The position numbers and the translations under genes are program-made. Of a DNA stretch of 60,304 nt, positions 1 to 60,304 are shown in pieces (the first letter of the stretch is position 1; the number at the start of each line of letters is the position of its first letter). Under the pieces are notes generated by a model, which worked only from the letters and a program-made list of their open reading frames with translations, did not search any database and was not told the origin of the DNA. The DNA is from Pseudomonadota bacterium (GTDB lineage Bacteria; Pseudomonadota; Alphaproteobacteria; Acetobacterales; Acetobacteraceae), in contig JAJZGI010000008.1 in assembly GCA_021798575.1 (NCBI GenBank), forward strand, positions 1-60,304. Reading direction: 5' to 3'.

Positions 1-82
1 CGCGTAGCGATCAAACCCAGCCGTCGAAAATGTCGTCTGCTTCAATGCTGCCCCCTGCCCATGCAGGAGTAGTGTACAAAAT

Positions 83-499
83 TCAAAACGAACAGGGAAT
101 CATAATGTTATGCAGAGGTTCCCTAATTGGAGCATCAAAAACTTGCCAGATATTGCCACCAAAAAAACCAGAGTTACCTGTTCCATTTCCGGGAAGGCTC
201 GAAGTCACAAATTTGGTGCCTAATATTTTCTCTATGAATGGAACGTTCGTTAAATTGTGATGGTCGATAATGGCTTTAACCATGCCGATGAATTCCGAGC
301 CGGTCAGGGTATAATGCCTGCAATAGGCCGGCGGATGGTAAACAGAGGGTTGAGACATTCCCGGAGGAGATGCTGTCACGGGAGGCTGCGCCCAGGCCAC
401 GTGAACCGCAAAAATAGCGGCGAGCACCTCCCCGAGGAAAGCGGCTCTAAAAGAACCCGTCTGTTGGCAATTTTGCACTGCTATTCTTAAGCTCGGCAT
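83..499 (-). CDS. Small exported protein of unknown function
   Basis: A 138-residue protein I do not recognise. A strong Shine-Dalgarno (GGAAGG, 6 nt before ATG) supports the start at 499. Residues 18-38 form a hydrophobic stretch ending in AWAQ, which reads as a signal peptide with cleavage after AWA, although the charged n-region is unusually long. The mature part starts Pro/Ser/Thr-rich and ends in a Gly/Asn-rich segment (around SLPGNGTGNSGFFGG). Two cysteines lie in the mature part, one near its start and one three residues from the C-terminus, so a disulfide is possible. The gene is visibly less G+C-rich than its neighbours and stands alone beside a gene-poor stretch, which suggests accessory or acquired DNA. 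Location in periplasm or outside is inferred from the signal peptide only. Confidence 0.6.
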   Translation of the reverse strand: MPSLRIAVQNCQQTGSFRAAFLGEVLAAIFAVHVAWAQPPVTASPPGMSQPSVYHPPAYCRHYTLTGSEFIGMVKAIIDHHNLTNVPFIEKILGTKFVTSSLPGNGTGNSGFFGGNIWQVFDAPIREPLHNIMIPCSF

Positions 500-829
500 A
501 GGTTACCTTCCGAAACGGTGGGATTAGAAATCAGCCTCATCTCTATCACAACAGCCCGACCCGGCGCCTTTGCCGCGCCATGTGCCTTACCCGGGGGGAT
601 GATCATTGCATATCCAACCCGATAAAATAAATGAAAATTTTGCTACATGATCAGTAAGAAATCGCCTGCCAAGCCATTATGCCTGATTGGCCCCCCAAGG
701 GCAGCGGACATCGGTTTGAGAGCCCGATGATCCGTCGCGAGCATTCAGGTCACGGGGTTGATCGCAGCGCGTGACTCCAGTTGCATGAGAGCGTTTACAT
801 ATGTGGCTGGATTGCAAAGAGCGCGGTGA
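500..829. other. Stretch without a recognisable gene
   Basis: Between the exported protein and the possible gene remnant I see no open frame with a ribosome binding site or a recognisable protein. The A+T-rich part around 600-655 could hold the promoter of the leftward gene ending at 83, but I cannot place -35/-10 boxes with confidence. Confidence 0.4.
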
Positions 830-994
830 TGGGGCCTGCCGGAACCCCATAATCGCCGCGGCCAAAATTTGGCCGGACTGCGGTAGGCAGAATATCTCCG
901 TCTCACACCGCGCTCCGATACCAGTATAGAGGTCACCCAGTATCGCCGCAACAATCAGATCGTGGACGGTCTCGCGTGGCTGGAGGGATATTAA
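830..994 (+). pseudogene. Possible C-terminal remnant of a lost gene
   Basis: One forward frame from 830 to the TAA at 992-994 reads like ordinary protein, with balanced composition, but it is broken by an in-frame TAG at 884-886 and lacks a start (TGA at 827-829). After the TAG it encodes about 35 residues including SIEVTQYRRNNQIVDGL and ending in WLEGY. Before the TAG it reads PHNRRGQNLAGLR. The frame converges on the decarboxylase gene and overlaps its stop by a few bases, as a real gene end might. I cannot assign a family. It may be chance, so confidence is low. Confidence 0.25.
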
Positions 995-2391
995 ATCTGT
1001 CGTAGAATCTCATCCGCCAGCGCGTCCACGTCCGCCCGGGTCGTGCGATGGTTCACAATCGCGGCGCGGATCGCGAGCCGCCCGTTGATCATCGTGGTGG
1101 AGGGCGCGAACAGGCCCTGCTCCTGCAAGTCCGCCACCAGATCCTGCGTCTGCGCGTCCGAGAAACCGGTGACGCCGAAGCACACGATATTCAGCCCGAC
1201 CGGCGCCAGCAATTCCAGCCGGTCGGATGCCTCGATGCGCGCCGCCAGATGCGCCGCTACGGCGCAAGTGTCTGCCACCACGCGGCCCAGCGCATCCGCC
1301 CCATAGGCGCTCAGCGTCATCCAGACTTTTAGCGCGCGGAACCCGCGTGAGAGGTCCGGCCCCATGTCGCACGGCCAGGGTTGGCCGCCCGCCAGCCCGC
1401 GATTCGAGGCCGCCAGGTAGCTCGTGGCCTGCGCGAAGCTCGCCTCCTGGATGGCAGGGTCGCGCACCAGCACGCAGCCGGCCTCGTAGGTTACCTGCGC
1501 CCATTTATGGAAATCCAGCGCCACGGAATCTGCCTGCTCAATGCCATTGAGCAGCGTCGCCTGGGCGGGCGAGAGCGCGGCCAGCGCGCCGAAGGCGGCA
1601 TCGACATGGAACCAGAGATTTTTCGCCCTGGCGAGTGCGGAGAGCGCGGCCAGATCATCGAACGCGCCGACATCCACGCTGCCCGCCGTGCCGACGATGA
1701 GGAACGGCGTGCAACCGGCCGCGATATCCTCCGCCATAGCGGCGCGCAGGGCGGAGATGTCCATGCGGAACTGCCCATCCAGCGGGACGAGGCGCAAATT
1801 CTCGCTGCCCAGCCCGGCCATGTCCAGCGCGCCGGGCACGCAGCGATGCACCGCCGTGCTGGCGTAGGCGGTGAGCCTGGCGCCATTCAGCCCCTGCGTG
1901 CGCGCAACCGGCCCCAATGTGTGCATCCGCGCGCACAGCACGGCGACGAAATTGGCCATGGAGGAGCCGGTGAGCAGCAGGCCGGAGGTGGTGGCGGGCA
2001 GGCCCAGCATCTGCGCCGCCCAGGCGATGACCTGACGCTCGACCACGATGCCGACATGGTCTCGCCCGCCGCAATTCGCGTTCATGGCCCCTGCCAGCAG
2101 CTCCGCCAGCATGGAGACCGGATTGCCGCCGCCATGCACCCAGCCCATGAAGCGGGGATGCGTGTTGCCGGTGACATAGGGCTGGATGGTGGCGCGGAAG
2201 GCCTCATACAGCGCGGGCGGTGGCGCGCCCTCACGCGGCAGGGGCGCGGTGAAAGCGGCGCGCACGGCTTCCGGCATGGGCCGCCACACCGGCTGGCTGG
2301 CGATGCCCGCCAAATGGTCGATCATGTCATCCATCATCGTATGGCCGAGCGCGCGGAGGCCGGACCAATCCTCGGGGTCGAGTGTGCTCAT
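991..2391 (-). CDS. Group II PLP-dependent amino acid decarboxylase (aromatic-L-amino-acid decarboxylase family)
   Basis: This fold-type I pyridoxal-phosphate decarboxylase resembles DOPA/tyrosine/tryptophan decarboxylases and would turn an L-amino acid into an amine plus CO2 in the cytoplasm. The PLP lysine lies in DFHKW about residue 296, the cofactor aspartate in HVDAAFG about 262-268, and the ring-stacking histidine in AVHRC about 182. An N-terminal TGNTHPRFMGW segment is typical of the family. At about 466 residues the length is normal. The frame stays open to 2427, but family members start close to STLDPEDW, so I place the ATG at 2391. Neither start has a good ribosome binding site. It is divergent from the MoeB-like gene. 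The substrate cannot be read from sequence; proton-consuming decarboxylation would suit an acidophile, but that is only a guess. Confidence 0.85.
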   Translation of the reverse strand: MSTLDPEDWSGLRALGHTMMDDMIDHLAGIASQPVWRPMPEAVRAAFTAPLPREGAPPPALYEAFRATIQPYVTGNTHPRFMGWVHGGGNPVSMLAELLAGAMNANCGGRDHVGIVVERQVIAWAAQMLGLPATTSGLLLTGSSMANFVAVLCARMHTLGPVARTQGLNGARLTAYASTAVHRCVPGALDMAGLGSENLRLVPLDGQFRMDISALRAAMAEDIAAGCTPFLIVGTAGSVDVGAFDDLAALSALARAKNLWFHVDAAFGALAALSPAQATLLNGIEQADSVALDFHKWAQVTYEAGCVLVRDPAIQEASFAQATSYLAASNRGLAGGQPWPCDMGPDLSRGFRALKVWMTLSAYGADALGRVVADTCAVAAHLAARIEASDRLELLAPVGLNIVCFGVTGFSDAQTQDLVADLQEQGLFAPSTTMINGRLAIRAAIVNHRTTRADVDALADEILRQI

Positions 2392-2474
2392 GGCGCCGGT
2401 ATAGAGGATTGCCGGGGCTTCATCCAAGGGCGGCGGGCTTGGTATGGCGCGGTTCAGCCTCTATAAACTTGAAT

Positions 2475-3236
2475 ATGGATTTTGACCTCTCAGAAAATGA
2501 AATAAATCGCTACGCGCGGCATATATTGCTGCGGGAGGTCGGCGGCACCGGCCAGGCAAAGCTGCGCGCGGCGCGCGTGCTGATCGTGGGTGCGGGCGGC
2601 CTGGGCTCGCCGCTCGCGCTGTATCTGGCGGCCGCGGGCGTCGGCAAAATCGGCCTGGTGGATGGCGACGTGCTGGAGCTCTCCAACCTGCAACGCCAGA
2701 TCGCGCATGAGACGTCGCGGGTCGGCACCTCCAAGGTGGCATCCGCCGCCGCGGCGATGCGGCGGATCAACCCGCTGGTGGAGGTGTGCGAGCACAACTT
2801 CCGGCTGGAGGCGGGCAATGTGGCCGAGGTGATCGGCCCGTATGAGATCATCTGCGATGGGACGGATAATTTCGCGACGCGATTTCTGCTGGCCGACGCC
2901 TGCGTGGCGGCCAAAAAAACCCTCGTTACTGCGGCGGTGCTGCGCTTCGAGGGCCAGCTCTCGACCTTCAAGCCGCACGCCGACCCCACCGGCCCGTGCT
3001 ACCGCTGCCTCTACCCAGAACCGCCGCCCGACGGGCTGGTGCCGAGCTGCTCGGAGGCCGGGGTGCTGGGTGCGGTGACCGGCGTGATGGGCACCTTGCA
3101 GGCGACCGAGGTGTTGAAGGAGATCTGCGGCATCGGCGCTGGCATGTCCGGCTGGCTGCTGGTGTGGGACGCGCTCGCCGCCGAATTCCGCAAGATACGC
3201 CTGCGAAAGGACCCGTCATGCCGCGTGTGTGGCTGA
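2475..3236 (+). CDS. moeB: MoeB/ThiF-family sulfur-carrier adenylyltransferase
   Basis: An E1-like enzyme that adenylates the C-terminal glycine of a small sulfur-carrier protein (MoaD or ThiS) for molybdopterin or thiazole synthesis. The 253 residues show the ATP loop GAGGLG (39-44), the DLSNLQRQ-type segment (here ELSNLQRQI), the acceptor-site aspartate in CDGTDNF, a cysteine in SCSEAG (about 192), and two zinc cysteine pairs, CYRC (175/178) and CRVC (249/252). There is no rhodanese domain. An ATG at 2475 fits the normal N-terminus (LSENEINRYARHILL). Its end overlaps the next gene by 19 nt, so the two are probably co-transcribed. Sequence alone does not separate MoeB from ThiF or from dual-use HesA-like enzymes. 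Confidence 0.88.
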   Translation: MDFDLSENEINRYARHILLREVGGTGQAKLRAARVLIVGAGGLGSPLALYLAAAGVGKIGLVDGDVLELSNLQRQIAHETSRVGTSKVASAAAAMRRINPLVEVCEHNFRLEAGNVAEVIGPYEIICDGTDNFATRFLLADACVAAKKTLVTAAVLRFEGQLSTFKPHADPTGPCYRCLYPEPPPDGLVPSCSEAGVLGAVTGVMGTLQATEVLKEICGIGAGMSGWLLVWDALAAEFRKIRLRKDPSCRVCG

Positions 3237-3742
3237 GATGCGCGCTGCTGGCGCTCGGCCTGGCGCTGGGCGCCGCCGCGCCGCCGGTGGGCAACGGGCC
3301 GGGGCCGGGCATCGGCATCTCCACGCATCTGCCGGTGCCGCGATTCGTCTCCCTGCGGGCGGACCAGGTGAATTTTCGCGCCGGGCCGGGGTTCAGATAC
3401 CCGGTGAAATGGGTCTACCAGCGCGCCGGGCTGCCGGTCGAGGTGATCGGCGAATTCGATGTCTGGCGCCATGTGGTGGCGCCCGACGGCGGGATCGGCT
3501 GGGTGCATGAGGCGACGATCCGCGCGGTGCGGACGTTTTATGTCACCGCGACGCAGGCGGTGCTGCGCGCCAGCCCGGATGCGGGCGCCAGCCCCGTGGC
3601 GTACCTGGACGCGGGCGTGACCGGCGTGCTGCTGAACTGCCCGGGGGCGTCGGATTTTTGCCGGGCCGAGGCCGACCATGTGGTGGGGTATCTGGCCCGG
3701 GCGGATTTCTGGGGCGTGTTCCCGGGCGAGAGCGTTAAATGA
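3218..3742 (+). CDS. Exported SH3-domain protein
   Basis: A 174-residue protein with an N-terminal signal peptide ([15 protein letters not shown]) followed by two bacterial SH3-like repeats. The first, about residues 40-95, contains [15 protein letters not shown] and ends with GGIGWVH. The second begins near [11 protein letters not shown]. Proteins of this type are thought to bind cell wall or act in envelope signalling; none has a catalytic site. The ATG at 3218 follows a GAAAGG ribosome binding site and lies inside the end of the moeB-like gene. The 3' end overlaps pgi, which converges on it, by 8 nt. The family is common in alphaproteobacteria, often beside unrelated genes, so the context says little about its job. 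Confidence 0.8.
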
Positions 3743-5348
3743 CGGGCGTCTGCGCCGCTGCCTTTTGCAGAAACATCACCAGCCCGGCGGTTGAACCATC
3801 CTGGTTGGCTGCGTCCGCCTCACCGGCGAGCACCGGCAGCAGCCGCGTCGCCAGCTCCTTGCCGAGCTCCACCCCCCATTGGTCGAAGGCGTTGATCTCC
3901 CAGACCGCCGCCTCGGTAAACACGCGGTGCTCATAGAGCGCGATGATCCGCCCCAGCATTGAGGGGGTGAGCCGGGGGTAGGCCAGCGTCACCGACGGCC
4001 GGTTGCCCGGAAAAACCCGGTGCGGCGCCAGAGCCAGGTCCGCCAGCGTCGCCTGGGCGGCCTGAAGCGTGCGCCCCAGCATCAGCGCCTGCGCCTGCGC
4101 CAGGCAGTTGGCGACCAGCAGCCGGTGGTGCGTTGCCATCTCCGGCTCATGTCCCGCGGCCGCGATCAGGAATTCACAGGGGATGATGTCCGTGCCCTGG
4201 TGGAGAAGCTGGTAGAAGGCGTGCTGCCCGTTGGTTCCCGGCTCGCCGAACACCAGCGCGCCGGTGGGGCGCACCACGGGCGTGCCGTCCTGTTTCACGC
4301 GCTTACCGTTGGACTCCATCTCGAGCTGCTGCAAATAGGCCGGCAGCCGCGCCAGATGCTGGTCGTACGGCAGCACGGCGCGCGCCGCATAGCCGCACAC
4401 GTCGCGGTGCCATAGGCCAGTGAGGGCGAGCAGCACCGGCAGGTTGCGCGCCAGCGGTGCGGTGCAGAAATGCACATCCATCTCCCGCGCGCCTGCCAGG
4501 AACTCCTTGAAACGCTGCTCGCCGATGCCGATCATCACCGGCAGGCCGATCGCCGACCAGACCGAATAGCGGCCGCCCACCCAGTCCCAGAAGCCGAACA
4601 CGCGCTCCGGTGCGATGCCGAATTGCGCAACCTTTTCGAGCGCCGTGGAGACCGCGGCGAAATGCGCCGCGACGGCCCCCTCCCCCAGCGCCGCGACGAA
4701 CCAGCGCCTGGCTGAGGCGGCGTTGGTCATCGTCTCCACCGTGGTGAAGGTTTTCGAGGCGATGATGATCAGCGTGCGCGCCGGGTTCAAGGGCCGCAGC
4801 GTGTCGGCCAGGTGCGCCGCGTCCACATTGGCGACGAAATGCAGTTTTGGCCCGTTATGGTAAGGGGCCAGCGCCGCGCTCACCATCGCCGGGCCGAGGT
4901 CCGACCCGCCGATGCCGATATTCACGACGTCGCTAAACGGCGCGCCATCCGCCGCCGCGATGGCGCCGTTGCGCACGCCCTCGGCGAAGGCGAAGAGCCG
5001 GGTGAAGGTCGCGTTGACGGCTGGCATCACATCTTCGCCGTCCAAGAGTACCGGCGGGCCGCCGATGTTGCGCAAGGCGGTGTGCAGCACGGCGCGGTGC
5101 TCGGTGTTGTTGATGGGCAGACCGGCGAACATAGCGTCCCGCTTGGCAGCAACATCGGCTGCCTCGGCGATGCCCAGCAGCAGCGCCATGACGTGTGATG
5201 TGATGCTGGTTTTCGAGTAATCCAGCAGAATGTCTTGAGAAGTCACTGAAAATTCGACAAATCTGTTCGAATTCTCGGCGAAGAGTCGCTGGATATCGGC
5301 GCCATCATCGGCAATCTCTTTGAGCGCGGCCCAGGCGTCGGTTGGCAT
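3735..5348 (-). CDS. pgi: Glucose-6-phosphate isomerase
   Basis: Interconverts glucose 6-phosphate and fructose 6-phosphate in the cytoplasm, feeding glycolysis, the Entner-Doudoroff and pentose-phosphate routes or gluconeogenesis. The 537 residues match the bacterial full-length form. Both family signatures are present: the sugar-phosphate region with [14 protein letters not shown], and the C-terminal [13 protein letters not shown] that holds the catalytic lysine. The catalytic glutamate lies in [10 protein letters not shown] and a histidine in [10 protein letters not shown]. The start at 5348 is 21 nt from the stop of uvrC upstream on the same strand, so the two may be co-transcribed. Nothing unusual is visible. 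Confidence 0.96.
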
Positions 5349-5369
5349 AAGCTGTCCTTTCTCTCGCGT

Positions 5370-7256
5370 TCAGTCATCCACCATGCGCACACCGGGATGA
5401 AAATGCGCATAGACCGCCCGGGCAGTAGCGCGGTTTATGCCACCCACCGCCTCCAGATCCTTCAGCCCCGCGCCTTTCACCCCCTGCGAGGAGCCGAAAT
5501 GCAGCAATAAGGCGCGCTTGCGCGCCGCGCCGATCCCGCTGATCTCGTCCAGCTCCGATGTGGTGATTTTTTTGCTGCGCGCGTTGCGATGGGTGGTGAT
5601 GGCAAACCGGTGCGCCTCATCACGCAGGCGTTGCAGAAAATATAGCACCGGGTCGCGCGGCGGAAGCTGGAATGCCTCGCGCCCCGGCATGAAAAACCAT
5701 TCCCGTCCGGCATCACGCTGCGGCCCCTTGGCGATCGCCACCAGCGGAATATCCGCCAGGCCCAGTTCGGCCAGCACGGCGCTGGCGGCGGAGAGCTGGC
5801 CAGCGCCGCCATCGATCAACACCAGGTCCGGCCAGTTCTCGGCCCCGCCGCCGCGCGCCGGGTCTTCAGCCAGGCTGCGTGAGAAGCGCCGGTGCAGCAC
5901 CTCGCGCATCATCGCGAAATCATCGCCCGGCGTTAGCGCGGATTTGATCGCGTATTTACGATAGGCAGACTTGCTAAACCCCTCCGGCCCGGCGGCAATC
6001 ATCACGCCGTAGGCCGACGTGCCCATGATGTGCGAATTATCATAGGTCTCGATCCGCGAAGGAGTCTCCGCCAGACCGAAGAGCTCGGCCACACCGGCCA
6101 GCAGTTTGCCCTGCCCTGCACTCTCGGCCAGTTTGCGCTCCAGCGCCTCGCGCGCATTGGTCTGCGCGTGGGCGACGACATCGTGCTTCTCGCCGCGCTG
6201 CGGCACCAGCAGGGTGATCCGCCGCTCGGCCTTGAGCGAGAGCGCCTCGGCCAGCAATTCCGGCTCATCCGCCGCGTGGCTCAGCAGGATCATCTGCGGG
6301 GCGGGTTTGTCATCGTAGAATTGCGCGATGAAGGCCGCCATCACCTGCGCGGGGGGCTCATCCCTTGCCTGCGCGGGAAAGAAGCTGCGGTTGCCATTGT
6401 TGCGCCCGCCACGGATGAAGAACACCTGCACGCAGCTCTGGCCCGCCGCCTGGTGCAGCGCCACAACGTCGGCGTCGCTCAGGCTGGCGGGGTTGATGAC
6501 GTCCGTACCCTGGATATGCGCCAACCCGCGGATCCGGTCGCGGATCGCGGCGGCCTGCTCAAAATCCATCTGGCGGGCGGCGGTCTCCATCGCGGCTGCC
6601 AGGTCCTTCTGCACCGCGCCGGATTTTCCTGACAGGAAAGTTTTTGCCTGCGCCACCAGCGCGGCATATTCCCCCTGCCCCAGTTTTCCGACACATGGTG
6701 CACAGCAGCGTTTGATCTGGAACAGCAGGCAGGGCCGGCTGCGGTTTGCAAAAACCGTATCGGCGCAACTGCGCAGCAGGAACACCCGCTGGAGCACCTG
6801 TAGCGTCTGGTTGACCGACCAGACCGAGGCGAACGGGCCCCAATAGCTCCCCTTGCGAAGCTGCGCGCCGCGATGCTTGGCGATCTGCGGAAAGGGATGG
6901 TCCTGTGTCAGCATGACCCACGGGTAGGATTTATCGTCCCGCAGCAGGATATTATAGCGCGGTTTGAGCCGCTTGATGAGATTGGCCTCGAGCAGCAGCG
7001 CCTCGGCCTCTGTGTGGGTGGTGAGGATCTCCATCGTCGCGGTGCCCGCCACCATGCGGCGCAGCCGCTCGGGCAGGCGGTTGACCTGTGTGTAGGAGAC
7101 CACGCGCTTCCTGAGGTTCCGCGCCTTGCCGACATACAGCGCCTCCCCTTTGGCATCGAGCATCCGGTAGACGCCGGGGTTGCCGGGCATTGTCTCCAGC
7201 GCCCTGATGATCACCCCAACGCCCGTCCGGGTTTCAGGCGGCAACGACTCAGCCAT
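5370..7256 (-). CDS. uvrC: Excinuclease ABC subunit C
   Basis: The nuclease of nucleotide excision repair; it cuts on both sides of a lesion after UvrA/UvrB loading. Domains in order over 628 residues: GIY-YIG nuclease at about 25-100 ([19 protein letters not shown]); the cysteine cluster expected of UvrC near 177-190 ([13 protein letters not shown]); a UVR helix pair around 215-245 that contacts UvrB ([13 protein letters not shown]); the RNase H-like 5' nuclease ([25 protein letters not shown]); and two helix-hairpin-helix motifs at the C-terminus ([26 protein letters not shown]). Length and order are normal. Confidence 0.96.
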
Positions 7257-7464
7257 GCAAACCCTGTGTATAAGTTTGTGGATACTGGCCAGTTCGCAAG
7301 GTTTTTCCTAGGGGTTCACCAAAAGCTTGCAGAATTTTAACGGCGCAATTATTAGCGATTAACATACTGATTTTACAGTAGTAGTTGAAAGAATCCGTAA
7401 CGATGTTGTCATAGTATCAGTACGAAACCCTTTGACTCGCCACGGGTTTTCCAGACGTGGACAA

Positions 7465-7884
7465 TCAACCGTTGCGGCGTTCAACCTCGACCCCGGCGGA
7501 TGCCGCATCTGCGAAGACATCCAGTTTTTCCATCCTCACCCGCACCGCCTGCACTCGCGGATCGTCCAGGCAAGCCTCGCACAGCCGCTCGGCCAGGGTC
7601 TCGACCAGTTGCACATGGCCCGCGCCCACGATCTCGCGCACCCGATGGGCGATGGTCTCGTAGCTCACCACGCGCGCCAGATCATCCGCGCCCACGGCGG
7701 CGCGGGAGGTTTTTTGCGCGCCGTCATCGGCGACCGCCAGATCGATATTGATGCGGACCCGCTGGCGGGCCTCGTGCTCGTGCGGATAGACGCCGATGGA
7801 GGCCGCGAGCACGAGGTCACGGATGAACATATGGCGGGTGGCGCGGGTGGCGTCGGCGTAGCGGAGCTGGTCCATGGCGCGCAT
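7465..7884 (-). CDS. folB: Dihydroneopterin aldolase
   Basis: Splits 7,8-dihydroneopterin to 6-hydroxymethyl-dihydropterin and glycolaldehyde in folate synthesis, making the substrate that FolK (encoded near 16.5 kb here) pyrophosphorylates. The 139 residues show the N-terminal IRDLVLAASIGVYPHE segment with the substrate-binding glutamate, a central VSYETIAHRV, and the C-terminal MEKLDVF with the conserved catalytic lysine. A strong GGGAGG ribosome binding site 7 nt upstream supports the ATG at 7884. It stands apart from other folate genes. The 208-nt gap downstream, between folB and uvrC, is A+T-rich and shows no gene. Confidence 0.9.
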   Translation of the reverse strand: MRAMDQLRYADATRATRHMFIRDLVLAASIGVYPHEHEARQRVRINIDLAVADDGAQKTSRAAVGADDLARVVSYETIAHRVREIVGAGHVQLVETLAERLCEACLDDPRVQAVRVRMEKLDVFADAASAGVEVERRNG

Positions 7885-8020
7885 TTCTGGACCTCCCGTC
7901 GCCGCCTGGCAATCGGCGGGGCTCAGAATATCTTACGCCGCCATGCATGGCTGCGTGGTTGGCAGCGCGCGCCCAAGCGAATAAGGGTGCGGGCAATATG
8001 GATTGCAAAGGACACGAACG

Positions 8021-9325
8021 ATGGATGTGAATGTGGGCAGCGACTATCGGGTTAAGGACATTTCCCTGGCCGCGTGGGGCCGCAAAGAAATCGAGATGGC
8101 GCAGGATGAGATGCCCGGGCTGATGGCGCTGCGCGAGGAGTTCGGCAAAAGCCAGGTGCTCAAAGGGGCGCGCATCGTCGGCTCCCTGCACATGACCATC
8201 CAGACCGCCGTGTTGATCGAGACGCTCACTGCCTTGGGGGCCAGCGTGCGCTGGTCCTCCTGCAATATCTTCTCGACCCAGGACCAGGCCGCCGCCGCCG
8301 TGGCCGCCGCCGCCGTGCCGGTGTTCGCCTGGAAGGGTATGAGCGAGGACGAGTTCTGGTGGTGTATCGAGCAGACGTTGCGCGGCCCGGATGGCTGGGT
8401 GCCGAACATGATCCTGGATGACGGCGGGGATGTGACCAAGCTGATCCATGAGAAACATCCGGCGATGCTGGATGGAATCAAAGGTATCTCCGAGGAGACC
8501 ACCACCGGCGTGCACCGGCTGTGGGAGATGGCCAAGGCAGGCTCGCTTAGGGTGCCCGCCATCAATGTAAATGACTCCGTGACCAAATCCAAGTTCGATA
8601 ATCTGTATGGCTGCCGCGAGAGCCTGGTGGATGGCATCCGCCGTGGCACGGATGTGATGATGTCCGGCAAGGTGGCCGTGGTCGCCGGGTTTGGCGATGT
8701 CGGCAAGGGCTCGGCCGCCAGCCTGCGCAATGCCGGCTGCCGCGTGCTGGTCACCGAGATCGACCCGATCTGCGCGCTCCAGGCGGCGATGGAGGGCTAT
8801 GAGGTGGTTTTGATGGAGGATGCCGCGCCGCGCGGGGATATCTTCGTCACCGCTACCGGCAATGTGGATGTCATCACCGCCGACCATATGCGGGCGATGA
8901 AGCACCGCGCGATCGTCTGCAATATCGGCCATTTCGACAGCGAAATCCAGATCGAATCCCTGCGCAACCACAAATGGGAAAATGTGAAGCCGCAGGTCGA
9001 CGAGGTGGTGTTCCCGGATGGCAAGCGACTCATCGTGCTCTCGGAGGGGCGGCTGGTTAATCTCGGCAACGCAACCGGCCATCCGAGCTTCGTGATGAGT
9101 GCGAGCTTCACCAACCAGGTGCTGGCGCAGATCGAACTATGGACCGCGCCGGTCGGCAAGTATGAAAACAAGGTCTATGTGCTGCCGCGGCATCTGGATG
9201 AGAAGGTGGCGGCGCTGCATCTGGCCAAGGTGGGCGCCAAGCTCACCCCGCTCACCAAGAAACAGGCGGATTATCTGGGCCTGGCGCAGAGCGGGCCGTT
9301 CAAACACGAGATCTACCGCTATTGA
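8021..9325 (+). CDS. ahcY: S-adenosyl-L-homocysteine hydrolase
   Basis: Reversibly hydrolyses S-adenosylhomocysteine to adenosine and homocysteine, removing the product inhibitor of methyltransferases and supplying homocysteine to MetH (encoded near 47 kb). The 434 residues contain the substrate region ([16 protein letters not shown]), the conserved [20 protein letters not shown] segment, the NAD-binding loop [10 protein letters not shown], and the C-terminal FKHEIYRY typical of the family (K and Y reach into the NAD site of the neighbouring subunit). The ATG at 8021 has AAAGGA upstream. An earlier TTG at 8003 is in frame but would add non-conserved residues. I see no SAH riboswitch fold in the 136-nt leader. 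Confidence 0.97.
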
Positions 9326-9735
9326 TAACGCAGACCGGGCGCATCCTGTCGGTTCTGGGGCTGGCCGCGCTGGTCGGCGGGATGCTGTTTTTTGGCGCCA
9401 TCATGGCGCCGTTGGTTTTCACCAAACTGCCGCCTGAGGTCATCGGGCCGTTCATCCGCGCTACGTTTCCGCGCTATTACGCCTTCATGCTCTGCACGAC
9501 GCTGGTCGGCGCGCTGGGCTCTAGCCTGCAACGCCAGTGGATGCCCCTGCTGGTGCTGCTGGCGCTGGCCGGTCTTACGCTGTTTCTGTGGTTGTGGCTC
9601 ATCCCATTGCTGAACGCGCTGCGCGAGGCGGGGAACATGGCGGGTTTCGCGCGCGGGCACCGATTTTCCGTCTGGGTAAACGGCGCGCAACTGCTCACCG
9701 CACTGTGGCTGCTCGCCCGCGCCGCGCTCAGCTAA
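9322..9735 (+). CDS. DUF4149-type integral membrane protein
   Basis: A 137-residue hydrophobic protein with about four membrane segments: around 8-30 ([20 protein letters not shown]), 52-68, 70-95 ([20 protein letters not shown]) and 115-135. The pattern of a small four-helix protein with a FPRYYAF segment after the first helix resembles the DUF4149/TMEM205-like family, whose function is unknown. The only start that keeps the first helix whole is TTG at 9322, overlapping the ahcY stop by 4 nt, so translational coupling to ahcY is likely. The next ATG lies inside the first helix. Confidence 0.7.
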
Positions 9736-9736
9736 G

Positions 9737-10981
<1,245 letters not shown>

Positions 10982-11115
10982 TCAGCGTTGTAATTGAGGC
11001 AAATGCTTCGACGCAGGGGAGATCAGCTTGCAGCGCGGGTTAATTTCCCATACACCTGTGTGGACACAACCTCCGAGCGAGATGGATCGCTCGTGCCAAA
11101 CCCAGGAGAGATGAG

Positions 11116-11475
11116 ATGAATCTATTTCGCCTTTGGCCCATGGCCCTGGTTTTCGGCCTCGCTCTAGCCTCAAACGCCATGGCGCAGACCAACGGCATGG
11201 ACGGCAGCATGGTGCCCAGCGGCGGCATGGGCCCGGCACCCGGCACGGTGATGATGGTCAAGCCCACGGGCGGTAAATTGCCGCTGTCCGACCGGTTCAA
11301 AACCGTGGCCGACGCCAACGCGCACTGCCCCGATAGCGCCGTGGTGTGGTCAACGCTCGCCAAAGCCAAGGTGTTCCATCTCTCCGGCTCCCGCTGGTAC
11401 GGCAAGACCAAGCACGGCGCCTATATCTGCAAGAGCGACGCGCTGGCCTATGGATTCCGCCCCGCCAAAAACTAA
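11116..11475 (+). CDS. Exported protein with a C-terminal VVW...GSRWYG...GAYIC motif
   Basis: A 119-residue protein with a clear signal peptide (LALASNAMA, cut before QTNG), then a Gly/Met/Pro-rich linker and a small C-terminal domain with the pattern CPDSAVVWSTLAKAKVFHL, SGSRWYGKTKHGAYICKSDA. This pattern recurs in many exported proteobacterial proteins of unknown role. Two cysteines (in HCPDS and YICKS) could form a disulfide in the periplasm. An AGGAGAG ribosome binding site precedes the ATG. It is followed by the FKBP isomerase gene, so both may act in the envelope, though the FKBP protein itself has no signal peptide. Confidence 0.75.
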   Translation: MNLFRLWPMALVFGLALASNAMAQTNGMDGSMVPSGGMGPAPGTVMMVKPTGGKLPLSDRFKTVADANAHCPDSAVVWSTLAKAKVFHLSGSRWYGKTKHGAYICKSDALAYGFRPAKN

Positions 11476-11548
11476 TGTTCTCCCGCATTTGCCGGACGCC
11501 GCGTAATTGACTACCCAGACGGCGACATTCACCGCGGGAGAACAGAAT

Positions 11549-11914
11549 ATGACCGAAACCAACCTGACCACCCTGCCCTCTGGCGTGCGCTATGAGGACC
11601 ATGTGACCGGCACCGGCGCGATGCCCGCCAAGGGCCAGACGGTCACGGTGCACTACACCGGCTGGCTGGACGATGATGGCGCCAAGGGTAAAAAATTCGA
11701 CTCATCGAAGGACCGTGGCCAGCCTTTCAACTTCAAGCTCGGAGTCGGCCAGGTGATCTCGGGCTGGGATATCGGCGTTGCGACCATGCAGGCCGGCGGG
11801 CACCGCACCTTGGTGATCCCCGCGGCCCATGGGTATGGCGCGCGCGGCGCCGGTGGGTTGATCCCGCCCGGTGCTACGCTGATTTTTGACGTCGAGCTGA
11901 TCTCCTTCGCGTAG
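11549..11914 (+). CDS. FKBP-type peptidyl-prolyl cis-trans isomerase
   Basis: Catalyses cis-trans isomerisation of X-Pro bonds to help protein folding. The 121 residues are one FKBP domain: VTVHYTGWL at the first strand, FDSSKDRGQPFNF, the active-site GWDIGVATMQAGG, and the closing GGLIPPGATLIFDVEL. The key aromatic and hydrophobic pocket positions (Y, F, D, W, I, Y, F) are present. The ATG at 11549 has a GGGAG site. The frame extends upstream to a TTG at 11507, but the family starts near here. There is no signal peptide, so it should be cytoplasmic. Confidence 0.92.
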   Translation: MTETNLTTLPSGVRYEDHVTGTGAMPAKGQTVTVHYTGWLDDDGAKGKKFDSSKDRGQPFNFKLGVGQVISGWDIGVATMQAGGHRTLVIPAAHGYGARGAGGLIPPGATLIFDVELISFA

Positions 11915-11924
11915 GAGACCAGTT

Positions 11925-13202
11925 TCAGGCGCGCTGACGGAGCGCCTCAAACAGTGGCGCCGCATGGTAGCCACGCAGCTGGTTGCCGCCGGCACCCTTG
12001 GCGTCGGCCAGCGCGCGCTCGGCCCGGCGGGTGAGCTCCTGCGGGTTATAGAGGTCATCCGCACCCGTGAAGGCCGCAGCACCCAGGCTGATGGATAGCA
12101 TTCCGGATTCATGCCCCGCATTGGGCAGGCCGAGCGCGCGGACCGCCTCTGCCACCGCGCCCGCCACGCGAACCACCCCGGCGGCATCCGCCAGCGGCAG
12201 CAACAGCGCGATCTCCGCCTGGCCGTAGCGCGCGACGATGTCCCCGGTGCGCCGTGGCATCGCCTGTACCGCCTGGGCGATGGTGCGCAGGCAGGTATCC
12301 GCCTCCATCTGCCCATAGTGCGCGCTGAGCGCACGGAAATGGTCGATCTCCAGCAGCACCATGCCTAGCGGCTTGTGGCTGCGCACCGCGCGTTTGAACT
12401 CATAGCCCAGGCTGAGCTCGAACTGCGCGCGGTCCGCCAGACCTGTGAGGGCGTCCTCCAGCGCCATCTCGCGCAGGCTCCCGGCAGCCTTGGCGCGGGC
12501 GCGCCTGGGCTCGGTCAGGTCCACCATCACGCCGTTGATCGACTCTACCCTGCCATCCGCGCCCAGATGCGCCGCGGCACGCAGCACCACATGGCGGATC
12601 TCGCCATCGGGCCGGCGCAGGCGGCATCCCGCCTCGAAACGCCCCTTGCTCGCCACCGCCTCCTGGAGCAGCGCGCCCAGCCGCTTGCCATCCAGCGGAT
12701 GGAACGCCGCCAGCGCGGATTCAATCCGCGGACTGTAATACTCCCGCCATAGCCCGTGGATACGGTAGATTTCATCCGACCAGAACAGCCGGTTGTCTGG
12801 CACGGTGAGCTGCCAGTGGCCGACATGGCCGCTCTGCTCGGCCAGTTGCAGCCAGCGGCGCGCGCCGGCCGCCGCCGCCTCCGCGCGCAAGGCCCGCTGC
12901 TGCAACCGGTGGTTCAGAACCCGCAATTTGCCCTGCTTGAGGCGCGCCACGACCGGCCAGAATCCAAAGCTCAAGCCAAGCAGGCAGAAGGAAGAGAGCA
13001 GCTGCGCGGCATGTAGCCCCTGTGGCCATGAAAAATACGTGGCTCCAAGCTGCAACATTTGCAGCGCCGCCGCCGCCGCCAGCACGCATAATATGAACTT
13101 GCGCCGCTGCGCCAGCACGGAATCCTCGGTCGCGAAGGAGAAATCCTCCACCGCAAACGCCATCGCCAGATAGGCTATCGCCATAAACATATTGCTGATC
13201 AT
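11925..13202 (-). CDS. Membrane PAS protein with a degenerate GGDEF domain
   Basis: A 425-residue signalling protein. Two or three membrane segments lie in residues 1-100, a short coiled stretch follows, then a PAS fold (VGHWQLTVPDNRLFWSDEIYRIHG ... FEAGCRLRRPDGEIRHV) at about 130-255 and a GGDEF fold at about 260-415 (DALTGLADRAQFE, LEIDHFRALSAHYG). The signature that should read RYGGDEF is RYGQAEI, so the GTP/metal site is lost and diguanylate cyclase activity is not expected. I see no EAL domain. The ATG at 13202 has AAAGGCGGG upstream; the open frame extends to 13271, but only through non-ATG starts. A role as a c-di-GMP or GTP sensor, or a partner for active cyclases, is inference. Confidence 0.82.
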   Translation of the reverse strand: MISNMFMAIAYLAMAFAVEDFSFATEDSVLAQRRKFILCVLAAAAALQMLQLGATYFSWPQGLHAAQLLSSFCLLGLSFGFWPVVARLKQGKLRVLNHRLQQRALRAEAAAAGARRWLQLAEQSGHVGHWQLTVPDNRLFWSDEIYRIHGLWREYYSPRIESALAAFHPLDGKRLGALLQEAVASKGRFEAGCRLRRPDGEIRHVVLRAAAHLGADGRVESINGVMVDLTEPRRARAKAAGSLREMALEDALTGLADRAQFELSLGYEFKRAVRSHKPLGMVLLEIDHFRALSAHYGQMEADTCLRTIAQAVQAMPRRTGDIVARYGQAEIALLLPLADAAGVVRVAGAVAEAVRALGLPNAGHESGMLSISLGAAAFTGADDLYNPQELTRRAERALADAKGAGGNQLRGYHAAPLFEALRQRA

Positions 13203-13273
13203 CTGTCCCGCCTTTGTGAACACCGCCGAAATGTTAATTTCCGGTTGCGTTACGCAGCATAGCGGCAACAAAG

Positions 13274-13684
13274 TTAACCTGTGGCTAACGGCTCAGCAGA
13301 AATAATCACCTGGGCAAAAGCGTACGGATACTCATCGGTTAATGAGAGCGCGATGCTCGCCAAAAATCCATCCGGCGTTAATTTTTGCAGCCGTGCCAGC
13401 GCGCCGCCATGCAGGCTCATGCTCGGTTGGCCGGAGGGCAGGTTCATCACCCGCAGGTCGGACAAAAATACGCCCTCGCGGAAGCCCGTGCCCAGCGCCT
13501 TGGCGCAGGCCTCCTTCGCCGCGAAGCGCTTGGCGTAGCTCGCCGCGCGGGCATGAACGCGGCGCTCGGCGCGTGCTCGCTCGGTGTTTGAGAATACGCG
13601 CTGCGTGAAGCGTTCGCCAAAGCGGTTCAGCGATGCCTCGATGCGCCGTATGTCGCATAGGTCCGTGCCCAGTCCTAAAATCAC
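13274..13684 (-). CDS. acpS: Holo-[acyl-carrier-protein] synthase
   Basis: Moves 4'-phosphopantetheine from CoA to the serine of apo-ACP, switching on fatty acid synthesis. The 136 residues carry the magnesium-binding [13 protein letters not shown] near the N-terminus and the second motif [15 protein letters not shown]. Length is normal. The start overlaps the rsh stop by 4 nt (ATGA), so it is translated with the ppGpp synthetase upstream, placing lipid supply and the stringent response in one transcript. Confidence 0.93.
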
Positions 13685-15942
13685 GTCTTGGCGCGCTCCA
13701 CCTGCGCGATGCCCGGCGCGCCGCGCAACCCGGCGATCACCTGGTTGAGCTGGCGCACGTCACGCACCTCCACGTCCAGCAGCGCTTCAAAAAAATCCTG
13801 CTGCCGATGAACGATTTTGATATTCGCGATCGCGCCATCCTGCTTGGCGACGGCATTTGCAAGCGCCGCCAGCGCACCGGGGCTGTTCGTGCAGATCACG
13901 CTCGCACGGCCGACGAAGCGCGAGCTTTTGGCATCCGCGCGGGCCAGCGTGGTGTCGTCCCAGTCCACATCGATGAAGCGCTCCGGCGTGGCGGCGAAGG
14001 TATCCAGCGTCGCGCAGTCCTTCACGTGCACGGTCACCCCTTTGCCGGTGGCGACGATGCCGACGATCTTGTCCCCCGGTAGCGGATGGCAGCAGCCCGC
14101 GTAGTGAACGTCCATCCCGGCGACCAGCCCGGTCACCACCATCGAGCTCTCGCTCTTGGCGCTCGGGCTGCGCGGTGATCGGGCCGTGAGGGACTGGCCC
14201 ATGAAGGCCGGCATCATGCGCGGCGCACGGGCCTCGCGCAGCTGCGGGTAGGCGGCGTTCACCACCTCCTTGGGCCCCAGCGTGCCGGTGCCCACCGCTA
14301 CGTATAGATCATCCAGGGATATTTGCTTCAGAGTTTTCGCCGTGTTCTCCAGAACTTTTTCAGAGCCATCCACGCCGTCCTGGCGGAACGCCTTGGCCAG
14401 CGCGGATTTTCCGGCGTCGCGGTGCTGGTCGCGCATCTGCTGGCCCAGAAACCTGCGGATGCGAGCGCGCGCCTTGCCGGTGGTGACGAACCGCTCCCAT
14501 GCGGGCGACGGCGTGCCGCCACGCGCGGTCAGGATCTCCACCTGGTCGCCGTTCTGTAGCTCGTAGCGCAGTGGCATCAGCCGGCCATTGATCCGCGCCC
14601 CCACGCAGGTATCGCCGATCTGGCTGTGTACGGCGTAGGCAAAATCGACCGAGGTGGCGCCGCGCGGCAGCTGGATGAGCTGTCCCTTGGGAGTGAAGCA
14701 GAACACCTGGTCCTGGTAGAGCTCCAGCTTGGTGTTCTCCAGAAATTCATCCGGCGCCGACGAGTTCTCCAGAATCTCTAAAAGGTCCTGCACCCAGCGG
14801 AACTGTTTCAGATCCGCTGGTGTGGCATCCAGCTGCTTGTACAGCCAGTGCGCGGCCACGCCGTTCTCCGCCACCATCTGCATGTCCGGCGTGCGGATCT
14901 GGAGTTCGATCTTCTGGTTGCGCGGATGGCGCAGGGTCACGCCGGTATGCAGGGATTGATAGTTATTCGCCTTGGGCGTGGAGATATAGTCCTTGAACCG
15001 CCCGGCGATCACCGGGTAGGCGGCGTGGATCGCCCCCAGCGTGACATAGCACGCCGCGCGGCTCGGCACGATGATCCGGAACGCCATGATATCCGAGAGC
15101 TGCTCGAACGCCACGTTGCGCCGCTGCATCTTCTCCCAAATGGAATAAGGTGACTTTTCGCGCCCGGCGATCTCCACAACTTGCGCATCCGCCGCCTGGC
15201 AGACGCGCAGCAATTCCAGGCGGACCTCCTCGATCACATCCGCCCCCTGCCCGCGCAAGAAGTTCAGGCGCGCCTGGATCGTGTCATAGGCCTCCGGGTC
15301 CAGCTCTGCGAAGGAGCGTGTCTGCAACTCGGTCTTCATCGATTCCATACCAATCCGCTCAGCCAGCGGGGCGTAGATCTCCATCGTCTCGCGGGCGATC
15401 CGCTGGCGGCGTGGGGCTTCGCTCACCGCGCCGATGGTGCGCATGTTATGCAGCCGGTCCGCGAGCTTGACGATGAGCACGCGGATATCCTTGCTCATCG
15501 CCAGTACCAGCTTGCGGAAATTCTCCGCCTGCTTGGTCCGGTCGGATTGCAATTCCAGCCGTGTCAGCTTGGTCACGCCGTCCACCAGCCCGGCCACCTC
15601 GGCACCGAAGCGCTTACCCACCGCCGCCAGCGTGACACTGGTATCCTCCACCACGTCGTGCAGCAGCGCGGTGATGATCGAGGCGCCGTCCAGCCGGTAG
15701 CCCGCCAGAATGCCCGCCACGGCCAGCGGGTGGGTGATATAGGGCTCGCCGTCGTCACGCTTCTGCGCCAGATGCGCCTGCTCGGCGAGGCGATAGGCCT
15801 CCTCGACCAGCGTTGCGTCCGCCTTGGAATCGTAGGCGGTGATGCGGGCGAGCAGGCCTTCCAGCTCCGGGTGCGGCGCGCACACGGCGGCTCCCAGGCC
15901 CTCGGGCTCGCATAAAGCGGAAATATGGCGCCGGTTGATCAT
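13681..15942 (-). CDS. rsh: Bifunctional (p)ppGpp synthetase/hydrolase (Rsh/SpoT type)
   Basis: Makes and degrades the alarmone (p)ppGpp. Order over 753 residues: HD hydrolase at about 50-190 ([32 protein letters not shown]), synthetase at about 240-350 ([33 protein letters not shown]), TGS at about 400-465 ([18 protein letters not shown]), and ACT at about 670-750. The HD residues needed for hydrolysis are intact, so it should be bifunctional, as expected for the single long RSH of alphaproteobacteria. It sits between rpoZ and acpS. A 16-bp palindrome lies in its upstream gap. Confidence 0.95.
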
Positions 15943-15964
15943 ATCAACATCAACATAGGCGCGC

Positions 15965-15980
15965 TTTGCGGCGCCGCAAA
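15965..15980. other. Perfect 16-bp GC-rich palindrome between rpoZ and rsh
   Basis: The palindrome TTTGCGGCGCCGCAAA lies in the 72-nt gap between the rpoZ stop and the rsh start. On the coding strand of these genes it would form a hairpin just upstream of the rsh start without a U-tract after it. It could be a weak attenuator, an mRNA processing site or a protein site. The T-run at 15985-15990 is on the wrong side to serve as a leftward terminator. Confidence 0.35.
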
Positions 15981-16014
15981 AGGCTTTTTTACAAGCCCAT
16001 GGTGCGCATCTAGC

Positions 16015-16422
16015 CTATCTGCGGGTTTTTCCGCCGAGTTCGGCCTCAATCGCCGCCTGGATATCCTCGGGCGTCATCTCCTCTGCCTCAGCCGCGAGCG
16101 CCGCGGCCTCCTCCTCGGCGGAGACGTCCTGCAGGCCAAAAATATTCTGATCGGTGGGGATCAGGTCGAGCACCTCTTCATCCACCGGCTCGGGCTCGGG
16201 CACGCGGGAGAGCGAGCGGACCAGATCCTGCTCCAGCTCTGGCAGGGTCAATGTCTCATCGGCGATCTCGCGCAGCGCCACGACGGGGTTCTTGTCGTTA
16301 TCCCGGTCGATCGTGAGCTGCTCGCCACGGCTGATATTGCGTGCGCGCTGCGAGGCCAGCAGCACCAGCTCGAAGCGGTTTGGCACTTTCAAAACGCAGT
16401 CTTCAACCGTAACGCGGGCCAT
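16015..16422 (-). CDS. rpoZ: RNA polymerase omega subunit
   Basis: The small subunit that helps fold and hold beta-prime and, in proteobacteria, forms part of a ppGpp site. The N-terminal 60 residues are the canonical fold ([31 protein letters not shown], shown here as the span 1-31). A long acidic Glu/Ala-rich tail follows (about residues 75-135), common in alphaproteobacterial omegas. The tandem with rsh is a widely conserved order and fits ppGpp control of transcription. The 69-nt gap to folK upstream shows nothing clear. Confidence 0.94.
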
Positions 16423-16491
16423 CGCTTAGCACTCCAGGCGGAAATTGAACGCGCTGCTTAGCCCGCAAGCCGCCGCCATGCAAGCCACCGC

Positions 16492-17001
16492 CTATTCCGC
16501 GGGCGCATCCCAGGGGCGGATTTTCTGGGGCGGCAGCTCCGCCAGCAGGGTGGTGACGCTGAGGTTTAGGCTCGGGTGGCGCCAGGCCGGTGCGACCTCC
16601 AGCAGCGGCAGCAGCACGAATGCCCGCTGATGCGCCCGCGGATGCGGCAGAATCGGCGGATGTTCGGTGCGGACGATGCCGTTCAGGTCGATAATGTCGA
16701 GGTCCAGTGCGCGCGGCGCATTCGGCACGGAGCGCTCGCGACCAAAATCCTCCTCGATCGCGTGCAGCCGCAGCAGCAGCGCCTCTGGCGGCATCTCGCC
16801 ACGCAGCCGGATCACGCCATTGCAATAGTCCGCCTGCCCTGACTGTGGCAGCGGCGCGCTGCGATACCATTGGGACAACGCAATAAAATGCAAGCCCGGA
16901 ATCTCACACAAGAGCGGCACCACGGCACGGCAGGTCTCGATCGGCATGGCGCCATCGCGACCCGGCAGGTTGGCGCCGATCGCGATCAATATCATTTGCA
17001 T
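16492..17001 (-). CDS. folK: 2-amino-4-hydroxy-6-hydroxymethyldihydropteridine pyrophosphokinase
   Basis: Pyrophosphorylates the pterin made by FolB, the step before dihydropteroate synthase. The 169 residues show the N-terminal IAIGANL, the pterin-binding YCNGVIRL-type strand, and the family signature region RALDLDIIDLNG followed by LPHPRAHQRAFVLLPL. An ATG at 17001 or, two codons later, 16995 would both work; no strong ribosome binding site marks either. It is divergent from the uracil-DNA glycosylase gene, and the 213-nt gap between them holds no gene I can support. Confidence 0.92.
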   Translation of the reverse strand: MQMILIAIGANLPGRDGAMPIETCRAVVPLLCEIPGLHFIALSQWYRSAPLPQSGQADYCNGVIRLRGEMPPEALLLRLHAIEEDFGRERSVPNAPRALDLDIIDLNGIVRTEHPPILPHPRAHQRAFVLLPLLEVAPAWRHPSLNLSVTTLLAELPPQKIRPWDAPAE

Positions 17002-17214
17002 AAAACCAGACTCAGCAACACAAAGGGCCTCTCAGACAGCCTCGATCATCATTGCATTGGATATCCGGTATTTTTTTCGCCGTGTATATGGCTTTTCAAA
17101 AATTATTCGCTACAGGAAAGACCTAAAGTTGAGCTTCCCGTCGCCCTGACGCCACGCAGGACGTATCCTGCCTTGCACAAGGGCTTTGAGCCCCATATTA
17201 TTCACAGGAAACAC

Positions 17215-17841
17215 ATGATTCCGGCGCCAGACTGCCAATTTTGCCCCCGGCTCGCGCGCTACCGCGCCGAGAATCGAACCATCGAGCCCGGCTGGCATAA
17301 TGCGCCGGTGCCCAGCTTCGGCGCGCCCACGGCTGAATTGCTGGTGGTCGGCCTGGCACCGGGTGTGCGGGGCGCCAATGCAACCGGCCGCCCTTTTACC
17401 GGTGATTACGCGGGGATGCTGCTATATTCCACCTTGTTGAAATTCGGCTTTGCCACGGGCGACTACCAAGCGCGCCCGGATGACGGGCTGGCGCTCATCA
17501 ACTGCCGCATCACCAATGCCGTGCGCTGCGTGCCACCACAGAATCTGCCGACAACCCAGGAGCGGAAGAACTGCAATATTTTCCTGGCGGCCGAGATCTC
17601 CACCATGCCCCGGCTGCGCGCTATGCTCACGCTGGGCACGGTGGCGCATGAGATGAGCCTGCGCGCGCTCGGCGTAAAACCGAGTGGCTATAAATTTGCC
17701 CACGGCGCGCTGCACCGGCCGCGCTCTGGCCTGCTGCTCGCCAACAGCTATCATGTGTCCCGCTACAACACGAGCACACGGCGCCTGGACGCCGGGATGT
17801 TTGCCACCGTGGTGCGCGACATTCGGAATCATCTGAAGTGA
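17215..17841 (+). CDS. Type 5 uracil-DNA glycosylase (UdgB-like, iron-sulfur)
   Basis: Removes uracil and some other deaminated bases from DNA in base excision repair. The 208 residues show motif 1 LAPGVRGANATGRPFTGD, typical of family 5, and a motif-2 region YHVSRYNTST where most members have HPS. Cysteines at 7 and 10 (CQFC), in AVRC and in KNC fit the four ligands of the 4Fe-4S cluster. The ATG at 17215 has ACAGGAA upstream; the longer frame from 16870 is antisense to folK and not credible. Uracil excision would suit a high-G+C genome exposed to cytosine deamination. Confidence 0.88.
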   Translation: MIPAPDCQFCPRLARYRAENRTIEPGWHNAPVPSFGAPTAELLVVGLAPGVRGANATGRPFTGDYAGMLLYSTLLKFGFATGDYQARPDDGLALINCRITNAVRCVPPQNLPTTQERKNCNIFLAAEISTMPRLRAMLTLGTVAHEMSLRALGVKPSGYKFAHGALHRPRSGLLLANSYHVSRYNTSTRRLDAGMFATVVRDIRNHLK

Positions 17842-17847
17842 AATCCA

Positions 17848-18333
17848 TCAGCCCTTGTTGCGCAGCAGCCTTGCTTTGTCGCGCTGCCAGTCGCGCGCGG
17901 CGATCGCATGGCGCTTATCATGCTTCTGCCGACCCTCGGCGATGCCCAGCGTCACCTTCGCCAGCCCGCGCGGATTGAAGTGGATATCCAGCGGCACCAC
18001 GGTTGCGCCATCGCGCGCGATGGCGCCGAAGAGCTGGTTACGCTCCTTCACCTTCACCAGCAATTTGCGCACGCCCCGCACCTCGAACCGCGAGAGCACG
18101 CCGCCCTGATATTCGGGAATATAGGCATTGAACAGATAGAGCTCGCCATTGCGCTCGCCTGCCCAGGCCTCGGTGAGCGTGGCCCGGCCCATGCGCAACG
18201 ACTTCACCTCAGCGCCCCGCAGCACGATCCCCGCCTCGATCGTCGAGAGGATTTTATAGTCAAAGCGCGCCTTGCGGTTCTGCGCTGCGATTCCGTGCGA
18301 GATATAGCCTGACTTGCCTTTGGTCTCGGTCAA
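17848..18333 (-). CDS. smpB: SsrA-binding protein SmpB
   Basis: Binds tmRNA and brings it to stalled ribosomes for trans-translation. The 161 residues contain the OB-fold core ([22 protein letters not shown]), NAYIPEYQ, and the basic C-terminal tail ([24 protein letters not shown], span about 130-155) that mimics the decoding codon helix. It overlaps dapA by 4 nt and converges on the udg gene with a 6-nt gap. The tmRNA gene is not in this window. Confidence 0.95.
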
Positions 18334-19208
18334 TGCAGCAGCCCGGCGTTGCGCATCGCATCGGCCACCCGAGCCGCCGTGGCGTCGCTCACCGGCACTA
18401 GCGGCAGGCGAACGATGTTACTGCCAAAGCCGAGCAGACTCGCGGCGTATTTCACCGGGCTGGGGTTGCTCTCCAGGAACATCGCATCGTGCAGGGGCAG
18501 CAGCACGGCCTGGATCTCCATCGCCTCGCGCAGCGCGCCCCTGGCCCAGGCCGCGTGCATCTGCGCGCACAGTGCCGGCGCGATATTCGCGGTGACAGAG
18601 ATGCAGCCATGCCCGCCCGCCGCGAGATACGCGAGCGCGGTATGGTCCTCGCCGGAGAGCTGGATGAACGCCTCCCCGCAGGCGCGTGTGGTGTGCAGCG
18701 GGCGGCTGAGGTTGGCGGTCGCGTCCTTCACGCCCACGATATGCTCATGGGCCGCCAGGCGCGCCATGGTCTCGACGCTCATGTCGATCACGCAACGCCC
18801 AGGGATGTTATAGATGACCACCGGGAGCGCCGCCGCATCGGCAATCGCGGTATAGTGGCGCACCAGCCCCTCCTGGGTCGGCTTGTTGTAATAGGGGGTT
18901 ACCACCAGCACGCCGTCCGCACCCGCGTGGCGCGCGTGCAGGGCGAGGTCTATCGCCTCGGCGGTCGCGTTCGAGCCCGCACCGGCGATCACCGGCACGC
19001 GCCCCCGCGCGGTGGCGACGGCCAGCTCCACCACGCGCTTGTGCTCGGCGTGGGTGAGCGTGGGGGATTCGCCCGTGGTGCCCACCGGCACGATGCCCTG
19101 GGTGCCCTGGTCGATCTGCCAGTCGATCAGCCGCGCATAGGAGGCCTCGTCGATGCTGCCGTCGGGCTGCATCGGGGTCACCAGCGCGGTCAACGAACCT
19201 TTGAACAT
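18330..19208 (-). CDS. dapA: 4-hydroxy-tetrahydrodipicolinate synthase
   Basis: Condenses pyruvate with aspartate semialdehyde, the first committed step to lysine and meso-diaminopimelate. The 292 residues match the standard length. [14 protein letters not shown] near the N-terminus, [11 protein letters not shown] with the catalytic tyrosine, YNIPGRC, and the Schiff-base lysine in [10 protein letters not shown] (about 164) are all present. The first gene of a dapA-smpB pair, it is divergent from the lytic transglycosylase gene with about 100 nt between them. Confidence 0.95.
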
Positions 19209-19307
19209 GAATTAATCCATTCTAAGAAACCGCGCCTTGCGGCACCGGTGCTGAAGTAACCCCGCGGGGGATGGCCTGCAAGTCGGCGTCAGATTAGAAG
19301 GTCGCGC

Positions 19308-20897
19308 ATGAAGCTCCTGGCTGCTCTGCTGCTCTGCCTGCTCCCCGCCTGCGCGCTCGCGCAAGCGGCACCCTCGCCGCTCATCATGCAGGATGTGAAC
19401 AACCACGACTTCGCCGCGGCGCAGGCACTGGCCGTCGCCAACGCCGACCCGCTGGTGCTCAAACTCGTGACTTTCTTTCGCCTGCTGGACCCGGGCGGCG
19501 GTAGCGCGCAGGAGATTCAGTCCTTCATGGCGCGCAACCCGGACTGGCCGGAGCCCGGGCTGCTCGCCCTGCGCGCACAGGAGGCGTCCGGCCTGGGCGA
19601 ATCCTACACGCCCGAGGCCACGCCGGAATTTCTCGTCCAGGCTCAGGCGCTGCTGGAGGCAGGCGATGATACGCAGGCCGCAGCACTCTGGGTGGCGCAG
19701 GCCGCCAGCGCGCAAGCGGCGGCGGACTCCGGGCAGCGGCTCATGTTCTGGCCCGCCCAGAATGAGCTGGCGCGCGATCTTCTGGCGCAGGGCGATGCCA
19801 GGGACGCCTACGCCGTGGTGCTGGCCGCGGGGCCGCCCACGAGCAGCGCCGCGGGGCGCTCGCAGATCCTCAGCCGGGATTTTCTGGCAGGATTCCTCGC
19901 ACTGCGTTTTCTCAAACAGCCTGAGACCGCCGCCAACTGGTTCACCGGCCTGGCCGGTGCCTCCAACGCCGTGATCACCCAGGCGCGCGCCTGGTACTGG
20001 CTGGGCCGCAGCCAGAGCGGTGCCACCGCAGAGGACGACTACACCCGCGCCGCGCAATATCCGGATACCTATTACGGGCAGTTGGCCGCCCTGGCGCTGG
20101 GCGACACGCCGGGCCAGCTCGCGGCCCGGATCATCGCGGTCGGCGAGCCAGATTACAGCCCCGCCGATGCGCTCAACTTCGCGCTGATGCAGCTGCCGCG
20201 CGCCGCCACCCTGCTGGCGCAGATGCAGGACCCTCACGATGCGGCCATCTTCCTCGACCGGCTGGGCGAGGTCGCCGCCGACCAGCGGACCCGCGAGCTG
20301 GCGGCGAAACTGGCGCTCGGACTTGGCATTCCGCAGAGCGCGGTGGCCATCGCGCGGCTGGCCGGGGCGCAGGGGCAGATGCTGGTGCGGGAAGGCTGGC
20401 CGATGCCGGTCACGCCGCCCACCGGCGCACTGGAAGCCGCGGTGGCTTACGGGATCATGCGTCAGGAGAGTAGCTTCGACCCCACCGCTGTTTCCAGCTC
20501 CGGCGCTATGGGGCTCATGCAACTCATGCCCGCCACGGCCCGGCGCACCGCGCGGCGGCACGGGTTGCTCGATGATAATCTGTTCAACCCGGCGCAGAAC
20601 ATGGCGCTCGGCACGACCTATCTGGCCGGGCTGGTGCGCCAGTTCGGCAACTGCCTGCCGCTCGCCATCGCCGCCTATAACGCCGGGCCGGGGAACGTTA
20701 CCAACTGGCTGGGAGAATTTGGCGACCCGCAGCTTGCAAATAACCAAGGCGGCGCGAATATCATCGACTGGGTGGAGGAGATCCCGTTCGGCGAGACCCG
20801 TGACTATGTGCAGCGGGTCTCTGAGAGCATTACGATCTATCGAGCTTTTTTGACCGGCGCGGCGGACGACCCGCTCAGCAGATGGATGATGAAATGA
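19308..20897 (+). CDS. slt: Soluble-type lytic murein transglycosylase
   Basis: Cleaves peptidoglycan between MurNAc and GlcNAc with 1,6-anhydro product formation. The 529 residues begin with a signal peptide (LLAALLLCLLPACALAQ); the cysteine in LPAC gives a possible lipobox, so it may be a lipoprotein or a plain secreted enzyme. A long alpha-helical superhelix (about 30-370) is followed by the catalytic SLT domain (about 375-500) with the catalytic glutamate in IMRQESSFDP, then GLMQLMPATA and IAAYNAGPGNV. The first gene of a run in which each next start overlaps the previous stop (pgpA, pncC, panB), so one transcript is likely. Confidence 0.92.
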   Translation: MKLLAALLLCLLPACALAQAAPSPLIMQDVNNHDFAAAQALAVANADPLVLKLVTFFRLLDPGGGSAQEIQSFMARNPDWPEPGLLALRAQEASGLGESYTPEATPEFLVQAQALLEAGDDTQAAALWVAQAASAQAAADSGQRLMFWPAQNELARDLLAQGDARDAYAVVLAAGPPTSSAAGRSQILSRDFLAGFLALRFLKQPETAANWFTGLAGASNAVITQARAWYWLGRSQSGATAEDDYTRAAQYPDTYYGQLAALALGDTPGQLAARIIAVGEPDYSPADALNFALMQLPRAATLLAQMQDPHDAAIFLDRLGEVAADQRTRELAAKLALGLGIPQSAVAIARLAGAQGQMLVREGWPMPVTPPTGALEAAVAYGIMRQESSFDPTAVSSSGAMGLMQLMPATARRTARRHGLLDDNLFNPAQNMALGTTYLAGLVRQFGNCLPLAIAAYNAGPGNVTNWLGEFGDPQLANNQGGANIIDWVEEIPFGETRDYVQRVSESITIYRAFLTGAADDPLSRWMMK

Positions 20898-21337
20898 CCG
20901 GCTGGAGCTATTTCGCGAGCGGATTTGGCCTCGGCTATGCGCCCCGGGCGCCGGGCACGCTGGGCGCGCTGCTCGGGTTGTTTCTCGGCGCATTACTGCT
21001 GCATCTCGGTCACGCGGCGCTGCTTTTTGGCATCATCGGGCTCAGCGCGCTGGGCGTGTATTCCGTAAGCCAGTTGCAGGAGGCGTCACTCGACCCCGGC
21101 TGGGTGGTGATCGACGAGGTGGTCGGCCAGATGATCCCGCTGCTCGCACTCGCGCATGTGGGTCTCCGGGGCCTTATCCTCAGTTTTGCGTTGTTCCGGC
21201 TGTTCGATATCTGGAAGCCTGGTCCTGTCGGCTGGGCGGATGCGCGGCACGATGCGCTGGGGGTGATGGGCGATGATGTGATCGCCGGATTGCTTGCGCT
21301 GGCCGTGGTGCTCGCCGTGCGGCTGCTGGGCGCATGA
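20882..21337 (+). CDS. pgpA: Phosphatidylglycerophosphatase A
   Basis: Removes phosphate from phosphatidylglycerol phosphate at the inner membrane to give phosphatidylglycerol. The 151 residues show the N-terminal GFGLGYAPRAPGTLGALLG, a central DEVVGQMIPLL with the metal aspartate and glutamate, and FRLFDIWKPGPVGWAD, the conserved polar motif. There are about four membrane segments. Two starts are possible, 20882 and 20894; the latter gives a 4-nt ATGA overlap with slt and may be the true one. Confidence 0.92.
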   Translation: MDDEMTGWSYFASGFGLGYAPRAPGTLGALLGLFLGALLLHLGHAALLFGIIGLSALGVYSVSQLQEASLDPGWVVIDEVVGQMIPLLALAHVGLRGLILSFALFRLFDIWKPGPVGWADARHDALGVMGDDVIAGLLALAVVLAVRLLGA

Positions 21338-21801
21338 TGAACGCCGCGACTTTGGTGGCGCTGGCGAAGACGCGCGGCGTGAGGCTCGCCACGGCGGAGA
21401 GCTGCACCGGCGGGATGATCGCCGCCGCACTCACCGATATCGCCGGGTCGTCTGCGGTATTCACCCATGGCTTCGTCACCTATTCCAATGAAGCCAAGTC
21501 TGAGATGCTGGGCGTGCCGGAGGGCCTCATCAACGCCGTCGGCGCGGTATCCGAGGCGGTGGCACGGCGCATGGCGATGGGTGCCAGGCTGCGCGCGGGG
21601 GCTGATTTCGCGCTCTCGGTCACCGGTATCGCCGGGCCGGATGGCGGCAGCCTGGCCAAGCCGGTCGGCACGGTGTGGTTTGGCCTGGCCGGGCCCGGTG
21701 GCGTTATCACGCGGCACCGGATTTTCACCGGCGACCGGGCCGAGGTTCGGGCGCAGGCGCTGGGCTTTGCGCTGCAACTGTTTGGGGAGGCCATAAAATG
21801 A
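21334..21801 (+). CDS. pncC: Nicotinamide-nucleotide amidase (PncC / CinA C-terminal domain)
   Basis: Deamidates nicotinamide mononucleotide to nicotinic acid mononucleotide, recycling NAD breakdown products. The 155 residues are only the C-terminal CinA domain, with TAESCTGGMIAAALTDIAGSS holding the catalytic serine, GFVTYSNEAKSEMLGV, and VTGIAGPDGGS; the N-terminal molybdopterin-like domain of full CinA is absent, as in E. coli PncC/YgaD. It overlaps both neighbours by 4 nt, indicating coupled translation with pgpA and panB. Confidence 0.92.
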   Translation: MMNAATLVALAKTRGVRLATAESCTGGMIAAALTDIAGSSAVFTHGFVTYSNEAKSEMLGVPEGLINAVGAVSEAVARRMAMGARLRAGADFALSVTGIAGPDGGSLAKPVGTVWFGLAGPGGVITRHRIFTGDRAEVRAQALGFALQLFGEAIK

Positions 21802-22574
21802 GCAAAAATCTGGGGCAATGGGACAAGGCCAAGCGCGATGGCCGCAAGATGACCATGATCACGGCCTATGACTGTGCCTTCGCCCGCATGGCCGACGTTG
21901 CCGGGCTGGACTGCGTGCTGGTGGGTGATTCCGTGGGCATGATGGTGGCGGGCGACGCCAACACGCTCTGCGTGAGCCTGGAGCAGATGGAGTATCACAC
22001 CCGTATCGTCGCCCGGGCGGTCAGCCGCGCGCTGATGATGGCGGATCTGCCGTTTGGCAGTTTTGAGGAGAGCCCGGCGCAGGCCTTTGCCAGCGCGGCG
22101 CGGCTGATCCGGGCCGGGGCCGAGATTGTCAAGCTTGAAGGCGGCGCGCCGATGGTGGAGACGGTGGCGTATCTCTCCGCCCGTGCCATTCCGGTGTGCG
22201 CGCATATCGGCCTCACCCCGCAGCATGTGCATCAGTTCGGCGGGTTCAAACGCCAGGGTAAGACGCAGGAGGCGGCAACGCGCCTGCTGGATGACGCCAT
22301 CGCGCTCGCCGCCGCGGGCGCGCGCATGGTGCTGATGGAAGCGATTCCATCCGAGCTTGCAACCCGCATCACCCAGCGGGTGGAGGTGCCGACCATCGGG
22401 ATCGGCGCCGGGCCGGGCACGGATGGCCAGGTGCTGGTGCTGCACGACGTGCTGGGGCTGAACCCGGACAAGGCACCGGGCTTCGCCCGCGCCTATATGA
22501 ATGGCGCGGCATTGATACACGAAGCTTTGACCCAATATGCGGAGGAAGTGCGGGCGAATATATTTCCGGAGTGA
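21798..22574 (+). CDS. panB: 3-methyl-2-oxobutanoate hydroxymethyltransferase
   Basis: Transfers a hydroxymethyl group from 5,10-methylene-THF to 2-oxoisovalerate giving ketopantoate, the first step to pantothenate and CoA. The 258 residues carry MTMITAYDCAFARMAD, the metal-binding VLVGDSVGMM, PFGSFEES, KLEGG, the HIGLTPQHV histidine, and IGIGAGPGTDGQVLVLHD. A GGGGAGG site precedes the ATG at 21798. No panC or panE is in the window. Confidence 0.95.
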   Translation: MSKNLGQWDKAKRDGRKMTMITAYDCAFARMADVAGLDCVLVGDSVGMMVAGDANTLCVSLEQMEYHTRIVARAVSRALMMADLPFGSFEESPAQAFASAARLIRAGAEIVKLEGGAPMVETVAYLSARAIPVCAHIGLTPQHVHQFGGFKRQGKTQEAATRLLDDAIALAAAGARMVLMEAIPSELATRITQRVEVPTIGIGAGPGTDGQVLVLHDVLGLNPDKAPGFARAYMNGAALIHEALTQYAEEVRANIFPE

Positions 22575-22576
22575 GC

Positions 22577-23755
22577 ATGAAAATTTGGCCTGCGGCGTTT
22601 TTCTTGCTCCCGTTGCTGGCCGGGTGTGGCATTCCCAGGCCTACCGCCTTCTACCGCCAACCGGCCCAGCCTGCTGCCCCGCATGGCGCGCTGGTCTCGG
22701 TCCAGCCCTTCATCCCCAGCGTGCACGGCGCCTCGGCCTACCGGGTTTTGTATAATTCCGAGACGATTCACGGGCGGATCATTCCGGTCTCCGGCGTGGT
22801 GTATGTGCCCAGCACCCCTGCCCCGCCCGGTGGCCGCAATGTCGTCGCCTGGGCGCACCCGACCACGGGAATTGCGCCGGGCTGCGCGCCCTCGCTCGAC
22901 ACCGGGGTGATCGGCGGGTTGACCATGGCGGGCTCGATCCCCGGTTTGAAGGATTTCATCGCCGCCGGGGACGTGGTGGCGGCGACCGACTATCAGGGCA
23001 TGGGGGTGACGGACGCCGGTGCGAACCCCTACCTTATCGGCCAGAGCGAGGGCCAGAATGTGCTGGATTCCGTGCTCGCGGCGCGGCGCCTGCCCGGCGC
23101 GGACCTGAGCGGGAAGTTCGTGGTGTGGGGGCATAGCCAGGGTGGCCAGGCGGCGTTGTTCGCCGGGCAGTTGGCGGCCAGCTACACGCCCGCGCTGCAT
23201 CTGGTGGGCGTGGCCGCCGCCGCCCCGCCGACGGACATGCTGGGCGAGTTGACAGCGCCCTTCAAAAGCAATTCCGGGCGGCTGCTGGCGGCCTATATCT
23301 ATTATTCCTGGTCCCTGACCTATCATGTGCCCATTACCTCCGTGGTGGCCCCCCAGGTGGTGCCCGCCGTGCAGGTGGCGGTGCGTAAATGCATCAACAC
23401 GATCGGCGAGGGTATTAGCGCGCTGATCGCAGCAAAGGCGCTGAATCCGTTGTTCTGGGACCACCCGCCCCAGAGCACCCCGCCCTGGCCCGGGCTGCTG
23501 AATGAGAACTCGCCCGGGAATGCGCCGCCCGGTGGCCCGCTGTTGATCGTCCAGGGGCTGAAAGACACGACCGTGGAGCCGCACTGGACGGAGAGCTTTG
23601 TTACCGCGGCGTGCGGCCGGCATGAGGTGGTGGATTTTAAGAAACTGAAGGGCGTGAGCCATTTACTGGTGGCGTATAAATCCGCGCCGCTGGTGGCGCA
23701 GTGGATGGCGGCGCGCTTTGCGGGGGAAAAAGCGCCGGATAACTGCCCGGGGTGA
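22577..23755 (+). CDS. Lipoprotein alpha/beta hydrolase of the secretory lipase (LIP) family
   Basis: A 392-residue enzyme of the LIP/secretory-lipase family, which hydrolyses esters or triglycerides. The N-terminus is a lipoprotein signal (FFLLPLLAGC, lipid cysteine at 17), so it should sit on a membrane facing the periplasm or outside. The nucleophile serine is in VVWGHSQGGQ, with the acid after LIVQGLKD and the histidine in GVSHLL near the C-terminus. AAAAPPTDMLGEL following the nucleophile elbow is typical of the family. The ATG at 22577 has GGAG at ideal spacing; a GTG at 22571 also exists. The last 35 nt recur in imperfect form at 32.55 kb. Confidence 0.87.
   Translation: MKIWPAAFFLLPLLAGCGIPRPTAFYRQPAQPAAPHGALVSVQPFIPSVHGASAYRVLYNSETIHGRIIPVSGVVYVPSTPAPPGGRNVVAWAHPTTGIAPGCAPSLDTGVIGGLTMAGSIPGLKDFIAAGDVVAATDYQGMGVTDAGANPYLIGQSEGQNVLDSVLAARRLPGADLSGKFVVWGHSQGGQAALFAGQLAASYTPALHLVGVAAAAPPTDMLGELTAPFKSNSGRLLAAYIYYSWSLTYHVPITSVVAPQVVPAVQVAVRKCINTIGEGISALIAAKALNPLFWDHPPQSTPPWPGLLNENSPGNAPPGGPLLIVQGLKDTTVEPHWTESFVTAACGRHEVVDFKKLKGVSHLLVAYKSAPLVAQWMAARFAGEKAPDNCPG
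23721..23755 (+). repeat. Left copy of an imperfect 35-bp direct repeat (lipase 3' end)
   Basis: The last 35 nt of the lipase gene, encoding the end GEKAPDNCPG and its stop. An imperfect copy in the same orientation lies at 32550-32584 (30 of 35 positions identical by my alignment, with the core GGGAAAAAGCGCCGGAT unbroken). The two copies bracket the 24.4-32.5 kb accessory genes. Confidence 0.55.
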
Positions 23756-23810
23756 TGGGTTTTGATTACGATATCGTAACAATATGGTCGTGCAAAGGCG
23801 GGACTGGCGA

Positions 23811-24422
23811 TCAGGGCAAAAAATCGCGCGGGTTGAAGAATTGGCGGGCGGCGAGTTGGGCCTCGGCGGGCGTCATCACTCTGGATGGGGCCGGGCGCCA
23901 GATGTTTCGGGCGGGTTTTTTTGGGGCTGGCGTGAGGGTGAATGATGGTGCGCGTTTTATGCGCGGTTTTCTGGGCAGTTTGAGGCACGCGGGCGGCTTG
24001 ATGCCGAGCATGTGGCAGAGCGGGCGAATGCTGCGGGCCAGCATCGGGTGGCTCGTGATGAGGGATTGGGTCTCGGGCTCATCCAGCAGGAGGAGCAGAT
24101 GGCTGCGCACCGCACTGATATCGGTGCCTGGGAACATGAAAGCGAGCCAGCCGAAATTGGTGGGCGGGTAGAATTCAGCGGTTTTATCAGCGATTTTTGG
24201 CGGGTTGGTGGGCGGGTTGCGGGATGTGGCGCGCTTTGGGCGGACGGGCAAGGGACCGCGCGCGATGAGAACATGCAGGCGGTCGTGCAGGCGGATCAGG
24301 CGGCGGTAGAGCGACTGGCATAAGGAGACCGGCATTTTGACGCGCGGGGCAAAGAGGGTGACGCTCTGCGCGAGCGTTACCACGATGCGGTTGAGGCGCT
24401 GAGAGATGGTAAGGCTTGACAT
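23811..24422 (-). CDS. Conserved-looking protein of unknown function, basic and Pro-rich
   Basis: A 203-residue protein I cannot name. It looks like real coding sequence: an amphipathic N-terminus (SSLTISQRLNRIVVTLAQSV), the pair SLYRRLIRLHDRLHVLIARGPLP, then a central compact segment (NFGWLAFMFPGTDISAVRSHLLLLL, ... MLARSIRPLCHMLGI), and a very basic Lys/Arg/Pro-rich C-terminal third. There are no membrane helices or signal. I take ATG 24422; the frame extends to 24527 without a convincing start. It converges on the lipase gene and lies at the edge of the low-G+C island, so it may belong to the core or to the insert. Confidence 0.55.
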   Translation of the reverse strand: MSSLTISQRLNRIVVTLAQSVTLFAPRVKMPVSLCQSLYRRLIRLHDRLHVLIARGPLPVRPKRATSRNPPTNPPKIADKTAEFYPPTNFGWLAFMFPGTDISAVRSHLLLLLDEPETQSLITSHPMLARSIRPLCHMLGIKPPACLKLPRKPRIKRAPSFTLTPAPKKPARNIWRPAPSRVMTPAEAQLAARQFFNPRDFLP

Positions 24423-24604
24423 AAAGTTAGTTGTAGTGACATTTTGCGGTGGAGTCAAGGGGGAATTTTTAGGCTTTTTTGGGTTTGTAAACGGTGGATG
24501 GCTTCGCTGCGCTCGCCATGGCGGCACGGGTTGGTCATGGAGAGAGTGACGGGGCGTTTTGGGTGGTTTTTAGTGAAAAAATGGATCGCGATGACCGATG
24601 TTGC

Positions 24605-26080
24605 TTAGTCAGCATGCGATTTGAACAGGATGGCATCTTCCCATAACGGCCGGGTTATCGTCGGATCACAGTCTTCACAGACGATCCACTTGCACAGCTC
24701 CCGCGTTGACTCGATCCCATCCTGAGGTGCCGCGATGGAAGGCGACGCGGCGTATCCCAGCGACGTGAATCGCTGCGCACCGTAGAGCGCCAGCCTGTCG
24801 CGTAATGACTCTTTCAGACTCTCAGGGTAGACACCGACCGTCTGAGTATAGGCATTGACGGCGCCGAATACCTCCTCCAAATCATCGACCGGGACAAGAT
24901 TGGCGATTCGTTTTGCCAGAAGAGGGGCAAAATCGACGGGCTCGGGTAGATGCGAGACGATGATCGCCCCTTCATCATGCCTGCCTCCGATTACATGATA
25001 CCACTCGATATTGAGGCGCGCGGAATCGACCAAAGATCGCAGGTCGCCATCCATGCTCTTCGGGGATGTCGATACGCACCCGGGAAGATTGATCATGGCG
25101 TCGTAGGTGTATTGGCCGAGCCTATCGAGATTGGCCAGGCCTTCATCGTTGCTTCCCGACAACACATAGACCACGCGGGCGTTGACGCATCCCTCCTGGT
25201 TCATGCCGCCGATATCGGTCGCGAGCCGTAGTGCCACGACGCGCATCGCCGCATCGCTCTCGAAGGCCTGTGCGCCGATGATGCTGACGCTGCGTTTGGG
25301 ATCGAGCGAGATCAGCTCCAGCCCCGGCTGGATATATTTCGTTACGTGCTTGACCGAGGCGAAGCCGCCCCAGGCGACAATTTTTTCGATATGGCGGGGT
25401 TGGTAGAGCGCCTGCTCGATCGCCTCGTCACCACCCTTCCAGTAGGCGACCGAGAGATGGCGCGTGAGCGGATGTTCGGGATCCATCTCCACCATAGTGC
25501 GGGCGATCGCCAGCGCGGTGAACGGATCGTTGGACGGACTTTTGATGATGGCATCGCCGCGCGTGATGGCGTTTCGCAGGATCGACAATCCCGCGATTAC
25601 CGGACTGTTGCCCGCGATGATATGAAGCGCGCGGGCGCCGAAGGCGCGGACCGATACGCGGCGGCCATCATTCATCATGGTCGGAACCCAGCCCTCCAGA
25701 TGATTGATGCCGATGGTCTTTTCGGCGATCTCACGAGCGGTCTCCCGGTTGAAAAGATACGGAAGCGATTCATAGGTCGCGCGCAGTACCGGCGGCGTGA
25801 GGGATGAGGTCGCGCACGATACCTCCAACGCTTGCCCGAGATAGTCGTTACGCGCAAGATACAGACGTGATCCGAGGCGATCGACGTAATCGAGAATGTC
25901 ATCGAACTTGAGCCGGTAGAGATCGGCGAGCGCCTTCGGGCTTCCCAGTGGAAGGATGCGCAGATATTTGCCTGGATCCGGCGAGAGGAAGGTCATTCCG
26001 ATTCCGCGACCGCCGAACTGGACCAGATCGTCTTCAATCCATTTGCCGCGGATCACGATGCCGGCTTTGAATTCCTGCAT
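24605..26080 (-). CDS. LuxC-family acyl-CoA/acyl-protein reductase
   Basis: LuxC enzymes reduce an activated acyl group (acyl-CoA or acyl-enzyme) to an aldehyde with NADPH. The 491 residues align in pattern with the family: VRAFGARALHIIAGNSPVIAG, SPSNDPFTALAIARTM, YWKGGDEAIEQAL, and the acyl-accepting cysteine in GGMNQEGCVNARVVYV (about 298, embedded in an aldehyde-dehydrogenase-like fold). AAGGAT precedes the ATG. It lies 21 nt after the LuxE-like gene on the same strand, making a synthetase-reductase pair without luxD or luciferase genes. Third codon positions are visibly less G+C-rich than in the core genes. Substrate unknown. Confidence 0.82.
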   Translation of the reverse strand: MQEFKAGIVIRGKWIEDDLVQFGGRGIGMTFLSPDPGKYLRILPLGSPKALADLYRLKFDDILDYVDRLGSRLYLARNDYLGQALEVSCATSSLTPPVLRATYESLPYLFNRETAREIAEKTIGINHLEGWVPTMMNDGRRVSVRAFGARALHIIAGNSPVIAGLSILRNAITRGDAIIKSPSNDPFTALAIARTMVEMDPEHPLTRHLSVAYWKGGDEAIEQALYQPRHIEKIVAWGGFASVKHVTKYIQPGLELISLDPKRSVSIIGAQAFESDAAMRVVALRLATDIGGMNQEGCVNARVVYVLSGSNDEGLANLDRLGQYTYDAMINLPGCVSTSPKSMDGDLRSLVDSARLNIEWYHVIGGRHDEGAIIVSHLPEPVDFAPLLAKRIANLVPVDDLEEVFGAVNAYTQTVGVYPESLKESLRDRLALYGAQRFTSLGYAASPSIAAPQDGIESTRELCKWIVCEDCDPTITRPLWEDAILFKSHAD

Positions 26081-26101
26081 TTTTATATCCTTATGATCCT
26101 A

Positions 26102-27553
26102 TCACGAAAGTCCGTCGTTGAGGAAATCGAGCGCCTCGGTGTAGGCCTCGGTCGACGCGGCGCAGTTGAGCTTCTCCTCCCCGGAATCGATCCGCTTCAC
26201 GCTGATGCGCTGGATATCGGCAGCAAGATAGGGGCGCATGCGGCCACAGGCGCAGTGCGCATCCCAAATCATCGTCACCTCGTCGCCGGTGACGAAACCG
26301 CCCCAGCGGGTATCCGGCAGGAGGTCGTAGAAGGCGAAGCGCCCGGTGACCGTTCCCCGGCGGGGAAATGGCCGGCCCGTTTCCGGATCGAGCACGAAAG
26401 GAATGATCCAGGGGACAATATGATAATTTCCTTCTTCGCATAGAGGCAAAGCAGCGGTCATCTCCGACATGCCGTAGAGAATGTGCATGCGCTCGACGCC
26501 GAAAAACGCCTGCACGGTCTGTTGCCAATTCTCCGGCAATTTGACGCCCTTGTTGCCGCCGCCGGTAGCAAGGATGGAGTTGGACGCGAAGACGTTCCGT
26601 AGCCCGCGCGCGACGCCCTTCTCGGCGCAGCCATGAAGGAGGTTGGCGGTTGCGAGCATGAACACGCGCTTGTTTGCGAGTTTCACCTGGATATTGCTGA
26701 AAAAATTGTCGATATGCTGCGGCATGGCACGCTGCTGCGCCTCGAACTCCTCGCGCCTGGCCGATAGTTCAGGGCTGACCTCAAGATTTTCGAGATCGCC
26801 CCTGGCCTCCGCGGCGCGGCGCCGTACCGCGAGCAGCGCCATGTCGGCGCTCATGCGCCCCGGATAGGCGGCGTGAAAGCGCGCCTCGCCGCCGGCTATG
26901 ATCTCGACGATGGCATCGTTGACGGCCATATGCGAAAGCCCGCCGCTACGGAAATAGGGGTAGATGCAATCGATATCCGGAGGGGCTTGATGCGCCGCCG
27001 TGTCGCCGAAGCGTTGAAACAGCAGCACCGGAAACTGGCGAACCATCGCCTGATATTCCCGCCTGGCCCATGGCAGAAAAGACATCGTTCCACCGGTGCC
27101 CGAGGTATGCACGACCACCAGCGGTGTCTCCCGCTTGATCGTCAGCATCCAGTCATCGACGCCATTACAATTCGACACGTCAATTCTTGATAGATCGACT
27201 GTCGTGAGTTTGTTGAGCCAGGCGGTCAGCTGCGCAAAACGCTGCTTGTCCAGCAACGACGCGGGATAGGATTTGTAGGTCGCATGGTCGAACAGGAGTG
27301 GCACGACGTCATCGAGCTGTTCAACCGCGTCGATGTTCTGGATGTCTGCGAGCCGGTCCAGCATGGGCAGCGCGCCGCGAAGCTGGCCGAAGCGCCGCTT
27401 GAGCCCGGCGATTTGAAGCTCCCATAGCTGGTCTGGCGAAAGCCCCATCATCCTCGTGAGCGACCCGCCAAAATACGCGCCCGGGTCTGCGAGAAATCGA
27501 TCGACGGCGGCATCGTTTTGCGTTTCGCCGGACCGGGCTGTTCCTGAGGACAT
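26102..27553 (-). CDS. LuxE/PaaK-family acyl-protein synthetase
   Basis: An adenylating enzyme of the LuxE type: it activates a carboxylic acid as acyl-AMP and passes the acyl group to a cysteine for the LuxC reductase. The 483 residues show the phosphate loop VVVHTSGTGGT (148-156), ILYGMSEMTAALPLCEEG (358-375), a TGDEVT strand (422-427) that usually holds the ribose-binding aspartate, and a CACGR segment (434-438). A cysteine at 464, 20 residues from the end, is placed like the acyl-carrying cysteine of luminous-bacterial LuxE; that match is inference. At 483 residues it is longer than classical LuxE (about 370-380). It is the first gene of the leftward arm, divergent from tetR. Confidence 0.8.
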   Translation of the reverse strand: MSSGTARSGETQNDAAVDRFLADPGAYFGGSLTRMMGLSPDQLWELQIAGLKRRFGQLRGALPMLDRLADIQNIDAVEQLDDVVPLLFDHATYKSYPASLLDKQRFAQLTAWLNKLTTVDLSRIDVSNCNGVDDWMLTIKRETPLVVVHTSGTGGTMSFLPWARREYQAMVRQFPVLLFQRFGDTAAHQAPPDIDCIYPYFRSGGLSHMAVNDAIVEIIAGGEARFHAAYPGRMSADMALLAVRRRAAEARGDLENLEVSPELSARREEFEAQQRAMPQHIDNFFSNIQVKLANKRVFMLATANLLHGCAEKGVARGLRNVFASNSILATGGGNKGVKLPENWQQTVQAFFGVERMHILYGMSEMTAALPLCEEGNYHIVPWIIPFVLDPETGRPFPRRGTVTGRFAFYDLLPDTRWGGFVTGDEVTMIWDAHCACGRMRPYLAADIQRISVKRIDSGEEKLNCAASTEAYTEALDFLNDGLS

Positions 27554-27681
27554 TTTTTTCCTGATTATCGTATTGGTGGTGACGTTTTGTGGCTTGAGTG
27601 CGGAGCGAGGTAAAGGTAATTAATTGAAGTCGATTAAATAAAAGCGGATGACAAGATCCGGGAATGACTGCATATTCGGGC

Positions 27682-27704
27682 AATTCAACCAGATAGGGTG
27701 AATT
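27682..27704. promoter_or_regulatory. Candidate TetR operator between the divergent arms
   Basis: An inverted repeat AATTCAACC - AGATA - GGGTGAATT (8 of 9 arm positions complementary, 5-nt centre) sits in the 178-nt gap between the luxE-like start and the TetR start, 28 nt before the latter. Position and symmetry fit an autoregulatory operator that also controls the leftward genes. I could not place -35/-10 boxes with confidence. Confidence 0.5.
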
Positions 27705-27731
27705 AATAATAAATGGTCCTGGAGGTTTTTG

Positions 27732-28469
27732 TTGACTGTATTGGAGAAGACGAAACGCCATAGGGCGCGGCCTCGTCTGGATAAGAACAGGGATGTTGTG
27801 AATAAACTGCTCGATGTGACGGAGGATCTGCTCCGTACGCAGAGTCATCATTACATTACCGAGCGGAAAATTGCAGCACTCGCCGATGTCAGCGTTCCTT
27901 TGATCCATTATTATTTCGGCGGGAAGGACGGACTCTTGTTCGCGGTCATTGTGCGCTATACGGATGAGGTTCTGGTCAAGCTCAAGGCGCTCGATCGGAT
28001 CGACCCGATGGCAGTCTCGCCAACCAGAACAATTTTCAAAATATTCATCGACGCTTTCTACACAAAACCGTGGATTATACGGATTGCTCTATCGGAGTTT
28101 GCCCAACCTGAATCCGCAATAAAACGATTCTTCATGCGGAAATATGGGCCGCAGGGGCAGACGCTGGCTTTGCTCCGGCGCGCGTTTATACGGCTCATTG
28201 ATGCGGGCGTCTATGACCGGCGGATTAATCCTTCTCATGCCGCAATGAGTATGATGCTGATTATCCTGGCCCCTTTCATGTTTGGCCCGATGCTGTGGAG
28301 TAATGGAGGGGGCCTTGAAGGGCTGATGGGCGACGACTGGATCGACTATGTCGGTGATCTGTTTGCGCGTCGGTATCCTGATGGGAAGAAATCCGTCATG
28401 CCCATCGCCTCCTTGCCCCGCGGTGCGGCCAAATCGTCTCTATCCAATATTAAACGGGAATATAAATAG
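27732..28469 (+). CDS. TetR-family transcriptional regulator
   Basis: A 245-residue regulator. The N-terminal helix-turn-helix is at about 35-70 (ITERKIAALADVSVPLIHYYFGGKDGLLFAVI as a span, with the usual YYFGGKDGL), and the larger C-terminal domain is the ligand-binding and dimer part. The GGAGG site at 27721-27725 points to TTG 27732 as start (6-nt spacing) rather than TTG 27729. It ends 2 nt before the alcohol dehydrogenase gene, so it is the first gene of the rightward operon, divergent from the luxE/luxC-like pair, and probably represses both arms through the palindrome at 27682. The inducer is unknown; a pathway acid or alcohol is a reasonable guess. Confidence 0.85.
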   Translation: MTVLEKTKRHRARPRLDKNRDVVNKLLDVTEDLLRTQSHHYITERKIAALADVSVPLIHYYFGGKDGLLFAVIVRYTDEVLVKLKALDRIDPMAVSPTRTIFKIFIDAFYTKPWIIRIALSEFAQPESAIKRFFMRKYGPQGQTLALLRRAFIRLIDAGVYDRRINPSHAAMSMMLIILAPFMFGPMLWSNGGGLEGLMGDDWIDYVGDLFARRYPDGKKSVMPIASLPRGAAKSSLSNIKREYK

Positions 28470-28471
28470 CC

Positions 28472-29518
28472 ATGTTGACTACGCTAGCCTGGGGGGCGCT
28501 CGACGCCGCCTCGCCGATCGCGCCGCTCGATATTCTCCGCCGCGAGCCTGGCCCGAACGATGTTTTGTTCGACGTGCTCTACTGTGGCATCTGCCACACC
28601 GATATCCACATGTCGCGAGGGCATTTTGCGGGGGCGATCTTCCCGATGGTGCCGGGACACGAGATCGTCGGCCGGGTCGTGAGGGTCGGGGAGGCCGTGA
28701 CCAGACATAGGGTCGGCGATGTTGTCGGCGTCGGCTGTCTGGTCGATTCCTGTCGTCATTGTGATGAGTGCGAGGCGGGCCATGAGCATTTCTGCGACGC
28801 CATGGTCGGCACCTACAACGCGCTCGAGCGGGATGGCAGGACACCGACCTATGGCGGCTATTCGGCACGGATGACGGTCGACGAAAACTATGTGCTGAGG
28901 ATTTCGCCGAAGCTTTCGCCTGCCGCCGCCGCGCCCTTGTTGTGCGCCGGCATCACGACCTATTCGCCGTTGCGGCACTGGAATGTGACGAAGGGCAGCA
29001 GGGTCGGCGTGGTCGGTCTGGGCGGTCTGGGGCATATGGCGGTCAAGTTCGCCGCGGCGATGGGCGCGGAGGTGACCGTGCTCAGCACCTCCGACGGCAA
29101 GAAGGGCGATGCGGCGAGGCTGGGCGCCAGGGATTTCGCGGTCACCCAGGACCCCGAGACCTTCAACCGTCTGGCGGGTCGGTTCGACCTGATCCTGAAC
29201 ACCGTGTCGGCGAGTGTCGATTACGATGCCTATATCGGCCTGCTCCGGCGCGATGGCACGCTGGTGCTGCTGGGCGTTCCCGATGGGCCGGTCTCGTTCA
29301 ATGCTTTTGGTCTGCTGATGCGGCGCAAAAGCGTCGCCGCGTCGCTGATCGGCGGCATCAGGGAGACCCAGGAGATGCTGGATTTTTGCGCCGAGCACGA
29401 CATCGTCTCCGACATCGAGGTGATCGTAATCGATCAGGTCAACGAGGCCTATGGGCGCATCCTCAGGAGCGACGTGCGCTACCGGTTCGTGATCGATCTC
29501 GCGAGGATGAAACCATGA
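28472..29518 (+). CDS. Zinc-dependent alcohol dehydrogenase, cinnamyl-alcohol-dehydrogenase type
   Basis: A 348-residue medium-chain dehydrogenase that interconverts aldehydes and primary alcohols with NADP(H). Catalytic zinc ligands are C38 (CGICHTD), H63/E64 (PGHEIVG) and C158; structural zinc cysteines are at 94, 97, 100 and 108. The nucleotide loop is VGLGGLGHMA (181-190), followed by a serine/threonine-rich strand end (LSTSDGKK) that favours NADP(H). It resembles YahK/CAD aldehyde reductases. In this operon it could reduce the aldehyde made by the LuxC-like enzyme or run in the oxidative direction. It overlaps the next gene by 4 nt. Confidence 0.9.
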   Translation: MLTTLAWGALDAASPIAPLDILRREPGPNDVLFDVLYCGICHTDIHMSRGHFAGAIFPMVPGHEIVGRVVRVGEAVTRHRVGDVVGVGCLVDSCRHCDECEAGHEHFCDAMVGTYNALERDGRTPTYGGYSARMTVDENYVLRISPKLSPAAAAPLLCAGITTYSPLRHWNVTKGSRVGVVGLGGLGHMAVKFAAAMGAEVTVLSTSDGKKGDAARLGARDFAVTQDPETFNRLAGRFDLILNTVSASVDYDAYIGLLRRDGTLVLLGVPDGPVSFNAFGLLMRRKSVAASLIGGIRETQEMLDFCAEHDIVSDIEVIVIDQVNEAYGRILRSDVRYRFVIDLARMKP

Positions 29519-30537
29519 CATCAACAGAGCCGCGCAAGCCACGCATCGTCATCTATGGGACCGGTCAGTTTGGCCAATATATCGCGCGGTTCGCCACCCG
29601 GAAGGGTTGGCCGATCGTCGCCGCCTATAACCGCGCGGGGCCGAAGGTCGGCCGGGACCTCGGGCGGCTGGCGGGGCTGGATCGCGATATCGGCGTCATC
29701 GTCCAGGATTGCGACACCGCGTGCTATGATGGGTTGGATGCCGATATCGGCGTGGTGACGCTCAGCAACAGCCTGACCGAGAATTTTCCTGGCTACCGGC
29801 GGCTATTGAACGCGGGCCTCAACGTGATCTGTCATGGTACCGCCGCCTACTACCCTTATGGGTGCGACCCGGCTCTCGCCGCTGAGATCGATGCGCTGGC
29901 AAAGGCGAATAACGTTACGTTTTCGGGATCTGGCATCTGGGACATGTCGCGGATCTGGGCGGGTATTCTGCTGGCCGGCCCCTGCACCGAAATCCGCTCG
30001 CTCTATCATAGCAGCATCACCGACACCCAGCGTATCGGCAAGGTGCAGATGATGTTCACCGGCGTCGGGCTGACGACGGAGCAGTTCCGGCAGAGGTTCG
30101 GTAGCGTGAATACCGCCCTGAACACCTACAAGACCATCCCCGAGCATGTGCTGGCCGCGCTTGGCTATACGATCAGCGCCGATCGGGTTCGTGTCGAGCC
30201 CGTGGTATTCGATGCGCCGTTCTATTGTCGCCTGCTCGAGCGCGAGATTCCGGCGGGCGATTGCGTCGGCACGCGGATCGTCGCCGAGATTGAGACGAAG
30301 GAAGGCCCCACGGCAAAGGCCGTGATCGAGTTACGCCTGTTCCATGATGGCGAGATCGAGCACATGTTCTGGTCGGTCGATGGCGAGCCTGCTACCCGCG
30401 TGCGCACAGAGCGGGATGATTCCGCCCACGCCACCGCGGCCTGCCTGTTCAACCGTATCCCCGACGTGATCGCCGCGCCGCCCGGCATCGTGTTGCTCTC
30501 GCAAATGGGGCCCATGAAACATACGGCACTCGCGTAA
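29515..30537 (+). CDS. DapB-like NAD(P)H-dependent dehydrogenase (2,4-diaminopentanoate dehydrogenase-like)
   Basis: A 340-residue Rossmann protein with IVIYGTGQFGQYIA at 11-24 and a body resembling the dihydrodipicolinate-reductase-like family that includes 2,4-diaminopentanoate dehydrogenase (NAD(P)H-dependent amine dehydrogenases). GLNVICHGTAAYYPYG and FSGSGIWDMSRIW match the pattern where the family binds substrate. It is not a biosynthetic DapB, which is shorter (about 240-270 residues) and has a different HHxxK motif. The ATG at 29515 overlaps the dehydrogenase stop by 4 nt. The substrate could be an amine, imine or aldehyde; nothing in the sequence decides this. Confidence 0.7.
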   Translation: MTSTEPRKPRIVIYGTGQFGQYIARFATRKGWPIVAAYNRAGPKVGRDLGRLAGLDRDIGVIVQDCDTACYDGLDADIGVVTLSNSLTENFPGYRRLLNAGLNVICHGTAAYYPYGCDPALAAEIDALAKANNVTFSGSGIWDMSRIWAGILLAGPCTEIRSLYHSSITDTQRIGKVQMMFTGVGLTTEQFRQRFGSVNTALNTYKTIPEHVLAALGYTISADRVRVEPVVFDAPFYCRLLEREIPAGDCVGTRIVAEIETKEGPTAKAVIELRLFHDGEIEHMFWSVDGEPATRVRTERDDSAHATAACLFNRIPDVIAAPPGIVLLSQMGPMKHTALA

Positions 30538-30573
30538 CAGGCCATTGCGCGGCGCAGGAAGAGGATCAAGAAA

Positions 30574-31734
30574 ATGCAACGATTTGATGTCCGGGAATTA
30601 CTGGGAACCGCGACGGCGCGCACCGGCCTGTCCGATTTCGGCCCCGAGGATTTCCTCGAAGGCTTGACGGTCCTGGTCAACGGTCTCAACGACGAAGCGG
30701 AGATCCGCGCTGATCGATGGGAATTTGTCCATGAACGATTGCAAAGACTGCTGATCAATCGGCTGTGGTTTGCCAAGGACCTGGCCGAACATCCGGAAAT
30801 TCTCGATGAGGACGAGGGGTCGCCGGTTATCATCGCCTCTCTGCCACGTACGGGGAGCACCAAGCTCCATCGGATGCTGGCCGCGACCGGGGATTTCCAG
30901 ACCGTCCCGTTATGGAAGGCGCATATGTTCGCGCGCATTCCCGGCCTCGACGATGGCGGCAAGGCGCGTCGGATCGCGGAAACAGAAGCATATGAGAGAT
31001 GGATCTATGAGACGTCACCGGCGATCCTGACCGGGCACCCGCTCTTCACGCATGAAGCCGAAGAGGATCAATGGCTCGCAGAGAGCGCTTTTCGCCATCC
31101 TCTGATTTTTGGGCTGTTCGATTCGCTGCAATATGCCCAGTGGCTGTTCGCGGCGGATATGCGCCCGACCTTTGTGTTTTTTCTGTCGCAGATCCGATAT
31201 CTACAATGGCAGGCCGGGCTCTCCAAAGCGAAGCCATGGCTCCTCAAGACGCCTAACCACATGGGCAACGAGGCGGCCCTGACCGAATGTTTCAAATCGC
31301 CAAAATTCATCGTCACGCATCGCGATCCGGTCAGATGCATCCCGTCGATTACCAGCACCTCGATGGCGATGCGGCGCCTCTATTCGGATCGGGACAGCAG
31401 CCTGGCACTCGGCGCCGGTGCGCTACAATTATTCGCAAATGCCGCCAATACCCATATGGGATGGCGGGATCAGAACCCGGATGTGCCTGTTCTCGATCTG
31501 AGTTTCGACGAGATCAACCGGGACGGTATTGCCGTTGCGCGCAAGGTCTATGAGTTCAGCGGCATGTTTTTCTCCCCGGAGGCGCAAGCGGCGACCCGCG
31601 CATGGGAGGCCCGCAATCCTCGGGAGAAGCACGGGACGCACCACTACTCCGCCGCCGCGATTGGCACCACGGACCAGGGAATTCGCGATCTCTATGCTCC
31701 GTATATCGAGCGATACGCCCGGTATATTTCCTAG
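30574..31734 (+). CDS. PAPS-dependent sulfotransferase family protein
   Basis: A 386-residue protein of the sulfotransferase fold. The 5'-phosphosulfate loop is ASLPRTGSTKLHRML (88-102), and the 3'-phosphate site is FIVTHRDPVRCIPSI (245-259), with R250 and S258 where PAPS enzymes bind the 3'-phosphate. It would transfer sulfate from PAPS to a hydroxyl or amine. An AGGAAGAGGA stretch lies before the ATG, 36 nt after the DapB-like gene, so it is the last gene of the rightward operon; a long hairpin begins at its stop codon. Typical partners for such enzymes in actinobacteria and sphingomonads are lipid or sterol modification genes, but the acceptor here is unknown. Confidence 0.82.
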   Translation: MQRFDVRELLGTATARTGLSDFGPEDFLEGLTVLVNGLNDEAEIRADRWEFVHERLQRLLINRLWFAKDLAEHPEILDEDEGSPVIIASLPRTGSTKLHRMLAATGDFQTVPLWKAHMFARIPGLDDGGKARRIAETEAYERWIYETSPAILTGHPLFTHEAEEDQWLAESAFRHPLIFGLFDSLQYAQWLFAADMRPTFVFFLSQIRYLQWQAGLSKAKPWLLKTPNHMGNEAALTECFKSPKFIVTHRDPVRCIPSITSTSMAMRRLYSDRDSSLALGAGALQLFANAANTHMGWRDQNPDVPVLDLSFDEINRDGIAVARKVYEFSGMFFSPEAQAATRAWEARNPREKHGTHHYSAAAIGTTDQGIRDLYAPYIERYARYIS

Positions 31735-31765
31735 AGCATAATTGCTTACCATCAATAATGCTCTA
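31732..31765. repeat. Palindromic element, unit 1 (hairpin at the sulfotransferase stop)
   Basis: Arms TAGAGCATAATTG and CAATAATGCTCTA (12 of 13 pairs) around an 8-nt loop, starting within the sulfotransferase stop codon. It may act as a transcription terminator for the rightward operon. Its TAGAGCA...TGCTCTA ends match the two other hairpins listed at 31779 and 37096, so it looks like one unit of a repeat family. Confidence 0.6.
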
Positions 31766-31778
31766 CGCTTTGTTTGAC

Positions 31779-31834
31779 GAGCAAGTTGGCTGCTTTGGTC
31801 GAAGCAGATGATTCGACCAAAAGCTACCTTGCTC
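31779..31834. repeat. Palindromic element, unit 2
   Basis: Left arm 31779-31803 starts GAGCAAG and ends TTTGGTCGAA; the right arm 31812-31834 starts TTCGACCAAA and ends CTTGCTC, followed by TA. The inner 10 bp are perfect, the outer GAGCAAG/CTTGCTC are perfect, and a few unpaired bases lie between. Same architecture as the hairpin at 37096. Confidence 0.65.
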
Positions 31835-31865
31835 TAAATCGGATTTATGCGCCGGTAGTCCGAGC

Positions 31866-32192
31866 CTACTCGAACAATGTCGCGGCTTTTGCCAGGACCT
31901 CATCCATGATGGGTGTGGGGAGGCTTTCAACCTTCCGCCCATTGCGGGACTTCAGATCGAGAACCCGAGGCTGATCGCAGCGCACGACGCCGGTTGTTTT
32001 GGTCCCGGCAAGAGGCACGGCGAAGCCCAGGCGGCGGGCAAAGTCACCGCCATTCGTGATCGGCAGAATCACCGGCAGGCCGGTCACCTGGTTGAATTCA
32101 TCCGGCGAGACGATGACAACCGGGCGATGCCCCCGTTGTTCCCGGCCCTGCGTCGGCTCAGGACCGACCATGTAAACATCGCCACGCTTCAT
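31866..32192 (-). CDS. mazF: MazF-type toxin (PemK/MazF endoribonuclease)
   Basis: A 108-residue toxin of the MazF/PemK fold, expected to cut single-stranded RNA at short sites and stop growth when the antitoxin is lost. The N-terminus MKRGDVYMVGPEPTQGREQRGHRPVVIVS shows the family pattern (given as span 1-29), with the basic residue R in the GHRPVVIVS strand and the later LPITNGG threonine that make up the catalytic pair in characterised members. The ATG at 32192 overlaps the antitoxin stop by 4 nt. It lies at the right edge of the low-G+C island. Confidence 0.85.
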   Translation of the reverse strand: MKRGDVYMVGPEPTQGREQRGHRPVVIVSPDEFNQVTGLPVILPITNGGDFARRLGFAVPLAGTKTTGVVRCDQPRVLDLKSRNGRKVESLPTPIMDEVLAKAATLFE

Positions 32193-32446
32193 ATCAGCTC
32201 GGCACCCGCAGCGGGGGCGTCCACCCATTCCCGTTCCTCGGGAGGCTGGGGCTGCGAATAATCCGATGCGGCCAACAGCTCGGCCATGGTGTAGCGGGGC
32301 CGTGCCTGGGGTTCGACAACGAGACGCCCGTTATCTGCGGCCAGGCCGACCTTGGTCCCTGCGGTCATGTGCAAAACATCGAGCAACGCCGGGGGCACGG
32401 CCAGCATGATCGAGCCGCCGACCTTGCGCAAATTCGTGGTGTGCAT
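32189..32446 (-). CDS. mazE: MazE-type AbrB-fold antitoxin
   Basis: An 85-residue antitoxin. The N-terminal half is an AbrB/MazE DNA-binding fold (LRKVGGSIMLAVPPALLDVL, then GTKVGLAADNGRLVVEP), and the acidic, flexible C-terminal half (YSQPQPPEEREWVDAP) is the part expected to wrap MazF. AGGAAG precedes the ATG at 32446 with 5-nt spacing; a GTG two codons upstream is less likely. MazE-MazF complexes usually repress their own promoter; the A+T-rich stretch just upstream (32455-32480) could hold it. Confidence 0.85.
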   Translation of the reverse strand: MHTTNLRKVGGSIMLAVPPALLDVLHMTAGTKVGLAADNGRLVVEPQARPRYTMAELLAASDYSQPQPPEEREWVDAPAAGAELI

Positions 32447-32549
32447 GGCCACTTCCTACTAAATTATATAAAAATATAACATCGTCGGCTGCCCGTTTCA
32501 AGGTATCTTTCGGATGCACAATCCAGCCGGTTTTCGAGGAAAAAGTCAG

Positions 32550-32584
32550 CGAGGGAAAAAGCGCCGGATTGCTGCCCCGGATGA
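32550..32584 (+). repeat. Right copy of the imperfect 35-bp direct repeat
   Basis: It matches the lipase 3' end at 23721-23755 at 30 of 35 positions and in the same orientation, including the reading frame: it would encode REKAPDCCPG plus stop against GEKAPDNCPG plus stop. No lipase-like sequence continues upstream. It lies between the mazE promoter region and the permease terminator. Confidence 0.55.
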
Positions 32585-32601
32585 GGACGCTGTGAGTTGC
32601 T

Positions 32602-32630
32602 ACCCGGCAAACAAAACAGGTTTGCCGGGT
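32602..32630 (-). terminator. Hairpin after the permease gene
   Basis: A perfect 11-bp stem ACCCGGCAAAC / GTTTGCCGGGT with a 7-nt loop, 15 nt after the permease stop in its direction of transcription. No U-run follows it leftward, so it may stop polymerase weakly or protect the mRNA end. An AATTAA stretch lies on the permease side. Confidence 0.6.
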
Positions 32631-32644
32631 AATTAACGCCTCCT

Positions 32645-34189
32645 CTACTCCCCGGCGCCCGCCAACGCGCGTTCCTCCGCCGCGATCTCGGCCGCGCGGG
32701 CGGCCACCGCCGCGGCGCCGATGGGCGGGCCGGGGAAGCGCGTGCGCGCCACGCCGAACCAGATGACCGCGAGCAACACCAGCAGCCCGATGAAATAATT
32801 GTCCAATATATCATTGGGTGGGCGCGTGCCGATGAAGATGATCACGATCCCGCCCAGGGTTGAGATGGCTGCCAGCGGCTTGGAGAATGCGCCCAGGCGG
32901 AACGGGCCGAACTCCGTCCAATGTTTACCCTCCGCGAACAGGCCGGCGGCGATCGGCATGGCGTAGGAGATATAGAGGAACATGGCGCAACCCGCTGCCA
33001 GCGCGGCGAAGGCCGGGGAGTATAGCGTGGCGGCGATGGAGAGCACCACCGTGAGCCAGATGGCGGCCACCGGCGAGCGGTGCTTGGCGTCCACATGTTT
33101 GAGGAATTTGCTGCCGGGCAGCCCGCCATCCCGCGAGAAGGCATAGACCATGCGCGAAGTGGAGGTGACGCCCGCCAGCGCGCACAGGAAGTTCGAGAGC
33201 ACGATGCCGATATAGAGGATATCCTTCCAGACGCTGGGCACCTGGAGGGATGCCATGAGGTCGAACACGACGTTGCCGCCGTTCGCCGCCGCGGCCGCCT
33301 GGTTTGGCATGGCGAGCACGAAGGAGACCGCCATGGCGAGGCCGAAGACCATCGACCAGAAGATGGAATTGATGATCCCGCGCGGCACGTTGCGCCGGGC
33401 GTTCATCGTCTCCTCCGAGGTGTGGGCCGAGCCGTCGAACCCGGTCATCGTATAGAGCGGGTAGAGCAGCGCCAGCAGGAACAGATAGAACATGTTGTGC
33501 GACTGCGGCACCACGCCGCCGCCGGGCGCGCCCGAGAAGTTCGTGAAGGCCGTGAGCCGGGCGAAATCGAGGTGTGGGGCGCCATAGAGCATGGTGCCGG
33601 TGAGCAGCACGGCGAAAACCAGGATCAGATAGCCCGAAAAATCGATCATTCTGGTCGTGGTCTTAATGCCGAAATGGTTGAACAGGCCCTGCGCGATGGT
33701 GATGAGCAGCACCGCGAAATCCTGCTGATACTGGCCCCAGGCGGAGGTGTTGATGTTGAATATGTTGCCCAGGATGAGGCCGGTGAAGAGGTCGTACACG
33801 CCGACATTCACCGAGGCGATGACAAAGATGAGCCCCAGCATGTTGAACCAGGCGGTGGCCCAGCCCCAGGCACGGCCACCCAGAATGGAGGACCAGTGGT
33901 AGAGCCCGCCCGCCGTGGGGTAGGCCGAGGCGATCTGCGCCATCGAGGAGCCGACGATCAGCGCGAAACAGCCGCCGGCCAGCCAGCCGATGATGGCGGT
34001 GAAGCCGCCGCCCGTGGAGAACCCGACCTGAAAGGAGGTGATGCCGCCGGCCAGGATGCAGATGATGGAGAATGCTACCGCGAAGTTCGAGAACCCGCCC
34101 ATCCGGCGGGAAAGCTCCTGGGCATAGCCCATTTTATGCAGGGTCTCGGCGTCCGCGGCAATAATTTGCTGCTGGGTCTGATCATCCAT
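32645..34189 (-). CDS. APC-superfamily amino acid/amine permease
   Basis: A 514-residue transporter with about 12 membrane segments. The N-terminal region ELSRRMGGFSNFAVAFSIIC and the following helices with QVGFSTGGG and SAYPTAGGLYHWSS match the GABA/choline/amino-acid permease branch (BAT1/Uga4-like). I choose the ATG at 34189, with GGAG upstream; the GTG at 34204 would add five residues. It is divergent from a glutamine-synthetase-family gene with about 150 nt between. That context suggests it imports an amine or amino acid to be gamma-glutamylated. Substrate not readable from sequence. Confidence 0.87.
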   Translation of the reverse strand: MDDQTQQQIIAADAETLHKMGYAQELSRRMGGFSNFAVAFSIICILAGGITSFQVGFSTGGGFTAIIGWLAGGCFALIVGSSMAQIASAYPTAGGLYHWSSILGGRAWGWATAWFNMLGLIFVIASVNVGVYDLFTGLILGNIFNINTSAWGQYQQDFAVLLITIAQGLFNHFGIKTTTRMIDFSGYLILVFAVLLTGTMLYGAPHLDFARLTAFTNFSGAPGGGVVPQSHNMFYLFLLALLYPLYTMTGFDGSAHTSEETMNARRNVPRGIINSIFWSMVFGLAMAVSFVLAMPNQAAAAANGGNVVFDLMASLQVPSVWKDILYIGIVLSNFLCALAGVTSTSRMVYAFSRDGGLPGSKFLKHVDAKHRSPVAAIWLTVVLSIAATLYSPAFAALAAGCAMFLYISYAMPIAAGLFAEGKHWTEFGPFRLGAFSKPLAAISTLGGIVIIFIGTRPPNDILDNYFIGLLVLLAVIWFGVARTRFPGPPIGAAAVAARAAEIAAEERALAGAGE

Positions 34190-34335
34190 TTTTAGTTGCT
34201 CCACTGTTGCAGGCTTTATCCATCCCGCGCCAAACCTAGACCAAAGCGGTTTGTTTCTTCAAGCAAAACATTGTTTCGGCTGTTTCAACTCTTTGGCCAG
34301 TTGTGCTTAGATGGCAAAAACAAGGGAGACCTGTG

Positions 34336-35697
34336 ATGTCGACACCTGCAAACCTGACCCTGACAGAGCTGAAGGCCATGTGCGAGCGTGGCGAGGTCGA
34401 TACGATCATCCTGGCAGCACCGGACATGCAGGGCAGGCTCCAGGGCAAGCGCGTCATGCCCAAGTTCTTTTTCGACTCGGTGGCCTCCGAGTCCGCCGAG
34501 GGCTGCGCCTACCTCCTGGCGACGGATATCGAGTGCGCGCCGGTGCCTGGCTATGAATTCACCTCCTGGGAAAAGGGCTATGGGGATTTCGTCTTCGCGC
34601 CGGATATTGCCACGCTGCGCCTGGCACCCTGGCAGCCTGGGGCGGCGATTTTGCTGTGCGATATCGAGCTGAAGGGCCACCGGCCGGCCGAGGTGGCGCC
34701 GCGCACCATGCTGAAGAAGCAGCTCGCGCGCCTGGCGGAGCATGGGCTGAGCGCTTTTGCCGCCACCGAACTTGAGTTCATCATGTTCCGCAACAGCTAC
34801 GAGGACGCCTGGAGCCGTGCCTACCGGGACCTCACCCCGGCCAACCAGTATAATAACGACTATTCGATCCTCGGCACCGCGCGGGTGGAGCCGGTGATCC
34901 GCAAGATCCGTAACGCCATGCAGGCGGCGGGAATCGAGGTGGAAAACTCCAAGGGCGAGTGCAACCTCGGGCAGCATGAGATCAACTTCGCCTATGGCGA
35001 TGCGCTCACCACCTGCGACAAGCACGTGATCTACAAGGAGGCCGCCCGGGAGATCGCGGTGGCGGAGGGCGTGGCGATCACCTTCATGGCGAAATTCAAC
35101 GAGCGCGAGGGCAACTCCTGCCATACGCACCTCAGCCTGCGGGACGCCGCGGGAAAACCCACGTTCCTGGACGAAGACGGCCACAGCCCGTCCCGATTGT
35201 TCCAGCAGTTTCTGGCGGGGCTGCTCCGGCACGCACCCGCGCTCACGTTTTTCTTCGCGCCCAACATCAATTCCTACAAGCGGTTTGCGGCGGGCAGCTT
35301 TGCGCCCACCAGCCTCGCCTGGGGGATGGACAACCGCACCTGCGCGCTGCGCGTGCTGGGGCATGGCAGGTCCATCCGCGTGGAGAACCGGCTGCCGGGC
35401 GGGGATGTGAACCCCTACCTGGTGGTGGCGGCGATGCTGGCCGCCGGGCTCGATGGGATCGAGAGCGACCTGCCGCCGGTGCCCGTGTTCACCGGCAATG
35501 CCTATACCGCCGGGCTGCCGCGCGTGCCCACCACGCTGGCGCAGGCGGCGGAACTGTTCTCCGGCAGCGCCTTCACCCAGGCGGCCTTCGGCCCGGAGGT
35601 GGTGGCGCATTATGCGAACATGGCGAAGGTGGAGCTGGACGCCTTTAACGCCGCCGTGACCGACTGGGAGAAATTCCGGTCTTTTGAGAGGATGTGA
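34336..35697 (+). CDS. Glutamine-synthetase-family enzyme, probable gamma-glutamyl-amine synthetase
   Basis: A 453-residue enzyme of the glutamine synthetase fold. The metal and ATP residues are present: ATELEFIMF, KGECNLGQHEINF, FNEREGNSCHTHLSL, and ENRLPGGDVNPYL near the C-terminus. It lacks the adenylylation tail of GlnA and resembles GlnA4/PuuA/IpuC-type enzymes that join glutamate to ethanolamine, putrescine or isopropylamine instead of ammonia. GGGAG precedes the ATG at 34336. It overlaps the in-frame GTG of the next gene. The permease opposite and the alcohol dehydrogenase after it support a role in using an amine as nitrogen or carbon source. Confidence 0.85.
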   Translation: MSTPANLTLTELKAMCERGEVDTIILAAPDMQGRLQGKRVMPKFFFDSVASESAEGCAYLLATDIECAPVPGYEFTSWEKGYGDFVFAPDIATLRLAPWQPGAAILLCDIELKGHRPAEVAPRTMLKKQLARLAEHGLSAFAATELEFIMFRNSYEDAWSRAYRDLTPANQYNNDYSILGTARVEPVIRKIRNAMQAAGIEVENSKGECNLGQHEINFAYGDALTTCDKHVIYKEAAREIAVAEGVAITFMAKFNEREGNSCHTHLSLRDAAGKPTFLDEDGHSPSRLFQQFLAGLLRHAPALTFFFAPNINSYKRFAAGSFAPTSLAWGMDNRTCALRVLGHGRSIRVENRLPGGDVNPYLVVAAMLAAGLDGIESDLPPVPVFTGNAYTAGLPRVPTTLAQAAELFSGSAFTQAAFGPEVVAHYANMAKVELDAFNAAVTDWEKFRSFERM

Positions 35698-35699
35698 GT

Positions 35700-36872
35700 A
35701 TGGCTATGGAACAACGCGGCGACTGGCGAATCCCCACTGAAATTCTGGCCGGGCCGGGGCGCATCTCGGACCTTGCGGGCCGTGTCCGCGACTATGGGCT
35801 GCGCCGCGTGCTCATCGTCACCGACCCCGGCGTCGCCGCCCTACAATTTTTCCCCGGTATCGTCGCGGCGCTGGAGGCGGAAAAAATTTCCGTCTCGGTC
35901 TTCAAGGATGTCCACCCGGACCCGGTGGCGGCGGATGTGATGGCCGGTGCGGCGGCCTACCGCGCGCATGGCGCGGAGGCGGTGGTCGCCATCGGCGGTG
36001 GCTCCGGGCTGGACTGCGGGAAATCCGTCGCGCTGGCGGTCTCCACCACCCGCCCGCTGTGGGATTTTGAGATCACGCGCGCCGCGCCCCCGCTGGATGC
36101 GCCGATCCCGCCGATTTTCGCGGTCCCGACCACGGCTGGAACGGGCTCCGAGGTCGGGCGCGCGACCGTAGTGACGGACACGCAGAAGGGCCGCAAGCTG
36201 ATCCTGCTGCACGCGCAGATGCTGCCCCGGCTCGTGATACTGGACCCGGAGCTGACCTTCGGGCTGCCCGCCAGCCTGACCGCCTGGACCGGGATGGACG
36301 CGCTGGCGCACAGCCTGGAGGCCTTCAGCGTCGCGGCCTGGCATCCGGTGGCGGACGGCATCGCGGTGGAGGGTATGCGGCTGGTCAGGCAGAGCCTGAT
36401 CACCGCCGCGACAAACCCGCGGGATGTCGCCGCGCGCTCGGACATGCTGGCGGCAGCCGCGATGGGCGCCACCGCATTCCAGAAGGGGCTGGGTGCCATC
36501 CATTCGCTCAGCCACCCGATCGGCGCGAAGTTCCACGCGCATCACGGCCTCACCAATGCGGTGCTGATGCCCTATGTGCTGGCCTACAACCGCCCGGTAA
36601 TCGAATCCGGTATCTCACGGGTGGCGCGCAGCATGGGGCTGGACGGGTTCGACGGCTTCATGGGCTGGGTGCTGGAATTGCGCACAAGGCTCAACATCCC
36701 GCATACGGTCGACGCGCTGAAAGTAACGGAGGCGGCGCTGGACGGGCTGGCCGAGGAGGCGTTTTTAGACCCCAATACGCCGGACAATCCCCGCCCGGCG
36801 GATGCACGCGCGATGCGGCGGATTTTGAGCGCGGCGTTGGCGGGCAGTACAGCCGGGTTGGAGCGGGATTGA
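35700..36872 (+). CDS. Iron-containing alcohol dehydrogenase
   Basis: A 390-residue group III alcohol dehydrogenase, interconverting alcohols and aldehydes with NAD(H). VVAIGGGSGLDCGKSVAL is the nucleotide-binding loop, VPTTAGTGSEVGRATVV follows, and the iron ligands fall in DALAHSLEAF and in the two histidines of HSLSHPIGAKFHAHHG. GAGAGGA at 7 nt supports ATG 35700 rather than GTG 35694. Co-transcribed with the glutamine-synthetase-like gene, it may oxidise or reduce the carbon skeleton released from a gamma-glutamyl amine such as an amino alcohol; this is inference. Confidence 0.9.
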   Translation: MAMEQRGDWRIPTEILAGPGRISDLAGRVRDYGLRRVLIVTDPGVAALQFFPGIVAALEAEKISVSVFKDVHPDPVAADVMAGAAAYRAHGAEAVVAIGGGSGLDCGKSVALAVSTTRPLWDFEITRAAPPLDAPIPPIFAVPTTAGTGSEVGRATVVTDTQKGRKLILLHAQMLPRLVILDPELTFGLPASLTAWTGMDALAHSLEAFSVAAWHPVADGIAVEGMRLVRQSLITAATNPRDVAARSDMLAAAAMGATAFQKGLGAIHSLSHPIGAKFHAHHGLTNAVLMPYVLAYNRPVIESGISRVARSMGLDGFDGFMGWVLELRTRLNIPHTVDALKVTEAALDGLAEEAFLDPNTPDNPRPADARAMRRILSAALAGSTAGLERD

Positions 36873-36873
36873 A

Positions 36874-37041
36874 TTAAGAGCCGCCCTCGGGCTCATCCGT
36901 GGAAGCTTCCGGCGGCGTGGCGTCATCCGCCGGTTTCGCCTCCGCCTGCGTTTTGCGGGCCTGCGCCTTGGCCTCCTTTTTGGCTTGCTTGGCGCGGTTG
37001 CGCTCGGCGCGCTCCAGCCCGTAATTCACCTTGAAAACCAT
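36874..37041 (-). CDS. Short, very basic-then-acidic conserved protein
   Basis: A 55-residue protein starting MVFKVNYGLERAERNRAKQ, followed by an Ala/Lys/Gln/Glu helix (about 10-36) and an acidic Pro-rich tail. The pattern of YG.ERAERNRAK followed by a long charged helix recurs in small alphaproteobacterial proteins of unknown function. A perfect AAGGAG site 5 nt before the ATG and clean ends make it a real gene despite its length. It converges on the iron alcohol dehydrogenase with a 1-nt gap. Confidence 0.72.
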   Translation of the reverse strand: MVFKVNYGLERAERNRAKQAKKEAKAQARKTQAEAKPADDATPPEASTDEPEGGS

Positions 37042-37095
37042 GGTGGCTCCTTGGAGTGCTTCGCGTTATCACGCACGCACCCTGTGTTTTTTAGC

Positions 37096-37152
37096 GAGCA
37101 ATTTCATGTGATTGGTTTGAATCTGCCGATTCAATCCAATCACATATTGCTC
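37096..37152. repeat. Palindromic element, unit 3
   Basis: The left arm 37096-37122 (GAGCAAT...GATTGGTTTGAAT) pairs with the right arm 37129-37152 (ATTCAATCCAATC...ATTGCTC) at 23 positions, with one mismatch and a 3-nt bulge, around a 6-nt loop. TA follows, giving the same TTGCTCTA end as at 31.8 kb. It lies between two leftward genes and could terminate the cold-shock transcript. Confidence 0.65.
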
Positions 37153-37211
37153 TACAATGATGCCAGCAACCCATGGCCGCTGGCATCGTCACCTCCACAA
37201 GCGCAGTCGGA

Positions 37212-37847
37212 TCAGCCAGCGCTGATCGAGCTGACCTCCGGCCCTTTGGCGCCTTGTACCACATTCATGCGGACGGACTGGCCCTCCTGCAAGGGTGGCA
37301 GGCCGGCCTGCTCCAGCGCCGTGGCGTGGACAAATACGTCCTTCCCGCCGCTCTCCGGGCTGATGAAGCCAAAACCCTTGGTGGCGTTATACCATTTCAC
37401 GGTGCCGATCATCTCCACGGAAGGCCCGCTCGCCTGCTGGCGTGGCGCCCGTGGCCCGCTCGACCGTGGCCGGTCGAAACCGCCGCGTCCGGACGGTGCC
37501 TCGCCCGTGCCCTCGGTGACGGAGATCACCTGGTCCACCTGGCGCCCCTTCTGCCCCTGACCGACGCGGATTTGCAGAACGGAGCCTGGCGTTACCGCCT
37601 GAAAACCGGCGTTCTGCAGGGAGTTGGCGTGCAAAAATACATCGCCCGAGCCGTCCGCCATCTCGACGAAGCCAAAGCCCTTCTCGGGATTGTACCATTT
37701 CACGGTCGCCTTGGCTTCCGGCCCGGAGGACGCGGCACCAAATCCGGAGAATGAAGGTGGCGGTGGAGGCGTGTTGCCAAAAAAATTATCGTCGTCGAAA
37801 CCGCGACGACGGGGTTGCCGCTGGCGGTCGTTTTTCGGGGGTCGCAC
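37212..37847 (-). CDS. Double cold-shock-domain protein
   Basis: A 211-residue protein with two CspA-type RNA/DNA-binding domains: about 47-112 (ATVKWYNPEKGFGFVEM, DVFLHANSL) and about 146-211 (GTVKWYNATKGFGFISP, DVFVHATAL). Both keep the RNP1 and RNP2 aromatic motifs. A basic N-terminal arm (NDRQRQPRRRGF) and a Gly/Arg-rich linker add RNA affinity. This tandem form is typical of alphaproteobacteria. Start: GTG 37847 with AGAGGA upstream; the frame extends to a TTG at 37904 but the extra residues look non-conserved. It is divergent from the DEAD-box helicase, a frequent cold-adaptation partner. Confidence 0.85.
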   Translation of the reverse strand: MRPPKNDRQRQPRRRGFDDDNFFGNTPPPPPSFSGFGAASSGPEAKATVKWYNPEKGFGFVEMADGSGDVFLHANSLQNAGFQAVTPGSVLQIRVGQGQKGRQVDQVISVTEGTGEAPSGRGGFDRPRSSGPRAPRQQASGPSVEMIGTVKWYNATKGFGFISPESGGKDVFVHATALEQAGLPPLQEGQSVRMNVVQGAKGPEVSSISAG

Positions 37848-38040
37848 TATAAAAAAAGTCCTCTGCAAGCATGAAAAGTCGCCCGGCCCCGCCGGGTGAT
37901 ACAATCATAGGGCACCCTTTGCCCGCCATCAATCCCGAAACGTGCATACGGGCATGGTTTCCTCACAAAATCGCGAGGCGTCAAAAATTTTTGCGGATTG
38001 GCGGGCTGGCCCTGCGTGGGCTGGCGGGGTAGGAGCGGCG

Positions 38041-39774
38041 ATGCAATTTTCCGTGAACAATCCCGCGCTCACCCGCGCCCTGGCCGCGCGCGGCTACACC
38101 GAGCCCACCGACGTGCAGCGCGCCGTGCTCACGCCGGAGGCGCAGGACCGCGATCTGCTCGTCTCGGCGCAGACCGGCTCGGGCAAAACCGTGGCTTATG
38201 GGTTAGCGCTGGCCTCCACCGTGCTGGGCGATGCCGAGCAACTGCCCGCCACCGTGGCGCCGCTGGTGCTGGTTATCGCGCCGACCCGCGAGCTTGCCTT
38301 GCAAGTCCATGCCGAGCTGAGCTGGCTCTATGCGCCGGCCGGCGGGCGCATTGTCTCCTGCGTCGGCGGCATGGATGCCAGGCGGGAGCAGCGGCTGCTG
38401 GCGGCGGGCTGCCACATGGTGGTGGGCACGCCGGGGCGGTTGCAGGACCATATCAAACGCGGCGCGCTGAAGCTCGGCGAATGCGAGGCGGTGGTGCTGG
38501 ATGAGGCCGATGAGATGCTCGACCTCGGCTTCAAGGAGGAGCTGGAATTCATTCTGGCCGCCGCGCCGCCGACGCGGCGCACCCTGCTGTTTTCGGCCAC
38601 CATCGCCCGCGAGATCGCCGCCCTCGCCCGGCAATATCAGCAGAACGCCCTGCGGATCGACACCGTGGCGCGCAACCAGCCGCACGCGGATATCGAATAT
38701 CGCGCCATCCGCTGCGCCGGGCATGAGCTGGAAGCGGCGCTGGTGAACCTGCTGCGGATGCATGATTCGCGCGCCCTGGTGTTCTGCGCCACGCGGGATG
38801 CCGTACGGCACCTGCACGCCAGCCTGTTGGCGCGCGGGTTTAACGCCGTGGCGCTGTCGGGCGAGCTCTCGCAGAATGAACGCAACGCCGCGCTGAACGC
38901 CCTGCGGGAAGGCCGGGCGCAGGTGTGCATCGCAACGGACGTGGCGGCGCGCGGGCTGGACCTGCCCGACCTGGACCTCGTGATCCACGCCGAGCTGCCG
39001 ACCAACAAGGCCACCCTGCTGCACCGCTCCGGCCGCACCGGACGCGCCGGGCGCAAGGGCCAGTGCCTGCTGCTGGTGCCGGGCTCCAGGCGCCGCCGGG
39101 CCGAGCTGCTCCTGCAATCGGCCAATATCGAGGCCACCTGGGAGGACCCGCCGACGCCCGAGCGGATCCGCCAGCGCGACCAGGAACGGCTGCTGGAGGA
39201 TAATATCCTGACCCAGGCACCCACGCCAGATGAACTGGCGCTGGGCCAGGCGCTGCTGGCCCGCCAGAACCCCGAGGCCGTGGCGGCGGCGCTGATCCGA
39301 CTGTATCGCGCGCATCTGCCAGAGCCCGCGGCGATCACCCTCCAGCCGCCCGGCCCGGCGCGCCCGGCGCGCGAAAACACGCAATTCACCCGGCATCATG
39401 AGGCCACCCCGATGGCCTGGTTCCGCGCGCCGGTTGGCCGCAAAAACAATGCGGACCCGAAATGGCTGATCCCGCTGATCTGCCGACTGGGCGGGATCAC
39501 GAAACAGGAGATCGGCGTGATCCGGATTTTCGACCGGGAGACGAAATTTGAGATCATGCAGGCCGCCGCCGGGCGCTTTGCCGAGGCGATCGGCCGCGCC
39601 AGCCACGCTGAGCTGGATGTGCAACCCAGCACCCCGCCCGGTGCCGGGCCCAGCCACGACCCCGGGCCGCGCCCGGCAAAGCTGAAAGCGGCACGGCCCG
39701 CGCGGGCACCCGGCGCCAAGCCCGGCGAGCAGGAGCGGCGGCGTAAGAACAAGGCGATCCGAGGCGGATATTAG
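38041..39774 (+). CDS. DEAD-box RNA helicase with a DbpA-type C-terminal domain
   Basis: A 577-residue ATP-dependent RNA helicase. Motifs in order: Q-motif region (GYTEPTDVQRAVL), Walker A AQTGSGKT, PTRELALQV, TPGRLQDH, VLDEADEML (DEAD), LLFSATI, VFCATRDAVRHL, ATDVAARGLDLP, HRSGRTGRAGR. After a Gly/Pro-rich linker, a small C-terminal RNA-binding fold (WLIPLICRLGGITKQEIGVIRIFDRETKFEI, about residues 475-515) resembles the DbpA/CsdA domain that binds 23S rRNA, followed by a basic tail. AGGAG at 38031 sets the ATG at 38041. Likely roles are ribosome assembly and RNA unwinding in the cold, with the neighbouring cold-shock protein. Confidence 0.93.
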   Translation: MQFSVNNPALTRALAARGYTEPTDVQRAVLTPEAQDRDLLVSAQTGSGKTVAYGLALASTVLGDAEQLPATVAPLVLVIAPTRELALQVHAELSWLYAPAGGRIVSCVGGMDARREQRLLAAGCHMVVGTPGRLQDHIKRGALKLGECEAVVLDEADEMLDLGFKEELEFILAAAPPTRRTLLFSATIAREIAALARQYQQNALRIDTVARNQPHADIEYRAIRCAGHELEAALVNLLRMHDSRALVFCATRDAVRHLHASLLARGFNAVALSGELSQNERNAALNALREGRAQVCIATDVAARGLDLPDLDLVIHAELPTNKATLLHRSGRTGRAGRKGQCLLLVPGSRRRRAELLLQSANIEATWEDPPTPERIRQRDQERLLEDNILTQAPTPDELALGQALLARQNPEAVAAALIRLYRAHLPEPAAITLQPPGPARPARENTQFTRHHEATPMAWFRAPVGRKNNADPKWLIPLICRLGGITKQEIGVIRIFDRETKFEIMQAAAGRFAEAIGRASHAELDVQPSTPPGAGPSHDPGPRPAKLKAARPARAPGAKPGEQERRRKNKAIRGGY

Positions 39775-39840
39775 ACTGGCTTGAGTTCGCGCCTGCAATG
39801 ATGGACAACATCAGGATAACAGGGGTTGGGTCTGGCTGGC

Positions 39841-42800
39841 ATGGCGATCATGGGACATGTGGATGGCATGGAGGGGTCTTATGCCGTCGGCTGGGCCGCC
39901 GCCGCGCCGGACACGGCCAACTGCGCCATCACCCTGGTCGACGAGGCGGGCGAGATCATCGCCGAGGGCCGCGCCTCACGCCATCGGCCGGACCTCGTCT
40001 CGCTCGGGCTTGGCCGCACCACGCTCGCCTTCCGCATTCCGCTACCCGGCAACACAACACCGCGCCGCCTGCGCGTGCTGGCGGACGGCGTGGAACTGCC
40101 TGGCTCACCGCTGCAAACGGGCGCAGGTGTGTTCGATGGTTATTGCAACGTCCGGGCCGCAACGCTCACCGGCTGGGTGACGGAGCGCGTTGAGGCAGCC
40201 CCAGAAGTGCTGATCACGGTAGAGGATCCGCACGGTGAGGTGGGCCGGGCCTACGCCAGCCCCGAGCCCACGGGCAACGACCCATTATTTGCCCCGATAC
40301 AATATGCCGTGCCGCTCGCCGACCGCTGCTTTGGCGCCGGTGACGTGCGGCTGACCGTGCTGGCCAATGGCGTCGCCTTCGCCAAAACGGTCTGCAATCT
40401 GCCGCTGAGCGGGAAGCTGGAGATCATCAGCGCGCAGCATTGCCTGGGCTGGCTGGTCTGCCCCCAGGCGCCGGAGCGCGCCTTCGAGATCGAGATTTTT
40501 CTTAACGGCGCGCGCGTGGCCAGCACAGGCTGCAAGTATCCAAGGCGCGACCTGCGCGAACTTTTCCCCCATTCCGTCACGCCGGGCTTCAGCGTGGAAC
40601 TGGGCGCGCCGAAGCGGGACGTCATGCAGGCCGACACGCTCAGCCTGCGGCTCAAAGGGGCAAAAACCGAATTATTCGAGGGACCCTATGTGCTGGCCAG
40701 CCAGCCGGCCGCCATTGCCGCCGCGCAGCGCGTGGCGGGGTTGGCGCGGCGTGGCCTGCCAGGTATCGGCGTGGCAGAGCAGGCCGCGCTGGAGCTGGCG
40801 ATGGAGAATTTTCTGGCCTGGTGCCGCCGTGAGGAGGGTTTTACCGCACCGCGACAGTTTACCCCACAGCCGGGTAATGCGCGCCGCCTGCTCATCATCA
40901 TGCCGGTCTATCGCGGCGTGGCGGTCACGCGCGGCTGCATCGCCTCGGTGCTGGCGCATCGCAATGTGGCGCGCGACCATCTGCTACTCATCAATGACGC
41001 CTCGCCCGAGCGGGACATGGCGCCGATGCTGGCTGAATTTGCGGGCGAGCCCAACCTGACCCTGCTGCACAATGCCGAGAACCTCGGCTTTGTACGCACC
41101 GTCAACCGGGGCCTGGCGCTGGCCGATGGCGCGGATACGCTGCTGCTGAACGCCGATACGCGGATGTTTGCCGGTGGGCTGGAGGAGCTACTCCGCATCG
41201 CGGATTCAAAACCCGATATCGGCACCGTGACCGCCATCTCGAACAATGCGACCATCTTCTCCTACCCGCACCCCGACCTGCGCCAGGCTGCGCTGGAGGA
41301 TATCGGCTGGGCGGAGTTGGCAGCCTGCGCTTTGGCCGAGAATGCGGGCGTGAGCGTGGACGTGCCGACCGGCCATGGTTTCTGCATGTTCATCAAGAAC
41401 GAGGTAATGCAGCGGATCGGTCTGCTCGATGAGGCATTTGGCCGCGGCTATGGCGAGGAGAATGATTTTTGCGCCCGCGCCGCCGTGCTGGGCTATCGGC
41501 ATGTCGCGGCGGGCGGCGTGCTGGTGGAGCATCAGGAGAGCGTCTCCTTCGAGCAGGAAAAAGCCAGCCTGCTGGCGCTCAATCTGCCGCGCCTGAATAC
41601 GCTCTACCCGGAATATACGCCGACCATCCTGGCGTTTGAACGGATCGACGGTACGCGCGCCCTGCGCTGGGGGTTGGACCGCGCCCGCCTTGCCTGCGCG
41701 GCGGCGGCGGGTACCTCGTTCCTGTTGCTCATCAGCAACGCGCTGGAGGGCGGCACCGCCCGGGCGATCCGTGATCTCGAGCAGCAGGTGGGCTATGACG
41801 GCGCGGTTAAACTCAGCCTGCGCTGCACTGATAATGGCCTCATGGAGCTGGGTTGCGCTGCACCACTTATCCGCGCGAATTTTCTGCCCGATGAGACCGC
41901 GGAATTATTCACATTGCTCAATGCCGCCCAGCCGTCCCACGTGCTGGTGCATCAACTGCTGGGCTTCCCGGAGCGCTTCATCACCGCCCTCACGAACCTC
42001 ACCTCAGAACGTCACAGTGTGTTTTATATCCATGATTTTTATGCTTTTTGCCCGCGCGTGACGATGTTGGACGCGATCGGGTGTTTCTGCGATGTGGCGG
42101 ACGCTGTCACCTGCGCCCGCTGTGTGGAGATGGGCGGCGCGCATGAGGCCTCGGTGCTCAACCGGCTGGCACCCGATGAGCATCGTGCTCTGTTCGCGGC
42201 GTTTCTGGCCAATATGCGCCATGTGATCGCGCCTTCGGCCAATGCCGGAAGTTATTTCCGCCGCGCCTTCCCTGGGCTGGAGGTGGAAATTCTGCCGCAT
42301 CCCGAGACTCTGGAGCATGTCCCCGCCCCGCGCGCGAAAGACGATGACGAGATCATCCTGCTGGGGGCGATCGGCGCGCATAAGGGCTCGGCCATGCTGC
42401 TGGAGATCGCGCGGCGCGCCCGGCTGACCCGCCCGAGGCTGAGATTCCATGTCATCGGCCATACGAATATCGACCAGGAACTGCGCGCCACCGGCAATGT
42501 GACCATCACCGGCAAGTTTGCGCCTGAGGCCCTGCCCGGGCTGCTCGCCCAGACGCGCGGGCGGCTGGCGCTGTTTTTGTCCCCCTGGCCCGAGACCTAT
42601 TCCTACACGCTCTCAGAGGCTGCTCGCCACGGGCTGATCCCGCTGGTGCCAGATATCGGTGCGCCGGCGGAGCGGGTGCGCGCGGCGCAATATGGCGTGA
42701 TTTTTGCTTTCCCCGCCACGGCGGAGCGGGTGCTGGCGATCATCGACGACATTACCGCCGGGCGTGTGCAGACCAACGCGCCGGGTGCCGGGCCTGAGCG

Positions 42801-42858
42801 GCTGTTCCCTGATGCCCACAGCCTGGCGCGCGCGGCGGAATTTTTGAATTGTTTATAG
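39841..42858 (+). CDS. Large protein with GT2 and GT4-type glycosyltransferase domains
   Basis: A 1005-residue protein. Residues 1-300 are beta-rich with no assigned catalytic domain. About 340-600 is a GT2 glycosyltransferase (LLIIMPVYRGVAVTRGCIASVL, LLINDASPE, the DxD-like LLLNADTRMF, and a GFCMFIK...GYGEENDFC base region). About 690-1005 is a GT4/GT-B domain with IIAPS-type HVIAPSANAG, an IILLGAIGAHKGSAML nucleotide region and an EX7E motif in ETYSYTLSEA. It should build cell-surface or secreted glycan, using two donors or making two successive bonds. No signal or membrane helix is seen. ATG 39841 chosen; TTG 39826 is less likely. Confidence 0.83.
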   Translation: MAIMGHVDGMEGSYAVGWAAAAPDTANCAITLVDEAGEIIAEGRASRHRPDLVSLGLGRTTLAFRIPLPGNTTPRRLRVLADGVELPGSPLQTGAGVFDGYCNVRAATLTGWVTERVEAAPEVLITVEDPHGEVGRAYASPEPTGNDPLFAPIQYAVPLADRCFGAGDVRLTVLANGVAFAKTVCNLPLSGKLEIISAQHCLGWLVCPQAPERAFEIEIFLNGARVASTGCKYPRRDLRELFPHSVTPGFSVELGAPKRDVMQADTLSLRLKGAKTELFEGPYVLASQPAAIAAAQRVAGLARRGLPGIGVAEQAALELAMENFLAWCRREEGFTAPRQFTPQPGNARRLLIIMPVYRGVAVTRGCIASVLAHRNVARDHLLLINDASPERDMAPMLAEFAGEPNLTLLHNAENLGFVRTVNRGLALADGADTLLLNADTRMFAGGLEELLRIADSKPDIGTVTAISNNATIFSYPHPDLRQAALEDIGWAELAACALAENAGVSVDVPTGHGFCMFIKNEVMQRIGLLDEAFGRGYGEENDFCARAAVLGYRHVAAGGVLVEHQESVSFEQEKASLLALNLPRLNTLYPEYTPTILAFERIDGTRALRWGLDRARLACAAAAGTSFLLLISNALEGGTARAIRDLEQQVGYDGAVKLSLRCTDNGLMELGCAAPLIRANFLPDETAELFTLLNAAQPSHVLVHQLLGFPERFITALTNLTSERHSVFYIHDFYAFCPRVTMLDAIGCFCDVADAVTCARCVEMGGAHEASVLNRLAPDEHRALFAAFLANMRHVIAPSANAGSYFRRAFPGLEVEILPHPETLEHVPAPRAKDDDEIILLGAIGAHKGSAMLLEIARRARLTRPRLRFHVIGHTNIDQELRATGNVTITGKFAPEALPGLLAQTRGRLALFLSPWPETYSYTLSEAARHGLIPLVPDIGAPAERVRAAQYGVIFAFPATAERVLAIIDDITAGRVQTNAPGAGPERLFPDAHSLARAAEFLNCL

Positions 42859-42876
42859 AGGCTGATTCACGCTCTC

Positions 42877-42903
42877 GGTTGCGCGCGCCTTGCGCGCTCA
42901 ACC
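42877..42903. terminator. Hairpin between convergent genes
   Basis: A GGTTGCGCGC / GCGCGCTCAACC inverted repeat with one unpaired base and a short loop lies in the 60-nt gap between the converging glycosyltransferase and methyltransferase genes. There is no clear U-run on either side, so it is only a candidate bidirectional terminator. Confidence 0.45.
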
Positions 42904-42918
42904 TCGAACGATCAGGCT

Positions 42919-43662
42919 CTACCGCACCGCCCGGAAAATGAAATTCTGGCCGCCCAGATAGCCCAGTTCCTCCGACCAATAATGATAGGCGCGGGCATCG
43001 CGGAAACCCGCCTCCGCCAGCATCTCCAGCAGGTCCCAGCCGAATGCGTGCGCCTCCCCTTGCAATTTGACCAGCGTGGAGGCTGACGCCTGGGGCTGGA
43101 ACGGAACGGTGAAGATGAACCGCCCGCCTTGCATGAGCGCCGCGCAGATGCCGGCCAGCGCCACCGCCAGATTCGGCACGAATTGCAGATAATCCGGGGA
43201 TATCGCGAGGTGGAAGCCGTCTCCCACGCGGCGCCAGGGCTGAATCGCCACGACCTCCCCCGCCAGCGCCGCCAGTCTGGCGTCCACTGGCGACGAGCTA
43301 CCCAGGAGCAGCAGCCGCGTCCATGGCAGGATGCCGTCCGCCTGCGCGAAATGCAGCAGCGCGCGCTCGCGATTGTTCAGCGGGTCCGCGCAGTCGCAGG
43401 CCAGGGCATCGCGCCAGTCCGGCACTGCGCCACCCGAGGTAAAGCGTGTCGCGCGCAGGCAGGGCGCGCAGGTGCCGCTCTGCACCATGGTCGGCGAGTT
43501 CGTGGTAAGCGACCGCTCATAGGCCCCGCGCGCCGCCATCTGGCCCGGCGCCTGTTCGGCAAATTCCACCATCGAGGCAAAGCCCATGGCGGGGAATCGC
43601 GGGCTCAGCGCATACATTCCGGCATCAAACGGGCGCGGGGTTTTGTCAGGCTCAAGGCTCAT
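42919..43662 (-). CDS. Putative SAM-dependent methyltransferase-like protein
   Basis: A 247-residue protein with a CxxC pair (SGTCAPCLRATRF, C65/C68) near the N-terminus and a class I methyltransferase-like body: TRLLLLGSSSPVDARLA where motif I should be, then ISPDYLQFVPN, GGRFIFTVPFQ, and GYLGGQNFIFRAV at the end. Motif I lacks the usual glycines, so SAM binding may be altered. Proteins of this pattern occur beside glycosyltransferases and modify sugars or glycan ends. It faces the large glycosyltransferase and shares a terminator region with it. Confidence 0.6.
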   Translation of the reverse strand: MSLEPDKTPRPFDAGMYALSPRFPAMGFASMVEFAEQAPGQMAARGAYERSLTTNSPTMVQSGTCAPCLRATRFTSGGAVPDWRDALACDCADPLNNRERALLHFAQADGILPWTRLLLLGSSSPVDARLAALAGEVVAIQPWRRVGDGFHLAISPDYLQFVPNLAVALAGICAALMQGGRFIFTVPFQPQASASTLVKLQGEAHAFGWDLLEMLAEAGFRDARAYHYWSEELGYLGGQNFIFRAVR

Positions 43663-43705
43663 GGCGGCGAGCCTGCCAGCAAGCGCGGGCGTGGTCTACT
43701 CGGCA

Positions 43706-44182
43706 CTACTTCCCCCGCGTTTTTACTGCGCCCAAATCATGCCCAGCCGCCGTCAGCTTGCCCAGCAGATCCAGAAACATGGCGCGCTGCTGCGGCGGCA
43801 GTGCCGCGATGCTGCGCGCGTGCGCCCGCGCCGCCGGCTCGCTCATTTCCGCCAGCAGGGCGCGCCCGGGCGGGGTGAGTGTCAATAATTTCTCCCGCCG
43901 GTCGAGCTTGTTCACCATCCTCTGGATCAGCCCGGCCTCGACCAGCCGTGTCACCGCGATAACCAAGGTTCCCCGGTCCAGCTCCAGCGCCGAGCACAGC
44001 CGCCATTGGTCCAGCCCGGGCTGCGCCGCCAGCCGGGCGAGCACCGTATGCTGCACCTCACTCAGGCCAAACCCGGTGCATTCCTGCGCGAAAAGGGCTA
44101 GATAGATCTGGTGCAACCTGCGGATGAGATAGCCCGGAGAGCGCGCGGCTTCATCTTCATAAAATTCAATGTTTTCGTCCAT
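43706..44182 (-). CDS. MarR-family transcriptional regulator
   Basis: A 158-residue winged-helix regulator. Helices and wing run from about 40-110: LSEVQHTVLARLAAQPGLDQW, ELDRGTLVIAVTRLVEAGLIQR, and the wing DRREKLLTLTPPGRALL. The ATG at 44182 gives the usual N-terminal dimer helix; the frame reaches 44341 but the extra part is not MarR-like. It is divergent from the COG4280-type membrane protein, which it may control. I see no cysteine or other obvious sensor residue. Confidence 0.86.
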   Translation of the reverse strand: MDENIEFYEDEAARSPGYLIRRLHQIYLALFAQECTGFGLSEVQHTVLARLAAQPGLDQWRLCSALELDRGTLVIAVTRLVEAGLIQRMVNKLDRREKLLTLTPPGRALLAEMSEPAARAHARSIAALPPQQRAMFLDLLGKLTAAGHDLGAVKTRGK

Positions 44183-44318
44183 AAATATCACTCTTAAGTT
44201 GTAAACTGGCACCGGCGCTAACATAGGCCGGGCGGGCTGAACAGCCGGGAGTTGCTGGCGCGAACCCGCCGGGAGGGGTAGATTGCGGGATGCCGGATGG
44301 ATTACGCACGGGGAGGAA

Positions 44319-45035
44319 ATGTTGCTCCCGACTTTGAGCACGGTGTTTTTGACCGCCAGCGTGGAATGGGTTGAGGCCTACACCATCCTGCTCGCCGTGG
44401 CGCTCAGCATCGGCTGGCCGCGCGCGCTCCAGGCGGGAGGTGCGGCATTGCTTGTGCTGGCGCTGCTCACCGGCCTTGGCACCCTGGCGCTCAGCCAGAT
44501 CCATGATCTGAGCGTTCTGCAATTCATCATCGGGTTTTTTCTGATGCTGTTTGGCCTGCGCTGGCTGGCGAAAGCCATCGCCCGCGCCGCCGGGTTGAAG
44601 AACCTCCATGACGAGGCGGCACAATTCGCCGAACTGCGCGCCCGTGAGGCGATCAACGAGCGCCGGGCCGCGTGGTTCATCGCCTTCAACGGCACGCTGC
44701 TGGAGGGGTTGGAGGTCTGGCTGATCGTGCTGGCGCTGGGGGTGCAGACCCACCATACGCTGGCCGCCGGCAGCGCCGCCATCGCCGCGCTGCTGGTGGT
44801 GGCGGGGGTCGGCAGCATCGCCCGCCAGCCGCTCGCTAAAGTGCCGGAGAATACCATCAAATTCATGGTGGGTGCCGGAATTTTGAGTTTTGGCACCTTC
44901 TGGCTGCTGGAATCCCTCGGCTACGCCTGGCCGCTGGGCGAGGCCTGCCTGCCTGCCCTGTTCGGCTTCAACCTGCTGGGCGGGCTGCTGCTCGTCCGCT
45001 GTTTTTCCGTCCGCCGCACCGGCATGGCGCGCTGA
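44319..45035 (+). CDS. COG4280-type multi-pass membrane protein
   Basis: A 238-residue inner-membrane protein with about six helices. The N-terminal TASVEWVEAYTILLAVALSIGW, with buried glutamates, repeats later as GTLLEGLEVWLIVLALGV; this internal duplication with charged residues in helices suggests a small transporter, reminiscent of the fold of Ftr1/LysE-like exporters. The function is unknown. GGGAGG lies just before the ATG at 44319, and the TTG three bases later would give better spacing. Its stop overlaps the next short gene by 1 nt. Confidence 0.75.
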   Translation: MLLPTLSTVFLTASVEWVEAYTILLAVALSIGWPRALQAGGAALLVLALLTGLGTLALSQIHDLSVLQFIIGFFLMLFGLRWLAKAIARAAGLKNLHDEAAQFAELRAREAINERRAAWFIAFNGTLLEGLEVWLIVLALGVQTHHTLAAGSAAIAALLVVAGVGSIARQPLAKVPENTIKFMVGAGILSFGTFWLLESLGYAWPLGEACLPALFGFNLLGGLLLVRCFSVRRTGMAR

Positions 45036-45202
45036 TGCAGGGATTTATCAAGACCCTCATCGGCGACAGAACCACACTCGCCGTGGCCGTGGCCGATGTG
45101 CTCATCGCGCTGGCGCTGCTGCACTCGCCCGCCGCAAGGTTCAGCGGCCTGGTGCTGCCGCTCTGCCTGCTGGCCAGCGTCGCCTTCCTCGCCCGGCGAT
45201 GA
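45035..45202 (+). CDS. Short membrane protein after the COG4280 gene
   Basis: A 55-residue protein starting MQGFIKTLIGDRTTLAVAV, with one or two hydrophobic stretches (AVAVADVLIALALLH and GLVLPLCLLASVAFLA). The ATG uses the last A of the previous stop (TGATG), a classical coupling signal, so it is made with the COG4280 protein. I know no family. It ends 7 nt before the convergent metH stop. It may be a small partner of the transporter-like protein. Confidence 0.6.
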   Translation: MQGFIKTLIGDRTTLAVAVADVLIALALLHSPAARFSGLVLPLCLLASVAFLARR

Positions 45203-45209
45203 TTTCGAC

Positions 45210-48200
45210 CTAAACCGAAAAATACTTGGCCCTGGGGTTCAGCACCACAATCGCGCTGGTGCTCTGCTCGGGGTGGAGCTGATACTCATCCGAGAGCGAG
45301 ACGCCTATCTGTTCCGCCCCCAGCAGTGCCAGTAGTTTATCCTGATCCTCCAGCTTCGGGCAAGCCGGATAGCCGAAGGAATAACGCGAGCCGCGATAGG
45401 ATTGCGCCAGCATCCGGTCCATGTCCCGGTCATCCTGCCCGGCGAAACCCAGTTCGGCGCGGATGCGCTTGTGGGTGTATTCGGCCAGCGCCTCGGCCAT
45501 CTCGACTGAGATTCCGTGCAGATAGAGATAATCCTGATAGCGGTTTTCTTCGAACCATTCACGCGCCACCTCCGACGCGCGCTGCCCCACGGTGACCACT
45601 TGCAGGCCGATGACGTCGCGCGCCGCATCGTCCACGTCCCGGAAGAAATCGGCGATACATTCGCCGTCCACCTTGGGCTGGCGCGGCAGCGCGAAGCGCG
45701 CCAGCTCGGTGGTGCCATCCTCGGCGAAAATCAGAAGTTCATTGCCCTGGCCAGCGGCTTTCCAGTAGCCATAGGCCGCCTGGGGACGCAGAATATCTCC
45801 CGCCTCGCACAAATCCAGCATCCGCCGCATCACCGGGCGCAACTCTTGCCTCGCCCAGGCGAGAAATTCCTCCAGCGATTTGCCCTGCTTGCGGAACCCC
45901 CACTGGAACTGGAACAATGAGCGCTCGTTGATGAAGGGCACGATGGCCTTGGCCGGTGCCTCGATGATCCGGCTGCCCCAGAATGGCGGGATGATCACCG
46001 GCTCGTCCTGCGTCAGCCGCCGCCTGCGCGCCTGCGCCACCGCCACATCCACCGGCGCGAACGCCGCCGCATCCGCCGCGCCCAGCGTGCGCTTGGTGTT
46101 GCGCGCCTTGCCCTTGCGCTTGGATTGCACGACGGCCAGGTAGTTATCGAAGTCGTTGCCGGTGACCTTGTCCATCAGGTGCAGGCCATCAAAAGCATCG
46201 CGCGCGTAGGCCACCCGGCCCGTGGCATAGGCGGCCACGCAATCCTCCTCCACATAGTTGCGGGTGAGCGCGGCACCGCCCAGAATCACCGGAATCTCGA
46301 CCCCCTGGCGGGACATCTCCTCGAGATTCTCGCGCATCACCACGGTGGATTTGACGAGCAGGCCGGACATGCCGATGGCGTGCGCGTGGTGCTCGCGCGC
46401 CGCCGCTACCATGTCCGCCAGCGGCACCTTGATGCCCAGGTTATAAACCTTGTAGCCATTGTTGGTGAGGATGATGTCCACGAGGTTCTTGCCGATATCG
46501 TGGACATCGCCCTTCACGGTGGCGAGCACGATGGTGCCGCGCTCCTGGCCCGCCACGCGCTCCATCATCGGCTCCAGATACGCCACCGCCGCCTTCATCG
46601 TCTCAGCCGATTGCAGCACGAAGGGCAGTTGCATCTTGCCAGCGCCGAATAATTCTCCCACCGTTTTCATGCCACCCAGCAGGATGTTGTTGATGATGTC
46701 GAGCGGCTTGTTGGTCCGCAGCGCGTCATCCAGCTCGTCGCTCAACCCCTTGCGGTCACCATCGACGATGCGGTCCCGCAGGCGGCCTTCCACGGTCTCC
46801 GCGCGTTTTTTTAAGGTCGCGTCGGCCAGTTTGCGGTCGGCAAAAATTTCCAGAAGTTTTTGCAGCGGGTCATAGCCTTCCGCGCGGCGGTCGAAGATCA
46901 GATCCTCGCAGACCTTCACCTCCTCCGCCGCGATCAGATGCAGTGGGCGGATCTTGCTGACATGCACGATCGCCCCGCTCATGCCCGCGCGCACCGCATG
47001 GTCGAGAAACACCGAGTTCAGCACCGCGCGCGCCGCCGCGTTCAGGCCAAAGGAGATGTTGGAGAGGCCAAGGATGATCTGGATATCCGGGAAATTCTCC
47101 CGGATCATTTTGATACCCTCCAGCGTCCAGGCGCCGAGCTTGCGGTCGTCTTCATTGCCGGTGGCGATGGTGAAGGTGAGTGGGTCGATCAGCAGGTCGG
47201 ACTGCGCCAGGCCGAATTTCCCGCAGGCGAACTCCACCAGGCGCGTGGCGATGCGCAGCTTGTCCTCCGGCAGCTTGGCCATGCCGACTTCATCGATGGT
47301 GAGCGCGATCACCGCCGCGCCGAATTTTTTGGCGAGCACCAGCCGGTCCGTCGCGTGGCCCTCGCCATCCTCGAAATTGATGGAATTGATGATCGGCTTG
47401 CCGCCGTGCAGCTTCAGCGCCGCCTCGATCACCGGCGTCTCGGTCGAGTCGATCACTAGCGGCGCATTCACCGAGGCTGTGAAGCGCGTGATGATCTCGT
47501 TCATCTCGGCGACCTCGTTACGACCGACGAAGGCGGTGCAGATATCCAGCGCGTTGGAGAACTCCGCCACCTGCTCGCGCCCCACCGCGACGCAGCCATC
47601 CCAATCCCCCGCCTCCTGCAACTCCCGCCATTTTTTCGAGCCGTTGGCGTTGCAGCGCTCGCCGATCGAAAAATAACTGTTCTCCTGGCGCAGCGGGGTC
47701 GCGCCATACAGGCTGGCAACGGACGGCACCCAGAGCGGGCGGCGCGGCACCGGCGCCGGGCGCGGTTGCCCCAGGCGCAGCAGCATCGCGTTCAGCGCCT
47801 CGATATGCGGAATGGAGGTCCCGCAGCAGCCGCCGATGAGGTTGACCCCATCCTCGATGACAAAACGCTCGACCCAGCTCGCCATCTCGGCCGCGCCCAG
47901 CGGGTAATGGGTGGCGCCGTTCACCAGCTCAGGCAGCCCGGCGTTCGGCTGGACGGAAATGAGCCCAGGCCAGTTCTGGCTGAGGTAGCGCACGTGCTCG
48001 GCCATCTCCTGCGGGCCGGTGGCGCAGTTCAGCCCCATCAGCGGCACATCCAGCGCGTGGATCACCGTCGCCGCGGCGGCGATATCCGGCCCGACCAGCA
48101 GCGTGCCGGTGGTCTCCACCGTCACCTGCACGAAGATGGGAATATCCGAGCCCGCCTGCGCGCGCGCGCGCTTCGCGCCATTCACTGCGGCCTTGATCTG

Positions 48201-48695
48201 CAACGTGTCCTGGCAGGTCTCGATCAGGATCGCATCCACGCCGCCCGCGAGCAGCCCCTGGGACTGCACGAACAGCGCGGCCTCCAGCGGGTCGTAGGCG
48301 ATATTGCCCAGGCTCGGCAGCTTGGTGCCGGGGCCGACGGAGCCGATGACATAGCGGGTGCGGCCATCTTTGAAACTCTCCGCGGCCTCGCGCGCCAGCT
48401 CACCCGAGATCTTGTTGATCTCGAACGTCCGGTCCCCGAGCTGGAACTCCCCCAATGTGATCGGCGAGCCGCCGAAGCTGTTGGTCTGCACGGCGTCCGC
48501 GCCCGCGGCGTAGTAGCCACGGTGGATCTCGCGGATGAGGTCCGGGCGCGAGAGGTTCAGCACCTCCGTGCAGTTCTCCTTGTCCCAATAGTCCGCCTGG
48601 ACATCCAGGGTGAGCGCCTGCACGCGCGAGCCCATGCCACCATCGCAGAGCAGAACATGGCGGGAGAGGGCTTCCAGCAGGTGCGGGCGGGTCAT
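45210..48695 (-). CDS. metH: Cobalamin-dependent methionine synthase
   Basis: Transfers a methyl group from 5-methyl-THF through methylcobalamin to homocysteine. The 1161 residues have all modules in order: homocysteine domain with zinc cysteines (GLNCATGP, IGGCCGTS), pterin domain (SIGERCNANGSKKW to about 600), B12 cap and B12-binding domain (ATVKGDVHDIGKNLVD, lower-ligand histidine in DVHDIG), and reactivation domain binding SAM (SYRGSRYSFGYPACP) at the C-terminus. Start ATG 48695; the frame runs to 48791 but the extra residues are not part of the family. Homocysteine comes from AhcY. I see no cobalamin riboswitch in the 105-nt divergent gap. Confidence 0.96.
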   Translation of the reverse strand: MTRPHLLEALSRHVLLCDGGMGSRVQALTLDVQADYWDKENCTEVLNLSRPDLIREIHRGYYAAGADAVQTNSFGGSPITLGEFQLGDRTFEINKISGELAREAAESFKDGRTRYVIGSVGPGTKLPSLGNIAYDPLEAALFVQSQGLLAGGVDAILIETCQDTLQIKAAVNGAKRARAQAGSDIPIFVQVTVETTGTLLVGPDIAAAATVIHALDVPLMGLNCATGPQEMAEHVRYLSQNWPGLISVQPNAGLPELVNGATHYPLGAAEMASWVERFVIEDGVNLIGGCCGTSIPHIEALNAMLLRLGQPRPAPVPRRPLWVPSVASLYGATPLRQENSYFSIGERCNANGSKKWRELQEAGDWDGCVAVGREQVAEFSNALDICTAFVGRNEVAEMNEIITRFTASVNAPLVIDSTETPVIEAALKLHGGKPIINSINFEDGEGHATDRLVLAKKFGAAVIALTIDEVGMAKLPEDKLRIATRLVEFACGKFGLAQSDLLIDPLTFTIATGNEDDRKLGAWTLEGIKMIRENFPDIQIILGLSNISFGLNAAARAVLNSVFLDHAVRAGMSGAIVHVSKIRPLHLIAAEEVKVCEDLIFDRRAEGYDPLQKLLEIFADRKLADATLKKRAETVEGRLRDRIVDGDRKGLSDELDDALRTNKPLDIINNILLGGMKTVGELFGAGKMQLPFVLQSAETMKAAVAYLEPMMERVAGQERGTIVLATVKGDVHDIGKNLVDIILTNNGYKVYNLGIKVPLADMVAAAREHHAHAIGMSGLLVKSTVVMRENLEEMSRQGVEIPVILGGAALTRNYVEEDCVAAYATGRVAYARDAFDGLHLMDKVTGNDFDNYLAVVQSKRKGKARNTKRTLGAADAAAFAPVDVAVAQARRRRLTQDEPVIIPPFWGSRIIEAPAKAIVPFINERSLFQFQWGFRKQGKSLEEFLAWARQELRPVMRRMLDLCEAGDILRPQAAYGYWKAAGQGNELLIFAEDGTTELARFALPRQPKVDGECIADFFRDVDDAARDVIGLQVVTVGQRASEVAREWFEENRYQDYLYLHGISVEMAEALAEYTHKRIRAELGFAGQDDRDMDRMLAQSYRGSRYSFGYPACPKLEDQDKLLALLGAEQIGVSLSDEYQLHPEQSTSAIVVLNPRAKYFSV

Positions 48696-48800
48696 CGCCG
48701 TTAGATACAGGCTGGCATTGCTCTGTCTAGTGGCCAGAATCTCACGCCAGCGTCCCGCCCGCGCTTGCCTTGCAGCCGCGCGCGCGCGCAATATCGGCCC

Positions 48801-49271
48801 ATGAGCCAGACCATCCTTCCCCAGCCCGAGGCCGAGTGGCTGCTCATACGCGGCGTGCTCGCCCGGCGGTTTTTCGCGATGCTCGTGGATATGCTACTGC
48901 TCGGCATCGTGTCCCTGGGCCTTGCCATTTTCATCACGCTGCTGGGTTTTCTAACGTTGGGCGTCGGTTTTCTCGCCTTTGGCATCCTCAACTGGCTGCC
49001 GATGCTGTATTTCACGCTGCTGGTGGGCAATGGCGGCGCCACTTTGGGGCAGATGCTGTTTGGGCTGCGAGTCCGGCAGGATGAAAACCTCGCCACGCCG
49101 AGCCTGGCGCAGGGGCTGGTATGGAGCCTGCTACTCTGGCTGAGCTTTGCCCTCGCCTGCGTTCCCTTCCTCCTGGCGCTCACCAACCCACGCCACCGCG
49201 CCATGCACGACCTGCTGAGCGGCCTGGTTGTCGTGCGCAGGCCGAAATCTTGTATTGACGGCGCGCGCTGA
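48801..49271 (+). CDS. RDD-family membrane protein
   Basis: A 156-residue protein with about three membrane helices. An arginine-containing RRFFAMLVDMLLLGIVSLG opens the first, as expected of RDD proteins, then TLGQMLFGLRVRQDENLATPS and the late RHRAMHDLLSGLVVV close the domain. RDD proteins are thought to be small transporters or accessory factors; function is unknown in most. ATG 48801 chosen. It is divergent from metH and 19 nt before bpt. Confidence 0.85.
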   Translation: MSQTILPQPEAEWLLIRGVLARRFFAMLVDMLLLGIVSLGLAIFITLLGFLTLGVGFLAFGILNWLPMLYFTLLVGNGGATLGQMLFGLRVRQDENLATPSLAQGLVWSLLLWLSFALACVPFLLALTNPRHRAMHDLLSGLVVVRRPKSCIDGAR

Positions 49272-49290
49272 ACGCCCAAACATAGGTTTG

Positions 49291-50091
49291 ATGAGTTTCA
49301 AACCCGCCCGCCGCCCGCATTTTTTCTACACCACCGCGCCCCTGCCCTGCCCGTACCTCCCCGGCCGGATGGAGCGCAAAGTGGTTACCGAACTGGCGGG
49401 TATTTCGGCCGAGAGCCTGCACGACAGGCTCTCGCGCGGCGGCTTCCGGCGCAGCCATAACATCGCCTATGCGCCGGTCTGCCCCTCCTGCAACGCCTGC
49501 GTGCCCATCCGCATCCGCGCGCCCGCATTCTCCCCCAGCCGCACGCAAAAGCGAATCCTGCGGCTCAACGCGGACCTGCTGGTGCAGGAGATGCCGCCGC
49601 GCGCCACCGTTGAGCAGTTCCAACTCTTCCAGCGCTACCAGCAGATCCGCCATGGCGACGGCGACATGGCGACGATGAGTTTTTATGACTATCGGGCGAT
49701 GGTGGAGGACACGCCGATCGAGACCTCGATCGTCGAGTTCCGCCACCCTGGCGGCGCGCTGCTCGGCGCCTGCCTGACCGACCGGATGGGCGACGGGCTC
49801 TCCGCCGTGTATAGTTTTTTCAACCTTGACATGGACGAACGCTCGCTTGGCACCTACGCCGTGCTCTGGCTCATCAGCCGCGTCGTGGAGCTGGAACTCA
49901 CGAATGTCTATCTCGGCTATTGGGTCGAGGAGAGCCGGAAGATGGCCTACAAGGCAAAATTCCGCCCCAGCGAGATTCTGCGCGGTGGAGTCTGGGTGCC
50001 GCTCACCACGCGCGGCCCCAGCTCAGCCGCCACGGTTGGCCGCGGGCACCCAGAGAATATCGTTGGCGCCCTGGCCATTGAGCGTGCGTGA
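49291..50091 (+). CDS. bpt: Aspartate/glutamate leucyltransferase (N-end rule)
   Basis: Adds leucine from Leu-tRNA to proteins with N-terminal Asp or Glu, marking them for ClpAP through ClpS. The 266 residues show the N-terminal PCPYLPGRMERKVV, the cysteine-rich APVCPSCNACVPIRIRA, and the acyltransferase half with YSFFNLDMDERSLGTYAVLW and YLGYWVEESRKMAYKAKF. The last 23 codons run antisense into the convergent adenosyltransferase gene (69-nt overlap), making the C-terminal tail longer than the usual end near GVW.PL. ATG 49291 chosen. Confidence 0.9.
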   Translation: MSFKPARRPHFFYTTAPLPCPYLPGRMERKVVTELAGISAESLHDRLSRGGFRRSHNIAYAPVCPSCNACVPIRIRAPAFSPSRTQKRILRLNADLLVQEMPPRATVEQFQLFQRYQQIRHGDGDMATMSFYDYRAMVEDTPIETSIVEFRHPGGALLGACLTDRMGDGLSAVYSFFNLDMDERSLGTYAVLWLISRVVELELTNVYLGYWVEESRKMAYKAKFRPSEILRGGVWVPLTTRGPSSAATVGRGHPENIVGALAIERA

Positions 50092-50598
50092 GAGCACGAA
50101 CAAAAGGTCTGAGAGCCGGTTGAGATAGACCAGAACCAGCCGGTTCACGGCCTCATCGGGGCTGGCCAGCAGATGCACCACCTGCCGCTCCGCCCGGCGC
50201 ACCACAGTGCGCGCCTGGTGAAGAAACGCCGCCGCCGGCGTGCCGCCCGGCAGAATGAAGGACGATAGCGACGCAAGCTGCGCGTTGAACGTGTCGATCT
50301 GCGCCTCCAGCCAGTCCACCTGGTTCTGCGTCACCCGCAACACGGGATGCTGCGGGTCCTCAACGATCGGCACGCAGAGATCCGCGCCGATGTCGAACAA
50401 ATCGTTCTGGATACGCGCCAGCACCGCATCCTCCGGCCCGGCCGTATGCAGCCGGACGAGCCCGACAACCGCATTGGCCTCGTCGACCTCACCATAGGCC
50501 GTAACCCTTGCCGCAGATTTGGGCACGCGCGCGCCATTGCCGAGCGAGGTTTCACCCATATCCCCGCCACGGGTATAGATTTTATCGAGCTTGACCAT
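50023..50598 (-). CDS. ATP:cob(I)alamin adenosyltransferase, PduO type
   Basis: Makes adenosylcobalamin from cob(I)alamin and ATP. The 191 residues show the N-terminal ATP site (KIYTRGGDMGETSLGNGARV), AYGEVDEANAVVGLV, and the C-terminal FLHQARTVVRRAERQV and YLNRLSDLLFVLSR with the conserved arginine and asparagine ligands. GGAGG before ATG 50598. It overlaps the upstream PLP-enzyme gene by 17 nt and bpt, which converges on it, by 69 nt. It supplies the other active cobalamin form next to metH; an AdoCbl-dependent enzyme is not in this window. Confidence 0.93.
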   Translation of the reverse strand: MVKLDKIYTRGGDMGETSLGNGARVPKSAARVTAYGEVDEANAVVGLVRLHTAGPEDAVLARIQNDLFDIGADLCVPIVEDPQHPVLRVTQNQVDWLEAQIDTFNAQLASLSSFILPGGTPAAAFLHQARTVVRRAERQVVHLLASPDEAVNRLVLVYLNRLSDLLFVLSRTLNGQGANDILWVPAANRGG

Positions 50599-52561
50599 GC
50601 GCGCCTCCGATTGAATCAGCATGTGCGCGATAGCAGGGCTGCGGATTGGCCGCGCTCAGCGCCTCCCAGTTCGCCAAAATCAGGGCGATCTTGCGGAACA
50701 CCAGCGCAACATCGGCAAACTCGCGCGCCAGCCGCGTGTCCTGCTCCAGCCCGGCGTGGGAGGGCTCACCCGAGATCAGCCGCGCCCCGGCGGAGACGCG
50801 CAATGCGCCCTGCAACCCCTGCCCGTCTGGCTGCGGCAGGGGCACCGGCTGGCCGATATGGCAGATGCGCGCGGCCAGGGCCTGATCATCCGGCAACAGG
50901 TCCGAGAGGTCCGTGTTCAGCCACACATACACCGCCCGCGCCTCATTCGGGTTCAGGCAGCGCTGGGGCGCGTAGGGCGCTTGCAATGAGAAGGTGAAGA
51001 TGCTCGGCAAACGCTCCCAATCCTCGCTGGTGGCGTGGCGGGCTATCGGCGGGGTATCGAACAGGCTGAGGCCAGGGCAGGCGGCCACCGCGGTGCGCAC
51101 GGCAGCGCCGAACCCCGCCAGAATCTCCGCCCGGCGGCGCGCGGGCACCGCCAGCAGCGCATCAATCTCGGCCAGAGCCGCGTGCCAGCGCAGCGCCAGG
51201 CCATAATTGCCCACAGCGGGCAGATCCGCCGCCGCATGACAACCGGCGGGAAAATCATCCTGGCCAAAATAGGCATCCAGCCCGGCCGGCAGCTTTGCCC
51301 GGCCCAGCCGCGCGGCGACGCCGGCGGGCAGAATGGCGGCACCGGCAAAGGGCGGCCCGGTGAAGAATTTGGAGCCGGTGATCAGCACCACCGCGTCCAG
51401 CGCCAGATATGCCCGCAGGCTGGCGGGCGAGAGCCGTGCCTGGCAGGCGTCCACCACGATATCAAAATCCATGCCATGGCGGGCGCGCAGTTTTGCCAGC
51501 AGGCCAGGGTCGGGAGCCAGCAGCCCGGTTTTCGAGAGGTCGAGCACATGCAGAATAACCCGCCGCCCCTGCGCCAGCCCATGCGCCAGCGCCGCCGTGA
51601 TCTCGTCCTCCACCTGGGATGTGGGGCGCAGCGCCCCGGCGGCGTCCCGCAGCGCGACATTGGCGAGCCGCGTATCGGCGCGGAAGCCGGCGATCGGCGC
51701 CTCGAACGTCACATCATGGCCGAGCGCGGTATCCACGGCAAAATGCACGCCGCGCGCCGCCATCGGCACGCCGCGCCCAGTCTCCTCCGGCGCGATGAGC
51801 ATGTTCAGAATCGGCGCGTCCGCTCCGCCCAGATGCGTCAGCGCCAGGGCCAGCAGCTCGGTATCCGTGCCAGAGGCCGCCAACACCACCTGCTCGCCTG
51901 CCGCCAGGCCGAATGACGCGCCGATACCCGCCCGCACCGCCTCCAGCGTGGCCTGCACCGCCGCGCGCCGGCCCGGGCCACGCAGCAGCGCCAGCGTAGT
52001 GTGCAGCCGGGCGAGGTCCGCCGCCTCATACCCGCGCTCTGAGGAGGACGACGCGGTGGACGAGGCAAAGGTGATGGCCCAGGGGCGCGGGCGATGGCTG
52101 CACCCATATCCGTTCAGGGCCGAGCGCGGGTCGCGCGCCAGGCGGATGTCCCCGCCGGTCTCCATCAGCGCCTCGGCGGTGCCGAGCGCGCCCCAGATGC
52201 CCCGGATATGCTCGGCCTCGGTCGGGCTGGCGGCAAAATACCCGACCAACACCGCCGCTGCGGGCGGCGCGTCCGCGGCCATTACTGCCACCCATTCGGG
52301 CATACAGGCGGTCTCATCGGCGGGCAGCGGCTCGGCCAGAATGAACTGCGCCGCGGCCCTGGCCGCCGCCATGTCAGCCAGGGCAGGTGACGCGCCATAC
52401 GCTGCGAGCCAGGCCGCCTCCAGCGCGTGGCGCAGGTGAAACGCCGAATCCGGCACGCCACGCCCAAGGGTAACGCCTCGGAAGACAGCAAATTCCGGTG
52501 CCCGGCGCAGCGTCGCCTCACGCGGGCCGCGCTCGCCATCAACCAGACTCTCGACTTGCAT
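50582..52561 (-). CDS. PLP-dependent protein of unknown function (fold type I)
   Basis: A 659-residue protein I cannot assign to a known reaction. About 1-150 has no recognisable domain. From about 165-450 it reads as a class V/fold type I aminotransferase-like core: SSTASSSSERGYEA, LAASGTDTELLALAL at 228-242 (cofactor phosphate), a cofactor aspartate in VVDACQARLSP (371), and the Schiff-base lysine in ITGSKFFTGPPFAGA (398). The remainder includes a WLNTDLSDLLPDD segment and a regular C-terminus. GGAGAG before ATG 52561. It is first in an operon with the cobalamin adenosyltransferase and divergent from the ferredoxin reductase gene. Confidence 0.7.
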   Translation of the reverse strand: MQVESLVDGERGPREATLRRAPEFAVFRGVTLGRGVPDSAFHLRHALEAAWLAAYGASPALADMAAARAAAQFILAEPLPADETACMPEWVAVMAADAPPAAAVLVGYFAASPTEAEHIRGIWGALGTAEALMETGGDIRLARDPRSALNGYGCSHRPRPWAITFASSTASSSSERGYEAADLARLHTTLALLRGPGRRAAVQATLEAVRAGIGASFGLAAGEQVVLAASGTDTELLALALTHLGGADAPILNMLIAPEETGRGVPMAARGVHFAVDTALGHDVTFEAPIAGFRADTRLANVALRDAAGALRPTSQVEDEITAALAHGLAQGRRVILHVLDLSKTGLLAPDPGLLAKLRARHGMDFDIVVDACQARLSPASLRAYLALDAVVLITGSKFFTGPPFAGAAILPAGVAARLGRAKLPAGLDAYFGQDDFPAGCHAAADLPAVGNYGLALRWHAALAEIDALLAVPARRRAEILAGFGAAVRTAVAACPGLSLFDTPPIARHATSEDWERLPSIFTFSLQAPYAPQRCLNPNEARAVYVWLNTDLSDLLPDDQALAARICHIGQPVPLPQPDGQGLQGALRVSAGARLISGEPSHAGLEQDTRLAREFADVALVFRKIALILANWEALSAANPQPCYRAHADSIGGAHGQAR

Positions 52562-52606
52562 ATTCTCTCCGGTGCAAATGCAGCCAAACCCTACCCCATA
52601 TGCCCC

Positions 52607-53479
52607 ATGGCGCCAAATTTCACGCCCCATGCCCGCGGGGCGGTTTCACTGCATCCGTTTTTGCGTTATGGCCCGCCGCGATGGATGTTCACGGAGGGGT
52701 TGGAGTTGGCGACGCTATATACCGAGACGGTGCAGACCGTCCGGCACTGGACCGACACATTGTTCAGCTTTACCGCCACGCGCGACCCCGGCTTCCGTTT
52801 CATCTCCGGGCAGTTCACGATGATCGGCCTGGAGATCAACGCCCGGCCCCTGCTGCGCGCCTATTCCATGTGCAATGCCAACCATGAGGGCCATCTGGAG
52901 TTCTTCTCCATCAAAGTGCCCGATGGCCCGCTGACCTCCGTTCTGCAAAAAGTCCAACCCGGGGATGCGCTACTGGTCGGCGCCAAGCCCGTGGGCACGC
53001 TGATCCAGGATAATCTGCTGCCCGGCAGAATTTTATACCTGCTGGGCACCGGCACCGGGCTCGCACCGTTTGCCAGCATCATCAAGGACCCAGACACCTA
53101 TGAGCGCTATGAGCATGTGGTGCTGGTGCACGGCTGCCGCGAGATCGCCGAGCTTGGCTATGGCGAGCAGGTGGTGGCGCAGGTGCTGGGCGACGAGTTT
53201 CTGGGTGAACTCGCGCAAGGCAAATTATTATACTACCCCACGGTCACGCGCGAGCCGTTCCGCCACACCGGGCGTATCACCCAACTGCTGGAGCAGGGGA
53301 AACTGGAGGCCGACCTCAACCTGCCGGCCCTGGCGGCCGCGCACAGCCGCGTGATGCTTTGTGGCAGCCCCGCCATGCTGGAGGATCTGCACACGCTGCT
53401 GCTGGCGCGTGGCTTTGTTGAGGGCAACCACCACAACCCTGGCCATTTCGTGATCGAAAAGGCCTTCGTGGAGAAATAG
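52607..53479 (+). CDS. fpr: Ferredoxin/flavodoxin-NADP+ reductase
   Basis: A 290-residue FAD enzyme moving electrons between NADPH and ferredoxin or flavodoxin. FAD-binding region RAYSMCNA follows the GQFTMIGLE strand, then IKVPDGPLTSVL and the NADP-binding YLLGTGTGLAPFASI; the C-terminal HFVIEKAFVEK is typical of the subclass Ia bacterial FPR. Start uncertain: ATG 52607 or ATG 52685, which gives a length nearer the usual (about 260) and begins MFTEGLELATLYTETV; neither has a clear ribosome binding site. Convergent with the chemotaxis operon. Confidence 0.92.
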   Translation: MAPNFTPHARGAVSLHPFLRYGPPRWMFTEGLELATLYTETVQTVRHWTDTLFSFTATRDPGFRFISGQFTMIGLEINARPLLRAYSMCNANHEGHLEFFSIKVPDGPLTSVLQKVQPGDALLVGAKPVGTLIQDNLLPGRILYLLGTGTGLAPFASIIKDPDTYERYEHVVLVHGCREIAELGYGEQVVAQVLGDEFLGELAQGKLLYYPTVTREPFRHTGRITQLLEQGKLEADLNLPALAAAHSRVMLCGSPAMLEDLHTLLLARGFVEGNHHNPGHFVIEKAFVEK

Positions 53480-53481
53480 CA

Positions 53482-53979
53482 CTACGCCGCCTGCGCATCC
53501 TCCAACAGCGCAGCCGCCTCCGCCTCGGGCATGATCGCGGCGATGCACACGATGCTGACGATACGGCTGTCCAGCATGACCAACCCCTCGATGAACCGGC
53601 GTGACACATTGCTGCCGGTATCCGGCGTCTCCTGGCGCATCTCCTCGGTCACGGTGATGATATCGCAGACCGCATCCACGAGCAGCCCGACGACGCGCGT
53701 CGGTGTTTCCACCACCACGACCACGGTCGCCGCGTTTGTCGCCCGGCTCGGCAGCCCCAGCCGCTCGGCGAGGTCGATGACCAGCAGCACGCTGCCGCGC
53801 AGATTGATCATGCCTTTAACATAGCTCGGCGCATGGGGCAGATGGATGGAGTCGATCCAGCCGCGAATCTCACGGATCGCCCTTATATCCAGCGCGAACT
53901 CCTGCGCGCCGATCAGGATGGAGAGCATCTCGCTGCTGCCGTCGCGGGCGGACGGAGCGGGGGTGTCAGTCTGCGTCAT
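53482..53979 (-). CDS. cheW: Chemotaxis coupling protein CheW (last gene of the operon)
   Basis: Couples chemoreceptors to CheA. The 165 residues hold one CheW fold: ILIGAQEFALDIRAIREIR, LPHAPSYVKGMINLRGSVL, IDLAERLGLPS, VGLLVDAVCDIITV, and ... MLDSRIVSI. Together with the other CheW (56.9 kb) the operon has two; such pairs can form alternative array contacts. The 20-nt gap to the DxxxQ protein upstream suggests one transcript. Confidence 0.93.
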   Translation of the reverse strand: MTQTDTPAPSARDGSSEMLSILIGAQEFALDIRAIREIRGWIDSIHLPHAPSYVKGMINLRGSVLLVIDLAERLGLPSRATNAATVVVVVETPTRVVGLLVDAVCDIITVTEEMRQETPDTGSNVSRRFIEGLVMLDSRIVSIVCIAAIMPEAEAAALLEDAQAA

Positions 53980-53999
53980 CTCAAAACTCCTTTCAAATA

Positions 54000-54377
54000 T
54001 CAGAACATTTCCAGCACGCCCGATTGCAGATCCTCCTGCTGCGGCACCGGCGCGCCGCTCAGCCGGTAGGCGAGGTCCGCCAGCGAGATCCGGTGCAGCG
54101 CCGCCTGCGAGTTCACCCGCCAGCTCTGCGGCACCTCATCGCCGATGGAGCGCACATAGCCCGAGAGTGCCGCCAGCCGCTGCGAGAGCAGGTCCAGCGT
54201 CTGCACATTGCGGTGGCATTCCGGATCGTTGGCGACACGCAACAGCGCCGGACTGAGAAAAACCTGGAATTGCTCGGCAAACTTTCCAAGCTCAAAAAAT
54301 TCGGCGCCCAGCGCCTCCAGAATCTCCGTCAATGGGGTCTGGGCATGGCCGGTCGTGCCATGATGAGTTTCGGTCAT
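54000..54377 (-). CDS. Small helical chemotaxis protein, CheT-like (DxxxQ motif)
   Basis: A 125-residue, mostly helical protein between cheD and cheW. It carries D62-L-L-S-Q66, the DxxxQ spacing of the CheZ phosphatase active site (D143/Q147 in E. coli), inside a helix (NVQTLDLLSQRLAALSGYV). Position right after cheD matches CheT of Sinorhizobium meliloti, also reported to carry DxxxQ. The protein ends GVLEMF, close to the CheD ending GMVELF. The operon has no cheZ, cheX or cheC. A phosphatase role or CheR partnership is inference; overall sequence similarity to CheT cannot be tested here. GGGAGT lies before ATG 54377. Confidence 0.6.
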   Translation of the reverse strand: MTETHHGTTGHAQTPLTEILEALGAEFFELGKFAEQFQVFLSPALLRVANDPECHRNVQTLDLLSQRLAALSGYVRSIGDEVPQSWRVNSQAALHRISLADLAYRLSGAPVPQQEDLQSGVLEMF

Positions 54378-54401
54378 ATCTGCACTCCCAACGGCACGCA
54401 T

Positions 54402-54977
54402 TCAAAACAGCTCCACCATGCCCTGGCTGGCGGGCAGGCTGGGTGCCGGCCGGCTGCGCTCGGCCTGAAAAATGGACGCGGTCTCGCGCTCCAGCAGCAC
54501 CTGGCGCGCCCGCCCCGTGGCGGGCCAGAACTGGATGCGTCGCCCCTGCTCACCGCGCAGGCTGCCACCCATGAGCGCGATACCCTCGGCGGCCAGAAAC
54601 TCCTCGGCGAATTTCGCGTTCAGCTCGCCGATATCGGTGAGGCCCTTGATCATGCGGGCACCACCAAACAATTTACCCTGTAGCCGGGGCCGCGCCGCAC
54701 CGCGCCGCAGCAGGCCATTCACCAGCAGCTCCATGGCGTGCACGCCCTGACGCATCGCATCTGTGGTAGCGCTCCGCCGCGCATCCGCCGTCTGGCCGGG
54801 CAGCAGAAAATGATTCATGCCGCCCAGCCCCAGCGCCGCGTCCCAGATGCAGGCGGCGATGCAGGAGCCCAGAATCGTGGTGAGCACCGTGCGCGGGTCG
54901 TCATCCACATATTGCTCACCTTGAATGATGTTGATCTTCCTATCCGGCAGCGTGGAATTCATCGCCATGGACATCAT
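54402..54977 (-). CDS. cheD: Chemoreceptor glutamine deamidase CheD
   Basis: Deamidates glutamines on receptors, tuning adaptation. The 191 residues show the cysteine-protease-like site: C39 in [15 protein letters not shown]56 in [10 protein letters not shown], and a conserved serine/threonine region further on ([11 protein letters not shown]). It starts overlapping the cheB stop by 4 nt. A Ser/Pro-rich tail ends in GMVELF, a short C-terminal pattern it shares with the next protein. Confidence 0.92.
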
Positions 54978-56005
54978 GCGGTTTTCTCCGCGCGCTGTGC
55001 CTGGGTGAGGCTGAGTATTCGCTCGCCAATGCGCTCCAACGGGAGCTGGTGCTGCACGGCGCCGATCTCGTGCACCGCCTTGGGCATCCCATAGACCACA
55101 CTGCTCGCCTCATCCTGGCCAATCGTCTCCGCCCCGGCGCGGCGCAGGGCGAGCAGGCCCTCCGCGCCATCCCGCCCCAGCCCGGTGAGGATCACGCCGA
55201 CCGCCCTGCCGCCCACGCAGCGCTGTACGGAGGCAAACATCACATCCACTGAGGGCCGATGGCCATTCACCCGCTCAGCCTCGCTGAGGCGCACGCGCGG
55301 CGCACCGCTGCCCGCGACCTCCAGATGCGCGCTCCCCGGCGCCAGATAGATCTGCCCGATTTTCAGCGCCGCGCCCTCGCTCGCCTCGCACACCACCGGG
55401 CGGCATAATTTATCCAGCCGTGCCGCGAAACTGCGGGTAAAATTCGCCGGCATATGCTGGCTGATGATCGTGGGCGGGCAGTTTTCCGGGAATTTCGAGA
55501 GGATGCTGATCAGCGCCTCCACGCCGCCGGTGGAAGAGCCTATGGCGACCAGCCGACCATCCGGCACAAACGGCGCCTGCGCCACTGCCGCCGGGGCGCT
55601 GAGACGCCTTGACCGCCGCGTGGACTTCGCGGCATCGCGCACGCGCTCCGCCAGTTGCTCGAAACTATAAGGGTTGAAGGGCGATGGCTTGGCGATACAG
55701 TCGAACGCGCCCATCTCCAGCGCGTGCAGATTCACATCCGCCCCGGCCTGCGTAAGCGTGGAGACCATGATCACCGGCGTCGGCCGAAGCCGCATGATTT
55801 TTTCCAGGAACTCCAACCCGTCCATGTTCGGCATCTCGATGTCGAGCGTGACCACATCCGGCGCCAGCGTCTTGATCGCCTGGCGGGCCTCATTCGGATC
55901 CGCCGCCTGGCCCACCACCTCGATCTGCGGGTCGGCCATCAACGTCGCGGTGATCAGCCCGCGCATGGTCGCGGAATCATCCACCACCAGCACCCGCACG
56001 CTCAT
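54974..56005 (-). CDS. cheB: Chemotaxis response regulator methylesterase CheB
   Basis: Removes methyl groups from receptor glutamates when phosphorylated by CheA. The 343 residues comprise a receiver domain (1-120; phospho-acceptor D55 in [10 protein letters not shown]) and a methylesterase domain (about 150-340) with the triad serine in [12 protein letters not shown], histidine in [10 protein letters not shown] and aspartate in [11 protein letters not shown]. The linker is Arg/Ser-rich. It overlaps cheR and cheD by 4 nt each. Confidence 0.96.
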
Positions 56006-56898
56006 GGCTTCGCCGGGCTGGCCTGCGGCCGGTAGATGGTGATCCCATCGCTGCGCAAATCACGCTCCGCCGGGCCGGATACTCGCTCGGAATGGCCGAT
56101 ATACAGCGCGCCCTGCGCATCCAGCAGCGGCAACATGCGCGACCAGATTTTCTCCTGCGTATCGTTCTCGAAATAGATCACCACGTTGCGACAGAAGATC
56201 ACCTGGAAGCTCCCCTGCATGGGCCAATGGCCGATGAGTTTGAGCCGCCGGAAGCTGACCAGCGCGCGCAGTTCCGGCGCCACCTGGAATGCGTCGGCAC
56301 GCGCAGCCGCGGGGGCAAACCAGCGGCTACGCAGCGCTGCCGGCACCGGTTCCAGCAGGGAGGACTCATAGACCCCCGCATGGCCCGCCGCGACCATGTT
56401 GGGATCGATGTCGGTCGCCAAAATTTTAATGTCATACGAAGCCGCGTCGGGCATCAGCGAGAGCAGGGTAAGCGCGATCGAATAGGGCTCCTGCCCGCTG
56501 GAACACGCCGACGACCACAGCCGCACCCGCGCCCCCTGTTTGGCCCGCGCCAGCATCGGCGGCAGGACTCTGGTTTTCAGATGCTCGAAATGATGCGGCT
56601 CGCGGAAAAACCGCGTCACGTTCGTCGTCAGCGCCGCCACCATCTCCTGGCGCTCCGTGGTCCCATCCGGGCTCTGCACCAACGCGCAATATTCGCCAAA
56701 GCCGCGCAGCCCCAGCACGCGCAGCCGCTTGGCCAGGCGCGAATACACCAGGTTGGCCTTGCCCTCATTGAGCGAAATTCCCGCCTCCGCCATCATCATC
56801 GCGGCAATGTCGGCAAAGTCCCGCGAGTTCATGGTAAATTCGCCATTCTCGACAAGCCCGGCGGCGCGGCTCACCGGGGCGCAGGCCAACCCGCTCAT
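56002..56898 (-). CDS. cheR: Chemoreceptor methyltransferase CheR
   Basis: Methylates receptor glutamates with SAM. The 298 residues contain an N-terminal helical part ([18 protein letters not shown]), [19 protein letters not shown] (target recognition), [19 protein letters not shown] (SAM loop), [11 protein letters not shown], and [16 protein letters not shown] 4 nt before ATG 56898, inside the cheW end, supports this start over the internal ATG at 56832. The receptor upstream ends in an NWDEF-type tail, the kind of docking peptide the CheR beta-subdomain binds. Confidence 0.95.
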
Positions 56899-57371
56899 GC
56901 GGCTTCCTGCAGCTCTGTCGGCAGCACCAGATCCAGTGAGATCAGGCTGATCATCCGCCCATCCACCGGCAGCAGGCCTTTGACAAAACTGCGCACGAGC
57001 TCGGAAGCCACATCGGGCGCGGGCTGAATAGATTTTTCATCCGCGGTGAGAATATCCGAGACCGCATCAACCAGCAGGCCGATCTGCTGCTGCGCGATCT
57101 GCACCACGATGATGACATTGCGCGCCGTGGGCTCGCTGCCGGGCAGGCCAAGCCGCGCCGCCAGATCCACGATCGGCAATACCGCACCACGCAGATTGAT
57201 CACCCCGCGAACATAGCGCGGAGCGCGGGGCAGCACGGTTGCCACCGCCCAGCAGCGAATCTCCCGCACCTTCATCACATCGATGCAGAACTCCTGCCGC
57301 CCGACGCGGAAGGCGATCAACTCCTGCTGCTGCGGCGTCACGTTAACGGGTTTGCTGATGGATTCGTCCAT
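56895..57371 (-). CDS. cheW: Chemotaxis coupling protein CheW (after cheA)
   Basis: Bridges receptors and CheA. The 158 residues are a single CheW domain: [68 protein letters not shown]. It lies 3 nt after cheA and overlaps cheR by 4 nt. It is similar in length to the second CheW of the operon (53.5 kb) but clearly diverged from it, so the two are not a recent duplication. Confidence 0.94.
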
Positions 57372-57374
57372 GTT

Positions 57375-59462
57375 TCAAATCGCTTCCTGCAGGGTGAGTT
57401 CGGCGCGTGCGGGCTCGGCCCGCGCCGTTTCGTTGCGGTTGTTGCGCAGCACCGCGTCCACATCCAAAATCAGCGCCACGCGCCCGTCGCCCATCACGGT
57501 AGCCGCGGCGATGCCCGGCACCGCGCGATAGTTTGCCTCCAGGCTCTTGATCACGACCTGGCGCTGACCATGGATCGCATCCACCAGCAGCACGGCGCGG
57601 AGCCCGCCCTCACCCTCCACCAGCAGGGCGACGGATTGTTCGGGGTCGATCCGCCGCTCGCTATAGCCAAGCGCTACCGCGACATCGACCATCGGCACAT
57701 AGCCGCCGCGCAGCCGCAGCACATTTATCCCGTTGTCCAGCGGGAACACGTCCGCCGCCTTGGGCTTCAGCGTCTCGACAATCGTGCCCAGCGGGATGAT
57801 GAGGATATGACCGCACGCCGCCACCACCATGCCATCCAGCACTGCCAGCGTAAGCGGTAGGCTGAGCGTGAAGGTCGAACCCAGCCCCGGCTTTGAGGCG
57901 ATGGAGATGCGCCCGCCAAGTGCGGCGACCGACTGGCGCACCACGTCCATCCCCACGCCACGGCCGGAAATATCCGAGATCGTGCTGGCGGTGGAAAATC
58001 CAGGCAGGAAAATCAGATTATCGATCTCATCATCGCTGAGCTGCGCGTCCGGCCCGATCACACCATTCTCGATCGCCTTCTGCTTCACCCGCGCGCGGTT
58101 GATGCCCCCACCATCGTCGGAGACCTCCAGCACGATCCGCCCGGAGCGGTGCATGGCGGCCAGCTTCACCTGCCCCTCGGCGGGCTTGCCCGCCGCAAGG
58201 CGCTTCTCGGGGCTCTCCAACCCATGGTCGATCGCGTTGCGGATCATATGATTCAGCGGATCGGCGATCCGCTCGATCACGGTCTTGTCGACCTCCGTGC
58301 CCTCACCCTCGGTAACGAGCCGCACCTGCTTGCCCGTCTGCGCCGCCACCTCGCGCACCAACCTTGGCATACGTTGAAACACCGAGCGCACGGGCTGGGC
58401 GCGGATCGCCATCACGCTGTCCTGGATTTCCCGTGTTAAATGCTCAAGCTCCTCCAGCGCCATTGCCACGCCGGAGGCGCGCGCGAGCCCCGCCTCCAGC
58501 ACGCGCTGGCTCAGCATCGCCTCGTTGATCACGAGTTCCCCCACCAGATCGATCATGCGGTCCACCCGGTCGAGATCCACCCGGATGGTCGCCGTTCGCG
58601 CCTCCTCGCGCGCAGCGGCGGCAACCTCCTGCGTTGGCGGCTTTTGTACCACGCGCGCTGGCTCGGGCTCGGGCGCTGGCTCCTCCTCGGCCTCCACGGG
58701 CGGAAAAAACTCGAAGGAAAATCCATTATCCCCCGTGATGATGCTGCCCGGCACGAGCGCGGGCTCCGCCGGTAGCGCCTGGGTTATCTCCAGTTCGCAA
58801 TCATCCTCGACAAATTCAAACACCGCGCGCACCGCCTGCGCCGTGCAGTCAGCCTCCAGCGTGATGCACCAGGTGAGATACGCGCCTTCGGGTTCAAGTT
58901 CCGCCAGTTCCGGCAGGCGGCTTGCATTCAGCACCACGCGCATTTCACCCAGGCGCTGTAGTTCGCGCAGCAGCAGCGCAGTTTCATTCGCCTTGGCGTA
59001 GAGCTCGGGCCTGGGGGTGAAAATAATCTCCCATTGCTGCACGGGCGTGGGTATGGGCGCGGGTGCGGGCGGTTTTGCTCCGCTGTTGATCTGGTTGAAC
59101 TCCACCACCAATGACGCCACATGCGCGGCGTCGGCCACGCCACCCTCGCGCGCCGCACGCACCAGGTCCGCCAGCACGTCAGCCGCCCGCAGCAGCAGAT
59201 TCAACACCGGCGGGCTCGCCTCCATCTGGCCGGAACGCACGCGGTCGAGCGCGGTCTCGAACACATGGGCGAAACGCACCAGCGCATCGAGCGCAAAAAT
59301 TCCCGCCCCGCCTTTTATGGAATGCACCGCGCGGAACACGGCATTCACGGTCTCCGCCTCGGCGGTGCCGTTTTCCATCAGCAGAAGCCCGGCCTCAAGC
59401 TCACCCAGTTGCTCCTCACACTCCTGGAAAAATGTTTCGCGAATCGCTGCCATCGGATCCAT
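57375..59462 (-). CDS. cheA: Chemotaxis histidine kinase CheA
   Basis: The central kinase, phosphorylating CheY and CheB. Over 695 residues: HPt domain with the phospho-histidine in FRAVHSIKGGAGIF (H47), a middle region (about 145-235) that resembles the CheY-binding P2 fold in placement, dimer helices (about 290-355), ATP domain with the N-box LNHMIRNAIDHGLESPEKR (from about residue 405), DDGGGINRARV and SGRGVGMDVV, and a C-terminal CheW-like P5 domain. A Pro/Glu-rich linker lies at about 260-285. All catalytic motifs are intact. Confidence 0.96.
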   Translation of the reverse strand: MDPMAAIRETFFQECEEQLGELEAGLLLMENGTAEAETVNAVFRAVHSIKGGAGIFALDALVRFAHVFETALDRVRSGQMEASPPVLNLLLRAADVLADLVRAAREGGVADAAHVASLVVEFNQINSGAKPPAPAPIPTPVQQWEIIFTPRPELYAKANETALLLRELQRLGEMRVVLNASRLPELAELEPEGAYLTWCITLEADCTAQAVRAVFEFVEDDCELEITQALPAEPALVPGSIITGDNGFSFEFFPPVEAEEEPAPEPEPARVVQKPPTQEVAAAAREEARTATIRVDLDRVDRMIDLVGELVINEAMLSQRVLEAGLARASGVAMALEELEHLTREIQDSVMAIRAQPVRSVFQRMPRLVREVAAQTGKQVRLVTEGEGTEVDKTVIERIADPLNHMIRNAIDHGLESPEKRLAAGKPAEGQVKLAAMHRSGRIVLEVSDDGGGINRARVKQKAIENGVIGPDAQLSDDEIDNLIFLPGFSTASTISDISGRGVGMDVVRQSVAALGGRISIASKPGLGSTFTLSLPLTLAVLDGMVVAACGHILIIPLGTIVETLKPKAADVFPLDNGINVLRLRGGYVPMVDVAVALGYSERRIDPEQSVALLVEGEGGLRAVLLVDAIHGQRQVVIKSLEANYRAVPGIAAATVMGDGRVALILDVDAVLRNNRNETARAEPARAELTLQEAI

Positions 59463-59482
59463 GCTCTAGGCTCCCGCTCTGC

Positions 59483-59851
59483 TCAGGACGACACGCGGCG
59501 GATGGCTTCAACCAGCCGCGCCGGGTCAAAAGGTTTCACAATCCAGCCGGTCGCCCCGGCCTCCTTCGCGCGCTGTTTTTTATCGATATCCACCTCCGTG
59601 GTGAGCACCAGAACCGGCACGGCGCGGCGCGATTCATGCGCCCGCACGGCCTCGATAAAGCCAAATCCGTCCATCCGCGGCATGTTGATGTCGGTCACGA
59701 TGACGTCGGGCATTTCTGTCTCCAGCAGCTCCAGCCCGTGCAGCCCATCATCCGCCTGCAACACCTTGAATCCGGCGGCCATGAGCGAATGGCGGAGCAT
59801 ATCCCGCATCGCCCGAGAGTCATCCACCGTGAGAATCGTTTTCTGCATCAT
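59483..59851 (-). CDS. cheY: Chemotaxis response regulator CheY
   Basis: A single receiver domain of 122 residues that signals to the flagellar motor switch. Phospho-acceptor D54 is in VIVTDINMPRMDG, the acidic pair is DD at 10-11, T84-type threonine in VLVLTTEVD, and the lysine in TGWIVKPFDPARL. It overlaps the STAS gene by 4 nt. It is the only free CheY in the operon; S. meliloti, with a similar order, has two, so the phosphate-sink arrangement there cannot be read off this window. Confidence 0.94.
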   Translation of the reverse strand: MMQKTILTVDDSRAMRDMLRHSLMAAGFKVLQADDGLHGLELLETEMPDVIVTDINMPRMDGFGFIEAVRAHESRRAVPVLVLTTEVDIDKKQRAKEAGATGWIVKPFDPARLVEAIRRVSS

Positions 59852-60153
59852 GCGGTGTTCCTCGCATATGTTAAATCCGCTGCCGGAACGCCCAACAGTT
59901 CGAGCGAGGCCGTAAACTCATCCGATTCATTTTCGATCAGAAAATTTTGACCATCCGCCGCCCAGGCGGCGCGTGCCGCGAGCAGCACCTGCAAACATTG
60001 CCCGCCCAGCCGCTGCACGCCATTCGCCTCTAGCCGAATCGCCTGCCCGCGATGCTGCGTAAAAGCCTCCAGCAATGCGGAAGCCGCAATGAGGTCGAGC
60101 ACCGGCGATAATTCCAAAACAGCGCCCATTGTATCAAAAATTTCCATCGGCAT
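59848..60153 (-). CDS. STAS-domain protein, CheS-like
   Basis: A 101-residue protein of the STAS fold (VLELSPVLDLIAASALLEAF at the start, LEANGVQRLGGQCLQVLLAA in the middle, a late helix FTASLELLGVPA). Its place between receptor and cheY matches CheS (97 residues) of S. meliloti, which strengthens the CheA-CheY1 contact for dephosphorylation. The usual STAS phospho-serine is not evident (GVQRLGGQ at that loop). ATG 60153; two codons in, another ATG is possible. Direct similarity to CheS should be checked. Confidence 0.75.
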   Translation of the reverse strand: MPMEIFDTMGAVLELSPVLDLIAASALLEAFTQHRGQAIRLEANGVQRLGGQCLQVLLAARAAWAADGQNFLIENESDEFTASLELLGVPAADLTYARNTA

Positions 60154-60177
60154 TCAAACCTGTGTTGGAGGATATGC

Positions 60178-60304
60178 TAGAACTCGTCCCAGTTCTCAGC
60201 CCCCGCCATGGCGGGTGCGGTGTGGTTCTTCTGGGCAACCGGCACGAACCTTCCAGCGGAAACCCCAGCGCCGGCCTGCGCTTTTTTCGCTATGGGTGGC
60301 GCCT
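60178..60304 (-). CDS. C-terminal end of a methyl-accepting chemotaxis protein (cut by the window edge)
   Basis: A leftward frame open from the window edge to the TAG at 60178-60180 encodes about 42 residues: an Ala/Gly/Lys-rich linker (APPIAKKAQAGAG, VPVAQKNHTAP) ending in AENWDEF. This is how many receptors end, with a flexible linker and a C-terminal NWE[TE]F-like pentapeptide that tethers CheR and CheB. It sits first in the chemotaxis operon, where a receptor gene is expected. The signalling domain lies outside the window. Confidence 0.75.

Follow-up and report, generated by a model that had tools for sequence, protein, structure and literature searches.

Do the six genes between positions 24605 and 31734 encode one pathway, and if so what would that pathway make? 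LuxC and LuxE are chiefly known from bacterial light production, and relatives of both are found here in the window (the whole stretch of 60,304 nucleotides that was analysed) next to a regulator, two dehydrogenases and a sulfotransferase.

Layout and composition of the island

All six open reading frames are present where the preliminary description had placed them. They are listed below with the region that separates them.

24605-26080, minus strand: LuxC-like acyl-thioester reductase (491 aa; PF05893)
26102-27553, minus strand: LuxE-like acyl-adenylating protein (483 aa; PaaK/LuxE fold)
27554-27728, no strand: divergent intergenic region, presumed by its position only to be a shared promoter/operator
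27729-28469, plus strand: TetR-family regulator (TTG start; PF00440)
28472-29518, plus strand: YahK/CAD-type zinc alcohol dehydrogenase / aldehyde reductase (ADH; ADH_N, ADH_zinc_N)
29515-30537, plus strand: DapB-fold NAD(P) dehydrogenase of the native-amine-dehydrogenase / DAP_DH_C superfamily (catalytic Glu absent)
30574-31734, plus strand: PAPS-type sulfotransferase (Sulfotransfer_3, PF13469; motifs PRTGST and HRDP)

The genes form two divergent arms, as had been described, with the LuxE-like and luxC genes on the minus strand and tetR through the sulfotransferase gene on the plus strand, and a gap of about 175 nt between them. The tight spacing claimed within each arm follows from the coordinates: 21 nt between the luxC and luxE-like genes, 2 nt between tetR and the ADH gene, a 4-nt overlap of the ADH and DapB-like genes, and 36 nt before the sulfotransferase gene. 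The DapB-like gene, 29515-30537, is nested inside a longer open frame. Pfam bears out the family assignments for LuxC, TetR (PF00440 TetR_N, 30.1 bits, E 4.2e-07), ADH, the DapB-like protein and the sulfotransferase, whereas the LuxE label has to be taken more loosely because PF04443 was unmatched.

The G+C content of 24605-31734 is 59.1% compared with 64.5% on the left and 65.0% on the right, which agrees with the drop noted earlier, and it is equalled or undercut in 4 of 266 overlapping 7,130-base windows, the minimum beginning at 24401. The island sits at a synteny break and was apparently imported by horizontal transfer; in seven stretches from relatives neither flank carried any of its genes. 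A tblastn of a flanking gene against plasmids gave no match at 60% or above. From the divergent layout both arms are probably regulated by TetR. Between 24200 and 32400 six promoter-like sites were counted against 3.5 +/- 2.4 in shuffled sequence, which is no excess, and no clear operator was found among the inverted repeats, which are imperfect, have arms at least 220 nt apart and stand without a shuffle control.

A candidate two-component acid reductase

The LuxC protein matches PF05893 with 125.5 bits (E 3.1e-36, cut-off 21) and the LuxC chain 7xc6_A in the PDB with an E value of 1.2e-31. C298 (codon 25189-25187), N294 and Q295 are invariant in all 11 LuxC sequences, and from the sequence Cys298 is likely to be the acyl cysteine. 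For the partner protein, PF04443, the Pfam LuxE family, gave no match at E <= 0.001 across the whole genome and none at E <= 1 in hmmscan of the LuxE-like protein, whose sole hmmscan family was AMP-binding PF00501 with 18.7 bits, under the cut-off of 29.9. Despite this failure the LuxE-like label is still supported because of fold and profile comparisons; the predicted structure has the PaaK/LuxE fold, and the adenylating fold of LuxE is present in it.

Structural alignments with PaaK-type chains stop at residue 449-457 of the 483-residue model, leaving 26-34 residues, and end at residue 308-364 of chains that are 396-477 residues long. The LuxE-like protein is without the PaaK C-terminal domain, which comprises about 90-120 residues after the core, and ends near the point where that domain starts. 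In the tail, Cys464 (codon 26164-26162) is invariant in 26 of 26 LuxE-like sequences. Forced global hhalign sets Cys360 of LuxE, presumably its acyl carrier, on Cys464; the local alignment (LuxE 194-331) ends before the tail. The best PDB sequence match of the LuxE-like profile is ClxA (9s3l, E 1.2e-4), described as an amide ligase and not as an acid reductase. When the LuxE-like protein was used on its own as query, a search of genome contigs turned up no relative.

Among the best 80 of the 179 LuxC loci found, a LuxE-like gene lies directly upstream of luxC (<=300 nt) in 79, so that in these loci, as in the window, a separate adenylating protein and a reductase are encoded together; as a module, the LuxE-like/LuxC pair is widespread. 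We read it, by analogy with LuxE/LuxC and with GriC/GriD, as a two-component carboxylic acid reductase. GriD is probably a LuxC-related protein. In grixazone biosynthesis GriC (adenylation) and GriD (reduction) are two separate proteins that take a free acid to the aldehyde (PMC10179220). The likeness to the pair in the window, an AMP-binding protein with a separate reductase, is drawn by description; a further link is that the acid of that pathway, 3-amino-4-hydroxybenzoate, is also the one with which ClxA was solved (title of 9s45). As in luminescence, a LuxC homologue is accompanied by a partner of LuxE-type fold with a cysteine-bearing tail. Unlike in luminescence, there is no luciferase and no LuxD among the six genes, and the LuxE-like protein, with 483 aa against 370 aa in the LuxE compared, fails PF04443 and is encoded directly upstream of LuxC. 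That this pair would activate and reduce an acid, as the preliminary description supposed, is supported by the invariant LuxC residues, the tail cysteine and the predicted fold.

The alcohol step proposed there has a candidate enzyme as well. The ADH matches ADH_N with 89.4 bits and ADH_zinc_N with 80.1 bits, and its closest solved relative is YahK (PDB 1uuf; full-length, E 2.1e-126). Although this places it with the YahK/cinnamyl-alcohol-dehydrogenase type, its score of 300.5 bits against the NCBIfam Ahr equivalog model is below the cut-off of 470. An ADH gene adjoins the LuxE-like/LuxC pair in 37 of the 80 loci.

The sulfotransferase and the relative of amine dehydrogenases

The sulfotransferase matches PF13469 Sulfotransfer_3 with 92.4 bits (E 6.1e-26, cut-off 27) and aligns almost over its full length with PDB 2z6v (E 5.8e-24) and 2zq5 (E 1.4e-22), which the PDB labels uncharacterized and which we take to be mycobacterial Stf proteins. 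Both PAPS-type motifs are shared, PRTGST and HRDP aligning with PRTGTT and HRDP of 2z6v; we assume that these are the PAPS-binding motifs. An APS kinase gene is present in the genome (E 2.1e-68) and, together with the sulfotransferase, makes the sulfation step that had been suggested plausible. A sulfotransferase gene was found in only 3 of the 80 LuxE-like/LuxC loci (tblastn, E <= 1e-5) and in 3 of 14 further loci (L016, L021, L023; phmmer adds L024). The 3 in 80 may be no more than chance because a genome can be rich in such genes, the genome studied here having 10 sulfotransferase family matches in 2.37 Mb. As a rule, a general link between LuxE/LuxC and sulfation is not supported.

The DapB-like protein matches PF19328 DAP_DH_C with 34.3 bits, and its closest solved relatives are the native amine dehydrogenases CfusAmDH (E 8.6e-42; residues 7-336 of the DapB-like protein aligned to 6iau) and MsmeAmDH (E 1.4e-39). 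The homology, which also holds for AmDH4, extends over nearly the whole length, but the catalytic Glu (P3; E108 of CfusAmDH) is replaced by Thr110 (codon 29839-29841). E108 was taken as residue 112 of 6iau by an offset of 4 counted on the alignment, which also fits F140, F144 and W145 of PMC9325545. At the same position the relatives have Ala (L034), Val (L109) or Ser (Mesorhizobium, Pantoea), L034 and L109 being the two MAG loci discussed below. The next position is Glu in the solved enzymes, Ala in the window and Gln in L034 and L109, and among the DapB-like relatives aligned those of Mesorhizobium and Pantoea alone have a Glu there. Shifting the alignment by one residue would still give no Glu in the window because the next residue is Ala. 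The predicted structure of the protein is poor (pLDDT 58.3).

This substitution bears on the amine step of the preliminary description, in which the DapB-like enzyme would aminate the LuxC aldehyde, or deaminate an amine, and an amine-bearing sulfated product would result. The nearest solved relatives favour it, and an enzyme without the Glu might still aminate. However, the ammonia-activating residue is replaced in the window and in all four relatives, and AmDH4 E102A was almost inactive (PMC9325545). Most of group G5 also lacks the Glu, and in a published screen its Glu-less members showed no activity on the substrates tried (PMC11164908). The amine product was lowered once the replacement had been found, and we consider it improbable.

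Recurrence of the set and the proposed route

A neighbour check set in advance favours the claim of a single gene set. In L034, a Nevskia MAG contig, all five enzyme genes lie in one array in an order that differs from the window, with identities of 46% for the sulfotransferase (Sulfotransfer_3, 73.9 bits; the gene is cut by the contig end), 58% for the DapB-like protein, 59% for the LuxE-like protein, 75% for LuxC and 68% for the ADH. In L109, again in another order, four of the five are present (LuxE-like, LuxC, DapB-like and sulfotransferase), and a P450 gene occupies the expected place of the ADH gene. Among the best 80 of 179 LuxC loci the full set is found only in the window and L034, and the four-gene set only in L109. 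The LuxC proteins of the window, L033 and L034 group in a single clade (SH-aLRT 100 by a quick method); the tree was built from ORFs of at least 440 aa with 3 of the 7 outgroup rows, and the eight kin loci leave out a weak place in G168. L033 also has the ADH (71%), and its contig starts inside the LuxE-like gene. In L112, the tree sister of L109, the 1.5 kb past LuxC held no match above 120 bits to the P450, DapB-like protein or sulfotransferase of L109.

Could a LuxE-like/LuxC/ADH module and an unrelated TetR-DapB-like-sulfotransferase group merely have become adjoined after horizontal transfer? By tblastn 78 of the 80 loci show no close DapB-like gene and 77 no sulfotransferase, the stretches searched being about 6.6-21 kb long and in some cases truncated where a contig ends. 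DapB-like genes do stand alone elsewhere, the set being absent from the surrounding 9-10 kb or so of three other close relatives (Mesorhizobium, Pantoea, G642). Against this, the LuxE-like, LuxC, DapB-like and sulfotransferase genes recur together in L034 and L109 in rearranged order, although close DapB-like genes are rare, with one in 1 of 397 other genomes in a phylum sample at E <= 1e-40. Chance assembly is very improbable, and the five enzyme genes look like one real, undescribed pathway, the set recurring in a distantly related bacterium.

The pathway could instead run in the direction of degradation, with LuxE-like/LuxC/ADH taking part in the breakdown of a terpenoid, steroid or aromatic acid, while the sulfate would go to a hydroxyl already on the skeleton and not to the alcohol just formed. 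The pair occurs in Pseudomonas, Cupriavidus, Paraburkholderia, Mycobacterium and sphingomonads. Its annotated plasmid neighbours (6 of 17 plasmid records) are P450, AMP-binding, enoyl-CoA hydratase or acyl-CoA dehydrogenase, and GMC-type or FAD oxidoreductase genes; in the Pseudomonas and Cupriavidus loci similar neighbours were recognised, though by eye only. In Caballeronia a sulfatase and a formylglycine-generating enzyme are encoded just upstream of LuxE-LuxC-ADH, and in L109 P450, SDR and OYE genes surround the DapB-like and sulfotransferase genes. But family searches found no beta-oxidation, ring-cleavage or oxygenase genes among the six of the island, and an ATP-costly acid reduction is generally unusual in catabolism. 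We regard a catabolic or detoxifying role as rather unlikely.

The reading that we prefer, with a probability of roughly 0.55, is that the island is one acquired, probably TetR-regulated pathway from a carboxylic acid through an aldehyde to an alcohol, with PAPS-dependent sulfation. The LuxE-like protein would adenylate the acid and pass the acyl group to its own Cys464, from which it would go to Cys298 of LuxC for reduction by NADPH to the aldehyde, and the YahK/CAD-type ADH would give the alcohol. The Glu-less DapB-like dehydrogenase would act on the same skeleton in an additional NAD(P)-dependent reaction, which is probably something other than amination, and the sulfotransferase would transfer sulfate from PAPS to a hydroxyl, most simply that of the new alcohol. 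Sequence and models give the families, the active-site residues kept or lost, the LuxE-like fold, the co-occurrence in rearranged loci and the APS kinase gene, and on this basis we infer the chemistry, cofactors, step order, direction and TetR control. The earlier reading is supported for the single set, acid reduction, ADH and sulfation, and weakened at the amine step.

More tentatively, the island may be an undescribed transferable pathway to a sulfated alcohol by way of a LuxE/LuxC-type reductase, in which the Glu-less amine-dehydrogenase relative has a reaction new to its family. If this is true, Glu-less relatives of native amine dehydrogenases would gain a metabolic context and a possible pathway, and the locus offers a compact, testable group of genes with which a new substrate of an acid reductase could be sought. 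In the open-licence literature on the gene set and on LuxC/LuxE-like proteins outside light production, covered by titles and the beginnings of abstracts, no paper was found that describes this set. Apart from a lux reporter and a citation of GriC/GriD, PMC11481866 and PMC11429834 are silent on the pair. The locus and its relatives place the same kind of acid-reducing pair widely beyond light production, here beside a sulfotransferase. Among other bacteria, a LuxE homologue is described in non-luminous Riemerella and a LuxE domain is named in RfbN (PMC4772473).

Genes of the island and the proposed pathway

All six genes named in the preliminary description are real and lie at the positions assigned to them:

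24605-26080, - strand: LuxC, matched in Pfam
26102-27553, - strand: LuxE-like protein, label not from Pfam
27729-28469, + strand: TetR, Pfam
28472-29518, + strand: zinc alcohol dehydrogenase (ADH), Pfam
29515-30537, + strand: DapB-like enzyme, Pfam DAP_DH_C
30574-31734, + strand: sulfotransferase, Pfam Sulfotransfer_3

The spacing within the two arms is 21 nt, 2 nt, a 4-nt overlap and 36 nt, and the original observation stands. Pfam bears out the family labels LuxC, TetR, zinc ADH, DAP_DH_C and Sulfotransfer_3 and does not bear out LuxE, because PF04443 gave zero matches when the whole genome and the LuxE-like protein itself were searched. A gene for a PemK/MazF-like toxin (PF02452, 92.8 bits; 31866-32228, - strand) lies between the sulfotransferase and a permease gene, close to the island's right end.

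Judging from the enzyme families, the LuxE-like protein would convert an acid and ATP to acyl-AMP, the acyl group would move onto its tail cysteine, Cys464, and from there to Cys298 of LuxC, and LuxC would use NADPH and release an aldehyde. The ADH would then convert the aldehyde to an alcohol, the sulfotransferase would place sulfate onto a hydroxyl, and the DapB-like enzyme would carry out a further NAD(P) step. A sulfated-alcohol branch is our best guess. The LuxE-like/LuxC pair would resemble GriC and GriD, named as a two-protein acid reductase in a passage of PMC10179220, in that the acid reductase is split over two proteins; for the window this is proposed from the families. Among the open-licence papers listed by literature searches, judged on titles and the starts of abstracts, no description of this gene set was found.

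The local alignment of the LuxE-like protein with LuxE ends short of the tail cysteine. Since neither the fold, nor the missing C-terminal domain, nor the invariant cysteine rests on this alignment, the odds of the reading are unchanged. E. coli YahK and plant CAD-type enzymes are the nearest relatives of the ADH, whose score with the Ahr aldehyde reductase model is 300.5 bits, under the cut-off of 470. PDB entries 2z6v and 2zq5 align with the sulfotransferase over nearly its full length, and the usual PAPS-contact motifs are conserved in it as PRTGST and HRDP. PAPS should be available because the genome encodes an APS kinase (E 2.1e-68).

Conservation of the gene set in other genomes

A profile search of genome contigs with a LuxC alignment gave 179 relatives, and the best 80 of the 179 were analysed. 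Of these 80 loci, 79 have a LuxE-like match upstream of LuxC, on its strand and no more than 300 nt away, and in the exception (L079) the match is about 5.6 kb downstream; an ADH of the same kind adjoins LuxC in 37, a sulfotransferase is present in three, and a close DapB-like gene in two. With the LuxE-like protein itself as query, the pair was adjacent in all six plasmid loci examined, from 17 records (order reversed in two), and in 8/8 loci of kin genomes. The pair ranges over Pseudomonadota, Myxococcota and Actinomycetota. Given this adjacency, the pair behaves as a single functional unit.

The preliminary description, which read the island as a single pathway, had proposed as a check whether other genomes keep the genes together, and this is the decisive test. 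All five enzyme genes are found on L034, a 6.6-kb contig from a Nevskia MAG, on one strand and in an order unlike the window's, with identities of 46% for the sulfotransferase (its start cut off by the contig end), 58% for the DapB-like enzyme, 59% for the LuxE-like protein, 75% for LuxC and 68% for the ADH. The row at L109 is LuxE-like (39%), LuxC (56%), P450, DapB-like (55%) and sulfotransferase (32%). L033, a betaproteobacterial MAG contig that starts within the LuxE-like gene, has LuxE-like (58%), LuxC (77%) and ADH (71%). A quick LuxC tree of 92 rows groups the window with L033 and L034 in a single clade (support 100) and places L109 elsewhere. The rearranged loci support the single-pathway reading. 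As a measure of rarity, a close DapB-like gene was found in 1/397 other genomes of a phylum sample, where the other island genes are absent from about 9 kb to either side. Two observations weigh against the reading: Mesorhizobium and Pantoea plasmids also carry the DapB-like gene apart from the rest of the set, and sulfotransferases are common, with 10 family matches in the island's own 2.37-Mb genome, so that a lone sulfotransferase neighbour means little.

The DapB-like enzyme and the amine branch

The nearest solved relatives of the DapB-like enzyme are native amine dehydrogenases, 6iau (E 8.6e-42) and 6iaq (E 1.4e-39), named CfusAmDH and MsmeAmDH in a passage of PMC11164908, and therefore an amine step, as suggested earlier, would be favoured. 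The catalytic Glu of such enzymes, given in part of PMC9325545 as E108 in CfusAmDH and E102 in AmDH4, is replaced by Thr110 in the window protein and by Ala, Val, Ser and Ser in four aligned relatives, with a numbering offset of four residues counted on the alignment; F140, F144 and W145 agree too. At the next position the solved enzymes have Glu, as do the proteins from Mesorhizobium and Pantoea; the window protein has Ala, and L034 and L109 have Gln. According to passages of the family survey (PMC11164908), members of its group G5 mostly do not have the catalytic Glu, no G5 enzyme other than those with Glu was active on the test substrates, and an analysis of genomic context did not point to a clear function for the enzymes under discussion there. 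We liken the window protein to G5 by the loss of Glu and not by the survey's grouping method. Replacement of the catalytic residue makes the amine branch unlikely.

Origin of the island and neighbourhoods elsewhere

The G+C content is lower than that of the flanks, as had been described (59.1% in 24605-31734 versus 64.5% and 65.0% on its two sides). The left block, at about 16.9-23.8 kb, has UDG, SLT, PgpA and lipase genes by family match and a panB-like gene by eye; it is conserved in the relative genome G004, and in G029, another relative, the lipase alone matched. On the right, permease and glutamine-synthetase-like genes are conserved in all five relatives with the permease region compared, and an Fe-ADH gene is partly conserved in three of these. 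In seven flank stretches of relatives, the best matches at E <= 1e-15 included no island gene. The island therefore lies at a synteny break, as insertion would give, the relatives' left and right flanks being on different contigs so that an empty site was not seen. In the family sample a close DapB-like gene was absent outside the island's own genome, two of 298 genomes matching, both weakly (E 1.2e-5 or worse). The island was apparently imported.

Neighbourhoods elsewhere, such as P450s in Mycobacterium avium and a polyketide synthase in Pseudonocardia, suggest that the acid could be a terpenoid, steroid, aromatic or polyketide acid, and are too varied to pick one. The LuxE-like/LuxC pair of Pseudonocardia plasmid pLS1-1 (L013, 7692-18079) has its start overlapped by a type I polyketide synthase gene, and a hypothetical gene and a P450 come after it; the arrangement may serve reductive processing of a polyketide acid. 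On Caballeronia sp. Sq4a plasmid p1 (L012, 9440-16895), the genes immediately upstream of LuxE-like, LuxC and ADH encode a sulfatase and a formylglycine-generating enzyme, a sulfate-removing counterpart next to the same module. A Paraburkholderia sprentiae plasmid (L016, 1-16613) has a distant LuxC/LuxE-like pair with a second LuxE-like copy, and no more than 10 kb from the pair are CysN, CysD, CysQ, a sulfotransferase, an ADH and a gene of ecdysteroid-kinase type. At L109 (11482-16983) the P450 gene occupies the ADH position, with SDR and OYE genes behind, the OYE being 50% identical to one at L016. In a Deltaproteobacteria MAG (L051, 7148-11300) a sulfotransferase ORF is directly 3' of LuxE-like and LuxC, and neither the DapB-like gene nor the ADH of the window has a match there. 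Phosphotransferase genes recur near LuxC:

L033, 4863-6212: by an APH Pfam match
L011, 15884-16963: by annotation
L016, 9657-10796: annotated as ecdysteroid 22-kinase family
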